Under the pieces are notes generated by a model. The model was not told where the DNA came from. It searched no databases and saw only the letters and a list, made by a program, of their open reading frames with translations. Below are positions 1 through 64,000 of a stretch of 64,000 bases of DNA, in pieces. This DNA is from Pseudomonadota bacterium. Lineage in GTDB: Bacteria > Pseudomonadota > Alphaproteobacteria > Puniceispirillales > Marisalimonadaceae. The position numbers and the translations under genes are program-made. The stretch spans positions 1 through 64,000 of the forward strand of contig JAQBXK010000004.1 of NCBI GenBank assembly GCA_027625145.1, given 5' to 3'. Position 1 is the stretch's first letter; every line of letters begins with the position of its first letter.

Positions 1-2
1 TA

Positions 3-368
3 AATATTTTATTTAATTACATTGTAGATATTTTAAATAATAAGGAAAATAACGAAGCAATAATTTATTTAATGGAGCATTTAATTTTTCATCCAGTTAA
101 AAAAATAATATATAATAACATAAAAAATACTAAAGAACATTTAACAGAAAAAGAAACAAATCTTTTAGAATATTTAATTAAAAATAAAAATTCAGAAATT
201 TTAAAAAAAAATTTATTAATTTCTATATGGGGAATTGAAGAAAATATTAACACTCATACTCTTGAAACTCACGTGTATAGGTTAAGACAAAAACTATATA
301 AACTAGAACCCAATTTAACATTTTCTTTAATAAACCAAAACGGTAAATATATTTACAAAAATAATTAA
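3..368 (+). CDS. Response regulator, C-terminal part (OmpR-type winged helix), 5' end outside window
   Basis: The reading frame is open from base 3 to the stop at 366-368, with no stop before the ATG at 72, so this is the 3' end of a longer gene. The visible protein ends in a winged-helix DNA-binding domain of the OmpR/PhoB type: LTEKETNLLEYL opens the domain and THTLETHVYRLRQKL is the recognition-helix region, followed by a GKYIY wing strand. By family rule an N-terminal receiver domain would lie upstream of the window. Domain-only expression from ATG 72 is possible but less likely, because the residues before it read as the usual linker. Target genes cannot be inferred. Confidence 0.72.
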   Translation, partial: NILFNYIVDILNNKENNEAIIYLMEHLIFHPVKKIIYNNIKNTKEHLTEKETNLLEYLIKNKNSEILKKNLLISIWGIEENINTHTLETHVYRLRQKLYKLEPNLTFSLINQNGKYIYKNN

Positions 369-384
369 TTCTAGGAGATAAAAA

Positions 385-1545
385 TTGAATACTAATATAT
401 TTAATGAACCCTTTAACAAAGATTTCTTTTTAAATAATTTTGGCAAAAAATATTTATATAAAAAAGATATAATTCGTAATCATTCAAAAATTATGAGTTT
501 AGATGTTTTAAATGAAATTTTATCCATAAGAACTAATTGGAACAATAAAAACTTTATAATGATGTTAGATAGGAAACCTATTAATTACTCAGAATATTCT
601 TCATTATTTTTAGAAAGCGCAGGTAGGTTTTTAAGGCCAGATGTAGATAAAGTTCAAAATTGGGTTTCAAGAGGATCTTCTATTGTTTTAAATGAGATTG
701 ATAGCATGAATACAGGATTAATAAGTATTGCTAATGAATTGCAAAATTTAACAGGCGGAAGATGTCAGGGTAATCTCTATTTTTCAATGCAAAGTCATCA
801 AGCGTTTGGACCACATTGTGATGAACATGACGTCTTTGCAATTCACTTTCAAGGTGAAAAAATTTGGAATATATATGAAAATATAGAATTAAATCCGATT
901 AATCATCCAAACTTTAAATATAGTCCAGAAGAAAGAGTAAAGAAGGCAGGCAAGCTTATAGATCAAGTAACATTAAGGCCAGGGGATTTACTGTATTTAC
1001 CAAGAGGACAATATCATGATGCTTTAGCTTCTATGAGTGGCGCAATTCATGTTGCTTTTGGCTTAACATATTACAAGCCAATAGATTTAATTTCTGTGTT
1101 ATGGGATAAATTAATTAATAGTGATTACATGCGTCAAGACATAGATAGAAATTCAACTAAACAAGAATTGAAAAATCACTTGAAAACTATTGCATTAGAA
1201 TTGGAAAAAGTTATTTGTACCGATGAAAATGCAAAAATATTTTTTGATAATATAAAAAAATGGCCATATAAATTTAAAGATTATTCTTTAAATAATATAA
1301 TTTCTCAAGGCAGAAAATATAAAGTTTCAAAATTAGTTAAAATAGAAAAAAATGGGGAACAGGCTTTTTTGACAAATGGCAATAATAAAGTATTGATACC
1401 TAAAGAATATATAGAAGTTACAAATTTTATTTTAAAACAAGATTTTGTTACAGATCATTTAATAATTTCTAATTTTACACATTTATCAAAAACAATAATA
1501 ATTGATTGTTTAAATAAATTAAATGACATGAAAGTTATATCTTAA
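385..1545 (+). CDS. JmjC-like cupin oxygenase (Cupin_4 / ribosomal oxygenase type)
   Basis: A 386-residue protein starting at TTG 385, chosen because CTAGGAGA lies at good distance upstream. The centre carries the cupin iron-site pattern: GPHCDEHDVFAIHFQG supplies a His-x-Asp/Glu type pair and the later QYHDALA supplies the distal His, spaced as in Cupin_4/JmjC-like 2-oxoglutarate oxygenases. PGDLLYLPRGQYHDA is a typical Cupin_4 signature. Relatives (ROXA/NO66 family) hydroxylate ribosomal proteins, but the substrate here is not visible. The C-terminal ~130 residues resemble the winged-helix end seen in that family. It lies 16 bases after the response regulator and may be cotranscribed with it. 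Confidence 0.72.
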   Translation: MNTNIFNEPFNKDFFLNNFGKKYLYKKDIIRNHSKIMSLDVLNEILSIRTNWNNKNFIMMLDRKPINYSEYSSLFLESAGRFLRPDVDKVQNWVSRGSSIVLNEIDSMNTGLISIANELQNLTGGRCQGNLYFSMQSHQAFGPHCDEHDVFAIHFQGEKIWNIYENIELNPINHPNFKYSPEERVKKAGKLIDQVTLRPGDLLYLPRGQYHDALASMSGAIHVAFGLTYYKPIDLISVLWDKLINSDYMRQDIDRNSTKQELKNHLKTIALELEKVICTDENAKIFFDNIKKWPYKFKDYSLNNIISQGRKYKVSKLVKIEKNGEQAFLTNGNNKVLIPKEYIEVTNFILKQDFVTDHLIISNFTHLSKTIIIDCLNKLNDMKVIS

Positions 1546-1589
1546 GAAGAGATTTCACAATACGGATTAGTTGTATTTTGCAGATACAT

Positions 1590-1613
1590 AAAAAGAGTTT
1601 CTCATGAGAAACT
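1590..1613. terminator. Hairpin terminator between the cupin gene and tRNA-Gln
   Basis: A perfect 18-bp inverted repeat AGTTTCTCATGAGAAACT lies at 1596-1613. On the minus strand it is followed by CTTTTTA, a good rho-independent tail for the tRNA-Gln transcript. On the plus strand the tail TTTAATG is weaker. It sits between convergent genes, so it may work in both directions. Confidence 0.55.
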
Positions 1614-1651
1614 TTAATGAATTTAGTATTTAAAATAAAGAGACTAACAAA

Positions 1652-1726
1652 TGGCTGGGGCGGTAGGATTCGAACCTACGGTACACGAGATCAAAACCCG
1701 ATGCCTTACCACTTGGCTACGCCCCA
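1652..1726 (-). tRNA. tRNA-Gln (anticodon TTG)
   Basis: The minus strand folds as a 75-nt tRNA with encoded CCA. Acceptor TGGGGCG pairs with CGCCCCA, discriminator is G, the D arm is GCCAAGTGGTAAGGC, the anticodon loop is TTTTGAT giving TTG, and the T loop is TTCGAAT. The outermost anticodon-stem pair is a T-T mismatch, the rest pair. It reads CAA/CAG and is the standard alphaproteobacterial tRNA-Gln form. Confidence 0.95.
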
Positions 1727-1750
1727 ATTATTTAATTGGAAATACCTTAT

Positions 1751-2662
1751 TTATAATTTATTTTCAAGAACTTTAGAAACAGTTACTCTGTTAAAACTAT
1801 AATTTTGTTTTTCACCATACCAAATAAAAAAAGAATTGTTGGTTATTTGATTAAAACTTTTTAAAAATGTCTTAATTTCATTTACTTTTTTAAAGATACC
1901 AAAGCAAGTTGATCCACTTCCTGTCATGCCGGAGGCAATAATATTAGGTGCGTTTTTCAAATAGGATAAAATATCTGATATTGGAGAAGCTAAAGATATT
2001 GCTGAATCAAGAAGTGAATTAAAAATTTTAATATTTTCAAAATATAGATCAGTATTTAATTTTTTATTAATTATGCTATTTTTATATTTATTAAAAACCT
2101 CTTTAGTTGATAAATGAAAATTTGGATTTATAAGAAGAAAATAATAGTTGTCAGGTATCTTAGTGCTAGTTATTTTTTCACCGTAACCATTTAATAATAA
2201 GTCTCTACTTTTCAAGCATGCAGGTACATCAGATCCTAACTTAATAGCTAAATCAAAAAGTAATTGTCTGCTAATTTTATTATTAATATCCTTATCACGA
2301 TTATATAAATTTCTTAATATAATTAATGTTGAGGCAGCATCGGCTGAACCTCCACCGAGACCCGCTCCTACAGGAATTTTTTTATCTAATAAAATTTTAA
2401 AATTTTTATCCCAGCATGTATGTTTCCTAAATAAGTTAAGGGCATCTATGATTAAATTTTTATTTGGATCTATTAAAAACGCCTTATCCTTTGAAAATTG
2501 ATAAAACTCATCATTTAAATTATATTTAATTAATATTTGATCTTTTAATTCTAAAAAACATATATGACTTTTTAGCAAATGGAGGCCTTTGCTATTTGTG
2601 CCAGTAATAAATAAATTTAGATTTAATTTTGCGGGAGCGTCTATACAATAAAAATTATTCAT
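1751..2662 (-). CDS. ispE: 4-diphosphocytidyl-2-C-methyl-D-erythritol kinase
   Basis: GHMP kinase of the non-mevalonate isoprenoid (MEP) pathway; it phosphorylates CDP-methylerythritol with ATP in the cytoplasm. At 303 residues it has normal length. Visible motifs are the N-terminal APAKLNL, the GHMP ATP-binding loop PVGAGLGGGSADAAS near residues 97-111, KLGSDVPACL with the catalytic Asp, and the C-terminal GSGSTCFG loop. The start ATG at 2662 overlaps the end of the upstream TPR lipoprotein gene by 8 bases, suggesting translational coupling, an arrangement known in other alphaproteobacteria. Confidence 0.95.
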   Translation of the reverse strand: MNNFYCIDAPAKLNLNLFITGTNSKGLHLLKSHICFLELKDQILIKYNLNDEFYQFSKDKAFLIDPNKNLIIDALNLFRKHTCWDKNFKILLDKKIPVGAGLGGGSADAASTLIILRNLYNRDKDINNKISRQLLFDLAIKLGSDVPACLKSRDLLLNGYGEKITSTKIPDNYYFLLINPNFHLSTKEVFNKYKNSIINKKLNTDLYFENIKIFNSLLDSAISLASPISDILSYLKNAPNIIASGMTGSGSTCFGIFKKVNEIKTFLKSFNQITNNSFFIWYGEKQNYSFNRVTVSKVLENKL

Positions 2663-4298
2663 ATTTTTTAATTTTTTTATTAATAATATTTAAAATGTGA
2701 GTATTTTTTTCATATTGTAATGCTTTTTTCCATTCGTACTTTGCCTCGTTAATTCTTCCTAACATTAAATAACAGTCTCCAAGGTGATCAATTATTTCTG
2801 AGCTAGTAGGTTCTAAAATTATTGCTTTTTCAAGAAAAAACAATGAAGAATTATAGTCTTTCCTTTGAAATTCAATCCAACCTAGAGTATCAAGAAAAAA
2901 GGCATTATTTGGCTCTACTTTAAGTGCTTTTTTTATTAAACTTAATGCAAAATCTAAGTCTTGTTTCTTAATTGCCATACTGTAAGCAAGATAATTTAGA
3001 GAGTAAGTGTCATAGGCATTATTTTTTATAATTTTTAAAAGAACTTGTTTGGCTTCATTCCATTTATCTAGCTTGTCTAAGCAAATTGCGTATGAAAGTA
3101 GTAATCTACTACTTGTGTTTCCATTTAATATTAATTGTTTATAAATGGTTAATGCTTTTTTATAATTATTTTGTGACTTATAGAAGTTAGCTAATTCATA
3201 AAGTATTAATGTATTATTGGGCGACTTATTTGTTTGTTCAAATAAAAGTTTTTGATATGATTTATTTTCTCCCAAATTTTTTAAAATAGATAGTTTTTTT
3301 AGGTTACTTGTTAAAGAAAAAATAGAGTTTGTTTCTATAGAATTTAGTTTTGTAAAAGCAATGTCATATGATTTTTCTAAAGTATATAATTCAGCTAAAG
3401 AATATTTAGAAACATCCATATCAGAACAAAAATAAAGGCTCATTTCTAAAAATATTTTAACATAGGAAGAAGACTTTTCATTCTGAATATTTGAATTATA
3501 AGCAATCTTATATAAATAAGATGATATAATAGTTTGGAAACTGATTTTTTTATAAAAAATATTATCTAAAGAGGAAAATTTTTTTAATAGATAATCCTTA
3601 TTAAAATTATAAGGTAATCTATTTTTAATAATTTCCTCAAATTTTTTAATGTCATTTAACCGCAAATAAAACCCTGCTAAAAATAAAAGGTCAATGTTAG
3701 ATAAAGAGGTAATTTTAAAATTGTAATCGGCTATTTTTACTAATTTACTAGTATTATAGAAATTTTCTAAAATCATTAATTTGTAAATAGGAATTTGAAA
3801 GTTATTTATATCATAATTGGGTAAATTATTTTTCTTTTTCAGTTCTGAAAGATAGATCCAATATTCTAATAAAGAACTAATTTTATTAAAATCAAGATTG
3901 TTTTCAGTTTTTTTTGCAATTAGCAAACTATTTTGATAGTTACCTTTTTTAAAATTTATAGCAAATTGAGTTATATTAAAGAGAAAATCATTTTCTTCTG
4001 TTTTCTCTGATATTTTATGAATACTTTCAGCGGCTTCAAAATTTCCACTTACTATATTAGAAAACAACTTAAGATCTAAAAGAGTTAGGTCTTCTTTTTG
4101 AGATTTTAGAATTTTATTGGCGCTAAATACATCGCCTTTTGAAATTGAGTAATTAGCAGAAAGGTATTGTCCACTTGCAGAATTATATTTTGTATTAGCA
4201 TAATAATTATTAGTAACATTTAGATTTTTTTTTTCAATGTTGCAGCCAGTTATGAAAAATAAAAATAAATAAAAAGTAATAATAAAAATTTTTTTCAT
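2655..4298 (-). CDS. TPR-repeat lipoprotein, cell-envelope
   Basis: The protein begins MKKIFIITFYLFLFFITGC, a signal peptide ending in a lipobox-like ITGC, so it is probably lipidated and exported. The remainder is helical with TPR repeats clearest in the C-terminal ~200 residues (for example the AFFLDTLGWIEFQRKDY and EIIDHLGDCYLMLGRINEA units). I chose the ATG at 4298. A TTG at 4310 in the same frame would add four residues, and neither has a strong Shine-Dalgarno sequence. It is coupled to ispE downstream (8-base overlap). Homologous TPR proteins sit before ispE in many alphaproteobacteria, role unassigned. Confidence 0.75.
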   Translation of the reverse strand: MKKIFIITFYLFLFFITGCNIEKKNLNVTNNYYANTKYNSASGQYLSANYSISKGDVFSANKILKSQKEDLTLLDLKLFSNIVSGNFEAAESIHKISEKTEENDFLFNITQFAINFKKGNYQNSLLIAKKTENNLDFNKISSLLEYWIYLSELKKKNNLPNYDINNFQIPIYKLMILENFYNTSKLVKIADYNFKITSLSNIDLLFLAGFYLRLNDIKKFEEIIKNRLPYNFNKDYLLKKFSSLDNIFYKKISFQTIISSYLYKIAYNSNIQNEKSSSYVKIFLEMSLYFCSDMDVSKYSLAELYTLEKSYDIAFTKLNSIETNSIFSLTSNLKKLSILKNLGENKSYQKLLFEQTNKSPNNTLILYELANFYKSQNNYKKALTIYKQLILNGNTSSRLLLSYAICLDKLDKWNEAKQVLLKIIKNNAYDTYSLNYLAYSMAIKKQDLDFALSLIKKALKVEPNNAFFLDTLGWIEFQRKDYNSSLFFLEKAIILEPTSSEIIDHLGDCYLMLGRINEAKYEWKKALQYEKNTHILNIINKKIKKYE

Positions 4299-4397
4299 AA
4301 AAAATAACAATCAAAACAAAAATTTAACTTTAATTAACCTTAAATACAAACTAATTTACAAATAATATAAATCAATATCTTTTTAGGAAATAATGAG

Positions 4398-5210
4398 TTG
4401 GATCAGCCAGAGCATTTAGATAGAGAAACTATTTTAGCTATGTTAGGAATTCATTTGGAAATGGGTGTTGATGTAGCTATAATAGATAATCCCTCATATA
4501 TCCGTGAAGTTAATATAATGCCGGAAAAAAAAATTATTCAACAAAAAGCTCAAAATTTAATTAACAATTTAATGACTGTTTCTGAAAAAAAAGCATTGGA
4601 ATTTGCTTTGCAAGCTAAAAGCATCGAAAATTTAGAAAAATTGTTTGAAGACTTTGATGAATGTAATTTAAAAAGAACTGCAACGAATTTTGTTCGCTTT
4701 GAAGGAAGTCTGGATTGTAAAATCTTAATTGTTGATTGCACACCAGATGATTCTGAAGATAAAGAAGGAAAGCCTTTTTTGAATGAAAAAGGTGAATTAC
4801 TTGAAAAAATGCTTAAAGCAATAGATTTAAAGAGAGAGAATGTTTTTTTATCTAAATCAATACCGTGGAGACCTCCAGGTAACAGATATCCAACAAATGA
4901 TGAGATAAATATATGTAAACCGTTTATTTTTAAATTGATAGATTTGGTTAATCCAATAATTATTTTATGTATGGGGGAAGTTGCTACTAATCAAATTCTT
5001 AATCTTAATAAAACTATTAATAGTTCTCGAGGTAGTTGGCATAAATTAGATATACCTTCGTTTTATAATTTCCAAGAAGATAATAGTAGTAAATATGTGC
5101 TTCCTACATTGAATATATCTTATTTAATAAAAAGACCTGAAACGAAAAGACAAGCTTGGGAAGATATGAAGATGTTAAGAGAAAAAATTAAAGAAATGGA
5201 TATAAAGTGA
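4398..5210 (+). CDS. Uracil-DNA glycosylase family-4-like protein with degenerate active-site motifs
   Basis: A 270-residue protein from TTG 4398, supported by AGGA nine bases upstream; the nearer ATG at 4393 is out of frame and stops quickly. The overall frame matches the alphaproteobacterial UDG family: N-terminal MLGIHLEMGVD, then CNLKRTATN, the EGKPFLNEKGELLEKML segment, SIPWRPPGNRYPT, and a C-terminal SYLIKRPETKRQAW. However, the position of the canonical GEAPG reads DCTPD, and the HPAYLLR motif reads NISYLIK, so the usual catalytic Glu and His are both replaced. It may be inactive as a glycosylase or have a new role. The 3' end overlaps the lytic transglycosylase start by four bases. 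Confidence 0.7.
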   Translation: MDQPEHLDRETILAMLGIHLEMGVDVAIIDNPSYIREVNIMPEKKIIQQKAQNLINNLMTVSEKKALEFALQAKSIENLEKLFEDFDECNLKRTATNFVRFEGSLDCKILIVDCTPDDSEDKEGKPFLNEKGELLEKMLKAIDLKRENVFLSKSIPWRPPGNRYPTNDEINICKPFIFKLIDLVNPIIILCMGEVATNQILNLNKTINSSRGSWHKLDIPSFYNFQEDNSSKYVLPTLNISYLIKRPETKRQAWEDMKMLREKIKEMDIK

Positions 5211-6982
5211 AAACTTTTTTTATTGTAATTATTGTTTTATTTCAATTTAATACTGGAATTGTATTTGGTAAAAATAATATTTTAGAAAAGAATACTCTTC
5301 TATCCTCTGAAGATTTAAAAATTTATAAACAAATTTTTATTATTCAATCTCAGCCAATTCAAAATAGAAATAACTGTAATTGTTCGAGTGAGTGGAGAAA
5401 AGTAGATAAACTTATTAAAAAGATAGATAATAAAATTTTATTAGGAACTGTTTATGCTGAAAGATATTTGCATCCTACAGGTTGGAGAAGTTCATATAAT
5501 GAGTTAAAATTATGGTTGGATAAATATAATGACCATCCTGATGCAATTAGAATTTATAGAATAGCTTCTAAAAGAAAGCCTAAAAACTTTAAAAACCCTG
5601 CTGAACCAACAAAAGGGTTTTTAAATGGTTATGGTTTATATAAGGAGAATGTATTAAAACCAAGATTTCCTCTTAAAGAAGTAAATAATAAATTTTCTAG
5701 ATCTTCATATTTAATATCTATTAAATTTAGAAGAGCTATAAATAAAAGAAAAGCAACATTTGCCGAAAATTTATTAAACGATAAAAAAAATAAAAAATAC
5801 TTAACAAAAGATGAACAGTCACAATTAAGAGCTGAGTTATCACATGCTTATTTTATATTTAAGTATGATAATAATGCTATTAGACAAGCAAGGTTATCTT
5901 TAAGTTTATCAGATAAGCCTAACCCACTGGCATTATGGGCTGGAGGCTTGGCTTCATGGAGGCAAAAAGATTTAGTATTATCAAAGTATTTTTTTAATAA
6001 GTTAGCTGAAAAAACAAATGGACCTGACGGTATAATTGCGGCAGGCGGCTTTTGGTCATCTAGGATTGCTTATGCTATGGGAGATCCTAAAAAAGCTAAT
6101 TATTTTTTAGCAAAATCTGCATCACATGAAAGAACATTTTATGGTTCATTAGCAATGGAATCATTAGGTTATAAATACAATCCAGATTTTACTTTACCTG
6201 AATTTGACATTGATTTAATAAAAAAAATAAAACGTTTTAAAGGTGGATTAAGAGCTTTAGCCTTAATAGAGGTGTCTCAACATCATAAATCAGCTAGAGA
6301 ATTTAGAAAAATAATACCAAAATTTGAAATAGATGATTACCCAAAATTATTATCATTAGCATCTGAAAATAATATGCCAGGATTAACCTTTCGTCTTGCT
6401 GCGATCTTAAGGAATAACCATGGAAAAATATTTTTAGGTGGGCTATATCCAATTCCTTCATGGAATACAGATATATCAAGTTTAAAAGAAAGAGCTTTAA
6501 TTTATTCAATTGTCAGACAAGAGTCTGGGTTTAACCCAGTTGCAAAAAGTTCTTCTAAAGCGTTAGGTGTAATGCAAGTAATACCATCCACTGCAGCGTT
6601 TATTATGAAAGATAGACGATACAGGTTAAGAGGCAGTAAAAATTATTTATTGTATAATCCTTCACATAGCATTCAGGTAGGTTCTAAATATATAAAGTTT
6701 CTCTTAAACCTTCCTTTAGTAAACCAAGACATAATGTGGATGTTAGTAAGTTATAATGCAGGTCCAGGAAATTTTGAAAAATGGACAAAAAACAGTGATT
6801 ATAAATTAACTGATCCTTTGTTAATGCTTGAAAGTTTACCAGCTAGAGAAACTAGAAATTATATTAAATTAGTTTTAACAAATTTATGGATATACCAGTT
6901 AAGGTTTAATCAAAAATCTGATACTTTAAATTTTTTAGCAGCTGGAAAACCAATAGATTTTAAAGTTTTTTTTAAAAATTAA
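5207..6982 (+). CDS. Soluble lytic murein transglycosylase (Slt family)
   Basis: Periplasmic peptidoglycan-cleaving enzyme. The start is GTG 5207 within the GTGA overlap with the upstream gene. The N-terminus has a hydrophobic signal peptide (FFIVIIVLFQFNTGIVF). Residues ~60-400 form the helical superhelical ring typical of Slt70-like proteins. The C-terminal SLT domain shows IVRQESGFNPVAKSSSKALG with catalytic Glu near residue 439, GVMQVIPSTA, and VSYNAGPGNF. Length (591) is typical for alphaproteobacterial members. It belongs to a tight run UDG-like, slt, moaB, rnhB. Confidence 0.9.
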   Translation: MKTFFIVIIVLFQFNTGIVFGKNNILEKNTLLSSEDLKIYKQIFIIQSQPIQNRNNCNCSSEWRKVDKLIKKIDNKILLGTVYAERYLHPTGWRSSYNELKLWLDKYNDHPDAIRIYRIASKRKPKNFKNPAEPTKGFLNGYGLYKENVLKPRFPLKEVNNKFSRSSYLISIKFRRAINKRKATFAENLLNDKKNKKYLTKDEQSQLRAELSHAYFIFKYDNNAIRQARLSLSLSDKPNPLALWAGGLASWRQKDLVLSKYFFNKLAEKTNGPDGIIAAGGFWSSRIAYAMGDPKKANYFLAKSASHERTFYGSLAMESLGYKYNPDFTLPEFDIDLIKKIKRFKGGLRALALIEVSQHHKSAREFRKIIPKFEIDDYPKLLSLASENNMPGLTFRLAAILRNNHGKIFLGGLYPIPSWNTDISSLKERALIYSIVRQESGFNPVAKSSSKALGVMQVIPSTAAFIMKDRRYRLRGSKNYLLYNPSHSIQVGSKYIKFLLNLPLVNQDIMWMLVSYNAGPGNFEKWTKNSDYKLTDPLLMLESLPARETRNYIKLVLTNLWIYQLRFNQKSDTLNFLAAGKPIDFKVFFKN

Positions 6983-6995
6983 GTAAGAGAAATTG

Positions 6996-7544
6996 ATGAC
7001 TATAGATAACAAAATAAAATTTTTACCAATAAATATATCTATTTTAACAATCTCAGACACTAGAACAATTGATAATGATAAATCGGGTGATCTCTTAGAA
7101 GAAAGAGTTAAGACTAGTGGCCATAATTTAGTATACAGAGAAATAATCAAAGATGATTTCAATGACATTATAAGAGTAGTCAAAAGTTTAACAGATAAAA
7201 GTAACGTTGATGTAATTATTACAACGGGAGGAACAGGGCTTACCGGAAGAGATATAACACCAGAAGCAATGAAAACGTTATTTGAAAAATCTATAGATGG
7301 TTTTGGAGAAATGTTTCGTTGGCTATCATTTAAAAAAATAGGCACCTCAGCTTTGCAGTCAAGAGCATTAGCTGGTGTATCTAATGGGACTTATATATTT
7401 TGTCTTCCAGGCTCTCCATCAGCTTGTAAGGATGGCTGGGATGATATTCTTTTATATCAGCTTGATATTAGGCATAAGCCATGTAATTTCGTTGAAATAA
7501 TGCCAAGACTTAACGAACATCTAAATTCACGTACAAAAAATTAA
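6996..7544 (+). CDS. moaB: Molybdenum cofactor biosynthesis protein B (MoaB/MogA family)
   Basis: MoCF_biosynth domain protein that in this family adenylylates molybdopterin before molybdate insertion. Motifs are ILTISDTRT near the N-terminus, TTGGTGLTGRDITPEA with the nucleotide loop, and LPGSPSACKDGWD. The ATG at 6996 is taken as start, preceded by AAGAGAAA; an in-frame TTG at 6993 is an alternative. The stop overlaps the rnhB start as TAATG, so the two are probably translated together. Assignment as MoaB rather than MogA rests on length (~182) and the C-terminal sequence type. Confidence 0.88.
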   Translation: MTIDNKIKFLPINISILTISDTRTIDNDKSGDLLEERVKTSGHNLVYREIIKDDFNDIIRVVKSLTDKSNVDVIITTGGTGLTGRDITPEAMKTLFEKSIDGFGEMFRWLSFKKIGTSALQSRALAGVSNGTYIFCLPGSPSACKDGWDDILLYQLDIRHKPCNFVEIMPRLNEHLNSRTKN

Positions 7545-8230
7545 TGCCTGACTTTAGTCTTGAAAAAGAAAGTCATTATAAAAATATTTTTATGGTTGGC
7601 ATTGATGAAGCCGGCAGAGGTTCTTGGGCAGGGCCTATAGTTGCAACGGCATGTTGGATTGATTATAAAAATTATGCATCATTACCTTTAGAAATTAATG
7701 ATAGTAAAAAGCTAAGTTCTCAAAAAAGAAAAAAAATAATTTTATCTTTAAATAACAATGTAAAATATAGTTCTGGAATTTCTACGGCTAAAGAAATTGA
7801 TAATTATGGTCTTACCATAGCTAATTTTATGGCAATGAAAAGATCATTATATTCTTTAACGCATTTCTTTAATAAAAAATTTATTAAAAAAACTTATAAA
7901 ATTAATGTTTATGTTGATGGAAAATATACACCAAATTTTTCAAATATAGATATAACCTCAAACGAGAGTAAAATTATAAAACTACCCTTTCATAATACAT
8001 ACTCCATCGTAAAGGGTGACAGTAAATCTAAAACAATTGCTCTAGCAAGCATAATTGCTAAAGAAACCAGAGACTCTATTATGAGAAATTACTCTTTAAA
8101 ATATCCTGAATATAATTTTAACAATCACTTTGGTTATGGAACTGCAAAACATAATGCAGCACTTTTAGAATTTGGTGTGTTACCAATTCATAGGAAATCT
8201 TTTAAACCTATGAAGACCATATATAGTTAA
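7544..8230 (+). CDS. rnhB: Ribonuclease HII
   Basis: Cleaves the RNA strand of RNA-DNA hybrids and nicks at misincorporated ribonucleotides. Visible active-site elements are GIDEAGRGSWAG (Asp21, Glu22), VYVDGKY with the third acidic residue, and GDSKSKTIALASIIAKETRD. The start overlaps the moaB stop by one base (TAATG). Length of 228 residues fits the family. In alphaproteobacteria rnhB often precedes ccrM, as it does here, with a 126-base gap in between that must hold the ccrM promoter. Confidence 0.94.
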   Translation: MPDFSLEKESHYKNIFMVGIDEAGRGSWAGPIVATACWIDYKNYASLPLEINDSKKLSSQKRKKIILSLNNNVKYSSGISTAKEIDNYGLTIANFMAMKRSLYSLTHFFNKKFIKKTYKINVYVDGKYTPNFSNIDITSNESKIIKLPFHNTYSIVKGDSKSKTIALASIIAKETRDSIMRNYSLKYPEYNFNNHFGYGTAKHNAALLEFGVLPIHRKSFKPMKTIYS

Positions 8231-8353
8231 TTAAAATATAAATTATCCATATATTGTATTAAATTAAATTAATATACTAAACCATTGACTTAATTACATT
8301 TTTATAATGTTATCCACATAAAATTAACATGATATCAATAGTAAATAGAATAA

Positions 8354-11591
<3,238 letters not shown>

Positions 11592-11642
11592 TCAATTCCC
11601 CAATATTTTTTATTAAAACTAATTTATGATAAATATCACTTT

Positions 11643-13046
11643 TTAAGGTAATTCCCAAGTTAATCCTGCATTTTTAAGGCGTTTTTGTACCTCGATTAGC
11701 AACATTTTTTTATTTTCTTCAGATGTGCCTTCAACTCGAATAACTAAAACAGCTTCAGTATTGCTCGCTCTTATTAACCACCAACCACATTTATTATTAA
11801 CCCTAACCCCATCCAATTCTATTACATCATTAGATGAGTAATCAACTAAAGTTTGTTTTAAAATTTTTTCAACTATATTAAATTTAATATTATCAGAACA
11901 GGTTACTTTTATTTCTGGTGATGGGAAAGTTGTAGGTAAAGCTGAAATAAAATCTTCTAGGTTATGATCTTTAGTTACTAATTCCAATAGTTTAATAGAT
12001 GCATAGAGAGCATCATCATATCCGTAGTAGTCTTCAGCAAAGAAAATATGACCTGACATTTCGCCTGCAAGGGGGCTATTAATTTCTTTCATTCGTTTTT
12101 TAATGTGTGAGTGCCCAGTTTTCCAAATCTCAACTTTAAATCCATTTTCTATAATTTTATTATATGCAACTTGGCTAGATTTAATATCTAGAATGATTGT
12201 TTTGTCTTTATTTTTAACTATAGCATTAGAAAGAAAAGCAGTTAGTAGATCTCCAGGAACAGGTCTACCTTGTTTATCTATTATCCCTAATCTATCACCA
12301 TCACCATCAAAGCCAATTCCAAGATCTGCATTTACTTCAAGCATTTTAGATGAAAGAAGTTTTAGCGTTGAGGGATCAGTAGGATCAGGGTGATGATTTG
12401 GAAAATTTCCATCTACCTCAGAGAACAAAACTATATGATTTCCTAATAATTGTTTTGTAATTGCATTTATTGAAGGCCCTACTGCACCATTCCCACAATC
12501 CCAAACAATTGTTTTATTAGATAACAAATTATTATGATTTTTAAGAGGGGCTATAATTTTTTTAATATACTCTTCGTCTATGGTCACTTTTTTTGAAGAC
12601 CCACTATAGACCGTGTCATTTCCTTCTTGAGCAAATTTTCCAAGTTTTAAAATATCATCACCAAAAAAAGATTTTTGATTAGCTACAATTTTAAAACCAT
12701 TATGATCTTTAGGGTTATGACTGCCAGTAACTTGAATTGCACCGTCAGCATTAAAATATTGGCTAGAAAAATAGAGCATAGGAGTTGGCCCCATCCCTAT
12801 TCTAAACACTTTACAACCAGACTTTTTTAGTCCTTCATTAAGGTTCTGTTCAAGTATAGGACTTGAGATTCTTCCATCCATTCCAATTACAATAAGTGGA
12901 TTGAGTTTTAGAGGGTTATTTTGTTTAATAGTAAGACCAAAAAAATACCCAAGCATCCAGGCGTCATTAGAGTTTAATGTTTTTTCAAAAATTCCTCTAA
13001 TATCATATGATCTTAAAATATTAGGGTCAAAGGTATGTTTATACAT
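11643..13046 (-). CDS. Phosphomannomutase / phosphoglucomutase
   Basis: Alpha-D-phosphohexomutase interconverting hexose 6- and 1-phosphates. The phosphoserine loop is VTGSHNPKDHNGFK with Ser109, the metal loop is GFDGDGDRLG, the sugar-specificity loop is AGEMSGHIFF, and the C-terminal phosphate site is VRVEGTSEEN. The GEMSGH loop is that of the dual-specificity AlgC-like group. The start overlaps the galU stop by one base, so it supplies glucose-1-phosphate or mannose-1-phosphate beside GalU, which consumes glucose-1-phosphate. Confidence 0.92.
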   Translation of the reverse strand: MYKHTFDPNILRSYDIRGIFEKTLNSNDAWMLGYFFGLTIKQNNPLKLNPLIVIGMDGRISSPILEQNLNEGLKKSGCKVFRIGMGPTPMLYFSSQYFNADGAIQVTGSHNPKDHNGFKIVANQKSFFGDDILKLGKFAQEGNDTVYSGSSKKVTIDEEYIKKIIAPLKNHNNLLSNKTIVWDCGNGAVGPSINAITKQLLGNHIVLFSEVDGNFPNHHPDPTDPSTLKLLSSKMLEVNADLGIGFDGDGDRLGIIDKQGRPVPGDLLTAFLSNAIVKNKDKTIILDIKSSQVAYNKIIENGFKVEIWKTGHSHIKKRMKEINSPLAGEMSGHIFFAEDYYGYDDALYASIKLLELVTKDHNLEDFISALPTTFPSPEIKVTCSDNIKFNIVEKILKQTLVDYSSNDVIELDGVRVNNKCGWWLIRASNTEAVLVIRVEGTSEENKKMLLIEVQKRLKNAGLTWELP

Positions 13047-13918
13047 TAAAAATCACTCTTCATAATCTCTTCTTTTAGCCACTTTATTAATTCGTTTTTC
13101 ATTTCATTTCTTTGAATAGAAAATTTAATATTAGCCTTTATAAATCCTAATTTAGAACCACAGTCAAATCTCTCTTCTGAAAATTTATATCCGGTACAAA
13201 AAGATTTGCCTATTCTACTTGCTATTGCATCAGTAAGTTGTATCTCGTCACTTGCCCCCTTGTTTTGCTTTTCAAGCACATCAAAAATAGCTGGCTCAAG
13301 TATATAACGACCCACTACTGCTAAATTACTAGGAGCAGTTTCTTTAGAAGGCTTTTCTACAAGATTTAATATTTCTATATTACTATTATTTAATATTTTA
13401 CCCGGAGTAATTATGCCATATGAAGATATATCTGCCTTATCAACTTCCATCACTGCCAACATATTTCCAGTTGTATAATTTTTTATCATCTCTCCAATGG
13501 TTTTTGAACCTTCAATTAAATCATCAGCTAGAATGACAGCTACTGGTTCATTTCCAATTAAATGACGAGCACACCAAACAGCATGACCTAGCCCGGCCGG
13601 TTCTTGTTGCCTAACAAAAGCAAATGATCCAGGAATTTTAAGCATTTCTTGAGCAGTTTTAAGTGTTTCGTTTTTTCCTTGCGAAAGCAAGTTATTCTCT
13701 AATTCAAAAGAATGGTCAAAATGATTTTCTATAGCAGATTTTCCTCTACTAGTAACAAAAATAAATTGCTCTATCCCTGCATTAGCCGCTTCTTCTACTG
13801 CATATTGTATTAGTGGTTTATCTACTATTGGCAGCATTTCTTTCGGCATTGATTTAGTTGCAGGCAAAAACCTTGTTCCAAGACCTCCGACGGGGAAGAT
13901 TACTTTTTTAATTTTCAT
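13046..13918 (-). CDS. galU: UTP-glucose-1-phosphate uridylyltransferase
   Basis: Makes UDP-glucose from glucose-1-phosphate and UTP. The nucleotide-binding N-terminus reads FPVGGLGTRFLPATKSMPKE, followed by FVRQQEPAGLGHAVWCA, ILADDLIEG with the metal Asp pair, VEKPSKE, and the C-terminal FDCGSKLGF. Length 290 is normal. The gene is divergent from ugd, with 110 bases between starts that should carry both promoters, and it is one base overlapped with the mutase downstream. The trio galU, mutase, ugd supports UDP-glucuronate production for surface glycans. Confidence 0.95.
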   Translation of the reverse strand: MKIKKVIFPVGGLGTRFLPATKSMPKEMLPIVDKPLIQYAVEEAANAGIEQFIFVTSRGKSAIENHFDHSFELENNLLSQGKNETLKTAQEMLKIPGSFAFVRQQEPAGLGHAVWCARHLIGNEPVAVILADDLIEGSKTIGEMIKNYTTGNMLAVMEVDKADISSYGIITPGKILNNSNIEILNLVEKPSKETAPSNLAVVGRYILEPAIFDVLEKQNKGASDEIQLTDAIASRIGKSFCTGYKFSEERFDCGSKLGFIKANIKFSIQRNEMKNELIKWLKEEIMKSDF

Positions 13919-14028
13919 TCACAAATCCTTAAAATTACTATATTAATCAGCATATTGTGAGTATGGTATTAAAGACCATTCGTCAAGATTTAGGAAGATA
14001 AATCGTTAAAAATAAAAGGTTTTTTTTT

Positions 14029-15360
14029 ATGAATATCACTATGTTGGGTACAGGATATGTAGGCTTAGTTTCAGGAACATGTTTTTCAGAATTTGGTTTT
14101 CATGTTTGCTGCGTTGATAAAGATAAAGATAAAATTAACAATCTTAATAAAGATATTATGCCTATATACGAACCAGGGTTACAAAATCTTGTAATTAAAA
14201 ACAAAGAAGCAGGAAGGTTAACTTTCAGCGACAATGTTGATAAGTTTATTGAAAAAGCAGATATTATTTTTATTGCAGTTGGAACTCCTTCTCGCAGAGG
14301 AGATGGGCACGCTGACCTTACTTATGTTTATGAAGCAGCAGAGCAAATAGCTAAGAATTTAAGCGGGTATACAGTTATTGTTACAAAATCAACTGTTCCA
14401 GTAGGCACAGGAAATGAAGTTAAAAAAATAATAAAAAAAATTAACCCTAATGCAAACTTTGATATTGTATCTAATCCTGAGTTTTTAAGGGAAGGAAATG
14501 CAATAGAAGATTTTATGAGACCTGATAGAGTTATTATAGGTTTAGAAAGCGAAAAAGCAAAAGAAGTAATATCAACTTTATATAAGCCTCTTTTCTTAAT
14601 TGAAACTCCTATTCTTTTCACAGATTTAAAGACAGCTGAGTTAATTAAATATTCGGCGAATGCATTTTTAGCAGTTAAAATTTCATATATTAATCAAATG
14701 GCAGACTTATGTGAAAAAGTTGGAGCTGATGTTCATGATGTAGCTCGTGGAATGGGATTAGATAAAAGGATTGGAAGTAAATTTTTGCATCCTGGTCCTG
14801 GTTATGGTGGATCATGTTTTCCTAAAGATACTTTGGCTTTAGTACAAACTGCAAAATTATATGAAACTAATGTTTCAATAGTTGAAACCGTTGTTCAATA
14901 TAATCAACAAAGAAAATCTGATATGGCAGATAAAATAATTAATATTTTTAATAATGATACTAAAAATAAAAAAATATCAATTCTTGGTTTATCCTTTAAG
15001 CCAGGAACTGATGATATGAGAGATAGCCCATCATTAGAAATTATTCCTAAACTTGTGAAAAAAGGTTTCAGTATAAATGCATTCGACCCAGTAGCTATGA
15101 ATGAAGCTAAATTATTGCTAAAGGATATTGAATTTTCAGATAATATTGAAGAATGTCTTAAAGATGCTGACGCTCTAGTGCTCTTAACAGAATGGAACGA
15201 GTTTAGAAGCTTAACGGCAAGTAAATTAAGAGAGTTGATGAAGGGAAAGATTTTAATAGATTTACGAAATGCATTAAACCCTAAAAGTTTTGATAATACA
15301 GAGTTTACTTTAATCCAAATTGGAAGACCTATTAGAAATAACACTGAAGTTAGCCAGTAA
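14029..15360 (+). CDS. ugd: UDP-glucose 6-dehydrogenase
   Basis: Oxidises UDP-glucose to UDP-glucuronate with two NAD+. The Rossmann loop is GTGYVGLVSGTCFSEFG at residues 7-23, the central helix has LKTAELIKYSANAFLA, and the catalytic cysteine is in GPGYGGSCFPKDT (Cys263). The C-terminal UDP-binding domain has SILGLSFKPGTDDMRDSPS. Length 443 is usual for bacterial enzymes. An A/T-rich leader with AAAGG precedes the ATG. It is divergent from galU, whose product is its substrate. The 3' end overlaps proV tail-to-tail by 11 bases. Confidence 0.95.
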   Translation: MNITMLGTGYVGLVSGTCFSEFGFHVCCVDKDKDKINNLNKDIMPIYEPGLQNLVIKNKEAGRLTFSDNVDKFIEKADIIFIAVGTPSRRGDGHADLTYVYEAAEQIAKNLSGYTVIVTKSTVPVGTGNEVKKIIKKINPNANFDIVSNPEFLREGNAIEDFMRPDRVIIGLESEKAKEVISTLYKPLFLIETPILFTDLKTAELIKYSANAFLAVKISYINQMADLCEKVGADVHDVARGMGLDKRIGSKFLHPGPGYGGSCFPKDTLALVQTAKLYETNVSIVETVVQYNQQRKSDMADKIINIFNNDTKNKKISILGLSFKPGTDDMRDSPSLEIIPKLVKKGFSINAFDPVAMNEAKLLLKDIEFSDNIEECLKDADALVLLTEWNEFRSLTASKLRELMKGKILIDLRNALNPKSFDNTEFTLIQIGRPIRNNTEVSQ

Positions 15361-16402
15361 TATTAGTCCCTTGAGACTTAGGTCTTTTCATACCTTCAAT
15401 TAAATTAGGCATAGCTATTTTACCAATAACTTTACCTGCTTCATTTTTAACGGTAACAGGTTTTGATGGAGCATCGGACATTATTTGAAGAATATCCTCT
15501 AAAACCATTTTATCAGATATTACTGGGCCACTACTTTTTGTATTAGTTGGAGACATTATTGACTTGGCTTGAATTACTCTGGCACGGTTTATATCTTTAA
15601 TGAAGTCTGAAACATAATCATCTTCTGGGTTCATTATTATATTTTGTGGACCGCTGTCTTGGATCATGCTTCCATCTCTAAGAATTGCTATTCTATCTCC
15701 AATTTTAAGAGCTTCATCCAGATCATGAGTAATAAATATTATTGTCTTATGAAGTTCATTTTGAAGATCTAATAAAATATTTTGCATTTCAGAGCGGATT
15801 AAAGGGTCTAAAGCAGAAAATGCCTCATCCATTAGAAGTATTTCAGCGTCAGTAGCAAGAGCTCTTGCTAATCCAACTCTTTGTTGCATTCCACCAGATA
15901 ATTGACCAGGAAAATAACTTTCATAACCATCTAACCCTACCCTATTGATCCATTTTACTGATTTTTCAGCCCATACATCTTTAGATATTCCTTGTATCGC
16001 AAGTCCATATCCTACGTTTTGTAAAATTGTTTTATGAGGAAATAATGCAAATTTTTGAAAAACCATAGACATATTGTTTTGTCTAAACTGTGTTAATTCT
16101 TTGATTGATAAATCTAAGATATTTGTATTATTAAAAAGAATTTCACCACTAGTAGGTTCAATTAATCTGTTTAAATGCCTTATAAGAGTTGATTTTCCTG
16201 AGCCAGACAAACCCATAATCACTTGGATTTGTCCTTTATTTATATTAAGATTGATATTATTTAATCCAAGTACACAGTTTGATTTTTCAAGAAGCTCATC
16301 TTTACTCATTCCATTTTTAACAAGTTCAAGAGCATGAGATGTGTCTTTTCCAAATATTTTGTACAACTGATTTATTTTGATTAATATTTCTTTCTTATTC
16401 AT
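15350..16402 (-). CDS. proV: Glycine betaine/proline ABC transporter, ATP-binding protein
   Basis: ATPase of the ProVWX osmoprotectant importer. Walker A is GLSGSGKST near residues 64-72, the signature is LSGGMQQRVGLARA, Walker B is ILLMDEAFSALD, and the switch His is in FITHDLDEA. The C-terminal ~80 residues align with the CBS-like regulatory tail of ProV, shortened to one unit. ATG 16402 is chosen because AAGGA lies eight bases upstream; the TTG one codon before is an alternative. The gene is last in the order proX, proW, proV. Confidence 0.92.
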   Translation of the reverse strand: MNKKEILIKINQLYKIFGKDTSHALELVKNGMSKDELLEKSNCVLGLNNINLNINKGQIQVIMGLSGSGKSTLIRHLNRLIEPTSGEILFNNTNILDLSIKELTQFRQNNMSMVFQKFALFPHKTILQNVGYGLAIQGISKDVWAEKSVKWINRVGLDGYESYFPGQLSGGMQQRVGLARALATDAEILLMDEAFSALDPLIRSEMQNILLDLQNELHKTIIFITHDLDEALKIGDRIAILRDGSMIQDSGPQNIIMNPEDDYVSDFIKDINRARVIQAKSIMSPTNTKSSGPVISDKMVLEDILQIMSDAPSKPVTVKNEAGKVIGKIAMPNLIEGMKRPKSQGTNITG

Positions 16403-16406
16403 CAAA

Positions 16407-17294
16407 TTAATCCTTAATTTCTTTTCGATATTTTTGCATTCTTAATCCAAATTTTTGAGTAACACGGTCAAATATTATAGCTAAAACTACGATTGCTAAA
16501 CCATTCATAAGCCCCAAAGCTAAATATTGATTTGAAACAGCTCTTAATACAGGAAGTCCAAGCCCTTTTACTCCAATCATTGAAGCGATAACTACCATTG
16601 CTAAAGCCATCATTATAGTTTGATTAATTCCAGCAAATATTGTTGGAAGAGCTAAGGGCATTTGAACACCAAAAAGTTTTTGCCAATAGTTAGCTCCAAA
16701 AGAATCTGCTGCTTCCAAAACAGCTTTATCAACTAGTCTAATTCCAAGGTTAGTAAGACGAACTACTGGAGGAATGGCATAAATACATACAGCAATTAAA
16801 CCTGGAACTTTACCAATACCAAGAAGCATTACCACTGGAATTAAATAAACAAAGCTGGGGATAGTTTGCATAACATCAAGTATAGGAAGAACTATTATTT
16901 GAACTCTATCACTTCTAGCCATTGCAATTCCAGTTGGAATACCTATCGAAATACATAATATTGTAGCTACTAGAATTATTGCTAATGTGGACATAGTATC
17001 TTCCCACATTCCAAAGTAACCAATTAATAGAAAACTAATTAATGTTCCAATTAAAATTGAAATAGATCTAGATCCAAGCCAAGCTAACAATAAAATGCCT
17101 GCAATAATTATTGGCCATGGTGTATTAATAAATAATTTTTCAAACCAAACTAAAAACATTAAAAGGGGTTCAAAAAAATTTTCAATATTTTCGCCATAGG
17201 TTCTTGAAAAATCTCTAAATGCAAAATCTATTGACTTCTTAAATTCTCTTAATTCTGACCGTCCCATTTCAGGAAATTGAAAAAACCAGTTCAT
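16407..17294 (-). CDS. proW: Glycine betaine/proline ABC transporter, permease
   Basis: Integral membrane subunit of 295 residues with about six hydrophobic segments between residues 60 and 280. The BPD-transport coupling segment reads VDKAVLEAADSFGANYWQKLFGVQMPLALPTIFAGINQ, which in this family contacts the ATPase. The N-terminal ~55 residues are cytoplasmic or amphipathic, as in ProW. The stop lies four bases before the proV start, so translation is probably coupled. A strong hairpin separates it from proX upstream. Confidence 0.92.
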   Translation of the reverse strand: MNWFFQFPEMGRSELREFKKSIDFAFRDFSRTYGENIENFFEPLLMFLVWFEKLFINTPWPIIIAGILLLAWLGSRSISILIGTLISFLLIGYFGMWEDTMSTLAIILVATILCISIGIPTGIAMARSDRVQIIVLPILDVMQTIPSFVYLIPVVMLLGIGKVPGLIAVCIYAIPPVVRLTNLGIRLVDKAVLEAADSFGANYWQKLFGVQMPLALPTIFAGINQTIMMALAMVVIASMIGVKGLGLPVLRAVSNQYLALGLMNGLAIVVLAIIFDRVTQKFGLRMQKYRKEIKD

Positions 17295-17316
17295 AACATA
17301 AACCTTATATAGAAAT

Positions 17317-17350
17317 AATCACCGCTCTAAGTGAATAAGGAGCGGTGATT
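17317..17350 (-). promoter_or_regulatory. Intercistronic stem-loop between proX and proW
   Basis: AATCACCGCTC at 17317-17327 pairs perfectly with GAGCGGTGATT at 17340-17350 across a 12-base loop. In the proX-to-proW reading direction the tail is ATTTCTAT, only weakly U-rich. Such a hairpin after a binding-protein gene usually acts as a partial terminator or 3'-end stabiliser, giving more binding protein than permease. That function is inferred. Confidence 0.6.
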
Positions 17351-17365
17351 AAAAAATTTTAAAAA

Positions 17366-18349
17366 TTAGAGGCTAGATTTTACTTTTTTAGCTACATCTG
17401 AGGAGACCCATTTTGTCCAAACATTTTCATGTGTTTCAAGAAATGTATAAGCAGCATCTTTTCCACTAGCTTTTTGATCGTCCATATATACTAACATGCT
17501 GTTCATTACAGCACCTGGATAAACTCTTTTACCTATATAATCTAAAGCAACACTAGCATTTTTCTTAAATGTTGAAGTTATTACAGTATTAACTTCAGAT
17601 GTTGTCCATGAAGAAGGTTTTGGGTTTGCACAATCTTGTTCTGACTTAACTATACAACCATCCCAATGTTCTTTACCAACAAAAGGAACACCAAAGTCAA
17701 CTTTAAACATGTTGTGTTTACCAATTAAAGTTGTTGGAGACCAGTAATAACCAAACCAATTTTCTTCTCTTGTAAGCGATTTATTTAAAGAGCCATCTAA
17801 ACCAGCTGCACTACCTGGATCAACTAAAACCCAACCTTTTTTATCCATTTGATTAGCTCTAAATAAATTATTGTTAACTAATTGGCATCCCCAACCTGCA
17901 GGACATCCAATGAACGCACCTTTAGATTTATCTTCAGAATACGGAAATAAATCAGGTCTACTAATTACATCAGCAACTGTTTTAAGATTGTGCTTTTTGG
18001 CTGTATAAGGAGATATCCACCATCCTTCACCTAATCCAGATATTGGTGCTTTATTTCCTACAAATAATCTTCCTTCAGCTTTAGCTTTCTTAAGTGGTTG
18101 TACTACTGCATTTGCCCATAGTTCAGGAGCTACATCAGGAACACCTTTTTCATTCATAGATGTAAATGTAGGCATTGTATCACCAGCCACTAGTTCAACT
18201 TCACAGCCATAGCCTTTTTCTAAAATTATTTTATCGACATTCGCCATTAATCCTGCAGATGCCCAATTCATTTCTGCTATGCTAACTTTCCCACATGCAG
18301 CGTTTCCAATTGTTGCCCAACCAAGGCCTAAGGTTATGGTTGCCGCCAT
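17366..18349 (-). CDS. proX: Glycine betaine/proline ABC transporter, substrate-binding protein
   Basis: Periplasmic OpuAC-type binding protein. The mature part starts at CGKVSIAEMNWASAGLMANV, the usual first conserved block, right after a hydrophobic leader ending GNAA, a good signal-peptidase site. Later WISPYTAKKHNL, CQLVNNN and NWFGYYWSPTTLIG are typical. The frame is open up to 18511, but I prefer ATG 18349, preceded by ATAGGAG eleven bases away. This leaves a signal peptide without an N-terminal Lys/Arg, so the true start is uncertain and might be a TTG upstream. A 20-bp palindrome lies in the upstream open frame and argues against the longest form. Confidence 0.88.
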   Translation of the reverse strand: MAATITLGLGWATIGNAACGKVSIAEMNWASAGLMANVDKIILEKGYGCEVELVAGDTMPTFTSMNEKGVPDVAPELWANAVVQPLKKAKAEGRLFVGNKAPISGLGEGWWISPYTAKKHNLKTVADVISRPDLFPYSEDKSKGAFIGCPAGWGCQLVNNNLFRANQMDKKGWVLVDPGSAAGLDGSLNKSLTREENWFGYYWSPTTLIGKHNMFKVDFGVPFVGKEHWDGCIVKSEQDCANPKPSSWTTSEVNTVITSTFKKNASVALDYIGKRVYPGAVMNSMLVYMDDQKASGKDAAYTFLETHENVWTKWVSSDVAKKVKSSL

Positions 18350-18418
18350 AAATGTTGCAGCTCCTATTTCCGCTTGTAAAAATATATACAAACCTTTGTT
18401 GATTAAAATATTAAAAAA

Positions 18419-18438
18419 TAAGCATAAATTTATGCTTA
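18419..18438. promoter_or_regulatory. Perfect 20-bp palindrome upstream of proX
   Basis: TAAGCATAAATTTATGCTTA is a perfect 20-base palindrome about 70-90 bases before the preferred proX start. It could be a dimeric repressor operator or a leader hairpin controlling the osmoprotectant operon. Its regulator is not identifiable. Confidence 0.45.
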
Positions 18439-18635
18439 CGGGAATCATTGTAACAATAATTCTAAACAAATAGCAAATCGTCGAACAAAAAAAATGCCAA
18501 AAAAAGTACATAACTCATTGAAATATAACACGAATTTTTTTTAATTAATTAATTAGTTAAAAATGATGTTTTTTTTGTTAATTTAAAAGATATAATAAAT
18601 TTTATTTTTAATAAATTTGTATGCTGAAATAATTT

Positions 18636-19172
18636 ATGTTTATAGATTCAACCCCTTTTGTAATGGCGCTTGTAGTAACTTTTACTTTTCTTATTTGCAT
18701 AGTAATCTGGAATAAGATAAACGCTCCTCCTCCTCCTAAAAAAGCTCCACCTATAGAACCTGGACCTTCAAGAACTAGAGAGTTATTAGCTAGGTTTAGT
18801 GATTTTTATTTAAACTTAAATCCAGAAGGTGAAATGATTTTTGATTTAGGAATTTTACCTGATCCTAAGCAGCATATTATTCACGCTTTATATGTTGGTT
18901 TTGATGAAAGCGAAAATGAAGATGAAAGATTAGCTATAGAAAGAGGTTTGAGAGCAATTGTTACATTTCAAGAAAGAATAGGAGAAGAACCTTTAAAACA
19001 GATATTTAATGAAACACAAAAAATTGTTGAACAAATTTCTCCCAATTTAAACGATATTAATCAAGACTTCAATAATGAGGATGATGAGCTTTTTAAAAAA
19101 ATGGCGGATGTAAGAGATCAAGAATTAGAATTACATTTTAATCATTTAAAAATTGAAAATATAAAGGAGTAA
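18636..19172 (+). CDS. Conserved-looking membrane-anchored protein of unknown function
   Basis: A 178-residue protein that I do not recognise. Residues ~9-26 form a single hydrophobic anchor (VMALVVTFTFLICIVIW), followed by a proline-rich stretch APPPPKKAPPIEPGP that looks like a periplasmic or cytoplasmic linker. The rest is acidic and helical, with LARFSDFYLNLNPEGEMIFDLG and IHALYVGFDESENEDERLAIERGLRAI as the most ordered parts. The stop is two bases from the start of the alpha/beta hydrolase gene, which has AAAGGAG overlapping this gene's end, so the two are cotranscribed. Confidence 0.6.
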   Translation: MFIDSTPFVMALVVTFTFLICIVIWNKINAPPPPKKAPPIEPGPSRTRELLARFSDFYLNLNPEGEMIFDLGILPDPKQHIIHALYVGFDESENEDERLAIERGLRAIVTFQERIGEEPLKQIFNETQKIVEQISPNLNDINQDFNNEDDELFKKMADVRDQELELHFNHLKIENIKE

Positions 19173-19174
19173 TT

Positions 19175-19984
19175 ATGTCTTTTTTAAAAATAGATGATCT
19201 AAATGAAATTTATTTTGAATATATGAAACCAAAAAAAAACGGCTATACTTTTGTTTTTGTCAACGCATTAACAGGTAATGTCGACACCTGGAACAGTGAC
19301 ATTGCTAATATAATTACAGATAATGGAAATGGTTATTTAGCATATAATTTTAGAGGGCAAGAGAAAAGTAAATTCGATGAAAGTTTAATATTAGATACAG
19401 CATTAATAGTTTCTGACTTATGTGTTTTGTTAGACCATATACAACCCGAAAATATTATCTTGGTGGGACTTTCTATAGGAGGATTATATGCATCCTTGGC
19501 TCTTCCAAAAGTGATAAATTGTAAAGGCCTTATCCTTATCAACACATTAAGAAAACAAAGTTTGAGATTGCAGTGGATTAACCAAACTATGGTTAATGTT
19601 GCAAGGTATGGAGGCACATCCCTTTTAATGGACTTTAATATGCCAGTTATAGCTTCTCCTGAATTTTTAAAAAAAATGAAACCTAATGCTCTTAATCCAG
19701 ATAATTATAAACCTTTGGATCCAAAGTCGGGAATTTTTAAGCTTATGGAAGGGTCTTTAACAGCTGACTGGAATTTTGATTGGTCTCAAATTAATCTACC
19801 TACATTAATATTAACAGGTCATTATGATAAGGTTTTTAGAATATCTGAAGATGTGGACGCACTTTCAAGAATGATAAAATTGTCTGAAAGAATAGAGATG
19901 CCTGATTGCGGCCATTTAATTCCAGTAGAGAAGCCAATTATTTTTGCTAAATATATTAATGATTTTATAAAAAAATTAAGATAA
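19175..19984 (+). CDS. Alpha/beta-fold hydrolase
   Basis: A 269-residue hydrolase. The nucleophile elbow GLSIGG places Ser in the usual GxSxGG context near residue 109, the acidic residue is likely in LTGHYDKVFRI, and the catalytic His is in PDCGHLIPVEKP near the C-terminus. The pattern resembles the 3-oxoadipate enol-lactonase/BioH-like group, but no aromatic catabolism genes are near, so the substrate is unknown. AAAGGAG precedes ATG 19175. The 3' end overlaps the convergent methyltransferase gene by nine bases. Confidence 0.8.
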   Translation: MSFLKIDDLNEIYFEYMKPKKNGYTFVFVNALTGNVDTWNSDIANIITDNGNGYLAYNFRGQEKSKFDESLILDTALIVSDLCVLLDHIQPENIILVGLSIGGLYASLALPKVINCKGLILINTLRKQSLRLQWINQTMVNVARYGGTSLLMDFNMPVIASPEFLKKMKPNALNPDNYKPLDPKSGIFKLMEGSLTADWNFDWSQINLPTLILTGHYDKVFRISEDVDALSRMIKLSERIEMPDCGHLIPVEKPIIFAKYINDFIKKLR

Positions 19985-20629
19985 TTTTTTTATCGTTATT
20001 GTTATATCATTAGGTAAAAGATTGTGTTTTGATATTTCTGTTATCCCAAAATTTTTTTCACAAAGTTCTTTTATCCATAATAATTCTGTGAAATATAAAC
20101 TGTTTTTTATTTGACGATTTTGATTAATTAGACAATTAAATATTAGAGCTTTATCGGCTAATTTCCAGTTTAAACAAAGATTTTCAAAAACATATTTTTC
20201 CCAAATCTTTAAACTATTTGTGGGAGTAAGATTATACGTCCCTGACATAACAATATAATCAACTTTTTTTGATGGAAATGTACCTAATTCAAAGTTGACA
20301 TTTTGACAGTTGATATTTTTCTGACAAAATGAAATAAAATCTTTATTTATATCTAATCCATAATAGTTAATTTTTTTTTCAAGATTTCTTTCTTTTATTA
20401 TATTCCATAATCTTCCATAACCACATCCTATATCAGCTATTGATATAGTGTTTTGTTTAGATAGACTTAAAACTTTGTTTGTTATTATATTTAATCTTAA
20501 ATCTTGAGAAAGAGTGTTATTCCAAAAAACCCCTTTTGGTGTATTATTGTAATTTGCAAACCTCTTGGAATATACTTTAGAGATTTGTTTATTTAATATA
20601 ATATGAATAATATTGTTTATAAAAAACAT
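19976..20629 (-). CDS. Class I SAM-dependent methyltransferase
   Basis: A 217-residue protein with the SAM-binding motif I IADIGCGYGRLW near residues 66-77, motif II acidic YYGLDINKDF, and VDYIVMSGTYNL as the motif IV strand. No specificity domain is visible. The N-terminal ~55 residues, with SKRFANYNNTPKGVFW, resemble small-molecule methyltransferases rather than rRNA or DNA enzymes. It lies alone, divergent from purT and convergent with the hydrolase. Confidence 0.78.
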   Translation of the reverse strand: MFFINNIIHIILNKQISKVYSKRFANYNNTPKGVFWNNTLSQDLRLNIITNKVLSLSKQNTISIADIGCGYGRLWNIIKERNLEKKINYYGLDINKDFISFCQKNINCQNVNFELGTFPSKKVDYIVMSGTYNLTPTNSLKIWEKYVFENLCLNWKLADKALIFNCLINQNRQIKNSLYFTELLWIKELCEKNFGITEISKHNLLPNDITITIKKLS

Positions 20630-20681
20630 ATTATACTAATATCTTAGAATATGGTTAACTTAAACTTTAAAAAGGAATTTT

Positions 20682-21824
20682 ATGAAAAAAATTTTACTTC
20701 TTGGTAGCGGTGAATTAGGAAAAGAATTAACAATTAGCCTTAAGAGAATGGGCTATTATGTAATAGCTTGTGATGCATATGAAAAAGCCCCAGCTATGCA
20801 AGTAAGTGATATTTCTGAAGTATTTAATATGTTAGATAGAGAAAAATTAAAATCTATAATTGACAAACATAAACCTAATTTTATTGTTCCTGAAGTAGAA
20901 GCTATCCAAACGGAGGTTTTAATAGAAGTAGAAAAAGATGGATATACAGTCATTCCATCTGCAAAAGCTGTAAACCTAACTATGAATAGAGATAAAATTA
21001 GAGATAGAGCTAAAAGTTTGGGGTTAAAGACAGCTAATTATGCTTATGCTGAAACAGAGGAAGCTTTAATTTTAGAGGCTAAAAAAATAGGCTCTAAAGT
21101 AGCGATTAAACCTGTTATGAGTTCTTCCGGTAAGGGGCAAAGTTATGCGACTTCTGAGGATGAAGTAAAAAAAGCTTGGAATTTTGCTATTGATGGAATG
21201 AGAGGAAATAGACAAAGAGTAATTGTAGAAGAGTTTATTGACTTTGATTATGAAATAACTCTTTTAACTATATTAGAAAAAAATGGAAAAGTTTCATTCT
21301 GTGAACCTATTGGCCATTATCAACAAAGAGGTGATTATCAATATAGTTGGCAACCAGCAAAATGTTCTAAAAAAGTTATTCAAGACGCTCAAGAAGCAGC
21401 TAGAAAAATGGTTTTAGATTTAGGTGGATCTGGTATTTTTGGAGTTGAATTTTTTATAACAAAGTCTGATGAAATTATTTTTAGTGAATTGAGTCCTCGT
21501 CCACATGATACAGGAATGGTTACAATGTATACTCAAAATTATAGCCAGTTCGATATTCACGCTAGAGTCTTAACCGGAATGCCTTTACCTAATATAAAGT
21601 TATTACAGCCTGGAGCAAGTCATGTAATTATAGCGAATGAAAACGCTAGTGGTGATTACTTTATAGAAGGCATAGAAGATGCTTTAAGTGACACTAATGT
21701 TGATTATAGAATATTTGGTAAACCTGTTTTGAAACCTTATCGCAGAATGGGCGTTGTATTAGCTGATACTCTTGAAAACGCTAAAAAAGCCGCTAATAAA
21801 ATTAAAGTATCACAAAAATCGTAA
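20682..21824 (+). CDS. purT: Formate-dependent phosphoribosylglycinamide formyltransferase (GAR transformylase 2)
   Basis: ATP-grasp enzyme that formylates GAR with formate in purine synthesis. It opens with LLLGSGELGKELTISLKRMG, continues with VPEVEAIQTEVL, the ATP-grasp loop KPVMSSSGKGQS, FIDFDYEITLLT, and FSELSPRPHDTGMVTM. Length 380 is normal. AAAGGAA precedes ATG 20682. Its stop is four bases from the convergent DUF1445 gene. Confidence 0.93.
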   Translation: MKKILLLGSGELGKELTISLKRMGYYVIACDAYEKAPAMQVSDISEVFNMLDREKLKSIIDKHKPNFIVPEVEAIQTEVLIEVEKDGYTVIPSAKAVNLTMNRDKIRDRAKSLGLKTANYAYAETEEALILEAKKIGSKVAIKPVMSSSGKGQSYATSEDEVKKAWNFAIDGMRGNRQRVIVEEFIDFDYEITLLTILEKNGKVSFCEPIGHYQQRGDYQYSWQPAKCSKKVIQDAQEAARKMVLDLGGSGIFGVEFFITKSDEIIFSELSPRPHDTGMVTMYTQNYSQFDIHARVLTGMPLPNIKLLQPGASHVIIANENASGDYFIEGIEDALSDTNVDYRIFGKPVLKPYRRMGVVLADTLENAKKAANKIKVSQKS

Positions 21825-21827
21825 TGT

Positions 21828-22649
21828 CTAATGTAATATGGGTATTTCAGCATCTTGGCTTATGTCTGTAATAAGCATATGTCCGGGTGTATGTGATATG
21901 CATAATGGAACATCAGATTTTAAAATTGCATTTTGAGGAGTTACACCACATGCCCAGAATACGTGTGCTTCATCATTTAATATATCTCTTGGAGCATCTC
22001 CCCAATTAGGGTTATTAGTATCAAGAATTCCAATTTCTTTAGGATCTCCATAATGGATTGGCGAACCATGAGCCCAATTAAAAGATTTACAAATATTAAT
22101 CACATCACCAATTTTGTTTTTTTTAATAATGCGCATAGATACAACCATTGTATTACCAAAAGGACCTGAACTAATATTTTTAATATTAGTTTTATACATA
22201 GGTACTATCTTATTATTATTGATATGATCTATAGAAAAACCATGTTTTATTAATGAATGTTCAAAGGTGAAGGAACAGCCTATAGCAAAAGCAATTAAAT
22301 TTTTATTCCAATATTGAGTAATTTCTTGGACTGTATCAAACAGCATACCATTTTTATATATATTATAAGATGGTACATCTGTTCTAACATCAATATTTTT
22401 ACCTAGTGTTTTAAAAAAAGGGTTTCCTAAATCTGTTACTCCAACAAGAGGGCATGCCTTAGGGTTTCTTTGACAGAAAATCATAAAGTCTAAAGCGTAT
22501 TTTTTTTCTAAAATAATGAGGTTTGTTTGTAGCATATTTTTTGATAAACCAGCAGTTTGATATTTGAAATCACCACATCTAATCAACTCTCTTAACGAAT
22601 CATTGCTTAATGTTTTGGCTGTAGAATATAAATCTAAAATTTTTTCCAT
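21828..22649 (-). CDS. DUF1445 / YcsI-family putative hydro-lyase (D-glutamate cyclase-like)
   Basis: A 273-residue protein of the YcsI/DUF1445 family. Supporting segments are IFCQRNPKACPLVGVTDLGNP, AFAIGCSFTFEHSL, SGPFGNTMVVSMR, and the C-terminal VFWACGVTPQNAI ... HTPGHMLITD. Family members are annotated as hydro-lyases, and the mammalian relative is a D-glutamate cyclase; the reaction here is not established. It is the last backbone gene before the island and reads away from the tRNA-Gly site. Confidence 0.88.
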   Translation of the reverse strand: MEKILDLYSTAKTLSNDSLRELIRCGDFKYQTAGLSKNMLQTNLIILEKKYALDFMIFCQRNPKACPLVGVTDLGNPFFKTLGKNIDVRTDVPSYNIYKNGMLFDTVQEITQYWNKNLIAFAIGCSFTFEHSLIKHGFSIDHINNNKIVPMYKTNIKNISSGPFGNTMVVSMRIIKKNKIGDVINICKSFNWAHGSPIHYGDPKEIGILDTNNPNWGDAPRDILNDEAHVFWACGVTPQNAILKSDVPLCISHTPGHMLITDISQDAEIPILH

Positions 22650-22705
22650 TTAATATTCCTTATCTGGTATTTCATAATTTATAGATAATAATAAAAATAT
22701 AAAAT

Positions 22706-22780
22706 TGGAGCGGGCGAAGAGATTCGAACTCTCGACATTCTCGTTGGCAACGAGATGCTCTACCACTGAGCTACGCCCGC
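22706..22780 (-). tRNA. tRNA-Gly (anticodon GCC), left copy
   Basis: The minus strand gives a 75-nt tRNA with encoded CCA: acceptor GCGGGCG/CGCCCGC, D arm GCTCAGTGGTAGAGC, anticodon loop TTGCCAA, T loop TTCGAAT. It is identical to the copy at 32965-33039. This copy's 5' flank belongs to the island, so any promoter for it must come from the element. Confidence 0.95.
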
Positions 22781-22783
22781 TTA
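22706..22783. repeat. Left attachment site repeat (att, 78 bp)
   Basis: Exact direct repeat with 32965-33042, from TGGA at the tRNA CCA end through CTTA beyond the tRNA 5' end. The flanking bases differ on both sides. It marks the left border of the integrated element; the crossover core lies somewhere within these 78 bases. Confidence 0.85.
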
Positions 22784-22847
22784 TTTTACCTTTTATTCAA
22801 CCTCTTGTTCAACATTACCTTATACAAAAACTGTGTCAATATGCTCA

Positions 22848-22883
22848 TTTTTGTCTACCTTTTTGCCTACCCTTTTGTCTACC
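22848..22883. promoter_or_regulatory. Three tandem 12-bp repeats, candidate integrase arm sites (left)
   Basis: TTTTTGTCTACC, TTTTTGCCTACC and CTTTTGTCTACC follow one another at exact 12-base intervals, 65 bases inside the left att repeat. The same unit occurs twice in tandem at the right end by the int start. Occurrence at both ends of the element suggests binding sites for the recombinase N-terminal domain. Confidence 0.6.
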
Positions 22884-22921
22884 CCAAATCAAATGAATGT
22901 TCTGATGTGTGAGTCAATCAT

Positions 22922-23141
22922 GAAACGATACATAGGTCGGTAAAGAAGAGGCTAATAAAGAGGTCATGTACAAACAACCTCCACTTCCATGATTTAAAAC
23001 ATGAAGCCATCTCACGGTTTATTGAGAGAGCTAACTATTCCAGAAGCCGCTTTCATTAGCAGACATAAAGCACAGTATATGTTACTTAGGTATGTCCATC
23101 CAGACCTTAGTTATATTAAGAAGAAGGTTATGAGTTTTTAG
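22922..23141 (+). pseudogene. Remnant of a second tyrosine recombinase (C-terminal part, frameshifted)
   Basis: From about 22940 the plus strand reads RLIKRS..NLHFHDLKHEAISRFIER up to 23029. After one extra base the next frame reads LTIPEAAFISRHKAQYMLLRYVHPDLS and on to the stop at 23139-23141. This is the catalytic box of a phage-type integrase (HDLRHEAISR, then the LxxPEVALISGH region and RYTH tyrosine region) broken by a frameshift, with the N-terminal domain absent. The final tyrosine could be in LRYVHP. Its sequence class differs from the intact island integrase, so it is a relic of another element that used the same site. The rest of 22884-23304 holds no gene that I can see. Confidence 0.65.
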
Positions 23142-23304
23142 GTACCATATTATAAGAATTGGGTACCCCGAGGTTAATGGATAAACTCTTTTCAAAAAAA
23201 GGGTTAAAGACTTGTTGTTATTGTTATTATTTTAGGCTTCACTTCTGTAATCAATTAGTTCAGATAGAACACTAGACCACAAATTTAGAGATAAGGAGTT
23301 CGAA

Positions 23305-23520
23305 TTAAAACCAACCTAATTTTTTAAATATCCATATTTGCAAACTAACAATAACCACAAGTATGCCACTAAAGACCCAAAAAGCATTTGGATCTTCTAC
23401 TCCAGGTATTCCACCTATGTTAATACCAAATAATCCAGTTAAAAAACCAAGTGGTAAAAATATAGCGGATATAACGGAAAGTACGTACATGTTCTTATTC
23501 AATTTACCTGCTAGAATATT
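23305..23520 (-). pseudogene. C-terminal fragment of a ZntB/CorA-type cation transporter
   Basis: About 70 residues ending at 23305 match the membrane end of the CorA superfamily: LNKNMYVLSVISAIFLPLGF is transmembrane helix 1, FGINIGGIPG is the loop motif in its ZntB-like GIN form, and AFWVFSGILVVIVSLQIWIF is helix 2. The ~250-residue cytoplasmic domain is missing. The open frame continues upstream only to 23565 without further similarity, and the GC-rich MFS segment begins there. It is AT-rich like the backbone. Unlikely to function. Confidence 0.65.
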
Positions 23521-23593
23521 TCCCCCACCTTTAGTGTCGAATAGATATATTAGATATTTCTGTGTTCATTAAAAAGGATCGTAAATAACCCTT

Positions 23594-24871
23594 CTATAAT
23601 GGATCATTGTTTGAACTCTTCTGCTCGGATTCATCCGCTAGCGGCGACACGGTATCAACGCGCGGATCTAGTGCATGAATCATGCTGCTGGAAATCGGCA
23701 CATTGACAAAACTATTCTCTGATGCATGCCGTTTGGTATTTAGCATACGGCCAACTATAAACAACCCTGCAATAAATTGGAAAAAGGCAGAAAAATAAAA
23801 TAGGGCCTCTGGGCCATAGTTGTCCATGAGTACCCCTCCAGCAACAGGGCCGATCACTGATGCCGTTGACCAGATAACTAGCATGGTGGCACACACGTTG
23901 ACCATATTCTCACCCTCGAAATGATCAACGGCATGAGACAGGGCAATAGAATAGATAGAGAGTCCTGTTCCACCCCATATAAAGACTAGAAGTAAAATCA
24001 GGTTTTCGGCACCACTTGGAGACAAGGTTATTGACACAGAAACTGCTGCAGCAACTATTAATGCTGTCGCCATGACAACACGTCTGCCAATGGCATCGGA
24101 AATTAGACCAAGCGGCCACTGTAAGGTCAAGCCACCAAAGTGAGCTATGGCTATAAGCGCAAACGCATTGGCCATTGTCAAGTCGATACTGAGACCATAG
24201 ATTGGCAGAAAATTAAGGACCGCCCCATTGGCTAATCCGATAGCAAAGGCGGCTCCAACCGAGCTTGGTACAGCCAAAAAAAGAGGTTTAAATGAAAGTG
24301 ACCCCCCAGTAATAATTTCTGGTATTGGGGGCATTTTCGTCATTGCAACTGGCACAAGCGACAAGGCAAACAGAGAAGCTGCCAATAACAAGCCTTGCTC
24401 GCTGATAAAAACTGATGCGGCAAGCATCGCCGGGGCACTTACGTGGGCCAGCTTAGTGACAGTTGCATATAGCCCCATAACCTGACCGCGCATGGCCGTT
24501 GGTGTTCCGCGCACTACCCAGCTATCGGCGCAGGTTGAAATGATTGCAATGGCACCGCCCATTACACCACGAATGATTATTCCACTCTCAGTGCTGGAAC
24601 TTAGGTGCATGGTGATAGCAAGAGTTGATAGTATTGCTGCGGCAACAGCAAATGCACGAATATGACCAACCTGATTGATCAGTTTAGGGCCCCAGAAACA
24701 GCCAAATACAAATCCGATCCCGTAAGCGGTTGGAATTAGCCCCACATAGCCAAGATTTTCAAAAGCTGCATTTGCTCTGAGGACTAATAGTGGAGCCACC
24801 ATATTGTTACCAATTTGCAGAATGACTGTGCTACAGACAATAGCCGCAATGGATAAGATTATTGAAAACAT
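23594..24871 (-). CDS. MFS transporter (YcaD-like), GC-rich cargo
   Basis: A 425-residue protein with about 12 hydrophobic helices. YGIGFVFGCFWGPKLINQVGHIRAF holds the loop 2-3 region of the major facilitator superfamily, and SDAIGRRVVMATAL the equivalent loop of the second half; RGVMGGAIAIISTCADSWVVRGTP suggests the YcaD/UMF-type subgroup. Substrate unknown. Base composition is clearly higher in G+C than the backbone and codon use differs, so it is transferred DNA. The start overlaps the preceding 63-codon chimeric frame as TGATG. Confidence 0.82.
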   Translation of the reverse strand: MFSIILSIAAIVCSTVILQIGNNMVAPLLVLRANAAFENLGYVGLIPTAYGIGFVFGCFWGPKLINQVGHIRAFAVAAAILSTLAITMHLSSSTESGIIIRGVMGGAIAIISTCADSWVVRGTPTAMRGQVMGLYATVTKLAHVSAPAMLAASVFISEQGLLLAASLFALSLVPVAMTKMPPIPEIITGGSLSFKPLFLAVPSSVGAAFAIGLANGAVLNFLPIYGLSIDLTMANAFALIAIAHFGGLTLQWPLGLISDAIGRRVVMATALIVAAAVSVSITLSPSGAENLILLLVFIWGGTGLSIYSIALSHAVDHFEGENMVNVCATMLVIWSTASVIGPVAGGVLMDNYGPEALFYFSAFFQFIAGLFIVGRMLNTKRHASENSFVNVPISSSMIHALDPRVDTVSPLADESEQKSSNNDPL

Positions 24872-25062
24872 CAGGTGTTAATTTCATCATGAAAAATAGA
24901 TGCATCTGGTATTTTTCGGCATTTATGGGCAACAGGATCGCTGGGAACATCAGTGTTAGGACCTAGGCCAAAAGCAACAAGAAATTGAAAAGGGAATTCT
25001 TTAGAATCATATGTTTCTTCTGCGAGTTCAGATATAGCTTGTTCTATTTCTACAGCATTCAT
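24871..25062 (-). pseudogene. Chimeric frame: N-terminus of a DNA methyltransferase fused to foreign tail
   Basis: The first ~32 residues (MNAVEIEQAISELAEETYDS then KEFPFQFLVAFG) match the start of large class I DNA methyltransferases of MmeI-like/type IIG kind, as I remember the family. After the FG the expected NKxTxxRL continuation is replaced by an unrelated 31-residue tail that runs to a stop overlapping the MFS start codon. The DNA also changes from AT-rich to GC-richer at about 24960-24970. I read it as a junction where a methyltransferase gene was cut by incoming DNA. The family match is from memory. Confidence 0.5.
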
Positions 25063-25158
25063 TTCAAATTACCGTTGAACTGGTTAAAGTTAACATTGTT
25101 AATATCTTAGATATACTTTTGTTTAAAAGAAACACAATAAGTTGATCTGTTAAACTTA

Positions 25159-25196
25159 AGTTTTAACGACATAATAAACGTGGTGGTTGTTCAACC
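25159..25196. repeat. Conserved 38-bp box, copy A
   Basis: AGTTTTAACGACATAATA followed by AACGTGGTGGTTGTTCAACC is repeated at 29679-29716 with a single mismatch. It contains the small inverted repeat GGTTG-TT-CAACC. In both copies it lies on the cargo side of the long hairpin and in the same orientation to the primase gene, so it is part of a conserved cis module. Confidence 0.75.
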
Positions 25197-25216
25197 TATA
25201 GCCACTTAATCAATCT

Positions 25217-25299
25217 ATGTAGGGTATGTAGGGTTTACCCTTAGGTTCTAAATTTAAATCTATAGTACAACCTAAGGTATAACCCTACATAGTCTACAT
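25217..25299. promoter_or_regulatory. Long iteron-bearing hairpin, copy A (candidate replication origin)
   Basis: The left arm has two ATGTAGGG units (25217-25224, 25226-25233), then TTTACCC and TTAGGTT. The right arm mirrors this with AACCTAAGGTA and ACCCTACAT, then a degenerate second unit GTCTACAT (25292-25299). About 30 base pairs form with single-base bulges and a ~20-base loop. A related hairpin with different stem bases lies at 29752-29834. Location just past the primase stop fits an origin or other cis site of the element; the role is inferred. Confidence 0.6.
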
Positions 25300-25316
25300 G
25301 CAATTGTGTCTAAAGA

Positions 25317-25443
25317 CTAAATGTTATAACAACTACCATTATTCTTTAATTTAATGTCGACATAGATATAACCCTTACTTACTCTAGTCTTCTTTAGACC
25401 ACGCTCCACCATTCGTTTACCAAAGAGAGTTTCAGAGATAGGG
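25317..25443 (-). pseudogene. C-terminal fragment of a second D5-type primase gene
   Basis: The last ~42 codons read IPISETLFGKRMVERG.. to the stop, matching KPISEMVFSKRMQERG.. and the VDIKLKN end of the intact primase at 29861, clearly homologous but diverged. At 25444 the frame enters a copied piece of the ABC transporter gene, and the upstream residues of the open frame are out-of-frame ABC sequence. It is the tail of a former satellite primase cut at this junction. Confidence 0.78.
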
Positions 25444-25563
25444 ATGGAACGCGGTGTGAAGGGCGTGTCATTTTTATTGCGGTTTTTGCTCTTCTCGATT
25501 GGACCTTTGGTTCTGCAATTGGTGCTGATTTCTGCAGCTTTGGCCACCTTCTTTGATGTGCGC
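25444..25563 (+). repeat. Exact 120-bp copy of an internal part of the ABC transporter gene
   Basis: These 120 bases are identical to 27851-27970, same orientation, and encode the in-frame stretch beginning MERGVKGVSF and ending FFDVR of the exporter membrane domain. The left edge touches the truncated primase and the right edge lies 14 bases from the end of the SDR gene. It cannot be a functional gene piece. It records a recombination event or a chimeric join. Confidence 0.9.
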
Positions 25564-25576
25564 AATAAGCACTCGA

Positions 25577-26455
25577 TTAGGCGTCGCTACCGCCCAAAAC
25601 TGTGTCAAGTTGTAGATCCTTTAAAATCGCATCCTGTATCGGTTGTGTTTTGTGATTAATCTCACTCACACCCCAAGTCATGCCCACAACGCTCCGGGTT
25701 GGACGCTGCCCTGCAGGCATGTCTGCAAGTGAACAATACAAATCAACTACAAGCTGTGGATCTGGCTTTTCAGGTCCATTCATCATCGTCATAAAACCGG
25801 AGAGCATTGCATCAGGTACATTGGCCAATTCACCATATTCGGCAATGATCTCTTTGCGTGCCGCCGGACGTCCGATATTTATAAAATTGGTGCCAAATGG
25901 CCCAGGTTCTACAAGCGTGATGTCCACACCGAAACCGGAAACCTCATATCGCAGCGCTTGCATATAGGCCTCAAGGGCGTGTTTCGTGGCAGCATAAGTA
26001 CCAAAGAACGGCCCTGTCATGCGGCCCAAACTTGAACTGCAGTTGATTATTAACCCAGAACCTGCTTCGCGCATTCCAGGCAGTACGGCTTGTGTGGCTC
26101 GGATTGCACCAAAATAATTGGTTTCCATCAGGTCGCGCGATTGCTGCAAGCTAAAGGCCTCGGTCAGGCCGATATCCTGAATTCCGGCGTTGTTGATGAG
26201 GATGTCGACAGGGCCTGCGGCTATGATGTCAGCGAAGCCGCTTGCGACAGCATTGTCGTTGTTCATATCCATTTCGATAATTGAGATGTTGGTAGAATGG
26301 GCTTCAAGGGCTGCCTTTTTGGTGGCGTTACGTCCGTTTACATCACGCATGGTACCCCAAACGCGGTAACCGCGATCCGCAAAATCTCGCACGGCACCCT
26401 CACCAAATCCGCTACTTGTTCCTGTAATAACTACTGTTTTAGTTGGTTCTGACAT
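25577..26455 (-). CDS. Short-chain dehydrogenase/reductase, GC-rich cargo
   Basis: Classical SDR of 292 residues. The cofactor loop is ITGTSSGFGEGA, followed by NNAG, the catalytic Ser region NCSSSLGRM, and YAATKHALEAYMQAL with the Tyr and Lys. The C-terminal extension resembles oxidoreductases of the retinol-dehydrogenase-like subgroup. A good AGGAG-type site (GAAGGAGAAACG) precedes the ATG at 26455. It is divergent from a TetR-type gene 90 bases away, the common arrangement of a repressor and its target. Substrate unknown. Composition is foreign to the backbone. Confidence 0.88.
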   Translation of the reverse strand: MSEPTKTVVITGTSSGFGEGAVRDFADRGYRVWGTMRDVNGRNATKKAALEAHSTNISIIEMDMNNDNAVASGFADIIAAGPVDILINNAGIQDIGLTEAFSLQQSRDLMETNYFGAIRATQAVLPGMREAGSGLIINCSSSLGRMTGPFFGTYAATKHALEAYMQALRYEVSGFGVDITLVEPGPFGTNFINIGRPAARKEIIAEYGELANVPDAMLSGFMTMMNGPEKPDPQLVVDLYCSLADMPAGQRPTRSVVGMTWGVSEINHKTQPIQDAILKDLQLDTVLGGSDA

Positions 26456-26490
26456 AGTCGTTTCTCCTTCTTGATTTATTTGTTACAGGG

Positions 26491-26545
26491 TGGTATAAAA
26501 TATATAAATCGAAAAAGCAATATAAAAATACTGACTGGTATAAAA
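26491..26545. promoter_or_regulatory. Repeated TGGTATAAAA boxes in the SDR/TetR divergent promoter
   Basis: TGGTATAAAA occurs at 26491-26500 and again at 26536-26545, directly before the TetR-family start codon, in the 90-base divergent intergenic region. The boxes could be operator halves or -10-like elements for autoregulation. The functional reading is a guess from position. Confidence 0.35.
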
Positions 26546-27145
26546 ATGACAACAACTGATCATAAATCCTTGCGCGGTAGACCTAAAACCATACGCGCTG
26601 AAAAGGTACTTGAGGTTGCCATAGAAGCCTATTGGCAGAACGACCTAGCTGATGTTTCGGTCAATTCGATTTGTCGGGCAGCACAAGCCTCAAAACCCTC
26701 GGTATATCGCGAATTTGGCAATGAAGATGGTCTCACCCGTGCTGCTCTCGAAAGTTATGCCGAGCAACTATTGTCAGATGTGTCCAAGATTTTGCAGTCA
26801 GGGCAGGGCATGAATGAAACGCTAGATGCCCTCATTGATTTCATCATTACAGATGCGCGTTTAGAAATAGGATGCCTTTTCCATAAGATGCGCGCCGGCA
26901 AGAACAGGCTTGGACCAAAAACTCGCCAGTTGGTGGAAGAGTTGAATCGTGCTGCTCAAGGTAACTATCAGACATTCTTTCAAGATCGGCGCAGCACTGG
27001 CGACTGGTATGGCACCGTTTCGACTGATGTGGCAGCGAAATATCTAGGCGAACAGATAGCCCTTGCCTTAGCGCAACGCGCCTCTGGAGAAAATGCTACT
27101 ACCATTCGAGAGATTTTGAGCTTGGCCCTTTCAGTGTTTCGGTGA
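26546..27145 (+). CDS. TetR-family transcriptional regulator, GC-rich cargo
   Basis: About 199 residues from ATG 26546 (MTTTDHKSLRGRPKTIRAEK); the frame is open from 26471 but the upstream residues look non-coding. The N-terminal DNA-binding domain reads VLEVAIEAYWQND, then VSVNSICRAAQASKPSVYREF with the helix-turn-helix, then GNEDGLTRAALESY. The C-terminal ligand domain has GCLFHKMRAGKNRLG. Divergence from the SDR gene suggests it represses that gene and itself. The inducer is unknown. Confidence 0.85.
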   Translation: MTTTDHKSLRGRPKTIRAEKVLEVAIEAYWQNDLADVSVNSICRAAQASKPSVYREFGNEDGLTRAALESYAEQLLSDVSKILQSGQGMNETLDALIDFIITDARLEIGCLFHKMRAGKNRLGPKTRQLVEELNRAAQGNYQTFFQDRRSTGDWYGTVSTDVAAKYLGEQIALALAQRASGENATTIREILSLALSVFR

Positions 27146-27418
27146 CAATGAGAACATGGTACGAATTAGATGCAGCTAATAGCGCGTCAGTATATTTTGA
27201 TTGGCAGTTAAGTATGGGCTGATATTGTCAACTATTCGTGCTGTTGCTGCGCCGTCATTGGTAGACATAAACAAGGTGGAGGCTGCGCGTCCGGTGATCG
27301 TAAGACCGTCTTGCTAAATCTTTCATTACATTTAAAATCCTGTTATTATGTTTACTAAGATAATATGACTACTTCAAGAAAATGTTTACTTTGTAAAAAT
27401 TAAAGTGTGTGAGCTATT
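27146..27418. other. Intergenic stretch before the ABC exporter
   Basis: The first ~170 bases are GC-richer and contain short broken frames with no recognisable product. From about 27315 composition falls sharply to AT-rich (ending in TTTGTAAAAATTAAAG near 27410) just before the ABC start. That AT-rich leader suggests another join point, or a promoter region adapted to the host. I see no RNA gene here. Confidence 0.4.
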
Positions 27419-29236
27419 ATGAAAAGCCTTGGCACCACCGACACTCCACATGACCGTAAGGTCGAAATCCGGGTTATTGCGCGGGTTATGCCATATCTTT
27501 GGCCTAAGGGTCAGGCCTGGGTCAAATGGCGCGTTGTGCTCGCGGTAGCCAGTTTGATTTTGGCTAAACTTGTGGCGGTTGCCACTCCGATGATCCTTGG
27601 CGCTGCGGTTGACAGCCTGTCGGGCGTGGATGACGGCAGCCGGCTTTTGATGCTGGGGGCGGTGGGTCTCACCATCGCTTATGGCCTGTCGCGGATCCTC
27701 GACAGTGGATTTCAGCAATTGCGTGACGTAGTTTTCGCGAAGGTGGGGCAAAGGGCTTTACGGCAGGTGGGTTTGAAGACCTTCCAACACATTCACAACA
27801 TGTCCCTGCGCTATCACCTGAGCCGTAAAACAGGCGGGTTGAGCCGGGTCATGGAACGCGGTGTGAAGGGCGTGTCATTTTTATTGCGGTTTTTGCTCTT
27901 CTCGATTGGACCTTTGGTTCTGCAATTGGTGCTGATTTCTGCAGCTTTGGCCACCTTCTTTGATGTGCGCTATCTGGTGGTGATTGCTGTGGCAGTGGTC
28001 GCCTATGTTTGGTTCACAGCGGTTGTCACAGAATGGCGGGTAAAAATTCGCAAACAGATGAATGACCAAGACAATGACGCCAATCAAAAAGCCATCGACT
28101 CACTGCTGAACTTTGAAACGGTGAAATATTTTGGAGCAGAGGCGCGCGAGGCAGGACGCTACGATTCCGCAATGGAGGGATATGAGGCCGCAGCGCTAAA
28201 GACTTCCTATTCCTTAGGGGTGATCAACATCGGTCAGACTTTGATCATCAACTCGGCGCTGGTGGTCGTGATGTTGATGTCCGTGCAGGGCGTGGCTGCT
28301 GGCACGGTAACCGTTGGTGGCTTTGTGACGGTGAACGCTTATATCATGCAGGTGATGATGCCTCTGAATTTCCTTGGGTTTGTCTACCGCGAAATTCGCC
28401 AAGCCTTGGTCGATATGTCTGATATGTTTGGACTTTTGGAGCAACCCCCTGAGGTGCAAGACAAGCCTGATGCACCTGCATTACAAGTGCAGGGTGGCAG
28501 CATTGAGCTAAGGGACGTACATTTTGCTTATGACCCTGAGCGCGCCATTCTCAAGGGTGTCAGCCTCAAGGTGGAACCTGGACAAACTTTAGCGATTGTA
28601 GGGCCTTCTGGCTCTGGAAAGTCAACCATAGGCCGGTTGCTTTTTCGCTTTTATGATGTGACGCAGGGGACTTTGCTAGTAGACGGGCAAGACATTCGAG
28701 ATGTCACGCAGTTGAGCCTGCACGAGGCGATTGGCGTCGTACCGCAGGACACTGTTTTGTTCAACGACACCATCTATTACAACATCGCCTATGGCCGCGC
28801 TGAAGCGACCCGCGCTCAGATTGAGCAAGCCGCCAAGGAAGCTCAAATTCATGATTTTGTGCAAAGCCTGCCACAAGGGTATGAGACCACCGTGGGCGAG
28901 CGCGGGTTGAAATTGTCGGGCGGCGAAAAGCAACGGGTGGGCATTGCGCGCAGCCTACTGAAGGATCCGCCTATCTTGCTTCTGGATGAAGCGACCTCAG
29001 CGCTAGATACGGAAACCGAACATGAAATCCAAGAAAGCCTGATCCAAATGGGGCGGGGACGCACGGTTATGATCATTGCGCACCGCCTTTCGACCGTCGT
29101 GCATGCTGATCGCATTGTGGTGTTGGAACAAGGTCGGATCGAGGAAGAAGGCAGTCACGACGAGCTGCTCGCCCAAGATGGCCGTTACGCGCATCTGTGG
29201 AATTTGCAATTGTCAGAAGATGTAAGCAAAGTGTAA
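27419..29236 (+). CDS. Atm1/HmtA-type ABC exporter (membrane-ATPase half transporter), GC-rich cargo
   Basis: A 605-residue half transporter. Residues ~30-320 hold about six membrane helices of the ABCB type. The ATPase domain has Walker A GPSGSGKST near 395-403, signature LSGGEKQRVGIARS, Walker B ILLLDEATSALD and the switch His in IIAHRLSTV. The sequence resembles mitochondrial/alphaproteobacterial Atm1, which exports glutathione-linked sulfur compounds or metal conjugates. G+C is far above the backbone (57% in the line at 27481) and its style is Rhodobacterales-like. The gene is complete. A 120-bp piece of it is duplicated at 25444. Confidence 0.92.
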   Translation: MKSLGTTDTPHDRKVEIRVIARVMPYLWPKGQAWVKWRVVLAVASLILAKLVAVATPMILGAAVDSLSGVDDGSRLLMLGAVGLTIAYGLSRILDSGFQQLRDVVFAKVGQRALRQVGLKTFQHIHNMSLRYHLSRKTGGLSRVMERGVKGVSFLLRFLLFSIGPLVLQLVLISAALATFFDVRYLVVIAVAVVAYVWFTAVVTEWRVKIRKQMNDQDNDANQKAIDSLLNFETVKYFGAEAREAGRYDSAMEGYEAAALKTSYSLGVINIGQTLIINSALVVVMLMSVQGVAAGTVTVGGFVTVNAYIMQVMMPLNFLGFVYREIRQALVDMSDMFGLLEQPPEVQDKPDAPALQVQGGSIELRDVHFAYDPERAILKGVSLKVEPGQTLAIVGPSGSGKSTIGRLLFRFYDVTQGTLLVDGQDIRDVTQLSLHEAIGVVPQDTVLFNDTIYYNIAYGRAEATRAQIEQAAKEAQIHDFVQSLPQGYETTVGERGLKLSGGEKQRVGIARSLLKDPPILLLDEATSALDTETEHEIQESLIQMGRGRTVMIIAHRLSTVVHADRIVVLEQGRIEEEGSHDELLAQDGRYAHLWNLQLSEDVSKV

Positions 29237-29284
29237 AAAGATCAGTCGCTGTACCTAGAGTGCTTTAGCCGAAGCCAAGATTAA

Positions 29285-29680
29285 TTGGAGCTTTTAAAGA
29301 GCTTAGATGATCATGGTTTTTCAAAAGAGGATCTCATACAACTCAAGTCAATAATAGATGCAAATAACAGTGATCTATTTGACGTTCTTGAGTATGTAAG
29401 CTTTGCTAATTCTTCTATGACAAGAGAGGATAGGGTGTCTTTAGCTAACTCAAACATCCACAACTTCGTTAACGACAAACAAAGAGACTTTATCGATTTC
29501 ATCCTTCGTAACTACATTAAAGACGGTGAAGATGAACTTGAGTTATCTAAGTTGCCTATAGCGATTAACTTAAAGTATGGAAGCATAAGTGGAGCTGAGT
29601 TGAACTTAGGTAGCATAAAGGAAATTAAGAAGGTCTTTATAGACTTTCAAAAGTATCTCTACCTTAATCAAGTAGCTTAG
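29285..29680 (+). pseudogene. C-terminal fragment of a type I restriction subunit HsdR
   Basis: A 131-residue AT-rich frame starting with TTG right after an in-frame stop. It resembles the C-terminal helical domain of EcoEI-type HsdR: EYVSFANSSMTREDRV, then QRDFIDFILRNYIKDGEDEL, KLPIAINLKYGSISGAELNLG and FIDFQKYLY, in the order expected. The helicase and nuclease parts (most of ~800-1000 residues) are missing, replaced upstream by the GC-rich ABC segment. It is a decayed defence gene left in the element cargo position. Confidence 0.6.
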
Positions 29681-29716
29681 TTTTAACGACATAATTAACG
29701 TGGTGGTTGTTCAACC
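29679..29716. repeat. Conserved 38-bp box, copy B
   Basis: Differs from copy A (25159-25196) at one of 38 positions. It begins at the HsdR fragment's stop codon (TAG at 29678-29680), so the box marks the exact border between cargo and element core on this side. Confidence 0.75.
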
Positions 29717-29751
29717 AAAAGGTACTTAATTACCTAGTTACTATTAGTAAA

Positions 29752-29834
29752 GGTGTAGAGATGTAGGGTTAAACCCTAGCTTCTTCATAAAATTCAATAG
29801 AAGAACCTATAGTATAGCCCTACACCCCTACATC
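29752..29834. promoter_or_regulatory. Long iteron-bearing hairpin, copy B (candidate replication origin)
   Basis: GGTGTAGAG and ATGTAGGG in the left arm (29752-29768) face CCCTACA and CCCCTACATC in the right arm (29818-29834). The inner stem is CTTCTTC against GAAGAA. About 29 of 35 positions pair, counting two G-T pairs, around a 13-base loop. Stem bases differ from copy A while pairing is kept, which argues for selection on the fold. It starts 35 bases after box B and ends 26 bases before the primase stop codon. Confidence 0.6.
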
Positions 29835-29860
29835 ATCCTTATGCAATTGTGTCTTTAAGC

Positions 29861-31285
29861 CTAAAAGTTATAACCACCACCGACATTCTTCAATTTTATG
29901 TCGACATAAACTTTATTGTGCTTAAGTCTTTCTTTGGTAAAGCCACGCTCCTGCATTCTTTTACTGAAGACCATCTCAGATATAGGTTTTATATAGTCGT
30001 CACCTGAGTTACTGTTGGCCCAGAGTTTATATTGCTCGTAAACCTCTCTAGCGCCTACTTTAGAGCTTGGTTTGATCTCAATATGCTCTTTGATAAACTC
30101 CCCAAAGACATCATTCTCTGACTTGTAACGTTCTGTAGCCTCATCTATAGCACTACATGGCCCAAGTCCAGTTTTACCTCCGGAACTCCTAAGTTCTCTA
30201 TACCAGTGATAAGCGCCATCGACACACCACTTAAAGATACCTTCTTTCTCTCTGAGGAGTTTATCTTTAAGAGTTAAGTCTACTTTATCATCGAACTGTT
30301 GGTTAAAAGGTACAATTCTGATACGTCTCCAAAAGCCAAATGATCCATCATTTGCATAAAGCATGTGATTTGCTGAGAACCATAGTTTAAATTCAGGTTT
30401 GAATTCAAATGCTGACTTCATCAACTTTGTTCCTCTTAGTGTATCGCCTCCAGTAAGTTTCTTAACTATGGCTTCATTGAAACTACCTCGACTTTCAGTT
30501 TCTGATGCAAGGACAAATCTAATCCCTTTAAGTTCTCCAACAGCCTCAAGTTCACGAACACCTGACTTTTGTTTGCTGATGAATGTCTCAAAGTCAGTTG
30601 TTTTACTGTATTCGGCTAATATGTCGTGTATTACTTCAAATAAAGTTGATTTACCGTTAGATCCAGTACCGTAGGCATAAAACAACTTCTGTTCTAACAC
30701 AGAACCTGTTAGAGAGTAGCCAATCGCTCTTTGAACCCATTTGATTAACTCATGGTCATTCCCAAACACCTGATTAATAAAGTTAATAAAAACTGGTGCT
30801 TTAGCACTGGAGTTATACGATACATTAGCAAGCTTACTGATAAGCCTGTGTTTATGAATACCTAATAGCGTCTTTGATTTAAGGTCCACGACCCCGTTTA
30901 AACAGTTAATCAAACTTATGTCTTTATCAAAGTCACTCATTGATACGACGATGTCTTCATGCTTAGAAGCCATATTGATCATTGATAGTATTTTATTATT
31001 ACTTTGAGATTGCTTAGACCATTTTAGTAACTCTTGCTTTTTGAATATGTCACTTGTTTCTAACGCTTCAGTTTTAATACTTTTTACCACCTCAAAAGCT
31101 TTTTGGGTGGCTTGTGTATTATTACTGCAATACTTCCACCTCATACCATCCCATACAAACCAAGATGATGGTGTGCCAGTTGATTTTAGTGTGTCTTTAT
31201 GTTGGTCTACTAATCTATTCATATTTCCCATGTCTGTGCTTTCATAGTTATTTTGATTGTCGTTTTTTGAATTAGTCGTAGTCAT
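29861..31285 (-). CDS. P4-type D5 helicase/primase-like replication protein of a satellite
   Basis: A 474-residue protein from ATG 31285, chosen because AAAGGAG lies seven bases upstream; the open frame runs to 31342 but through a terminator hairpin. The D5_N region is followed by a superfamily-3 helicase with Walker A YGTGSNGKST (206-214), a Walker B-like FVLASETE, and the FSANHML ... GFWRRIRIVPF arginine-finger segment; the C-terminus has a winged-helix-like end. This is the replication ATPase of P4-like satellites and some plasmids. The N-terminal primase polymerase domain common in P4 alpha is not apparent; the protein starts near the WFVWDGMRW element. Confidence 0.85.
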   Translation of the reverse strand: MTTTNSKNDNQNNYESTDMGNMNRLVDQHKDTLKSTGTPSSWFVWDGMRWKYCSNNTQATQKAFEVVKSIKTEALETSDIFKKQELLKWSKQSQSNNKILSMINMASKHEDIVVSMSDFDKDISLINCLNGVVDLKSKTLLGIHKHRLISKLANVSYNSSAKAPVFINFINQVFGNDHELIKWVQRAIGYSLTGSVLEQKLFYAYGTGSNGKSTLFEVIHDILAEYSKTTDFETFISKQKSGVRELEAVGELKGIRFVLASETESRGSFNEAIVKKLTGGDTLRGTKLMKSAFEFKPEFKLWFSANHMLYANDGSFGFWRRIRIVPFNQQFDDKVDLTLKDKLLREKEGIFKWCVDGAYHWYRELRSSGGKTGLGPCSAIDEATERYKSENDVFGEFIKEHIEIKPSSKVGAREVYEQYKLWANSNSGDDYIKPISEMVFSKRMQERGFTKERLKHNKVYVDIKLKNVGGGYNF

Positions 31286-31314
31286 AAGTGCTCCTTTAGT
31301 CCTTCTTAAGGACA

Positions 31315-31348
31315 AATAAAAAAACACCACTTGATAATTCAAGCAGTG
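31315..31348 (-). terminator. Terminator-like hairpin in the leader of the primase gene
   Basis: CACTGCTTGA (31348-31339) pairs with TCAAGTGGTG (31334-31325) over a 4-base loop, followed in the minus direction by TTTTTTTAT. It is a well-formed rho-independent terminator 30 bases before the primase ATG. A second small hairpin (GTCCTT/AAGGAC, 31299-31313) sits next to the Shine-Dalgarno site. It stops int readthrough, attenuates primase transcription, or both. Confidence 0.6.
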
Positions 31349-31400
31349 CTTAGGGTTGATTGTTATTTGATTGTGAAAAACTACTAGTTAGAAATAGTTG

Positions 31401-31571
31401 TTTCTCAATGGGTGGACACAGAGATTTATTTGTTCTTGCCAACCTAATGAAGAACAGCATTTCAGACGTTTTGGTTTAGTAGTTTCTCAATGGGTGGACA
31501 TAAGTAACTAATTAGATGTAATTACCTCCATTTTGAGATGATGTTTTTATTAATCTCTCAATGGGTGGACA
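31401..31571. repeat. Three 16-18 bp direct repeats between int and primase genes
   Basis: TCTCAATGGGTGGACA is exact at 31403-31418, 31485-31500 and 31556-31571, extended to TTTCTCAATGGGTGGACA in the first two. Start-to-start spacings are 82 and 71 bases. They lie in the only sizeable non-coding gap of the element core (31349-31736), which holds no convincing gene. They are probably binding sites for the replication protein or a regulator. Confidence 0.65.
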
Positions 31572-31736
31572 CTATTCCCCATTTCTATCCTCAAACCCAT
31601 GCTGTGGTTAGAAAAAAGATCAGATTCCTACAATTCTTGATTCACTGGTGATATGTACTAAGAAAAGGTGATTTATTTAGATCATTGGGAGAGAATTTCT
31701 ATCAGACTATTGTCACACTTAATGTCCATAATAGAG

Positions 31737-32888
31737 TTAGTATTTAATAATTTTACTCAATACTTTAATTGTCTTTGCTAAAGAATAGCCATTTCCATAT
31801 GACGATCCTACTTTATTATCCGACCATCCACCAATCTGATCTATCATTTCAGTAGGACAATTTACCTCTCGAAGACGATCTCTCATACTATGCCTAAAGC
31901 TATGAATAACACAACGCTCAGGTACTCTTGATTTAAGCCATTTGTTTAAAGCAGCACTCGCTGAATTAGAACTACAATAATCTTTGTTTGTATAATGAGG
32001 GAATGCAAACGCATCATTTCTATTTGCAGAAATCTGTTGGGCTGCCCAAAGGGATAAGCCTACAAGAGGTATCTTTCTTTCGCTAGATTTAGTTTTTAAT
32101 TGTCTAGAAGAGTTGGGAACAATATTAACGTAAGGGACATCTTCATAAAGTTTAAGATCATCGACTTTTAATCCAAGAGCTTCAGATAACCTCATGCCAG
32201 TATCAGATATAAGCGCTATTAACCATCTATTTGGGTCATTAATAACAACGCATTCTTCCTGAACTTTTCTGATGATATTAATTGGTATGGGCTGTCTTTT
32301 AAAAGTATCTTCAAGATCAGGGATATATGTTTTGGCAAAGGCATTTTTACAACTCAGCCCATGCTCTTGAATGGATAAATTTATAATTGCTCGAATGATT
32401 GCAAACACCCTTTTAACCGTTGAAGAGACAAGTCCCCTATCTATCATGTGATCCCTAAAACGTGCCGCATCAGTAGTTGAATAAGCGTTTAAAGAACGGT
32501 CTTTTAAAAGGGCTATAACGTCGTTTACAGCTCTTCTGGAGGCTCTAAAAAAGACCTCACCCTTCCCTATTCCCTTCAGTTTAAAGTATGTTTGAAGAGC
32601 ATTTGAGAGTTTCGGATTTTGATCCATTTTAGGAGAATCTTGCAGGATTGTTTGCATAGGTAATGTTGTTAAATTTCCATTGTTTATTCTTAAAGTAAAC
32701 CAGTATTGATTTAATTTAAGCAATATATTTTGGCTGAGATGAGTTGCTTCTTTGATTGATTTTGTTTTCAAGCTAACGACAATTCTGACCTTTGCGTAAT
32801 GGTATCGTAAATCTCGGGGAACCTGCTTAGAAAAATAAAACACCTCTCTTTTTTGATAGAGATATTTGCGGTTAAGTTTGTCTACCAT
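31737..32888 (-). CDS. int: Tyrosine recombinase (island integrase)
   Basis: A 383-residue phage-type integrase. The catalytic set is visible: Arg233 in DTGMRLSEALGL, Lys near KTKSSERKIPL, HSFRHSMRDRL with His329 and Arg332, and Tyr364 in GSSYGNGY. The N-terminal ~35 residues (YLYQKREVFYFSKQVPRDLR) form the DUF6538-like arm-binding head. The start codon lies inside a 12-bp repeat that recurs at both element ends, suggesting autorepression. Position beside the tRNA-Gly 3' end is standard for elements that integrate there, and the open frame looks intact. Confidence 0.92.
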   Translation of the reverse strand: MVDKLNRKYLYQKREVFYFSKQVPRDLRYHYAKVRIVVSLKTKSIKEATHLSQNILLKLNQYWFTLRINNGNLTTLPMQTILQDSPKMDQNPKLSNALQTYFKLKGIGKGEVFFRASRRAVNDVIALLKDRSLNAYSTTDAARFRDHMIDRGLVSSTVKRVFAIIRAIINLSIQEHGLSCKNAFAKTYIPDLEDTFKRQPIPINIIRKVQEECVVINDPNRWLIALISDTGMRLSEALGLKVDDLKLYEDVPYVNIVPNSSRQLKTKSSERKIPLVGLSLWAAQQISANRNDAFAFPHYTNKDYCSSNSASAALNKWLKSRVPERCVIHSFRHSMRDRLREVNCPTEMIDQIGGWSDNKVGSSYGNGYSLAKTIKVLSKIIKY

Positions 32889-32898
32889 TTTGTCTACC
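32875..32898. promoter_or_regulatory. Two tandem 12-bp repeats, candidate integrase arm sites (right)
   Basis: AGTTTGTCTACC (32875-32886) and ATTTTGTCTACC (32887-32898) are in tandem at 12-base pitch, the same unit as the three left-end copies. They straddle the int start codon at 32886-32888, so bound recombinase would also block its own gene. Confidence 0.6.
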
Positions 32899-32964
32899 CA
32901 TCAAAAGTTAATACTTTTAAAAGGTTGAAAATCTAAGGGAAAGCTTGGAGTTCTGTACCAATAA

Positions 32965-33039
32965 TGGAGCGGGCGAAGAGATTCGAACTCTCGACATTCT
33001 CGTTGGCAACGAGATGCTCTACCACTGAGCTACGCCCGC
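32965..33039 (-). tRNA. tRNA-Gly (anticodon GCC), right copy
   Basis: Identical in sequence to 22706-22780, with encoded CCA. Its 5' flank is backbone DNA, so this is the copy that keeps the native promoter, while its 3' flank is element DNA with int. The tRNA identity was restored on integration. Confidence 0.95.
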
Positions 33040-33042
33040 TTA
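32965..33042. repeat. Right attachment site repeat (att, 78 bp)
   Basis: Exact direct repeat of 22706-22783. Together with the adjacent integrase gene it defines the right border of the island. Confidence 0.85.
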
Positions 33043-33114
33043 ATAATAAGAAAATGAAATATAACATTGTAATTAATACTAGCAAGAAGAAATAATAAAA
33101 AATGTATTTTTTTT

Positions 33115-34254
33115 TTAATTACTTATAATCATTTTATTAATATTTTTGCTTATAAAAATAACATCATCTTCACTTAGGTATGGATGCATTGGAAGTGATA
33201 TGACGGATTTTGATAACAATTTTGTAATGGGAAGTTCATTGTTTGCCACAGGATAATTTTTATAAGGTTCTTGTTCATTCAATGGAATTGGGTAGTAAAC
33301 AGCAGTTGGGATACCTTGTGAAGATAAATTTTTTTGTAATTTATCTCTATTAACGGTTTTTGGTAAAACAATAGTGTATTGAGCCCAACTACTTGTTGCT
33401 TTAGCGTGCAAAGTTGGTAATTGAATATCAAGTTCTAATTTTTTTAAATGTAAATTATAATAATTGGCAACAGTTTGTCTTTTTTTTAATTCAGAAGGAA
33501 AAATAGCAAGTTTTTCTAGTAATATAGCTGCTTGAATAGTTGACATTCTTGCATTCATTCCAATTCTTTCATATTCATATTTTTTTTTACCCATGCCATG
33601 AACATGACAAGAATTTGCTATTTCATAAATTTCATGATTGTTGGTAAAAAGAGCTCCTCCATCTCCATAACATCCAAGAGGTTTTGCAGGGAAAAAGGAT
33701 GTGGCAGTAACTTCACATAAACTGCCAACGGATTTTCTATTAAAAGTAGATCCAAATGATTGAGCAGCATCGTCTAAAACCCATAAACCATGCTTTTTAG
33801 CAAATTTTTTAATTTCATCCATGTCTGAAGGTTGACCAAATAATCCTACAGCCATTATGCCTTTGACTTTAACTCCAGATTGATTAGCGGTATTAAGGGC
33901 ATCAATTAAATTATTACAATCAATATTAAAGGTATTAGGATTTACATCTACAAAAACTGGTACAGCACCAAGTAAAGGCATTACTTCAGCAGATGACGCA
34001 AATGTAAATGCTGGAACAATTACCCCTTCTCCTTGTTTAAGTTTTAAACCAATCAAAGCTAATAACAAAGCGTCCGTTCCACTGGAACAACATAGAACGT
34101 ATTTGGAATTAGAAAATACGCCTAGTTGTTTTTCTAGTTCCTTTACTTCAGGTCCAAGAATATATTGACCATGATCTAAAACTTTTTTAATGCGTTCATC
34201 AATTTTAGAACGAATTTTTTGTTGCTGTGTTTTTAAATCAATGAAAGTTATCAT
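33115..34254 (-). CDS. DegT/DnrJ/EryC1/StrS-family aminotransferase
   Basis: PLP-dependent nucleotide-sugar aminotransferase of 379 residues. The cofactor pocket shows VLCCSSGTDALLLAL, VLDDAAQSFGSTF with the ring-binding Asp, and the Schiff-base Lys in SFFPAKPLGCYGDGGAL. The sequence is closest in style to WbpE-type enzymes that aminate UDP-3-keto sugars. It follows a Gfo/Idh/MocA dehydrogenase gene by eight bases; together they would make an amino sugar for surface polysaccharide. Exact sugar unknown. Confidence 0.9.
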   Translation of the reverse strand: MITFIDLKTQQQKIRSKIDERIKKVLDHGQYILGPEVKELEKQLGVFSNSKYVLCCSSGTDALLLALIGLKLKQGEGVIVPAFTFASSAEVMPLLGAVPVFVDVNPNTFNIDCNNLIDALNTANQSGVKVKGIMAVGLFGQPSDMDEIKKFAKKHGLWVLDDAAQSFGSTFNRKSVGSLCEVTATSFFPAKPLGCYGDGGALFTNNHEIYEIANSCHVHGMGKKKYEYERIGMNARMSTIQAAILLEKLAIFPSELKKRQTVANYYNLHLKKLELDIQLPTLHAKATSSWAQYTIVLPKTVNRDKLQKNLSSQGIPTAVYYPIPLNEQEPYKNYPVANNELPITKLLSKSVISLPMHPYLSEDDVIFISKNINKMIISN

Positions 34255-34262
34255 TATAATTC

Positions 34263-35222
34263 CTAATTTTTATTTAAGTTAATCTCTATCATTTCCATTA
34301 CTTTTTGAACATTTAAAGCTTCTTCATAATTTGTTATAGGACTTTTTCTAGATTTTATAGAGTTGATAAATGTTTTTAATTCTTTTTTGAGAGGCTCATT
34401 TTGTTCTATTATTATACTGTTAGAAGGAAGGTAATTAATGGTATTATCTAAATTAATAGTTGATGGATTGAATTCTAATTTATTATCCCAATCTCTTGTA
34501 TCATCAAATATTAAAGAGCCTTTAGATCCTATTACAGAAAATCTATGTTCTTTATAAGGGCACATCCAGTCACTATTTAAAAAAGCCGTAACGCCGTTAC
34601 TAAAAAATAAAGTTGCGCATATTGCGTCGGGACCAATATTTGAATTATGGTGGATAGATTGAGCTATTACTTTAATTGGTAATTCTTTAGTAATAGATAA
34701 TATCATAGAAATATCATGGGCACTCAAATCATAAATCACAGACTCAATGTTTCTTATAGATCCTAGAGCTAACCTTTGAGCTCTAATATTTTTAATCGAT
34801 CCTATTTTGCCATCATTAATATTATTCTTCATTTCTATAAATGCATTATGATAATTCAAAAGATGACCTACCATTAAAATTCTATTTTTTTTAACAGCTT
34901 TTTTTGAAATAATTTCAGCGTCATTAAGTGATAAACAAAATGGTTTTTCAATTAAAACATCTTTATTATTTTTTATAGCCTCCAGAGCTAAATCTTTGTG
35001 TGTATGCGCAGAAGTAGCTATTACTACACCGTCAATATTTTTATTTAAATAAATTTCATTTAAAGAAAAATCAGGTAAATTATTTTTTAATGTAAAGTCT
35101 TTTGCTTGATTAGATTCCGGGTCGTAAACACACATTAAAGCATTCATCTCGAGAAGGTTTCTTGCAATATTTTTTCCCCATTGTCCGCATCCAATTAAAG
35201 CAATTTTAATTTTTTTATTCAT
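34263..35222 (-). CDS. Gfo/Idh/MocA-family oxidoreductase
   Basis: A 319-residue NAD(P)-dependent sugar dehydrogenase. The Rossmann loop is IALIGCGQWGKNIARNL, followed by VVIATSAHTHKDLALEAI and the conserved KDVLIEKPFCLS with the catalytic-domain Lys. The C-terminal domain has YDLSAHDISMIL, where the His is typical. Pairing with the DegT gene suggests a WbpB-like oxidation of a UDP-sugar that is then aminated. Transcribed first in the pair. Confidence 0.87.
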   Translation of the reverse strand: MNKKIKIALIGCGQWGKNIARNLLEMNALMCVYDPESNQAKDFTLKNNLPDFSLNEIYLNKNIDGVVIATSAHTHKDLALEAIKNNKDVLIEKPFCLSLNDAEIISKKAVKKNRILMVGHLLNYHNAFIEMKNNINDGKIGSIKNIRAQRLALGSIRNIESVIYDLSAHDISMILSITKELPIKVIAQSIHHNSNIGPDAICATLFFSNGVTAFLNSDWMCPYKEHRFSVIGSKGSLIFDDTRDWDNKLEFNPSTINLDNTINYLPSNSIIIEQNEPLKKELKTFINSIKSRKSPITNYEEALNVQKVMEMIEINLNKN

Positions 35223-35387
35223 TTTATAACATAATTTTAATTTTAAGTTGATGTTTACGTATATTAATGAATTATACTTAGTTTAGCCATTGGTCAATTG
35301 TAGTATTTTGTAATAATTTATTTATTAAATAAAGTTTTTTTTATAAAACGTATTATGAAATAAAAATTAAGGAGCTTATGAATAAAA

Positions 35388-36296
35388 ATGGAAATTATTG
35401 ATAATAATCATAATCAGAATTTGCAAACTATCAAGGATGTTAATACAGACAATTTTATGACAGAGGTTATTGAGGCTTCTAAGACAAAGCCAATAATTGT
35501 TGATTTTTGGGCGCCATGGTGTGAACCTTGTAAACAATTAACTCCAATTCTAGAAGCAGCAATTTTAAAATATAAAGATAAATTAGTATTAGCGAAGATA
35601 AACATTGATGAAAATCAAGATATAGCCGCTCAATTCAAAATTCAATCTATACCTACTGTATACGCTTTTTTTGAAGGTAAGGTTGTGGATGGATTTCAAG
35701 GCGCTCAATCTAATAGTGAAATTTTAGCTTTTATAAAAAAAATAATAGATCTTGTTGGCCCTGGAGAAGATGTCGCCTCTCTCCTTAGTATGATTAGTTT
35801 ATGTTTAGAAGATCGTAAATGGGATGAGGCAATAGAAATTGCTCAAAATATTTTGGCTATAGATCCAGAAAATAATTTAGCGTTTGGTGGATTAATAAGA
35901 TCTATGATTGGTCTCTATCAATTTGATGATGTAAGAGAAATGTCTAAAGCTATATCTGAGAAAATTAAAATTTCTAAACCTGTTTCAGAGGCCTTATCAA
36001 TTCTAGATACATCTGAAAAAGCATATAAAGCTAAAGAAAATATTCAAGATTTAGAAAAAAAACTTAAACAAAAACCTGATGACCTAGATCTTTTTTTAGA
36101 AATGGCCATTGCTTTATATGGGAATGGTTTAATTTCTGACTGTTTTGATCTTCTTTTAAGGTCAATAGAAAATGACCGTGAATGGAATGATCAAGCAGCA
36201 AGAAAACAATTGATAGAATTTTTTAATACAACAGGATTTGAAGCAAAAGAAACAATTCTAGCCAGGCGAAAACTGGCTTCATTATTGTTTTCATAA
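35388..36296 (+). CDS. ybbN: Thioredoxin-TPR protein (CnoX/YbbN-like)
   Basis: A 302-residue protein with an N-terminal thioredoxin fold, VDFWAPWCEPCKQLTP, carrying the CxxC pair at Cys45 and Cys48, and the cis-Pro in IQSIPTVYAF. Residues ~130-300 are TPR-like helices, the YbbN/CnoX architecture that protects chaperone clients from oxidation. The Shine-Dalgarno sequence AAGGAG at 35369 lies nearer to an out-of-frame ATG at 35378 that encodes seven codons, so initiation at 35388 may be weak or reinitiation-dependent. It heads a run of five plus-strand genes or nearly so. Confidence 0.88.
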   Translation: MEIIDNNHNQNLQTIKDVNTDNFMTEVIEASKTKPIIVDFWAPWCEPCKQLTPILEAAILKYKDKLVLAKINIDENQDIAAQFKIQSIPTVYAFFEGKVVDGFQGAQSNSEILAFIKKIIDLVGPGEDVASLLSMISLCLEDRKWDEAIEIAQNILAIDPENNLAFGGLIRSMIGLYQFDDVREMSKAISEKIKISKPVSEALSILDTSEKAYKAKENIQDLEKKLKQKPDDLDLFLEMAIALYGNGLISDCFDLLLRSIENDREWNDQAARKQLIEFFNTTGFEAKETILARRKLASLLFS

Positions 36297-36313
36297 CCTT
36301 ACAGGAACACAAA

Positions 36314-36973
36314 TTGATTGAAGAGCTCGATAATTCTAATAAAATTTTTCCTAATAAAATTCCTATTTTTCCGCTTTCTGGAGTGGTAATGTTTCCAAAT
36401 ACTTACCTTCCATTAAATATTTTCGAAACTAGATATATTAATATGTTTAATCATGCATTAACTTCTGAGCATAAATTAATTGGAATGGTTCAACCTTTTT
36501 CTGAACAAACAAAAAAAGGTCAAATAAAATTATATGATATAGGGTGCGCGGGTAGAATAATAAAATTTGAAGAAACAGAAGATAATAGATTTTTAATTAC
36601 GCTGAAGGGTATTAGTAGATTTAATTTAATTTCAGATAAAACTAATACACATAATTTTAAAATTGCAGAAGTTAATTGGAATAAATTTCATGAAGATTTA
36701 AAACAAACAAACAATCATTCTTCTCATGAAACTCTCAAAGGAATATTAAAAAAATATTTCCATTTAAAAAAAATTAAAGTTGATATGAGTATTATTGATA
36801 AGTGTAATGATTACAATTTAGCTGATCAATTGACAATGATATGTCCGTTAACATCTGAAGAAAAACAAATGTTGTTAGAAACACATTCTCTTACAAAGAG
36901 AAATCAGTTATTATTATCTATTATAGAAATTTCTAATAGAGAGTTGGATACTTCAGATGTCATCAAGCACTGA
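36314..36973 (+). CDS. Lon N-terminal-domain (LON substrate-binding) protein
   Basis: A 219-residue protein from TTG 36314 with AGGA eight bases upstream. It has only the Lon N-terminal substrate-binding domain: IPIFPLSGVVMFPNTYLPLN, then FETRYINMFNHAL, GCAGRIIKFEETEDNRFLI, and a helical end with LTMICPLTSEEKQMLLE. No ATPase or protease part is present, as in the widespread stand-alone LON-domain family next to YbbN in alphaproteobacteria. The last 17 bases overlap the Trm112 gene. Confidence 0.88.
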   Translation: MIEELDNSNKIFPNKIPIFPLSGVVMFPNTYLPLNIFETRYINMFNHALTSEHKLIGMVQPFSEQTKKGQIKLYDIGCAGRIIKFEETEDNRFLITLKGISRFNLISDKTNTHNFKIAEVNWNKFHEDLKQTNNHSSHETLKGILKKYFHLKKIKVDMSIIDKCNDYNLADQLTMICPLTSEEKQMLLETHSLTKRNQLLLSIIEISNRELDTSDVIKH

Positions 36974-37163
36974 AACAATTTTTTTAGATAAGGTTTTACT
37001 TGGATTTCTGGTTTGTCCAATTACTAAATCAAAATTGTTATATAATATTAAAAGCAATGAGTTAATTAGTGAGAAAGCTGGTTTAGCATTCCCCATAATA
37101 AATGGTGTTCCAATTTTAATAATAGAAGAAGCCAGAAGTATTAAAAGTGATAATACTAAATGA
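36957..37163 (+). CDS. Trm112-family protein
   Basis: A 68-residue YcaR/Trm112-like protein: LGFLVCPITKSKLLY, then the LISEKAGLAFPIINGVPIL signature. Family members are small zinc-ribbon-like partners of methyltransferases. Only one cysteine of the canonical ligand set is evident here, which is common in the bacterial branch. It overlaps both neighbours (17 and 4 bases) and is therefore in a translation-coupled operon with the LON-domain and DUF971 genes. Confidence 0.85.
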   Translation: MSSSTETIFLDKVLLGFLVCPITKSKLLYNIKSNELISEKAGLAFPIINGVPILIIEEARSIKSDNTK

Positions 37164-37486
37164 AATGTTGGCCTTTATCACTTGAAAAATTAGATAATGG
37201 TAAAAATTTAAAAATTATTTTTGATGACAAAGCAGAGTTTGTCATATGCTCTGAGTTATTGAGAGTTGAAAGCCCCTCAGCAGAAGTTCGAGGTCATAGT
37301 GGTCCAAAAAAAATTATTAGAAACAAAAAAGATATTACAATAAAAAAAATTGAACAAATAGGAAATTATGCCATAAGGCTTATTTTTTCAGACGATCATT
37401 CCTCAGGAATATATAGTTGGGAGTTATTATATAATTATGGAAAAAATCAAAAAATATTATTAGAACAATATTATAATTCATTATAA
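37160..37486 (+). CDS. DUF971 (GBBH-like N-terminal) domain protein
   Basis: A 108-residue stand-alone DUF971 domain: LRVESPSAEVRGH, then GNYAIRLIFSDDHSSGIYSW as the family's defining end. In eukaryotes this domain starts gamma-butyrobetaine hydroxylase; in bacteria it is often linked to Fe-S assembly or ApbC neighbours. No biochemical role can be read here. The start overlaps the Trm112 stop as ATGA. Confidence 0.85.
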   Translation: MKCWPLSLEKLDNGKNLKIIFDDKAEFVICSELLRVESPSAEVRGHSGPKKIIRNKKDITIKKIEQIGNYAIRLIFSDDHSSGIYSWELLYNYGKNQKILLEQYYNSL

Positions 37487-37496
37487 ACAATATATT

Positions 37497-38711
37497 TTAT
37501 ATGCTTCCTGCAATTTTTTTAAAAATATTTTTAAAACTACTTTTATTTATTTCTTTCATACCTTTAGATAAAATGGATTGCAGGTATTCTGAATCTGAGG
37601 TGAAACCATAAAAAAGAAAATCTGTAATAGCCGTCATTGCAAGAGTATTGGGCAAGCGTTCTTTTTTATAATATTCCATAACATTCAAGTCACCTAAATC
37701 ACTTCCAAATTTAATATTGTTTTTAATTGCATTTATTGATGAAACACAATCTTCTATAGATAGGTTCAACCCTTGTCCTGCGAGAGGATGTATAGAATGA
37801 GCAGCGTCACCTAATAAAATAATTCTATTTGAAGTAGGGTTCAAAATTAAATTCAAATTCAAAGGCCATTGAGATAATTTATAATTGTTATTCTCGACTT
37901 GTTCAAGAGGGCTGAATGTTAAATTTAAATCTATAAAAAAATTATTTAATTCATGGCAAATAAAATTTTCAGGATTGGGAGATGCTAAAATTTTTTGTGC
38001 TTTATTTTTGTTAACACTCAAGACAAAATTTACAATATCTTGCTGACTATGGGGGAGAAGACCAATTGGTCCAAGTTTTGAAAAAACTTGTTTAGCAATA
38101 AAATCATGTTTTTTAGATTGTCTCAAAAATCCAGAAATAGCTATGTGATTTGTATTTTTTGAAATAGTATTTATAGATGATAGCTTTCTTAAATTAGAAT
38201 TATTTCCATCAGCAGATAAAACTAGATTTGTTCTTACACACGTTTTGTTTTTAAGGTATAAATGTCTTTCAAAATCATCATACTTTGTGTTATTTACCAA
38301 ACTGTCATAAGTTATTATATTTTTTAACTGATTATTTAATAAATTTAAAATTTTATTATTTTGAATGATAGCTCCCATTATACCATTTTGAGATGGTTTC
38401 CAAATTAAAGGAGAAACAGTATTTTGACCAAAAACATGAATTTCTTTGACCAAAGTAATATTTTTTTCTGAAATATTTTGTAGAACATTTAATTCCTTTA
38501 ATAATTTAAGATTTTTAGAATTATAAAAACTTGTTCTTAAATCAGTATTTATATTGTTTTTTGGTTTGATCCAGGCTAAATCATGAATATTTAACAAATT
38601 TGATTTTTTTAATAAAAGCATCATAAAGGCCCCTGTTAAACCACCTCCAATAACACTAATTTTATGAAAATAATCATTTGGAACAATTTGCTTTTCAATA
38701 GCTGTTTTCAT
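37497..38711 (-). CDS. UbiH/UbiF/COQ6-family FAD-dependent hydroxylase
   Basis: A 404-residue flavoprotein monooxygenase, likely of ubiquinone ring hydroxylation. The dinucleotide loop is ISVIGGGLTGAFMMLL, the middle DG-like motif is LVLSADGNNSNLRKL, and the second FAD motif is IILLGDAAHSIHPLAGQGLN, typical of UbiH-type enzymes. Which ring position it acts on cannot be said. It is convergent with the DUF971 gene, eleven bases apart, and divergent from the aminotransferase gene. Confidence 0.88.
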   Translation of the reverse strand: MKTAIEKQIVPNDYFHKISVIGGGLTGAFMMLLLKKSNLLNIHDLAWIKPKNNINTDLRTSFYNSKNLKLLKELNVLQNISEKNITLVKEIHVFGQNTVSPLIWKPSQNGIMGAIIQNNKILNLLNNQLKNIITYDSLVNNTKYDDFERHLYLKNKTCVRTNLVLSADGNNSNLRKLSSINTISKNTNHIAISGFLRQSKKHDFIAKQVFSKLGPIGLLPHSQQDIVNFVLSVNKNKAQKILASPNPENFICHELNNFFIDLNLTFSPLEQVENNNYKLSQWPLNLNLILNPTSNRIILLGDAAHSIHPLAGQGLNLSIEDCVSSINAIKNNIKFGSDLGDLNVMEYYKKERLPNTLAMTAITDFLFYGFTSDSEYLQSILSKGMKEINKSSFKNIFKKIAGSI

Positions 38712-38817
38712 ATAATTAAACTTTCAAACTTTATAATGTTTAAGTTTTTAGCAATAAATAGTAATATTAAAAATAAAAATAAAATTAATATTAAAAATTA
38801 TTTAATGAGGTCAATTG

Positions 38818-40023
38818 ATGAACCCAGATTATAATATATTAAAAGATTGGATGTTTGGTAAGTTAAATTTTCTTTTAAAAGATATAAAGCCTAACCCAGA
38901 TTATAATATTTTAAAAATGTCTTTAGGTGAACCTTCTTTGAAAATTCCTGCATTTGTTGATGAGGAGTTAAAGAATAATGCTGATGGTTGGGGAAAGTAT
39001 CCTCCTAGTACAGCTATACCAAGGCTTGGAAAGAGTATATTAAAATATATAGAGAGGCGTTATCCAGGTGCTCAAAATCTTGTAAATATAGATAAGCATA
39101 TTGTGCCTGTACCAGGCACTCGTGAACCTTTGCATTTAGTTGGATTGTTAGCTAAAAATCTTAAAAAAGGTAAAACAAAAGCTTTGGTAACAAATCCATT
39201 TTATCATGCTTGGAGAGCTGGAAGCATTTCCAGCGGTTCAGATGTTTATTGGTTAAATGCCTCTGAAGATAATAATTATCTTCCAAATATAAAACAGATA
39301 CCTATAGAAATACTGGATTCTTCAATAATTATGTATATTTGTTCACCGTCTAATCCCCATGGAAGTATTGCAAGTTTAGAATATTTAAAAACAGCTATAT
39401 TATTGGCTAGAAAATATAATTTTATATTAGCAATTGATGAATGTTATAGCGATATTTATAGACTTAATAAACCTAAACCATCTGGGGGACTTGATGCAGC
39501 CTTATCCTTAGGTGGAGACTTAAGTAATATAATTATCTTTAACTCTTTATCTAAAAGAAGTAATGCAAGTGGAATGAGAGCAGGTTTCATAGTAGGAGAC
39601 GAAAAAATAATAGAAAGTTATAAACTATTAGTTTCTAATGGAGCTTCACCTGTTCCAATCCCAATACAAAATGCAGCATCAGCACTATATGATGACGAAG
39701 ATCATCAAATAAAAGCATGTGAGCATTACGATAAAAACTTTGAGGTTGTAGAAAATTATTTAAGACCGTTTTATTCAGATTTAAAAATTCCAGAAGCGGG
39801 CTTTTTTTTATGGTTACCAGTTGTCGATGATGAAGAAGCGACAAAAATTTTATGGAACAAATTTGCGTTAAGAGTTATGCCTGGTAGTTATATGGGTTAT
39901 GAAATAAACGGTATAAATCCTGGAAAGGGATTTTTAAGAATTTCAATTGTTGATGAAATAAATATAATTGAAGATGTTATGAAAAGACTTTGCTTGTTTT
40001 TACAAACTTATAATAATAAATAG
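38818..40023 (+). CDS. Class I/II aminotransferase (DapC/AspC-like)
   Basis: A 401-residue PLP-dependent enzyme. Cofactor residues appear in YICSPSNPHGSIAS, AIDECYSDIY and the Schiff-base Lys motif FNSLSKRSNASGMRAGF, and the C-terminal Arg is in GFLRISIVDE. The N-terminal LKMSLGEPSLKIPAFVDEEL is typical of the DapC group (N-succinyldiaminopimelate aminotransferase). DapF is encoded 9 kb away. I chose ATG 38818 over the TTG one codon earlier; GAGG lies about 8-10 bases upstream. It is 13 bases before ftsK and may be cotranscribed. Confidence 0.85.
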   Translation: MNPDYNILKDWMFGKLNFLLKDIKPNPDYNILKMSLGEPSLKIPAFVDEELKNNADGWGKYPPSTAIPRLGKSILKYIERRYPGAQNLVNIDKHIVPVPGTREPLHLVGLLAKNLKKGKTKALVTNPFYHAWRAGSISSGSDVYWLNASEDNNYLPNIKQIPIEILDSSIIMYICSPSNPHGSIASLEYLKTAILLARKYNFILAIDECYSDIYRLNKPKPSGGLDAALSLGGDLSNIIIFNSLSKRSNASGMRAGFIVGDEKIIESYKLLVSNGASPVPIPIQNAASALYDDEDHQIKACEHYDKNFEVVENYLRPFYSDLKIPEAGFFLWLPVVDDEEATKILWNKFALRVMPGSYMGYEINGINPGKGFLRISIVDEINIIEDVMKRLCLFLQTYNNK

Positions 40024-40036
40024 GCTATTTTTTGAA

Positions 40037-42433
40037 ATGATTACATCAAATAATGAAAATAAAAAATCTGACTTATTAATTAATTTTTTAAACAAACTTA
40101 TAAGTATTTTTTTTATTTTTATTTCTATTTCGTTATTTTTAATAATGTTTTCATTTAATGCAGATGATACAGGATGGGGTTTTATATCAAATAAAGCTCC
40201 TTCAAATTTATATCAACAATATGGAGCATGGATAGCTGGTTTTATTATTAGAGAATTAGGAATTGTAACTGGATTATTGATGACTTTAGTTTGTTTAAAC
40301 TGGTCTTTTAAACTTTTTAATAAAACTTTAATAAATCATTTAAAATTTAAGCTTCTAGGCTTTATTATAATGATTTTTCTTAGTTCTATAGGAGGAGCTT
40401 ATTTAGAAAAAATTATAACCCTCTATTTTGGACTAAATTTTGATGTTATAAATCAAAATGGTCTTCCACAAAAGTTGTTGTTAGATGTAACAAATCAGAG
40501 TAATTTAATTTCTAATTTGGAATATAATTATAACGAAGCAATAGTTGGTATAAGCACTTTTTTAATATCTATTCTTATTTTTCTATGGGTTTCATCAATA
40601 AATTCAAAAGAAATAAATGTTATAAAATTAATTGTTAGGCCATTTATTTTACCGTTTATTTGGGTATTAAGTATTTTATATAATCTTTTATTTAAACCAT
40701 ATAATATAAATGAAGAAGAAATTTTATTAAAAGAAAACAGTCTAAATTTAGGATATTTTTTAAAAAAAATTATAATGAAACTAAATATTAAAAAGTCTGT
40801 TTTTAAAAGAAAAAAACCACAAATTAGAAAAAACCCAATTTTAATTAATAACAATGATATAAGTTCAAAAAAATTAAAAACATCTAAGATTTCCAGTGTA
40901 TTTCAAGATAATTTATCTTTGACTTCTGAAAACGGATTTATTTTACCACCAATTAAATTATTACAAAATATAACAGAAGAAATTAAGCCTCCAAGTAAAG
41001 AAACTTTAGATGCAAACGCAAAGGTTCTAGAAGGAGTTTTATCTGATTATTCAATAAGTGGTCAGATTGAGGAAGTCAGATATGGGCCTGTAGTTACACG
41101 CTATGATTTGCAGCCAGCACCAGGATTAAGAAGTCAAAGAGTAATTTCTTTAGCCGATGATATAGCAAGATCTATGTCGGCAGAAGCAGTAAGAGTTGCA
41201 ATGGTTCCAGGACAAAATATTATAGGTATTGAGTTGCCAAATAAACATAGAGAAACTGTTGTCTTAAGGCATATGCTTGAACACAAAGAGTTTCAAAATT
41301 CAAGTTTAAAACTTCCAGTATGCCTTGGTAAAAATATAGCAGGATACCCTGTAGTTGTAGATCTTGCAAAAATGCCGCATTTATTAGTGGCTGGAACAAC
41401 AGGGTCTGGAAAATCAGTTGGTATTAATGCAATGATTTTATCGTTATTATATAAGCATACCCCTGAGACATGTAGATTAATTATGATTGATCCTAAAATG
41501 TTAGAGCTATCCGTTTACGATGGAATTCCACATTTATTAACTCCAGTAGTTACAGATCCTAGTAAGGCCATTACAGCTTTAAAATGGGCTGTAAGAGAAA
41601 TGGAAACAAGATATATGTCTATGAGTAAATTAGGAGTAAGAAATATAGATAGTTATAATGATAGATTAATAGAAGCCAGAAAAAAAGGCGAGGTTTTAAC
41701 AAAAAATGTTCAAGTAGGATTTGATCCTGATACTGGTCGAGCTATTTATGAAGATGAGCATATTAATTTAAATCCCTTACCATTTATTGTTGTTATTATT
41801 GATGAAGTAGCTGATTTAATGTTGGTTGCTGGAAAAGATATTGAAGCAGCAGTTCAAAGGTTAGCTCAAATGGCAAGAGCTGCTGGAATACATGTTGTTA
41901 TGGCTACTCAAAGACCTTCAGTAGATGTTATTACTGGGACTATTAAAGCTAATTTTCCTACTAGAATATCATTTCAAGTGACAAGTAAAATTGATAGTAG
42001 AACTATTTTAGGTGAACAAGGAGCTGAACAATTACTAGGTCGTGGAGATATGTTATATATGGCCGGGGGAGGAAAGGTTACAAGAGTACACGGACCATTT
42101 GTAGATGATGTTGAGGTTGAAAAAGTTACAAAATTTTTGTCAGAACAATCAGTGCCAGATTATGATGACACAATTACAGAAGAGCCTGAAAATATTAATA
42201 ATGATAGCTTGTATGGATTAAATGAGAAAAAAAATAACGAAAATGATGAATTGTACGATCAAGCAGTAGCCTTAATTGCAAGAGAAAAGAGAGCAAGCAC
42301 ATCTTTTATTCAAAGACACTTCAAAATAGGTTATAATAGAGCGGCAACAATTATAGAGAAAATGGAAGACAACAATGTGATTTCTAAGCCAGGAAGAGCT
42401 GGAAAGAGAGAAGTATTAATTGAGGATCATTAA
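40037..42433 (+). CDS. ftsK: DNA translocase FtsK
   Basis: Membrane-anchored DNA pump that sorts chromosome termini at division. The N-terminal ~215 residues contain four hydrophobic helices, then a short linker to ~310. The motor has Walker A LLVAGTTGSGKSVG, Walker B IVVIIDEVADLM and ATQRPSVDVITGTIKANFPT. The last ~65 residues are the DNA-reading gamma winged helix: LIAREKRASTSFIQRHFKIGYNRAA. At 798 residues it is normal for alphaproteobacteria. It ends directly at the lolA GTG. Confidence 0.96.
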   Translation: MITSNNENKKSDLLINFLNKLISIFFIFISISLFLIMFSFNADDTGWGFISNKAPSNLYQQYGAWIAGFIIRELGIVTGLLMTLVCLNWSFKLFNKTLINHLKFKLLGFIIMIFLSSIGGAYLEKIITLYFGLNFDVINQNGLPQKLLLDVTNQSNLISNLEYNYNEAIVGISTFLISILIFLWVSSINSKEINVIKLIVRPFILPFIWVLSILYNLLFKPYNINEEEILLKENSLNLGYFLKKIIMKLNIKKSVFKRKKPQIRKNPILINNNDISSKKLKTSKISSVFQDNLSLTSENGFILPPIKLLQNITEEIKPPSKETLDANAKVLEGVLSDYSISGQIEEVRYGPVVTRYDLQPAPGLRSQRVISLADDIARSMSAEAVRVAMVPGQNIIGIELPNKHRETVVLRHMLEHKEFQNSSLKLPVCLGKNIAGYPVVVDLAKMPHLLVAGTTGSGKSVGINAMILSLLYKHTPETCRLIMIDPKMLELSVYDGIPHLLTPVVTDPSKAITALKWAVREMETRYMSMSKLGVRNIDSYNDRLIEARKKGEVLTKNVQVGFDPDTGRAIYEDEHINLNPLPFIVVIIDEVADLMLVAGKDIEAAVQRLAQMARAAGIHVVMATQRPSVDVITGTIKANFPTRISFQVTSKIDSRTILGEQGAEQLLGRGDMLYMAGGGKVTRVHGPFVDDVEVEKVTKFLSEQSVPDYDDTITEEPENINNDSLYGLNEKKNNENDELYDQAVALIAREKRASTSFIQRHFKIGYNRAATIIEKMEDNNVISKPGRAGKREVLIEDH

Positions 42434-43063
42434 GTGAATTATTTAAAATTATTTTCAATATTTTCCAGATATTTGTCTATTATTACATTAATAATAATTA
42501 TTACTTATACTCAAGGCAAAGCATCGAATGAACAAGATCTAATAAAATCAAAAATTGAAAATTTTTTTATTAATCTTCATACTCTTGAGGCAGATTTTAT
42601 CCAGGTTAGTCCATCTGGAGTAGTAAGTAATGGAAAATTATTCTTAGACTTACCTGGCAAACTAAGGCTGGATTATATCAAACCAAATAATTTACTAATA
42701 ACATGCAAAGGATTTTGGATAGTTGTTCAGGATAGAAACCTTAAATCAACTAATAATATTCCACTTTCACAAACACCTTTTTCTATTTTATTAGATAAAA
42801 AAATAGACTTTGATAATGAAAAATTTATTTTCAATTTCAAACAGAAACTAGGAATTATAAGTGTAAAAATTAAAATCGCAGAGAATGACCAGATTGGTGA
42901 ATTAGTTATGGAATTTTCAGATGAACCATTCATTTTAAAAAAATGGACTATAAAAGATATTTTGGGCGATGAAACAACTGTTTTAATTCAAAATGCTAAA
43001 TTTAATAGAGATTTGCCATTTATATTATTTTTCCCTGAAGACTTCCCTGAACCAAATAATTAA
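42434..43063 (+). CDS. lolA: Outer-membrane lipoprotein carrier protein LolA
   Basis: A 209-residue periplasmic carrier that ferries lipoproteins to the outer membrane. A signal peptide (SIITLIIIITYTQGKA) precedes a LolA fold with TLEADFIQVSPSGVVSNGKLFLDLPGKLRLDYI, the typical family core. It begins at GTG immediately after the ftsK stop, with no gap, so translation is coupled. The ftsK-lolA order is conserved in many alphaproteobacteria and supports the call. Confidence 0.9.
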   Translation: MNYLKLFSIFSRYLSIITLIIIITYTQGKASNEQDLIKSKIENFFINLHTLEADFIQVSPSGVVSNGKLFLDLPGKLRLDYIKPNNLLITCKGFWIVVQDRNLKSTNNIPLSQTPFSILLDKKIDFDNEKFIFNFKQKLGIISVKIKIAENDQIGELVMEFSDEPFILKKWTIKDILGDETTVLIQNAKFNRDLPFILFFPEDFPEPNN

Positions 43064-43086
43064 AATAGCTAATTAGGAAAGTGTAA

Positions 43087-45036
43087 ATGTCAATAAATTT
43101 ACTTTTTCAAAAGACTAATTCTTGTTTTGTTAGAAATCAACAAGTAGAAGGTCTAAAAATTCTCAAAAGTATTTGGATTAAATATCCTGATAACCCAAGA
43201 TTATTTGATGAAATAAACAAAATAATAAAAAAATATAAGAAACAAATATCTCCTACATTTTCTGAAAAAGAAATTCAAGAATTTTTTAAAATGCACTATA
43301 ATGGTCAAACTAATATCTTAATTAATAATTTGATTTCAATTTATAATAACGACATAAATAATATCTTATTAATAAGCCTAATAGGCACTTTTTATGCTTT
43401 AAATAAAGATTATGAAAATGCATTAATTTATCAAAAATTAGCGATTGAAAGATCACCTTTAGAAGTTTCTTTTTATTTAAATTTATATGAGACATTAAAC
43501 AAAATAGATAGATTAAGCGATGCATTATCAATTCTATTTTTTGCAAAGATATTGTCTTTGAAAAACAAAGCTATTGATTATAATCTGGCTAAATTATATT
43601 CAAATTTAAAAAATTATATGGCAGCTGATGTAATTTACAAAAATTTAATCAGAGATAAAAATACTGAAAAAGAAGTTTTACATAGTTATTGTTATAATTT
43701 AATCTTCTTAGAAAAAGAAAATGAAGCCATATCCTTTTTAGAAAAACTTGAAAATTTTGATGAAAAAAACCATATTATATTTTCTTTACTTGGCTTTGCT
43801 TATTTAAAGCTTAAAAACTTTGAGATAGCTGAAAAATATTTTCTAAAAGCTATAAATATCAATAGAAATAATGAGGAAAACTATACTAATTTGGGTAATT
43901 GCTATATAAAAATGAATATGACTGAAGAAGGTATAGACTGTTATAATAAATCATTAAAAATAAAACCTAATAATAAGTCAGCATTAAATAATTTAGCTTC
44001 TTTAAGTTATTTTAATAATGATATTAAAGAGGCGGAAAAGCTTTATTCTCTATCAATTAAATTTAATGAAAACAACTATGAAGCAAAGTATTTATTAGCA
44101 CAATGTCAATTGTATCAATTAAATTTTGAAAAAGGTTGGTCAAATTTTAATTTTCGTTGGCTATCCAAAAATTTTGATTCTATTAAATTTAAAACAAACC
44201 TTTCAAAATATTCCTTAGATTCTATAAATAAAAATCTTATTTTATGGAGTGAGCAAGGTATTGGAGATCAAGTACTATTTATTCGTTTTTTAGAAGATTT
44301 AACACCTAAAGTTGATGACTTATATTTACAAATTGATAAAAGGCTTCACCCAATTATTAAAAGGATTCACCCAAAAATAAAGTTCTATAATAAGGATAAT
44401 TTATCGGATAACACTAATATCAATTCTCAATTATCTTTAGGCGATTTAGGGTCATTATTTGTTAAAAATAAATCATATTTTAATAAAAAAAATAAAAGTT
44501 ATATCAATTCAGATATAGATAAAAACAAATATTTGCAAAGTAAGTTAAATTCGAAAAATCAATTTATTTGTGGACTTTCGTGGATTAGTAAAAATAAAAA
44601 TATTGGGTCCAGTAAAAGTTTAGCTTTAGAAACTTTAAAGCCTATTTTATCTATTTCAAACATTACTTTTCTAGATTTACAATACAATGATACTAAAAAA
44701 GAAAGAGAAGATTTTTATGACAATAATGGTATAAAAATTCATAAAATTAAAGAGATAGATAACTTTAATGATATCAATAGCGTAATATCTTTAATTGATA
44801 TATGCGATTTTGTGATCACTGTGAGTAACTCAAATGCTCATTTATCTGGTGCGTTAGGCAAGGAGACCTTTTTGTTGTTGCCAAAAGGTAAAGGTAAGTT
44901 ATGGTATTGGACTTCAGAAAAACAAAAAAGTATTTGGTATCCTTCAGTTGAAGTAATAGAACAAGAAATTTCTGGATCTTGGGATCAAGCCGTAACCGAG
45001 CTAAGAAATATTATAAAAGGAAAAGTAAGTGAGTGA
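43087..45036 (+). CDS. TPR protein with glycosyltransferase-like C-terminal domain
   Basis: A 649-residue protein. Residues ~1-350 are TPR repeats (for example NYTNLGNCYIKMNMTEEGID and ALNNLASLSYFNNDIKEAEK). From ~380 the sequence resembles the ADP-heptose-transferase-like (GT9-like) domain found behind TPRs: LILWSEQGIGDQVLFIRFL, then GLSWISKNKN and the end CDFVITVSNSNAHLSGALGKETFLLLP. The role is probably glycan or glycoprotein assembly; no acceptor is visible. Its last bases overlap the next glycosyltransferase gene by eight. Confidence 0.78.
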   Translation: MSINLLFQKTNSCFVRNQQVEGLKILKSIWIKYPDNPRLFDEINKIIKKYKKQISPTFSEKEIQEFFKMHYNGQTNILINNLISIYNNDINNILLISLIGTFYALNKDYENALIYQKLAIERSPLEVSFYLNLYETLNKIDRLSDALSILFFAKILSLKNKAIDYNLAKLYSNLKNYMAADVIYKNLIRDKNTEKEVLHSYCYNLIFLEKENEAISFLEKLENFDEKNHIIFSLLGFAYLKLKNFEIAEKYFLKAININRNNEENYTNLGNCYIKMNMTEEGIDCYNKSLKIKPNNKSALNNLASLSYFNNDIKEAEKLYSLSIKFNENNYEAKYLLAQCQLYQLNFEKGWSNFNFRWLSKNFDSIKFKTNLSKYSLDSINKNLILWSEQGIGDQVLFIRFLEDLTPKVDDLYLQIDKRLHPIIKRIHPKIKFYNKDNLSDNTNINSQLSLGDLGSLFVKNKSYFNKKNKSYINSDIDKNKYLQSKLNSKNQFICGLSWISKNKNIGSSKSLALETLKPILSISNITFLDLQYNDTKKEREDFYDNNGIKIHKIKEIDNFNDINSVISLIDICDFVITVSNSNAHLSGALGKETFLLLPKGKGKLWYWTSEKQKSIWYPSVEVIEQEISGSWDQAVTELRNIIKGKVSE

Positions 45037-45724
45037 AATAGTAGATATTGTTGTAGGATTTGATCAACGCGAAGCAGTCGCATATCATACTTTTACTCAA
45101 AGCATAATTGAAAAAAGCACAATGCCAGTTAGGTTTCTTCCACTAAGTATTAATTCCTTGTCTAATTATAATGAGAGACATAAAGATGGTAGTAATGATT
45201 TTATTTATTCTAGATTTTTAGTTCCTTATTTGATGAATTTTAAAGGTTGGGCGATTTATGCTGATGGCGATATGGTTTGTTTAGAAGATATAAAAAAATT
45301 ATGGAACCTAAGAGATAAAAATTACGCAGTTCAAGTAGCAAAGCATAATTATAAAACAAAAATAGAAGAAAAATATTGGGGAAATAAAAATGAAAGTTAT
45401 CCAAGAAAAAATTGGTCTAGTTTAATTCTTTGGAATTGTGAACATGAAGTTCATAAAATTTTATCGCCAGATTTTATTGAAAAACAATCTGGAGCATTTT
45501 TACACAGATTTTCATGGATTAAAGATGAAGAAATAGGCGAATTAGAAAAAGAATGGAATTGGTTAGCCTTAGAATACGAAGAAAAAAAAGATATCAATTT
45601 AATTCATTATACCATTGGGACGCCATGTTTTAAAGAATACTCTAATACGTCTTTATCTTCATTCTGGAAAAAATCATTCTCTAATATGTTAGATGGATAT
45701 TTTAAAAAAGATAAATTAACCTAG
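45029..45724 (+). CDS. Glycosyltransferase, GT8-like
   Basis: A 231-residue enzyme. It opens IVDIVVGFDQREAVAYHTFTQ, has FIYSRFLVPYLMNFKGWAIYADGDMVCLED with the metal-binding DGD triad, and later HYTIGTPCFKEY. This resembles short GT8-like transferases of surface glycan loci. The sugar is unknown. The start lies inside the upstream TPR-glycosyltransferase gene (eight-base overlap), indicating joint function. Confidence 0.75.
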   Translation: MSEIVDIVVGFDQREAVAYHTFTQSIIEKSTMPVRFLPLSINSLSNYNERHKDGSNDFIYSRFLVPYLMNFKGWAIYADGDMVCLEDIKKLWNLRDKNYAVQVAKHNYKTKIEEKYWGNKNESYPRKNWSSLILWNCEHEVHKILSPDFIEKQSGAFLHRFSWIKDEEIGELEKEWNWLALEYEEKKDINLIHYTIGTPCFKEYSNTSLSSFWKKSFSNMLDGYFKKDKLT

Positions 45725-45731
45725 GATTCTA

Positions 45732-45944
45732 ATGAAAAGTTTAAACATAGATATAATTTTTCCTTGGGAATTTGGGATCATTTTTTTAGTTTTAGGTCTG
45801 CTACTTATAGTCATAGGAAGCAAACAAAGTAAAAAGGAATTTGATATAGATAAAATGCCAATTACAAAGCCAACTACAAAAATATTATTTGGTTCATTTT
45901 TATGTATATTTGGTTTGATACAATTAATGCCTCTCTTGAAGTAA
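45732..45944 (+). CDS. Small two-helix membrane protein, unknown
   Basis: A 70-residue protein with two hydrophobic helices (FGIIFLVLGLLLIVIGS and LFGSFLCIFGLIQLMPLL) joined by a charged loop KQSKKEFDIDKMPITKP. I do not recognise a family. It starts eight bases after the GT8-like gene and is probably in the same operon. Confidence 0.5.
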   Translation: MKSLNIDIIFPWEFGIIFLVLGLLLIVIGSKQSKKEFDIDKMPITKPTTKILFGSFLCIFGLIQLMPLLK

Positions 45945-45973
45945 AAAAAGTATAAGCTCTGATTTAAAAATTA

Positions 45974-46933
45974 TTAATTAAAAACTTTTAACCACTCTCT
46001 TGATAAATTAAATTTATTAAATAAAGGAACAACATTTTTCTGTGCGGAAACAACTTTATTTTTAATTATATTAGGGTTTTTTATAACATCTGATACTTCC
46101 TTACTATCAATATCAATAAAATAATCTTTAAATTTAGCATATGAAGGTAACATTGTTGCTATAGTTGGAAGCCCCAAAGCTAAAGACGTAATTAGTCTGT
46201 TATGACCGGCGCCTTGTTTTTGTACATTGTCTTTGTCAGAGGGTATAATACAAATATCGCATAATTTTGCTTCATTAATTAGAACATTTGTTGACCATAA
46301 TTTAGCTTTTGATTGAACAGTAGTTTTATTTCTATTGTTGAAATAATCTATTCCATTTTGATTTGTAATAATATGTAATGTGTAATTTTCTATTAAAGAA
46401 TAATTTTTATTTAAAAAGTTCAATAAATAAGGAATATTTGTACCGTGACCAAACCATAATAATTTTCTTGACTTAAAATTTTTCCATTCAAGAATATCTA
46501 CATCAATTGAATCATATATCGTATGAACTGTACCTTTCCAAAAATTTGAAAATGTGGAAGACATTTTTTCAGAAGGAGTAACCGCGACTGTAATAAATGG
46601 GAGTATTGCTCGATAGAAATTAGTCATTGGACTATTTATCATAAGATGATTATCTGTATAATCGACAATCACTTTAGTGTTTGAATACTTTGCCATTTTG
46701 ATTTGATTTAACCAATTAAGACTTCTTTTTTCTAAGTTAAAGTTACCAATTTTTCCTACTACTAAAATATTAGTACTTAAAGGCATGTCTTCACCAAAAC
46801 TAAAAGTAAAAAACTTAGTGTTTAAAGATGAAACGTAAGCTCTTAATCTGATGCTAGCTAAAAAATTGTCTTTTACAGATTTTAAATCATTATATTTTCC
46901 TGGTAGAAGCCAGTGTATATGTTGCTTTGTCAT
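45974..46933 (-). CDS. Glycosyltransferase-like protein (GT-B fold, family uncertain)
   Basis: A 319-residue protein likely of GT-B type: IHWLLPGKYNDLKSV at the start, then KVIVDYTDNHLM, LLWFGHGTNIPYLL, and a C-terminal donor-site-like stretch LCDICIIPSDKDNVQKQGAGHNRLITSLALGLPTIAT. The last segment has the shape of family 1/4 nucleotide-sugar sites. Substrate unknown. It overlaps the upstream 239-residue gene by four bases on the minus strand and faces the GT8-like operon convergently. Confidence 0.65.
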   Translation of the reverse strand: MTKQHIHWLLPGKYNDLKSVKDNFLASIRLRAYVSSLNTKFFTFSFGEDMPLSTNILVVGKIGNFNLEKRSLNWLNQIKMAKYSNTKVIVDYTDNHLMINSPMTNFYRAILPFITVAVTPSEKMSSTFSNFWKGTVHTIYDSIDVDILEWKNFKSRKLLWFGHGTNIPYLLNFLNKNYSLIENYTLHIITNQNGIDYFNNRNKTTVQSKAKLWSTNVLINEAKLCDICIIPSDKDNVQKQGAGHNRLITSLALGLPTIATMLPSYAKFKDYFIDIDSKEVSDVIKNPNIIKNKVVSAQKNVVPLFNKFNLSREWLKVFN

Positions 46934-47649
46934 ATTTTACTTGTGCCGTCCAATTTCCATTCAATGTGCGAAATATATTTAAAAGGCTTTTTGTGTACTT
47001 GCGTAACTTTTAACCCAATTTGTTCTACTTTTTTAGATACGGCAATTTCAGCTACAATACACTCTTCTTTTGTTTTACCTATGGGAAACGAAGATATTTT
47101 GTTTAACGTTTCTTTTTTAAATCCCCATATTAAAGATCTTAAATGACGACCATTTTCTCCTGGCTGAATTAGCCATGTTTTTAATAAATTAAAATAATAT
47201 TGGACCCTATATACAGGTTTTTTATGCATATCATAACCAACTACATAATTTATTCTAGAATTAGCCAAAAAATCCCATTTATTATCCCATTTATTATTTA
47301 TACTTTCTCCAGTCATACCAACTTCTTTTTTTGATAATTCATTGATGTAACAAGCTATAAATGATTTCTCTAATATCTTACATTCATCTTGAAGAAACAG
47401 ATAAAAATCATAATCTTTATTATTTAAATATGCCGCATTCCAAGACCCAATATTCATTCCGGTATTTGGTCTAGTTAAAGTTTGTACATTATAAAAATAT
47501 CCGAGTTGTTCAACTTTGCAATTATCATCATTAATGACAATAAATAGATCGCACTTTTCATTAGTTAAAGAATTAATTAAATTAATTAAATTAATTTTAT
47601 CTCTTTTATTATAATGCGAAATGGTAATTAATAATTTACTTTTTCTCAT
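46930..47649 (-). CDS. Glycosyltransferase-like protein (GT-A fold, family uncertain)
   Basis: A 239-residue protein. KLLITISHYNKRDKINLINL starts a GT2-like fold, DLFIVINDDNCKV may bind nucleotide, and NTGMNIGSWNAAYLNNKDYDFYLFLQDECKI resembles the acidic-metal region of rhamnan/GT-A transferases. Similarity is structural rather than motif-perfect. The stop overlaps the start of the downstream glycosyltransferase-like gene (ATGA), so the two form a unit. Confidence 0.55.
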   Translation of the reverse strand: MRKSKLLITISHYNKRDKINLINLINSLTNEKCDLFIVINDDNCKVEQLGYFYNVQTLTRPNTGMNIGSWNAAYLNNKDYDFYLFLQDECKILEKSFIACYINELSKKEVGMTGESINNKWDNKWDFLANSRINYVVGYDMHKKPVYRVQYYFNLLKTWLIQPGENGRHLRSLIWGFKKETLNKISSFPIGKTKEECIVAEIAVSKKVEQIGLKVTQVHKKPFKYISHIEWKLDGTSKI

Positions 47650-47729
47650 TAAACACGCTATTTAGTTTACAATATAAAAATATTACTAATAAAGTAAATT
47701 TATGCAACATAGCAATTTAATTATTTATA

Positions 47730-47894
47730 ATGAAAATATATCAAATTTATTACAATGATAAAACTTTTAGACAAATAGACAAAGATTTTATCCCTTTAAA
47801 TAATGTCAATAACTCAAATAAAGAATGGTTTGAGTTTGATATAATATTTAATTTTTTAAAAAACAATAAATTAGAAGATGATGTTTGGTATTAG
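47730..47894 (+). pseudogene. N-terminal remnant of a polysaccharide-type glycosyltransferase
   Basis: A 54-codon frame starting MKIYQIYYNDKTFRQIDKDF and continuing to a stop after DDVWY. The opening, with IPLNN and a W-x-E region, resembles the start of larger glycosyltransferase-like proteins from surface glycan loci, which continue past a WYGFFSPKF-like segment. Here a TAG follows WY and nothing matching follows, so the gene is truncated. Otherwise 47650-47969 shows only AT-rich leader sequence. Confidence 0.4.
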
Positions 47895-47969
47895 ACAGTC
47901 TCACTGGGAAGATAGTTTTAATAATTTTTATAAAATAAACTATAACAAGTAAACCACTTAGGAGTTTTA

Positions 47970-48755
47970 ATGAGAATAGCAACTTGGAATATTAATTCTG
48001 TAAGGCTTAGATTACCCCAAGTTTTAAAATTCATTGAAGAGCAAGGAATAGATATTATATGTCTACAGGAAACAAAAACTCCCAATGAATATTTTCCAAC
48101 TGAGGAATTTAAAAAAATAGGGATGATACATCAGTATTTTAGAGGTGAGAAATCTTATAATGGCGTTGCTATATTGTCTAAAGTAGAATTTAGTAATGAG
48201 CAATATATAGACTGGTGTATGAAAAATGATACAAGGCATGTTTCAGTTAAACTAAAAGATGGGACTGAAATACATAATTTTTATATTCCAGCTGGGGGAG
48301 ATGAGCCAGATATAGTTATTAATCCAAAATTTGAACATAAGATGTCATTTTTAAATGAAATTAAAAACTATTTTTCAACAAATATTAAAAACCAAAAAAT
48401 TTTAGTAGGTGATTTAAATATAGCGCCATTAGAGAATGACGTATGGTCCCACAAACAATTACTTAACGTTGTTTCTCATACTCCATTAGAAACTGAAACT
48501 TTATTAGAAATAATAAATACTGGAGAATGGGCTGATGTAATGAGAGAGTTTGTCCCTACAAATCAAAAACTCTATTCTTGGTGGTCTTACAGAAATAGAA
48601 ATTGGGAAATTTCTAATAGAGGAAGACGATTAGATCATGTTTGGGTTTCCAAAAAACTACTATCAAGTGTAAGGTCTGGTATTATTTATAAGGAAACAAG
48701 ATCGTGGGAAAGGCCTTCCGATCATGTTCCTATTATAATAGATATTGATATTTAG
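47970..48755 (+). CDS. xthA: Exodeoxyribonuclease III
   Basis: AP endonuclease/3' exonuclease of base-excision repair, 261 residues. Active-site motifs are ATWNINSVRLRLPQVL, CLQETKTP with the metal Glu, GDLNIAP with Asp and Asn, RRLDHVWVS and WERPSDHVPIIID with the catalytic Asp-His. TTAGGAG precedes ATG 47970. It lies 30 bases before dapF, and both probably share a promoter. Confidence 0.95.
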   Translation: MRIATWNINSVRLRLPQVLKFIEEQGIDIICLQETKTPNEYFPTEEFKKIGMIHQYFRGEKSYNGVAILSKVEFSNEQYIDWCMKNDTRHVSVKLKDGTEIHNFYIPAGGDEPDIVINPKFEHKMSFLNEIKNYFSTNIKNQKILVGDLNIAPLENDVWSHKQLLNVVSHTPLETETLLEIINTGEWADVMREFVPTNQKLYSWWSYRNRNWEISNRGRRLDHVWVSKKLLSSVRSGIIYKETRSWERPSDHVPIIIDIDI

Positions 48756-48785
48756 TTTTAATATTAAATATAAAGGAAAAATAAT

Positions 48786-49598
48786 ATGAATATTCCATTT
48801 ATAAAAATGCATGGATTAGGAAATGATTTTATAATTTTTGATAATATAAAGAACTCAATTATATCAGATAAAAATTTTATAAGGCAAATAGGAAACAGAA
48901 GATTGGGTATTGGTTGTGATCAATTAATGATGATTGAAAACACATCAAAAAAAGATAATTTTAAAATTAAAATGTATAATAGTGATGGATCTGAGACAGG
49001 CGCTTGTGGAAATGGAACAAGATGTGTAGCAGATTATATAATGAATAAAGAAAATTTACACACAGTTAATATAGAAACAATATCTGGTGAATTGAAGTGT
49101 TCGCGATCTGAAAATGGAATCAAAGTTAATATGGGATTGCCTAAATTTAGTTGGAGAGATATCCCACTTGCATATGAAACTGATACTTTAAAAGTTGCAT
49201 TAGATGAGTTTAATGCTTGTTGTATTTCGATTGGTAACCCTCATGCAGTAATATTCATATCTAATTTAGGAGAACTTGAAAATTTAAATTTAGAATTGAT
49301 AGGTCCTCGTTTAGAAAAAAATTCTATATTTCCTGATTTTGCCAATATTGAATTTGCATGTGTTACAAAAAAAGGGATTATTAGAATGAGAGTTTGGGAG
49401 AGAGGTGTTGGCATCACATCTGCTTGTGGATCTGGGGCTTGCGCAACTTCTATAGCTGCTTCTTTATTAGGATTAAGCTCAAAAGAAAATCAAATTATTT
49501 TAGATGGTGGTAATTTATTTGTTAAATGGTTAGAAGATCAAACTGTAACATTATCCGGCCCTACAGAAAAAGTATTTGAAGGAATAATAGGTATTTAG
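48786..49598 (+). CDS. dapF: Diaminopimelate epimerase
   Basis: Converts LL- to meso-diaminopimelate for lysine and peptidoglycan. The two catalytic cysteines are in NSDGSETGACGNGTRC (Cys74) and ITSACGSGACATS (near residue 213). The N-terminal MHGLGNDFIIFDN is the family signature. Length 270 is normal. AAAGGAAA precedes ATG 48786. It is immediately followed by mtaB at a TTG start with no gap. Confidence 0.96.
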   Translation: MNIPFIKMHGLGNDFIIFDNIKNSIISDKNFIRQIGNRRLGIGCDQLMMIENTSKKDNFKIKMYNSDGSETGACGNGTRCVADYIMNKENLHTVNIETISGELKCSRSENGIKVNMGLPKFSWRDIPLAYETDTLKVALDEFNACCISIGNPHAVIFISNLGELENLNLELIGPRLEKNSIFPDFANIEFACVTKKGIIRMRVWERGVGITSACGSGACATSIAASLLGLSSKENQIILDGGNLFVKWLEDQTVTLSGPTEKVFEGIIGI

Positions 49599-50888
49599 TT
49601 GTTAATCTCTGATAAAAAAACAAACTCTTCGCCAGAAATAAAAACATTTGGATGTCGATTAAATATCTGGGAAAGCCAGGTTATTAATGATCATGCAAGC
49701 AAGTATGGACTTGGTGATTTAATTATATTTAATACATGCGCAGTAACCAGTGAAGCAGAACGTCAAGCTAGACAAGCAATTAGATCAGCAAAAAAAAATA
49801 GACCTGATGCTAAAATTTTAGTTACAGGTTGTGCTGCACAAATTAATCCTAAAAAGTGGTCAGAAATGGCTGAAGTCAATTATGTTGTTGGTAATAAAGA
49901 AAAATTAGAAGATGATTTTTGGAGCAACTTTGAACAGTTAGATCATAATAAGTCTGATAAAAAGATATTTGTTTCAGATATAATGAAAGTTAAAGAAACT
50001 TCAGAGCATTTGATAGATTCATTTAATAATCATACTAGAGGTTTTATTCAAATACAAAATGGATGTGATCATAGATGTACTTTTTGTATAATTCCTTTTG
50101 GAAGAGGCCCAAATAGATCTGTATCAACTCAAAGTATTATTAATTCAATAAGATCCCTTTTAGATACTGGCGTTAAAGAAATTGTGTTAACTGGTGTCGA
50201 TATGACTTCTTGGGGTAATGACATTTTTGGAAAGCCTAGTTTAGGAATGTTAGTAAAAAAAATATTAAAAAATTTACCAGATTTACCAAGGTTAAGACTA
50301 TCTTCAATTGATCCGGCAGAAGTTGACTTTGAACTAATGGATGCATTTGAGCATGAAAAAAGATTAATGCCACACATTCATTTATCAATTCAGCATGGAG
50401 AAGATGTCATTTTAAAAAGGATGAAAAGAAGACACTTATATAGAGATGTAATTAATTTTGTTAATGAGGTAAGAAGACGAAGAAGTGACGTTGTTTTTGG
50501 GGCAGATTTTATTGCTGGATTTCCTACAGAAGACCAAAACGCTCATATGAAAAGCCTGAAGCTGATTAATGAAGCTGGCATTACTTATGTTCATGTTTTT
50601 CCATATTCAGATAGAGAAGGAACACCTGCGACAAAAATGCCTAAAGTATTAAAAGAAGATATTAAAAAACGTGCAAGTGAGCTTAGGCAATTAGGAGAAA
50701 GTCAGTATAAAAATTTTTTATTAAAACAAATTGGTACAAAGCAAAATGTTCTTATAGAAAAAAACGGATCAGGATATTCTCCCAATTTTTTGAAAACTTA
50801 TTTTAATGAAGTAATTAATGCTGGCGAAATAGTATCAGCAGAAATAATAGGCTCTAATTCAAAAGGGTTGATAGGTAAGGCCACCTGA
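49599..50888 (+). CDS. mtaB: tRNA t6A37 methylthiotransferase MtaB
   Basis: Radical-SAM methylthiotransferase that makes ms2t6A37 on tRNAs reading ANN codons. The N-terminal UPF0004 domain shows FGCRLN, NTCAVTSEAE and TGCAAQ cysteines; the radical-SAM cluster is GCDHRCTFCIIPFGRG; the TRAM-like end is short. Length 429 fits. The TTG at 49599 starts directly after the dapF stop, so coupling is likely. The dapF-mtaB-ftsY order is common in alphaproteobacteria. Confidence 0.93.
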   Translation: MLISDKKTNSSPEIKTFGCRLNIWESQVINDHASKYGLGDLIIFNTCAVTSEAERQARQAIRSAKKNRPDAKILVTGCAAQINPKKWSEMAEVNYVVGNKEKLEDDFWSNFEQLDHNKSDKKIFVSDIMKVKETSEHLIDSFNNHTRGFIQIQNGCDHRCTFCIIPFGRGPNRSVSTQSIINSIRSLLDTGVKEIVLTGVDMTSWGNDIFGKPSLGMLVKKILKNLPDLPRLRLSSIDPAEVDFELMDAFEHEKRLMPHIHLSIQHGEDVILKRMKRRHLYRDVINFVNEVRRRRSDVVFGADFIAGFPTEDQNAHMKSLKLINEAGITYVHVFPYSDREGTPATKMPKVLKEDIKKRASELRQLGESQYKNFLLKQIGTKQNVLIEKNGSGYSPNFLKTYFNEVINAGEIVSAEIIGSNSKGLIGKAT

Positions 50889-50927
50889 GGAAACAGAAAT
50901 TTTTGAAAATATATTATGAGATAAAAA

Positions 50928-51866
50928 ATGGCATTGAATTGGTTTAAAAAATTAAAAAATGGATTAAGTAAATCAGCATCTAAAGTAGATAATGCTATTT
51001 CCTCAATAACTGGAAAAAAAACTGTTGATAAAGAAGAATTAGATAATATTGAAGATCATCTCATATTAGCTGATCTAGGTGTAGAAGTAGCGTCTAGAAT
51101 TACTAAACGAATAAAAGAGCAAAAATTTGAATTAAATGAAAAAAAAGAAATTACAAAATTAGATATATCTGAGACTTTAGCTTCAGAAATAGAGAAAATT
51201 TTATTACCTTGCGAATCAAATATTTTTGATAAATTCAAATCTAAACCACATGTGATTTTGCTTGCTGGTGTAAATGGTTCAGGAAAGACTACAACTGCAG
51301 GCAAAATTGCAGAAAAATTTAGATTAGATAATAAAACAGTAGTTCTGGCTGCAGCAGATACTTTTAGAGCCGCAGCTGTTGCACAGTTGAAAACTTGGGC
51401 TGATAGAACAGGAGCAAAAATAGTTTCAGGTTTAGATGGGGGTGATTCTGCAGCTGTTGCATATAAGGCGGTAGAAAAAGCGAAAAACGAAAATATAGAT
51501 ATAGTTATTATTGATACTGCAGGAAGGTTACAAAATAAAAAAGATCTTATGGAAGAATTAACAAAGACTTGTAGGGTTGTTTCTAAATTGGACCCTGACG
51601 CTCCACATCAAAAAATAGTAGTTTTAGATGGAACCGTTGGTCAAAATGCCCATTCTCAATTAAAAATATTCAATGATTCTATAGGATTAACTGGTATGAT
51701 TATAACTAAACTAGATGGAAGTGCAAAAGGTGGAGTAGTCGTATCATTAGCAGAAAAATTTAAAATTCCAATTCACGCTGTTGGAGTTGGTGAAGGTTTA
51801 GATGATTTACAAGATTTTAAAGCAGTCTCATTCTCTAGAGCTTTAGCAGGATTAGATGAGCTATAA
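50928..51866 (+). CDS. ftsY: Signal recognition particle receptor FtsY
   Basis: SRP GTPase that docks ribosome-SRP complexes at the membrane. The NG domain starts near residue 20 after a short amphipathic N-terminus (WFKKLKNGLSKSASKV), without the long acidic A domain of E. coli. GTPase motifs are GVNGSGKTTTAGKIA, DTFRAAAVAQL, DTAGRLQ and TKLDGSAKGG. The 312 residues match alphaproteobacterial members. A hairpin lies between it and ffh. Confidence 0.95.
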   Translation: MALNWFKKLKNGLSKSASKVDNAISSITGKKTVDKEELDNIEDHLILADLGVEVASRITKRIKEQKFELNEKKEITKLDISETLASEIEKILLPCESNIFDKFKSKPHVILLAGVNGSGKTTTAGKIAEKFRLDNKTVVLAAADTFRAAAVAQLKTWADRTGAKIVSGLDGGDSAAVAYKAVEKAKNENIDIVIIDTAGRLQNKKDLMEELTKTCRVVSKLDPDAPHQKIVVLDGTVGQNAHSQLKIFNDSIGLTGMIITKLDGSAKGGVVVSLAEKFKIPIHAVGVGEGLDDLQDFKAVSFSRALAGLDEL

Positions 51867-51944
51867 TGATCAGTGTGCTTGACTTAAGCAATAATTATAG
51901 ATAATAACTACAAAAATTAATTTTAATGATGAAACATTATATAA

Positions 51945-51973
51945 CGCACGTCCTTGAGTTTCAAGCACGGGCG
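51945..51973. terminator. Stem-loop between ftsY and ffh
   Basis: CGC-A-CGT-C-CTTGA pairs with TCAAG-C-ACG-G-GCG around a 3-base loop, giving 11 pairs interrupted by two single mismatches. It is followed by TAATTTTGG, a weak tail. It might be a terminator for the mtaB-ftsY run or a leader structure for ffh, which starts 35 bases later. Confidence 0.4.
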
Positions 51974-52008
51974 TAATTTTGGTTTAAACTTTATTATTAG
52001 GTATAAGA

Positions 52009-53511
52009 ATGTTTGAAAACTTAACTGATAAATTAGGCAATGTTTTTAAAGGCCTTACAAAAAGAGGTTCTTTATCAGAAAGCGATGTAGATTCGGCTCT
52101 TCAAGAAGTCAGATTAGCGTTACTTGAAGCAGATGTAGCATTACCCGTGGTAAAAGATTTTATCACTAAGGTTAGAGATAGAGCCGTAGGAGAAGAAGTA
52201 TTAAGGTCCATTACTCCTGGCCAACAAGTAATAAAAATTGTTAATGATGTTTTAATTGAAATTTTAGGATCAGGTGAATCTGAACTTACAATTGATCACT
52301 CTCCTCCAGCAGTAATTTTATTAGTGGGTCTTCAAGGATCAGGTAAAACAACCACCGCTGGTAAATTAGCATTACATTTAAAATCCAAAAAAAGAAAAAA
52401 AGTTATGCTTGCCTCGCTTGATATTTATAGGCCAGCAGCTAGAGAGCAATTGAGAATCTTAGGAGAGCAAGCGGAAGTATCCGTCTTACCTGAAATTGAT
52501 GGAGAAAGCCCTGCTAATATAGCAAAAAGAGCAATGGCAGCAGCTAAAATACAAGCAATAGATGTGCTGATTCTTGACACAGCTGGTAGAACAACACTTG
52601 ACGCAATAATGATGTCTGAAGCTAAAGAGATTTTTAGTTTATCTAAGCCATCGGAGACTTTGTTAGTAGCAGATGCCATGACTGGACAAGATGCAGTTCA
52701 AACTGCAAAAGCATTTTCAGATATAATTAAAATATCAGGAGTTATACTTACTAGATCTGACGGTGATGCTAGAGGAGGTGCTGCTTTATCAATGAAGGCT
52801 GTAACAGGCTGTCCAATTAAATTTGTAGGTGTATCTGAAAAACTAGACGGACTTGAGCCATTTTATCCTGAAAGGGCAGCTGGTAGAATTCTTGACATGG
52901 GAGATGTTGTTTCTTTAGTTGAAAAAGCTGCAGAGACTATTGCTGAAGAAGATGCTGCTCATATGATGAAGCGCATGTCACAAGGTAGTTTTGATATGAA
53001 TGATATGCTTAAGCAAATTGGTCAATTGAAAAAAATGGGAGGGTTAGGCGGAATAATGTCTATGCTTCCAGGTATTGGAAAGCTTCAAAAGCAAATGGCA
53101 GCAAATAATTTCAATGACAAAGCTATATCTAAACAAGAAGCAATTATTTATTCAATGACGAAACAAGAAAGAATAAATGTTGGCCTTCTTAATGCGTCTA
53201 GGAGAAAAAGAATTTCTTTTGGTTCCGGATCATCTGTTTCGGAAGTAAATAGACTAGTTAAGCAGCAACAAGACATGGCTCGTATGATGAAAAAAATGGG
53301 AAAGATGGGAGGCTTAAAAAGCATGATGTCTTCTCTAGGAGGAAGTATTTCATCCTCAGAAAACCCTTCTTTTAATAAGGAAGAAACCCCTATTATGGAT
53401 GCCGGAAAAATGGCAGAGATTCAGAAATTAATGGGAGGAAATATGAGTAACAGATTTGGTGGTATGGGATTGCCTGGTTTAGGCGGAAAATCATCTAAAA
53501 AGAGAAGATAA
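52009..53511 (+). CDS. ffh: Signal recognition particle protein Ffh
   Basis: SRP54 GTPase that binds signal sequences with 4.5S RNA. GTPase motifs: GLQGSGKTTTAGKLA, DIYRPAAREQL, LDTAGRTT and TRSDGDARGGA. The methionine-rich M domain spans ~300-500, with MLPGIGKLQKQM and ARMMKKMGKMGGLKSMM, unusually rich in Met and Gly. Length 500 is typical for alphaproteobacteria. It begins the ffh-rpsP-rimM-trmD-rplS string. Confidence 0.96.
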   Translation: MFENLTDKLGNVFKGLTKRGSLSESDVDSALQEVRLALLEADVALPVVKDFITKVRDRAVGEEVLRSITPGQQVIKIVNDVLIEILGSGESELTIDHSPPAVILLVGLQGSGKTTTAGKLALHLKSKKRKKVMLASLDIYRPAAREQLRILGEQAEVSVLPEIDGESPANIAKRAMAAAKIQAIDVLILDTAGRTTLDAIMMSEAKEIFSLSKPSETLLVADAMTGQDAVQTAKAFSDIIKISGVILTRSDGDARGGAALSMKAVTGCPIKFVGVSEKLDGLEPFYPERAAGRILDMGDVVSLVEKAAETIAEEDAAHMMKRMSQGSFDMNDMLKQIGQLKKMGGLGGIMSMLPGIGKLQKQMAANNFNDKAISKQEAIIYSMTKQERINVGLLNASRRKRISFGSGSSVSEVNRLVKQQQDMARMMKKMGKMGGLKSMMSSLGGSISSSENPSFNKEETPIMDAGKMAEIQKLMGGNMSNRFGGMGLPGLGGKSSKKRR

Positions 53512-53556
53512 TAATAATCAATCAATCAATAAACACATAATATGAGGAAATAACTA

Positions 53557-53952
53557 ATGGCATTAAAAATAAGATTATCTCGTGGCGGAACAAAGAAAAG
53601 ACCTTATTATAAGATAGTAGTTGCAGAGGCTTTGTCTCCAAGAGATGGGAAGTTTATCGAAAGATTAGGATCTTATAATCCGATGGTTCCAAAAGATCAT
53701 GCCGAAAGATTAACTTTAGAAGTAGAGAGAATTAAATATTGGATTTCTAAGGGAGCACAGCCAACTTTAAGAGTAGCAAAGATGTTGTCTTCTGAAGGGT
53801 TGGTTAAGGCTCCTGATATTAGAGATCAACCTATTAAAAGCGCTCCAGGAAAAAAGAGAAAAGAAAGAGAAGCAGAAGCTGCTGAAAAATTAGCTTCAGC
53901 AGCCGAAGTTGTAGCAGAAGAAGCTCTAGCGGATGATACAAAAAAAGAATAG
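53557..53952 (+). CDS. rpsP: 30S ribosomal protein S16
   Basis: The conserved S16 body [33 protein letters not shown] and [17 protein letters not shown] occupies the first ~80 residues. The remaining ~50 residues form a Lys/Glu/Ala-rich tail ([20 protein letters not shown]), a charged extension common in alphaproteobacterial S16. TGAGGAAATAA precedes the ATG. rimM follows after seven bases. Confidence 0.97.
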
Positions 53953-53959
53953 GTAAGTT

Positions 53960-54469
53960 TTGTCTAATACTGATTTATTAGAAGTAGGATGTTTTGTTGG
54001 TGTTCATGGTATAAAAGGACAGGTAAAGCTAAAGAGTTATACTGAGATACCAGAAAGCATATTTGATTATAAGGATGTTTTTTTAGAAAATAATAATAAT
54101 AAAATTACAATTAAACTTGTAGGTAAAATCAAACAGAACTTAATTTGCAAAATTGAAAATGTAGAAACAAGAAATGATGCTGAAAAATATAGAGATCTAA
54201 AACTATTTGTTAAAAGAGATGAATTACCAAAAATTAAAGAAAATGAATATTATCACAGAGATTTAATAGGTTTCCATGTGTATAATAAAAAAAGAGAAAG
54301 TTTTGGTGAAATTATATCTTTTAATGATTTTGGTGCAGGTCTTTTGATAGAAGTTAAAAAAGAAAATGAAACATTTTATTTGCCTATGGGCAATGATTTT
54401 TTAGAGATGATTGATTATAAACAAAAAGAGGTGATTTTAAATTTAGAAATAAGTTTTTTAGATAATTAG
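53960..54469 (+). CDS. rimM: Ribosome maturation factor RimM
   Basis: Binds S19 in 30S assembly. The N-terminal VGCFVGVHGIKGQVKLKSYTE and the PRC-barrel part YYHRDLIGFHVY ... LPMGNDFLEMID are characteristic. The start is TTG 53960 with AGGTAAG upstream in the rpsP end. Length 169 is normal. Order rpsP-rimM-trmD-rplS is conserved across bacteria. Confidence 0.94.
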   Translation: MSNTDLLEVGCFVGVHGIKGQVKLKSYTEIPESIFDYKDVFLENNNNKITIKLVGKIKQNLICKIENVETRNDAEKYRDLKLFVKRDELPKIKENEYYHRDLIGFHVYNKKRESFGEIISFNDFGAGLLIEVKKENETFYLPMGNDFLEMIDYKQKEVILNLEISFLDN

Positions 54470-54486
54470 AAAGGTGAGTTAATTTT

Positions 54487-55173
54487 TTGTGGAGCGCAAC
54501 AGTTTTATCGTTGTTTCCTGAGATGTTTCCCGGGACATTAGGTTTATCCATAGCAGGTAAAGCTATGAAAAATAATATTTGGTCTTTAAAAACTATAAAT
54601 ATTAGAGATTTCTCAAATGATAAAAATGGAAAAGTTGATGACGTTCCTTTTGGTGGTGGAGCTGGTATGGTTATAAAGCCTGATGTTATTGACAAGGCTT
54701 TAAGTTCTATAATTGATGCGGAAGGTCCAAGAATTTATTTGTCTCCTAGGGGAAAAAAATTTGATCAAAGGTTTGCAAAAAGTTTATCTGAAGAAAAGGG
54801 AGCTGTTTTTATTTGTGGCAGGTATGAAGGAGTGGACGAAAGGTTTTTAGTTCATAATGATATTATTGAACTAAGTGTAGGAGATTATATATTATCAGGA
54901 GGTGAGTTAGGCGCTCAAATAGTATTAGACGCAACAATCCGTCTTCTTCCAGATGTTATAGGAAATTCAGAAGGTTTGATTGATGAAAGCTTTGAAAATA
55001 ATTTACTTGAATATCCTTTGTATACTCAACCAAGAGTGTGGAAAGATAGAATGGTACCAGAAGTTTTGTTATCAGGGGATCATAAAAAAATAAAAGATTG
55101 GAAACTTAAACAAGCAGAAAAAATTACAAAATTAAAAAGACCAGACTTGTGGAGCAAATATAAAAAATCTTAA
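54487..55173 (+). CDS. trmD: tRNA (guanine-N1)-methyltransferase TrmD
   Basis: Methylates G37 of tRNAs, preventing +1 frameshifts. SPOUT-fold motifs are FPEMFPGTLGLSIAGKA, PFGGGAGMVIKPDV, LSPRGKKFDQ, CGRYEGVDERF and SVGDYILSGGELGA with the SAM knot. Start TTG 54487 is supported by AAAGGTGAG about ten bases upstream. 228 residues is normal. Confidence 0.96.
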   Translation: MWSATVLSLFPEMFPGTLGLSIAGKAMKNNIWSLKTINIRDFSNDKNGKVDDVPFGGGAGMVIKPDVIDKALSSIIDAEGPRIYLSPRGKKFDQRFAKSLSEEKGAVFICGRYEGVDERFLVHNDIIELSVGDYILSGGELGAQIVLDATIRLLPDVIGNSEGLIDESFENNLLEYPLYTQPRVWKDRMVPEVLLSGDHKKIKDWKLKQAEKITKLKRPDLWSKYKKS

Positions 55174-55227
55174 CTAGATAAAAAATTATTAATTTGTTAT
55201 GTGTATATTATATGAAAGGGTACTGAC

Positions 55228-55650
55228 ATGAATGTTATAGAAAAAATAGAAAAAGAGCAGATGGAGAAAATCTCTTTACAGAGAGAGATTCCTCAATTTG
55301 GAGCCGGTGACACTATTAAAGTTGATGTTAAAATAGTTGAAGGTGAAAAAGAAAGAGTTCAGGCATTTGAAGGTTTATGTATTGCCCGAAGCGGTGGTGG
55401 TATTAATGAAAACTTTACTGTTAGAAAAATTTCATATGGTGAAGGTGTAGAACGTGTTTTCCCAATTTTCTCTCCAAAAATTGCAGGTATTACTGTACTG
55501 AAGAGAGGTAAAGTTAGAAGAGCTAAACTTTACTATTTAAGAGATAGAAGAGGAAAATCAGCACGTATTGTTGAAAAAATTCAAGTTTCAAAGAAAAATA
55601 GTAAAGAAGCAATAAAAAAATCAGATGTTGCTGAAGAAATAAAAGCGTAG
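55228..55650 (+). CDS. rplS: 50S ribosomal protein L19
   Basis: L19 core: [50 protein letters not shown] and [19 protein letters not shown]. The C-terminus has a ~25-residue Lys/Glu extension. ATGAAAGGG precedes the start at 55228. It closes the ribosome-linked string; the leu operon begins 75 bases later. Confidence 0.97.
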
Positions 55651-55725
55651 ATTTTTTACTAATTTTTTCTAAAATAATTAAAAGTTACTTTTTGTTTTAA
55701 TTTAAAAATTAAAGGAGAAATAAAA

Positions 55726-57129
55726 GTGAAACTTAGGACGCTTTTTGATAAAATTTGGGATTGCCATCTTATAAATACTCAAGAAGATGGTGCTTCTCTT
55801 ATTTATATTGATAGACATTTGGTTCATGAGGTAACAAGCCCTCAAGCATTTGAAGGGCTAAGATTATCGAACAGAAAAGTAAGCTCTCCCAAAAGAACTC
55901 TTGCCGTTGCTGATCATAATGTTCCTACAACAGATCGAGCAAATGGAATTGAAGATGAAGAGTCAAGAATACAAGTTGAAACTTTGGATCAAAATGTTTT
56001 AGAATTTGGAATACCATATTTTAACATGATGGATGTTAGGCAAGGTATAGTTCATGTTATAGGGCCTGAACAAGGCTTTACACAGCCAGGCATGACTATT
56101 GTTTGTGGAGACAGTCATACAGCAACTCATGGAGCTTTTGGGGCTCTTGCTTTTGGCATAGGTACATCTGAGGTTGAGCATGTATTAGCAACTCAAACTT
56201 TAATTCAAAAACCAGCTAAAAATATGTTAATTAATGTAGAAGGTGAGCTGCAACCAGGCGTTTCTGCTAAAGACCTAGTTCTTGCAATTATAGGTAAGAT
56301 AGGTACTGCTGGTGGTACAGGTCATGTTATAGAATATTCTGGTGAAGCAATTAGAAAGTTATCTATGGAAGGACGTATGACAGTTTGTAATATGTCAATA
56401 GAAGCAGGTGCAAGAGCTGGAATGATTGCCCCGGATGAAATTACTTTTCAATATTTATATGAAAAACCAATGTCTCCAAAAGGTAAAGACTGGGATCTTG
56501 CTGTAGAGTGGTGGAAATCCCTTCCTTCGGATCCTAATGCATTTTACGACAAGACAGTATCTATAGATGCAAATAAAATTAAACCAACAATAACTTGGGG
56601 AACTAGTCCTGAAGACGTTGTTTCAATTGACGGTTTTATTCCTGATCCATCTAAAATAAATGATGAAGAAACACGAGACAAAGTCCAAAGATCGCTTGAT
56701 TATATGGGCTTAACAGGTGGTCAAAAAATTTCTGAAGTTGAAATTAACACTGTTTTCATAGGCTCATGTACCAATTCTAGGATAGAAGATCTAAGAGCTG
56801 CTGCAGGTGTTATTAAAGGACAAAAAGTTAAGCAAGGTATCCGTGCCATGGTTGTTCCTGGGTCAGGATTAGTGAAAAATCAAGCTGAAGAAGAAGGTTT
56901 GGATAAAATGTTTATAGAGGCTGGCTTTGAATGGAGAGAGCCAGGTTGTTCTATGTGTTTGGCGATGAATGAAGATAAGTTACAGCCAGGTGAAAGGTGT
57001 GCAAGCACATCAAATAGAAACTTTGAAGGCAGGCAGGGCAAAGGTGGCAGGACTCACTTGGTTAGCCCTGAAATAGCTGCTGCATCAGCTATAAAAGGTA
57101 AGTTAACAGACTCAAGCGATATAAATTAA
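55726..57129 (+). CDS. leuC: 3-isopropylmalate dehydratase, large subunit
   Basis: Fe-S dehydratase of leucine synthesis, 467 residues. [4Fe-4S] cysteines lie in [14 protein letters not shown] and [26 protein letters not shown] and [20 protein letters not shown] are signatures. Start GTG 55726 follows AAAGGAGAAATAAAA. It is followed by leuD and leuB with short gaps, forming one operon with asd. Confidence 0.96.
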
Positions 57130-57149
57130 ATTTTTGAAAAGGTTTAATA

Positions 57150-57755
57150 ATGGAAAAGTTTATTAATTTAAAAGGCATAGTTGCCCCATTTAATTTTATT
57201 AATATAGATACAGATAAAATAATTCCTAAACAATTTTTAAAAACTATTAAAAGAACAGGTTTAGGTAAGCATTTATTTGATGATATGAGATTTAATGAAG
57301 ATGGATCTGAAAAGCAGGATTTTGTTTTAAATAAGGAACCTTATAGATCAAGTAAGATAATTGTTGCTGGCGATAACTTTGGTTGTGGTTCGAGTCGAGA
57401 ACATGCTCCTTGGGCCTTGTCTGATTTTGGTATAAAATGCATTATTTCTACTTCTTTTGCTGATATATTTTATAATAATTCTTTTAAGAATGGTTTGTTA
57501 CCAATAAAAGTTACTCCTGAGCAAAGAGAAGCGCTTATGGCTGATGCTAAAGATATAGAAAATCCAGAAATTGAAATAGACTTGCCATCCCAAGAAATTA
57601 GAAGACCTAATGGTTCTATTATTAAGTTTGAATTAGATTCATTTAGAAAAAAATGTCTATTAGAAGGTCTGGATGATATAGATATAACTCTTGAAAAATC
57701 AGAAAAAATAAACAGCTTTGAAGCAACCATGGAATTAGAACGTCCTTGGTTATAA
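57150..57755 (+). CDS. leuD: 3-isopropylmalate dehydratase, small subunit
   Basis: Swivel-domain subunit that completes the LeuCD active site. [22 protein letters not shown] at the start, [17 protein letters not shown] as the substrate loop, and [21 protein letters not shown] are diagnostic. 201 residues, normal. 20 bases after leuC. Confidence 0.96.
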
Positions 57756-57779
57756 AATATTTAATAATAGGAAATACAA

Positions 57780-58895
57780 ATGTCATCTAATAGAACTTTA
57801 ATGATTTTACCTGGTGATGGTGTTGGCCCTGAAGTTGTATCAGAGACATTAAGAGTGGTTGACTGGTTAGCTAAAAATAAAACTATTAGTTTTAATATAA
57901 AAGAGGGGTTAGTTGGAGGAGCGTCTTATGATAAATATGGGACACCTTTAACTGATGAGACATTGGCTGATTCAATGGACGCAGATGCAATTTTATTTGG
58001 ATCCGTTGGTGGCCCAAAATATGATGGTGTTGATTTTGAAAAAAGACCAGAGAATGGACTTCTAAGATTAAGAAAAGAGATGGATTTATTTGCAAACCTT
58101 CGTCCTGCAATGGTTTTCCCTTCTTTAGTCGACGCCTCTTCTCTTAAGCCAGATATTATATCTGGTTTAGATATTTTAATTTTGAGGGAACTTACTGGAG
58201 GGATTTATTTTGCCCAACCAAGAGGAATTGAAGAAATAAGCGATGGAATAAAAAAAGGATACGATACTAACTTATACACTACTCCAGAAATTGAAAGAAT
58301 AGGTAGAGTGGCTTTTGACTTAGCAAAAGCTAGAAATGGGAAAGTAACTTCAGTTGAAAAAGCTAATGTTATGATGTCTGGAGTTTTATGGCGTGAAGTA
58401 ATGATTAAACTTCATAAAGAAGAAGGTGTAGGCATAGATATGCATCATATGTATGCTGATAATTGTGCTATGCAATTAGTAAAAGAGCCTAAACAATTTG
58501 ATGTAATAGTTACTGATAATTTATTTGGTGATATATTATCAGATTGTGCTGCAATGTTAACTGGTTCATTAGGAATGCTTCCATCAGCAAGTCTAGGTTC
58601 AGTTGATAAAGTTACAGGAAAAAGATTTGCACTTTATGAGCCTGTTCACGGTTCTGCTCCAGATATAGCTGGTAAAGGATTAGCAAATCCACTAGCTGAA
58701 TTATTAAGTTTTTCAATGATGCTTCGTTATTCTTTTGATATGAAAGATGAAGCAGATTTGATTGATAAGGCTGTATCACAAGCATTAGATGCTGGGCCTA
58801 GAACTGCGGATATAATGGCTGAAGGTAGAGAAAAAGTTGGAACCAAAGGCATGATGGATATTGTCATAAGACAGTTAGAGGAATTAACAAATTAG
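57780..58895 (+). CDS. leuB: 3-isopropylmalate dehydrogenase
   Basis: NAD-dependent oxidative decarboxylase of leucine synthesis. ILPGDGVGPEVVSETLRV, SVGGPKYDG, LLRLRKEMDLFANLRPA with the substrate Args, ELTGGIYFAQPRG, and VTDNLFGDILSDCAAML with metal Asp residues are all present. Length 371 is normal. The last codon is directly followed by the asd ATG, so the two are coupled. Confidence 0.97.
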   Translation: MSSNRTLMILPGDGVGPEVVSETLRVVDWLAKNKTISFNIKEGLVGGASYDKYGTPLTDETLADSMDADAILFGSVGGPKYDGVDFEKRPENGLLRLRKEMDLFANLRPAMVFPSLVDASSLKPDIISGLDILILRELTGGIYFAQPRGIEEISDGIKKGYDTNLYTTPEIERIGRVAFDLAKARNGKVTSVEKANVMMSGVLWREVMIKLHKEEGVGIDMHHMYADNCAMQLVKEPKQFDVIVTDNLFGDILSDCAAMLTGSLGMLPSASLGSVDKVTGKRFALYEPVHGSAPDIAGKGLANPLAELLSFSMMLRYSFDMKDEADLIDKAVSQALDAGPRTADIMAEGREKVGTKGMMDIVIRQLEELTN

Positions 58896-59924
58896 ATGAC
58901 TTATAATATTGCAGTAGTAGGAGCGACTGGAGCTGTAGGAAGAGAAATGCTTCAAACGCTATCTGAAAGAAATTTTCCTGTAAAAGATATTTATGCTTTG
59001 GCATCTAAAGCTTCGACAGGAAAAGAAGTGTCTTTTGGTGATGACAAAATTTTAAAAGTATTGCCTTTAGAAGGGTTTGATTTTGAAAAAGTAGATATAG
59101 CTCTTTTTTCTGCAGGGTCAGATGCAGCTAAAAAATTTGCTCCGATTGCAGGAAAAAAAGGATGTATTGTTATTGATAACTCGTCTTTTTTTAGAATGAA
59201 TGATGATGTTCCTTTAATAGTTCCTGAAGTAAATCCAGAAGCTATTAATCTATTTAAAAAGAAAAATATTATTGCTAACCCTAATTGTTCAACAATTCAA
59301 TTAGTAGTCGCTTTGAAGCCAATTCATGACGAATTTAAAATTACAAGAGTTGTAGTATCTACCTATCAAGCGGTTTCGGGTGCAGGAAAACCTGCGATGG
59401 ATGAATTATTCAATCAAACAAAAGGCATGTTTGTTAATGATCAAGCAACTCCTGAGCAATTCACAAAAAAAATAGCGTTTAATGTAATACCTCACATAGA
59501 TGATTTCATGGACGATGGGTTTACTAAAGAAGAGTGGAAAATGCGCGTCGAAACAAAAAAAATATTAGACCCAAATATTAACTTAGTTGCTCAATGTGTG
59601 AGAGTTCCAGTATTTATTGGTCATAGTGAAGCTGTATTTTTAGAATGTGAAAATGATATAAATGAGACAAAAGTTAGAAATTTATTAAAAAAAGCACCAG
59701 GTGTTACAGTTATAGACCATAGAGCGAATGAAGGTTATGTAACTCCTGTTGAAGTTGCTGGGGAAGATGATGTATATATAAGTAGAATAAGAAAAGATCC
59801 CTCTGTTAAGAATGGTATAATTTTTTGGTGTGTTGGAGATAACCTTAGAAAAGGTGCCGCTTTAAATACAGTTCAGATAGCAGAATTATTAGTCAGCAAA
59901 AAATTAAAAGGGGTTAAATTATAA
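58896..59924 (+). CDS. asd: Aspartate-semialdehyde dehydrogenase
   Basis: Reduces aspartyl phosphate to the semialdehyde that feeds lysine, diaminopimelate, threonine and methionine. NADP loop VVGATGAVGREMLQTL, catalytic Cys in ANPNCSTIQLVVALKP near residue 130, QAVSGAGKPAMDEL and the C-terminal RKGAALNTVQIAELL are visible. Its first base follows the leuB stop. It supplies the pathway to which DapF belongs. Confidence 0.96.
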   Translation: MTYNIAVVGATGAVGREMLQTLSERNFPVKDIYALASKASTGKEVSFGDDKILKVLPLEGFDFEKVDIALFSAGSDAAKKFAPIAGKKGCIVIDNSSFFRMNDDVPLIVPEVNPEAINLFKKKNIIANPNCSTIQLVVALKPIHDEFKITRVVVSTYQAVSGAGKPAMDELFNQTKGMFVNDQATPEQFTKKIAFNVIPHIDDFMDDGFTKEEWKMRVETKKILDPNINLVAQCVRVPVFIGHSEAVFLECENDINETKVRNLLKKAPGVTVIDHRANEGYVTPVEVAGEDDVYISRIRKDPSVKNGIIFWCVGDNLRKGAALNTVQIAELLVSKKLKGVKL

Positions 59925-59958
59925 TACTCAGATTGTATAATAAACCTGCATTATTTTA

Positions 59959-60879
59959 ATGGATATAATTTGGATTTTAGCAGCAATTTTTGGAGCAGCT
60001 TTTCAAACAGCTAGAACAGCTTTTCAAAAAAACATGATATCAAGATTAGGAGATTATGGGGCCGCATATATAAGATTTTGTTATGCTTTGCCTTTTACAT
60101 CTTTAATTTGGTTGTTATGGCTTGGTTTTTCAGGAAATCCTATACCTATTTTATCATCATACTCAATATTACTTCTTTGCCTAGGTTCAATTTTCCAAGT
60201 TCTTTTTACTTATGTTTTAATGCAAGTTTTTTCTTATAAAAGCTTTGCAACAGGGATAGCTTTTTCAAAAACTGAAGTAATATTAATAGCCTTTCTAGAA
60301 ATAATAATTCTAAATGCCGTATTTTCTGTGCCATTGATGCTAGGAATTTTACTAGGAGTTGTTTCTGTTTTATTTTTATCTTTTGCTAAAAAAGCAGACA
60401 ATATCTTGCAAACATTTAAATTTTTATTTAATTCCATGATCTCCTTAGGTACATTAATAGGGCTTCTATCTGGCTTACTCTTAGCAGCATCAGTCGTTAC
60501 ATTTAGAATGGCTATTATTTCAGTTGAAGCACCCTTATTAGATAAATCAATATATATATCTTTTATTGCTATAATCTTTCAAACTATAATAGTTGGATCG
60601 TACATGTTCTTTTTTAAAAGAGAGGAATTTATGGCTGTGTTTAAATATTGGAAACCTAGTTTACCTGCTGGAATTTGTGGGACGGGGGCAACCTTTTGTT
60701 GGTTTGCTGCATTTGGTCTTGCAACAGCGGCTGAAGTAAGAGCGGTTGGGCAGATTGAGTTAATATTTTCAATTATTATATCATTAGTAATTTTTAAAGA
60801 AAAATTAAAGCACACTGAATTAATAGGTATTTTGCTTTTAGCAGCATCGATTTTAATCATAATTTATAATAAAGTTTAA
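59959..60879 (+). CDS. EamA/DMT-family transporter
   Basis: A 306-residue protein with about ten hydrophobic helices arranged as two EamA repeats. The second repeat ends with ATAAEVRAVGQIELIFSIII and FKEKLKHTELIGILLLAASI, the usual drug/metabolite transporter ending. Substrate unknown. It lies between asd and the sdh operon, 34 bases after asd, and could be read with it. Confidence 0.82.
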   Translation: MDIIWILAAIFGAAFQTARTAFQKNMISRLGDYGAAYIRFCYALPFTSLIWLLWLGFSGNPIPILSSYSILLLCLGSIFQVLFTYVLMQVFSYKSFATGIAFSKTEVILIAFLEIIILNAVFSVPLMLGILLGVVSVLFLSFAKKADNILQTFKFLFNSMISLGTLIGLLSGLLLAASVVTFRMAIISVEAPLLDKSIYISFIAIIFQTIIVGSYMFFFKREEFMAVFKYWKPSLPAGICGTGATFCWFAAFGLATAAEVRAVGQIELIFSIIISLVIFKEKLKHTELIGILLLAASILIIIYNKV

Positions 60880-60964
60880 TTTTTATAATTTAAAATTTGA
60901 ACTTTAAAAATTAATGGTTATTTATTATAGATGAATAATAATAATTATATAAAAAAGATAGATT

Positions 60965-61351
60965 ATGAATAGACCAAGACCTTTATCTCCTCATTTACAA
61001 ATATATAAACCACAAATAACCTCTGTACTTTCTATTATGCATAGAATTACAGGAGTTAGCTTATCTATAGGAAGCATAATTTTAGTTGCTTGGGTAGTAG
61101 CGCTTGCATCAGGTTTAGAGAGCTATTCTCATTTTATAAATATTACTAATCATTGGTTCAGTCATCTAATTCTTTTTGGTTTTACTTTTGCTTTATATTA
61201 TCATTTATCAAATGGTATAAGGCATTTATTTTGGGACGCTGGCTTTGGTTTTGAATTAAAAAGTGTTTATTTATCTGGCTCATTAGTTGTTGTTAGCGCT
61301 TTTATAATGACTATGGCAACATGGTCTTTTATTTATTTTTTGAGAATTTGA
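60965..61351 (+). CDS. sdhC: Succinate dehydrogenase cytochrome b556 subunit
   Basis: Membrane anchor of complex II, 128 residues with three helices. RPLSPHLQIYKPQITSVLSI and MHRITGVSLSIG are the quinone-side signature, and HLSNGIRHLFWDAG holds the haem-ligand His region. sdhD follows after four bases. Confidence 0.94.
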   Translation: MNRPRPLSPHLQIYKPQITSVLSIMHRITGVSLSIGSIILVAWVVALASGLESYSHFINITNHWFSHLILFGFTFALYYHLSNGIRHLFWDAGFGFELKSVYLSGSLVVVSAFIMTMATWSFIYFLRI

Positions 61352-61355
61352 TGAT

Positions 61356-61736
61356 ATGAGTAATACAATGAAAAGTGATTTAGCTAAAGTACAAGGCTTG
61401 GGCTCTGCTAAGCACGGAGTAGGTCATTGGAAAATACAGAGATTATCTGCTGTTGGAATGATCCCTCTTATTTTATGGTTTATCCCTTCTTTAATGTTAA
61501 CTATTATTAGCGGATACAATGAAGCTATTTTATGGATACAAAACCCTTTTAATGCAACGGGTTTAATATTACTTCTTGGTACAATATTTTTTCATGCTTC
61601 TCTTGGTTTGCAGGTAGTCATTGAAGATTATGTTCACTCAGAAGGATTAAAAATAATAAGCATAATATTTGTTAAATTATCATCAATTCTTCTTGGTGTT
61701 TTATCAATCTTATGTGTTTTAAAAATTTTTTTATAG
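61356..61736 (+). CDS. sdhD: Succinate dehydrogenase membrane anchor subunit
   Basis: 126 residues with three helices. The start AKVQGLGSAKHGVGHWKIQR and the later FFHASLGLQVVIEDYVHSEG with the haem His and quinone Tyr/Asp are typical of alphaproteobacterial SdhD. It lies between sdhC and sdhA in the normal CDAB order. Confidence 0.92.
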   Translation: MSNTMKSDLAKVQGLGSAKHGVGHWKIQRLSAVGMIPLILWFIPSLMLTIISGYNEAILWIQNPFNATGLILLLGTIFFHASLGLQVVIEDYVHSEGLKIISIIFVKLSSILLGVLSILCVLKIFL

Positions 61737-61754
61737 ATTAAGAAAGAGAGATTA

Positions 61755-63545
61755 ATGTCAGATTACGAAATTATCGATCACGAACATGACGTTGTAGTAG
61801 TTGGTGCAGGGGGGGCAGGTTTAAGAGCTACTCTTGGAATGGTTGCAGGAGGATTAAAAACAGCTTGTATAACTAAAGTTTTTCCTACCAGAAGTCATAC
61901 AGTTGCAGCGCAAGGTGGTATTGGGGCTGCTTTGAATAATATGGGTGAGAATGATAGTTGGCAATTTCATATGTATGACACAGTTAAAGGTTCTGATTGG
62001 CTTGGTGATCAAGATGCAATTGAATATATGTGTAAAAATGCTATTCCAGCAGTTACAGAGTTAGAAAATTTTGGAGTTCCTTTTTCTAGAACGGAAGAAG
62101 GTAAAGTTTATCAAAGACCTTTTGGAGGTCATACATTAGATTACGGAAAGAATATGGCTAGAAGAGCTTGCGCAGCTGCAGACAGAACTGGCCATGCTAT
62201 ACTTCATACTCTATATCAACAGTGCCTTAAACACCAAGCTGAGTTTTTTGTTGAGTACATAGCTTTAGATCTTCTTATGGATGAAAATGGAGCTTGTAAA
62301 GGTGTTATAGCTCTTTGTATGGAAGATGGAAAGCTTCACAGATTCCGTGGTCATCAAACTGTTTTAGCAACTGGTGGATATGGAAGAGTTTATTTTTCTT
62401 GTACCTCAGCTCATACTTGTACAGGAGATGGAAATGCTATGGCATTAAGAGCTGGATTACCTCTACAAGATATGGAATTTGTTCAATTTCACCCAACTGG
62501 AGTATACGGTGCAGGTGTTTTAATAACTGAAGGTTCACGTGGAGAAGGTGGTTATTTAACAAATTCTGAAGGTGAAAGGTTTATGGAAAGATATGCTCCT
62601 ACAGCTAAAGATTTGGCTAGTAGAGATGTGGTTTCACGTTCAATGACTATTGAAATTAATGAAGGAAGAGGCGTGGGGCCGAATAAAGATCATATTTTTA
62701 TGCATCTTGAGCATATTGATCCTGCTACTTTACATATGAGATTACCAGGAATAAGTGAGACAGCAAAAATTTTCTGTGGAGTGGATGTCACTAAAGAACC
62801 AATTCCAGTATTGCCAACAGTTCATTACAATATGGGAGGTATTCCTACAAATTATCATGGTGAAGTGGTAACTAGAAATGGTAAAGATCAGAACTCAGTA
62901 GTTTCTGGTTTAATGGCAATCGGAGAAGCTGCGTGTGTTTCTGTTCATGGAGCGAATAGATTAGGTACAAATTCATTGTTAGATATTGTTGTGTTTGGAA
63001 GAGCCGCAGCTCAAAGAGCTTTAAAAACAGTTGAAAAAGGAAGTTCTCATTCACCATTGTCGCCAAGTGTAACTGATAAAATAGTGGCTCGATTAGATAA
63101 AATGCGACATTCAGCAGGCGATACATCAGTTGGAGAAATAAGAAGTTCAATGCAAAATATTATGCAGAAACATGCTGCAGTTTTTAGATCTTCAAGTTCA
63201 ATGGATGAAGGCGTAAAAAAAATAGAAACTATAACTAAAAATATGAATTCCATTACAATTAAAGACAGATCATTAATTTTTAATACAGATTTAGTGGAAG
63301 CTTTAGAATTAGAAAATTTAATGCAACAAGCTATTGTTACAATAAAATCTGCTGAACAAAGAAAAGAATCTAGAGGCGCTCACTCTCACGAAGATTTTCC
63401 TGATAGAGACGATAAAAACTGGATGAAACATACTATAATGTGGTTAAATGATAAAAATAAAACAAAAGTAGATTATAGAGATGTTCATCAAAATACATTA
63501 ACTAATGAAGTGCAATCAATACCCCCTGCTGCACGTGTATATTAA
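61755..63545 (+). CDS. sdhA: Succinate dehydrogenase flavoprotein subunit
   Basis: FAD-binding catalytic subunit of complex II, 596 residues. [17 protein letters not shown] is the FAD loop, [17 protein letters not shown] holds the His for covalent FAD, and [23 protein letters not shown], the [11 protein letters not shown] segment and [20 protein letters not shown] complete the active site. AAAGAGAG precedes the ATG. sdhB begins 16 bases later. Confidence 0.97.
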
Positions 63546-63561
63546 TTCATAGGAGATTTAA

Positions 63562-64000
63562 GTGGCTGATTTTGCTTTGCCTAAAAATTCAAAAATTGTA
63601 AAAGGTATTGATTACCCTTTAGAGAGCGATTCAAAAAACACAAGAAAAGTAAATGTTTATAGATGGTCTCCAGATGATGATGAAAACCCAAGAATAGATA
63701 GTTATACACTTGATCTTGATAATTGTGGTCCAATGGTTTTAGATGCTTTAATTAAAATTAAGGATGAAGTTGATTCTAGTTTAACTTTTAGACGATCTTG
63801 TAGAGAAGGTATTTGTGGCTCATGTTCTATGAATGTTGATGGAACAAATACATTGGCATGCCTAAAATCAATGGATGATATAAAGGGTGATATTAATATC
63901 TACCCACTTCCTCATATGGATGTTATTAAAGATTTAGTTCCAGATTTATCAAAAGCTTATGCTCAATTAACATCAATAAAGCCATGGCTTCAGTCTGATA
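63562..64000 (+). CDS. sdhB: Succinate dehydrogenase iron-sulfur subunit (3' end outside window)
   Basis: GTG 63562 follows AGGAGATTTAA. The visible 146 residues cover the [2Fe-2S] ferredoxin domain: [25 protein letters not shown] with the cluster cysteines, then [16 protein letters not shown]. The [4Fe-4S]/[3Fe-4S] part lies beyond base 64000. It completes the sdhCDAB operon. Confidence 0.95.

Follow-up and report, generated by a model that had tools for sequence, protein, structure and literature searches.

The gap between an integrase gene and a primase-helicase gene in the DNA analysed here (contig JAQBXK010000004.1 of a Pseudomonadota genome, positions 1 to 64,000; hereafter the window, 64,000 nucleotides in all) contains three exact copies of a 16-base word, and the question that the locus raises is what these copies do. 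On the plus strand TCTCAATGGGTGGACA starts at 31403, 31485 and 31556, and the spacings of 82 and 71 bp reported in the first-pass annotation proved correct; the interval that it gave, 31401-31571, does hold the copies but starts 2 bp before the first of them. Read in the sense of the primase gene the word becomes TGTCCACCCATTGAGA, of which RTGTCCACC(C) is the conserved part. Among 2000 dinucleotide-shuffled versions of the 451-bp gap, none had a 16-letter word three times, the longest triple word having 13 letters, and over the whole window 0.33 matches to the 16-mer with up to 3 mismatches are expected by chance, with no shuffle reaching 3. Two of the window copies share a 24-bp match with 1 mismatch, and the 2.27 Mb genome has one other place within 2 mismatches of the 16-mer, a 2-mismatch match on another contig.

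The spacing had been called too wide for tandem iterons and the copies too few for a CRISPR, and both judgements stand. An iteron origin has tandem copies about one helical turn apart beside an AT-rich region, whereas the 16-mers lie 71 and 82 bp apart; a CRISPR array has regular repeats, unique spacers of similar length and cas genes, whereas the window has three repeats of 16 bp with spacers of 55 and 66 bp, and its relatives have 1-2 copies. We rejected both candidates. The proposal that the spacings fall near multiples of the helical repeat did not survive calculation, 71 and 82 bp being 6.76 and 7.81 turns at 10.5 bp per turn and 6.45 and 7.45 turns at 11 bp, so that a fit needs an assumed 10.2 bp. 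A purine precedes every core copy, and the resulting RTG-TCC-ACC can be read as a mini-ORF with an in-frame stop after 3-8 codons; no Shine-Dalgarno sequence was seen at most of the core copies, and we judged these ORFs a coincidence.

With TTG 31342 as the primase start the gap measures 394 bp, and with ATG 31285 about 451 bp. The ATG appears the more likely start, because the alignment with the related locus L006 (genome G008; 91% primase identity across the gene) begins there. The earlier description of a 390-base gap without genes agrees with our reading, in which the ORFs present are of 20-39 aa and none is a convincing gene. The gap does contain an intrinsic terminator (1 found versus 0.1 expected; Table 1), and L006, L114 and L110 have counterparts between their upstream sites and the primase. 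In L006 the terminator is present, no gene points into the gap and the adjoining tRNA points the other way; we therefore infer a transcript that would start inside the gap, which would place the repeats in the promoter or leader of the primase gene. The relevant strand showed no good sigma-70 promoter.

Table 1. Features of the gap, the primase gene and the island border in the window.
Feature	Position	Strand	Remarks
Candidate replication origin	29754..29832		2 TGTAGG-type iterons, AT-rich centre, 2 inverted iterons; directly 3' of primase stop
P4-family primase C-terminal/D5-type helicase gene	29861..31285	-	Without N-terminal primase domain
Intrinsic terminator	31322..31351	-	13-bp stem, T-rich tail; between repeats and primase ATG
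Repeat W3	31403..31418	-	Primase-proximal copy; ortholog L006:1391, TGTCCACCCTTTGATA
Repeat W2	31485..31500	-	Middle copy; no counterpart in L006
Repeat W1	31556..31571	-	Ortholog L006:1320, 16/16 identical
Decayed remnant of GTGTGACA-type tandem site (AAGTGTGACAATAGTCTGATAGAA)	31695..31722	-	Matches site beside tRNA in related islands
Tyrosine integrase of tRNA-Gly island (DUF6538 + Phage_integrase)	31737..32888	-	Homologs beside tRNA-Gly in L208-L211 and L214
tRNA-Gly(GCC)	32965..33039	-	One island border; other copy 22706-22780 (83 bp, 98% identical)

The primase gene matches TIGR01613 (primase_Cterm) with 245.8 bits (4.4e-73; cut-off 108.7) as well as D5_N and DUF5906, and phage profiles match it in the C-terminal part only. 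The full-length structural model was set aside for its low confidence (pLDDT 55), and the C-terminal domain alone was usable. This domain is predicted with good confidence to be a winged helix, a plausible iteron-binding domain; its likeness is to the RFX DNA-binding domain and to the terminal part of the ASFV primase-helicase (Foldseek E 1.2e-3 at best).

The first-pass annotation had made its reading depend on conservation of the 16-mer in related elements, and the core RTGTCCACC is indeed kept there, next to primases down to 41-48% identical to that of the window. In other SAR116 islands, at tRNA-Val and tRNA-Arg genes, homologous primases are preceded by the core in the same orientation (L006, L112, L111 and L114), and as far as the contigs reach it lies between the tRNA or att end and the primase. 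The L006 gap has two copies, TGTCCACCCATTGAGA and TGTCCACCCTTTGATA, 71 bp apart, and three tRNA-Arg islands have one each: TTTGTGTCCACCCTTAGCGA in L114 (primase 41% identical), and TTTTGTGTCCACCTAG in both L112 (48%) and L111 (47%), the contig of the last starting inside the gap, so that its tRNA is out of view. Sense orientation holds for 9/9 copies seen. An exact match of 15 bases, TTTGTGTCCACCCTT, links L006 and L114, where shuffles reached 12 at most; L006 shares 12 exact bases with L112 and likewise with L111, for which the shuffle maxima are 12 and 13.

At 18 integrase-homolog loci with no primase in the fetched flank the core is missing, except for one stray 8-mer, and the motif therefore travels with the primase and not with the integrase. 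The core is also absent from L024, L115 and L110, the last of which falls inside the carrier group of the primase tree, and so the element is not universal. L110 has different spaced direct repeats, TATGCAGAAGTTA and variants, at 240-510 in the gap upstream of its primase, in the place of the 16-mers. A host regulon was considered and rejected: of the four occurrences of the 13-mer TTTGTGTCCACCC in 137 related genomes, two lie in primase gaps and the other two within unrelated genes, which leaves no such regulon visible. Matches to the degenerate 16-mer in IMG/VR (80 contigs, one match each, no primase relative) were treated as chance. Given how few of the islands that show this conservation are independent (window/L006/L208 as one group, L112/L111, and L114), our claim of function is moderate, not strong.

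If the 16-mers do not form the origin, a better candidate lies at the other end of the gene. Directly 3' of the primase is an array of TGTAGG-type iterons, a pattern found at 21 loci versus 0.15 expected from shuffles, several of these loci being overlapping copies of the same places. It is carried by the window, by a relic copy at 25218-25298, by L006, L110, L112, L111, L024 and several viral relatives, and in looser form by L114 and L115, and its conservation extends to viral contigs and to relatives whose primases are about 37% identical. Every homolog that bears the motif has the array 3' of the gene, as do the three islands without the 16-mer core. PICI origins follow the initiator gene directly on its 3' side, and in them two sets of iterons enclose an AT-rich region (PMC6092414). 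As judged from this arrangement, the island origin is probably the TGTAGG array rather than the 16-mers.

At 25317-25566 lies a relic of a second primase gene, namely its final ~41 codons (59% identical), which has an iteron array of its own on the 3' side; position 25444 marks its junction with a 123-bp fragment that matches the ABC transporter gene (27851-27973) at 99% identity. Truncated restriction genes adjoin the two primase 3' ends, one at 24871-25062 resembling the N-terminus of MmeI (a weak match, below the curated cut-off) and one at 29285-29680 resembling the C-terminus of EcoEI HsdR; they suggest that defence cargo was lost from both islands.

The two tRNA-Gly copies delimit an island of ~10 kb, and L208, from a genome of the same genus (G001), has an integrase homolog with 98% identity at tRNA-Gly. 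Beside the tRNA or the contig start, L006, L111, L112 and L114 have tandem GTGTGACA repeats 12-13 bp apart, which are probable integrase arm sites. A joint search for GTGTGACAA and TGTCCACC at 8-40 bp gave no match, because the real spacing exceeds 100 bp. Direct repeats of TTTGTCTACC occur near both tRNA-Gly copies (22850-22884 and 32877-32899), one of them over the integrase start codon, and are possible arm sites of the tRNA-Gly integrase. In L112 a tRNA-Arg(CCG) island at 5617-12690 carries a primase and Entner-Doudoroff-type genes and has no integrase of its own; it ends in a 45-bp copy of the tRNA 3' end, right after which the integrase of a neighbouring element starts.

Relatives keep the core of the site before the same gene, and it is therefore probably a control switch for the primase gene. 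On the sequence comparisons, we see about an even chance that the 16-mers are conserved cis control sites in the 5' region of the primase, in a P4/PICI-like replication module of SAR116 tRNA-integrated islands. The 16-mer sites would set primase expression, and the level of expression would determine whether the island replicates, the origin being the 3' iteron array. Of the first-pass annotation's suggestions for sites upstream of a replication gene, a functional role thus gains from the conserved core, but primase binding to them as origin iterons is weakened, because an array of other sequence lies directly 3' of the gene.

We infer that the 16-mers would be bound by a protein that regulates the primase gene. 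The most economical binder would be the island's own primase, acting through its predicted winged-helix domain either to regulate its own gene or as an auxiliary binder; no other gene is shared by all motif-bearing islands read, and no regulator gene common to these islands was found. The 3' iterons differ in sequence from the 16-mer motif, however, so that one DNA-binding domain would need two specificities, and a factor from the host or from a helper phage is almost as probable. Against regulatory sites in general stand the three islands without the core, the tRNA-Arg islands with a single site and the result of the sigma-70 promoter search.

The main rival is control by a leader RNA, in which the gap would be an untranslated leader up to the terminator and the repeated motif would act as RNA, with P4-type control by premature termination as a precedent. 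The L006 terminator without an upstream gene and the common orientation of all copies are consistent with it, as are the fold of W3 with the terminator (z = -4.46) and hairpins (z -1.95 to -2.98) after W1, W3 and both L006 copies. However, W2 and the copies in L112, L111 and L114 showed no significant structure, so that a hairpin after the motif, present at only 4/9 copies, was rejected as a general feature; nor does the window contain any complement of the 16-mer within 3 mismatches, and no Rfam match rose above threshold. We consider this rival unlikely. Somewhat less likely again is a form of control not described before, shared by the replicative islands of SAR116, in which repeated RTGTCCACC sites in the leader would be recognised by the island's own D5-type helicase or by an RNA partner and would gate read-through of the terminator into the primase, switching the island from integrated to replicating, with sites gained and lost by recombination. 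We give rather little credence to the proposal that the 16-mers are P4-like origin or crr iterons to which the primase-helicase binds to start replication. The primase is of the P4 family, with a predicted C-terminal winged helix, and the P4 type I repeats TGTTCACC (record NC_001609) are 7/8 identical to the core TGTCCACC. P4 iterons, however, come as close pairs 9-11 bp apart in both orientations, whereas the cores here are single sites 71-82 bp apart in one orientation, and the separate TGTAGG array, present also where the core is absent, lies where PICIs have their origins (PMC6092414).

Could the repeats instead be by-products without function? Copy number among the islands ranges from 1 to 3. 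In L208 a single core connects the left flank of W1 with the right flank of W2 (left, 94% identity; right, score 51.5 against W2 and 20 against W1), and therefore one 71-bp repeat-to-repeat unit was lost or gained; in that core copy the right half has drifted and only TGTCCACCCAT remains. Such shifts by whole units, and such drift, are what functionless repeats made by recombination, and kept alike by gene conversion or recent duplication, might show. The window spacers, however, have no mutual similarity although the 16-mer is exact, and therefore the sites are not leftovers of whole-unit duplication; moreover, the core is kept between islands with primases 41-50% identical and with gaps that show no other likeness. 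We find this account improbable, and more improbable still that the 16-mers serve the integration machinery as arm-type or excisionase sites. The gap does adjoin the attachment end in related islands, the motif being ~105-180 bp from the tandem GTGTGACA repeats beside the tRNA (L006, L112, L111 and L114), but those tandem sites are the better arm candidates, primase-less integrase islands have no motif, and the window keeps three exact copies of the 16-mer although its GTGTGACA sites are decayed, with another integrase in between.

Control of the primase gene through these sites would bear on how the replication gene is governed in replicon-type islands that have no recognised repressor. In SAR116, a marine group of high abundance, the islands integrated at tRNA genes carry genes for metabolism and defence. 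With a conserved site and a separate 3' origin candidate, the control can be tested in small constructs.

Among known systems, satellite phage P4 resembles the island in the helicase-primase C-terminal domain of the alpha type (TIGR01613), in the likeness between core and type I repeat given above, and in the place of its iterons: the P4 crr, with paired inverted type I repeats, adjoins alpha (NC_001609), as the window iterons adjoin the primase on its 3' side, and the array lies between gene and att end. It differs in that the window primase has no N-terminal primase part and that the closely paired 3' iterons are TGTAGG here, the upstream sites being single and too widely spaced for TGTTCACC-type close pairs. 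Neither the P4 genes sid, delta, psu and cI nor a vis/alpA regulator was found among the island ORFs of 60 aa or more with Pfam and PHROGs. Small marine islands with a tyrosine recombinase and a primase are known as PICMIs (PMC10803314), and tycheposons, as described second-hand in PMC10872708, are tRNA-bordered cargo islands of marine plankton; the portions of these two sources used here describe no TGTCCACC-like repeats, and, as a point of difference, the window island has no recognised AlpA/Fis-type regulator. PICIs arrange their integration and replication modules otherwise, and none of their rpr/stl, alpA, terS or packaging genes was recognised in the window island, but the order of initiator and then 3' origin, with two iteron sets around an AT-rich region, is that of PICIs and SaPIs (PMC6092414).
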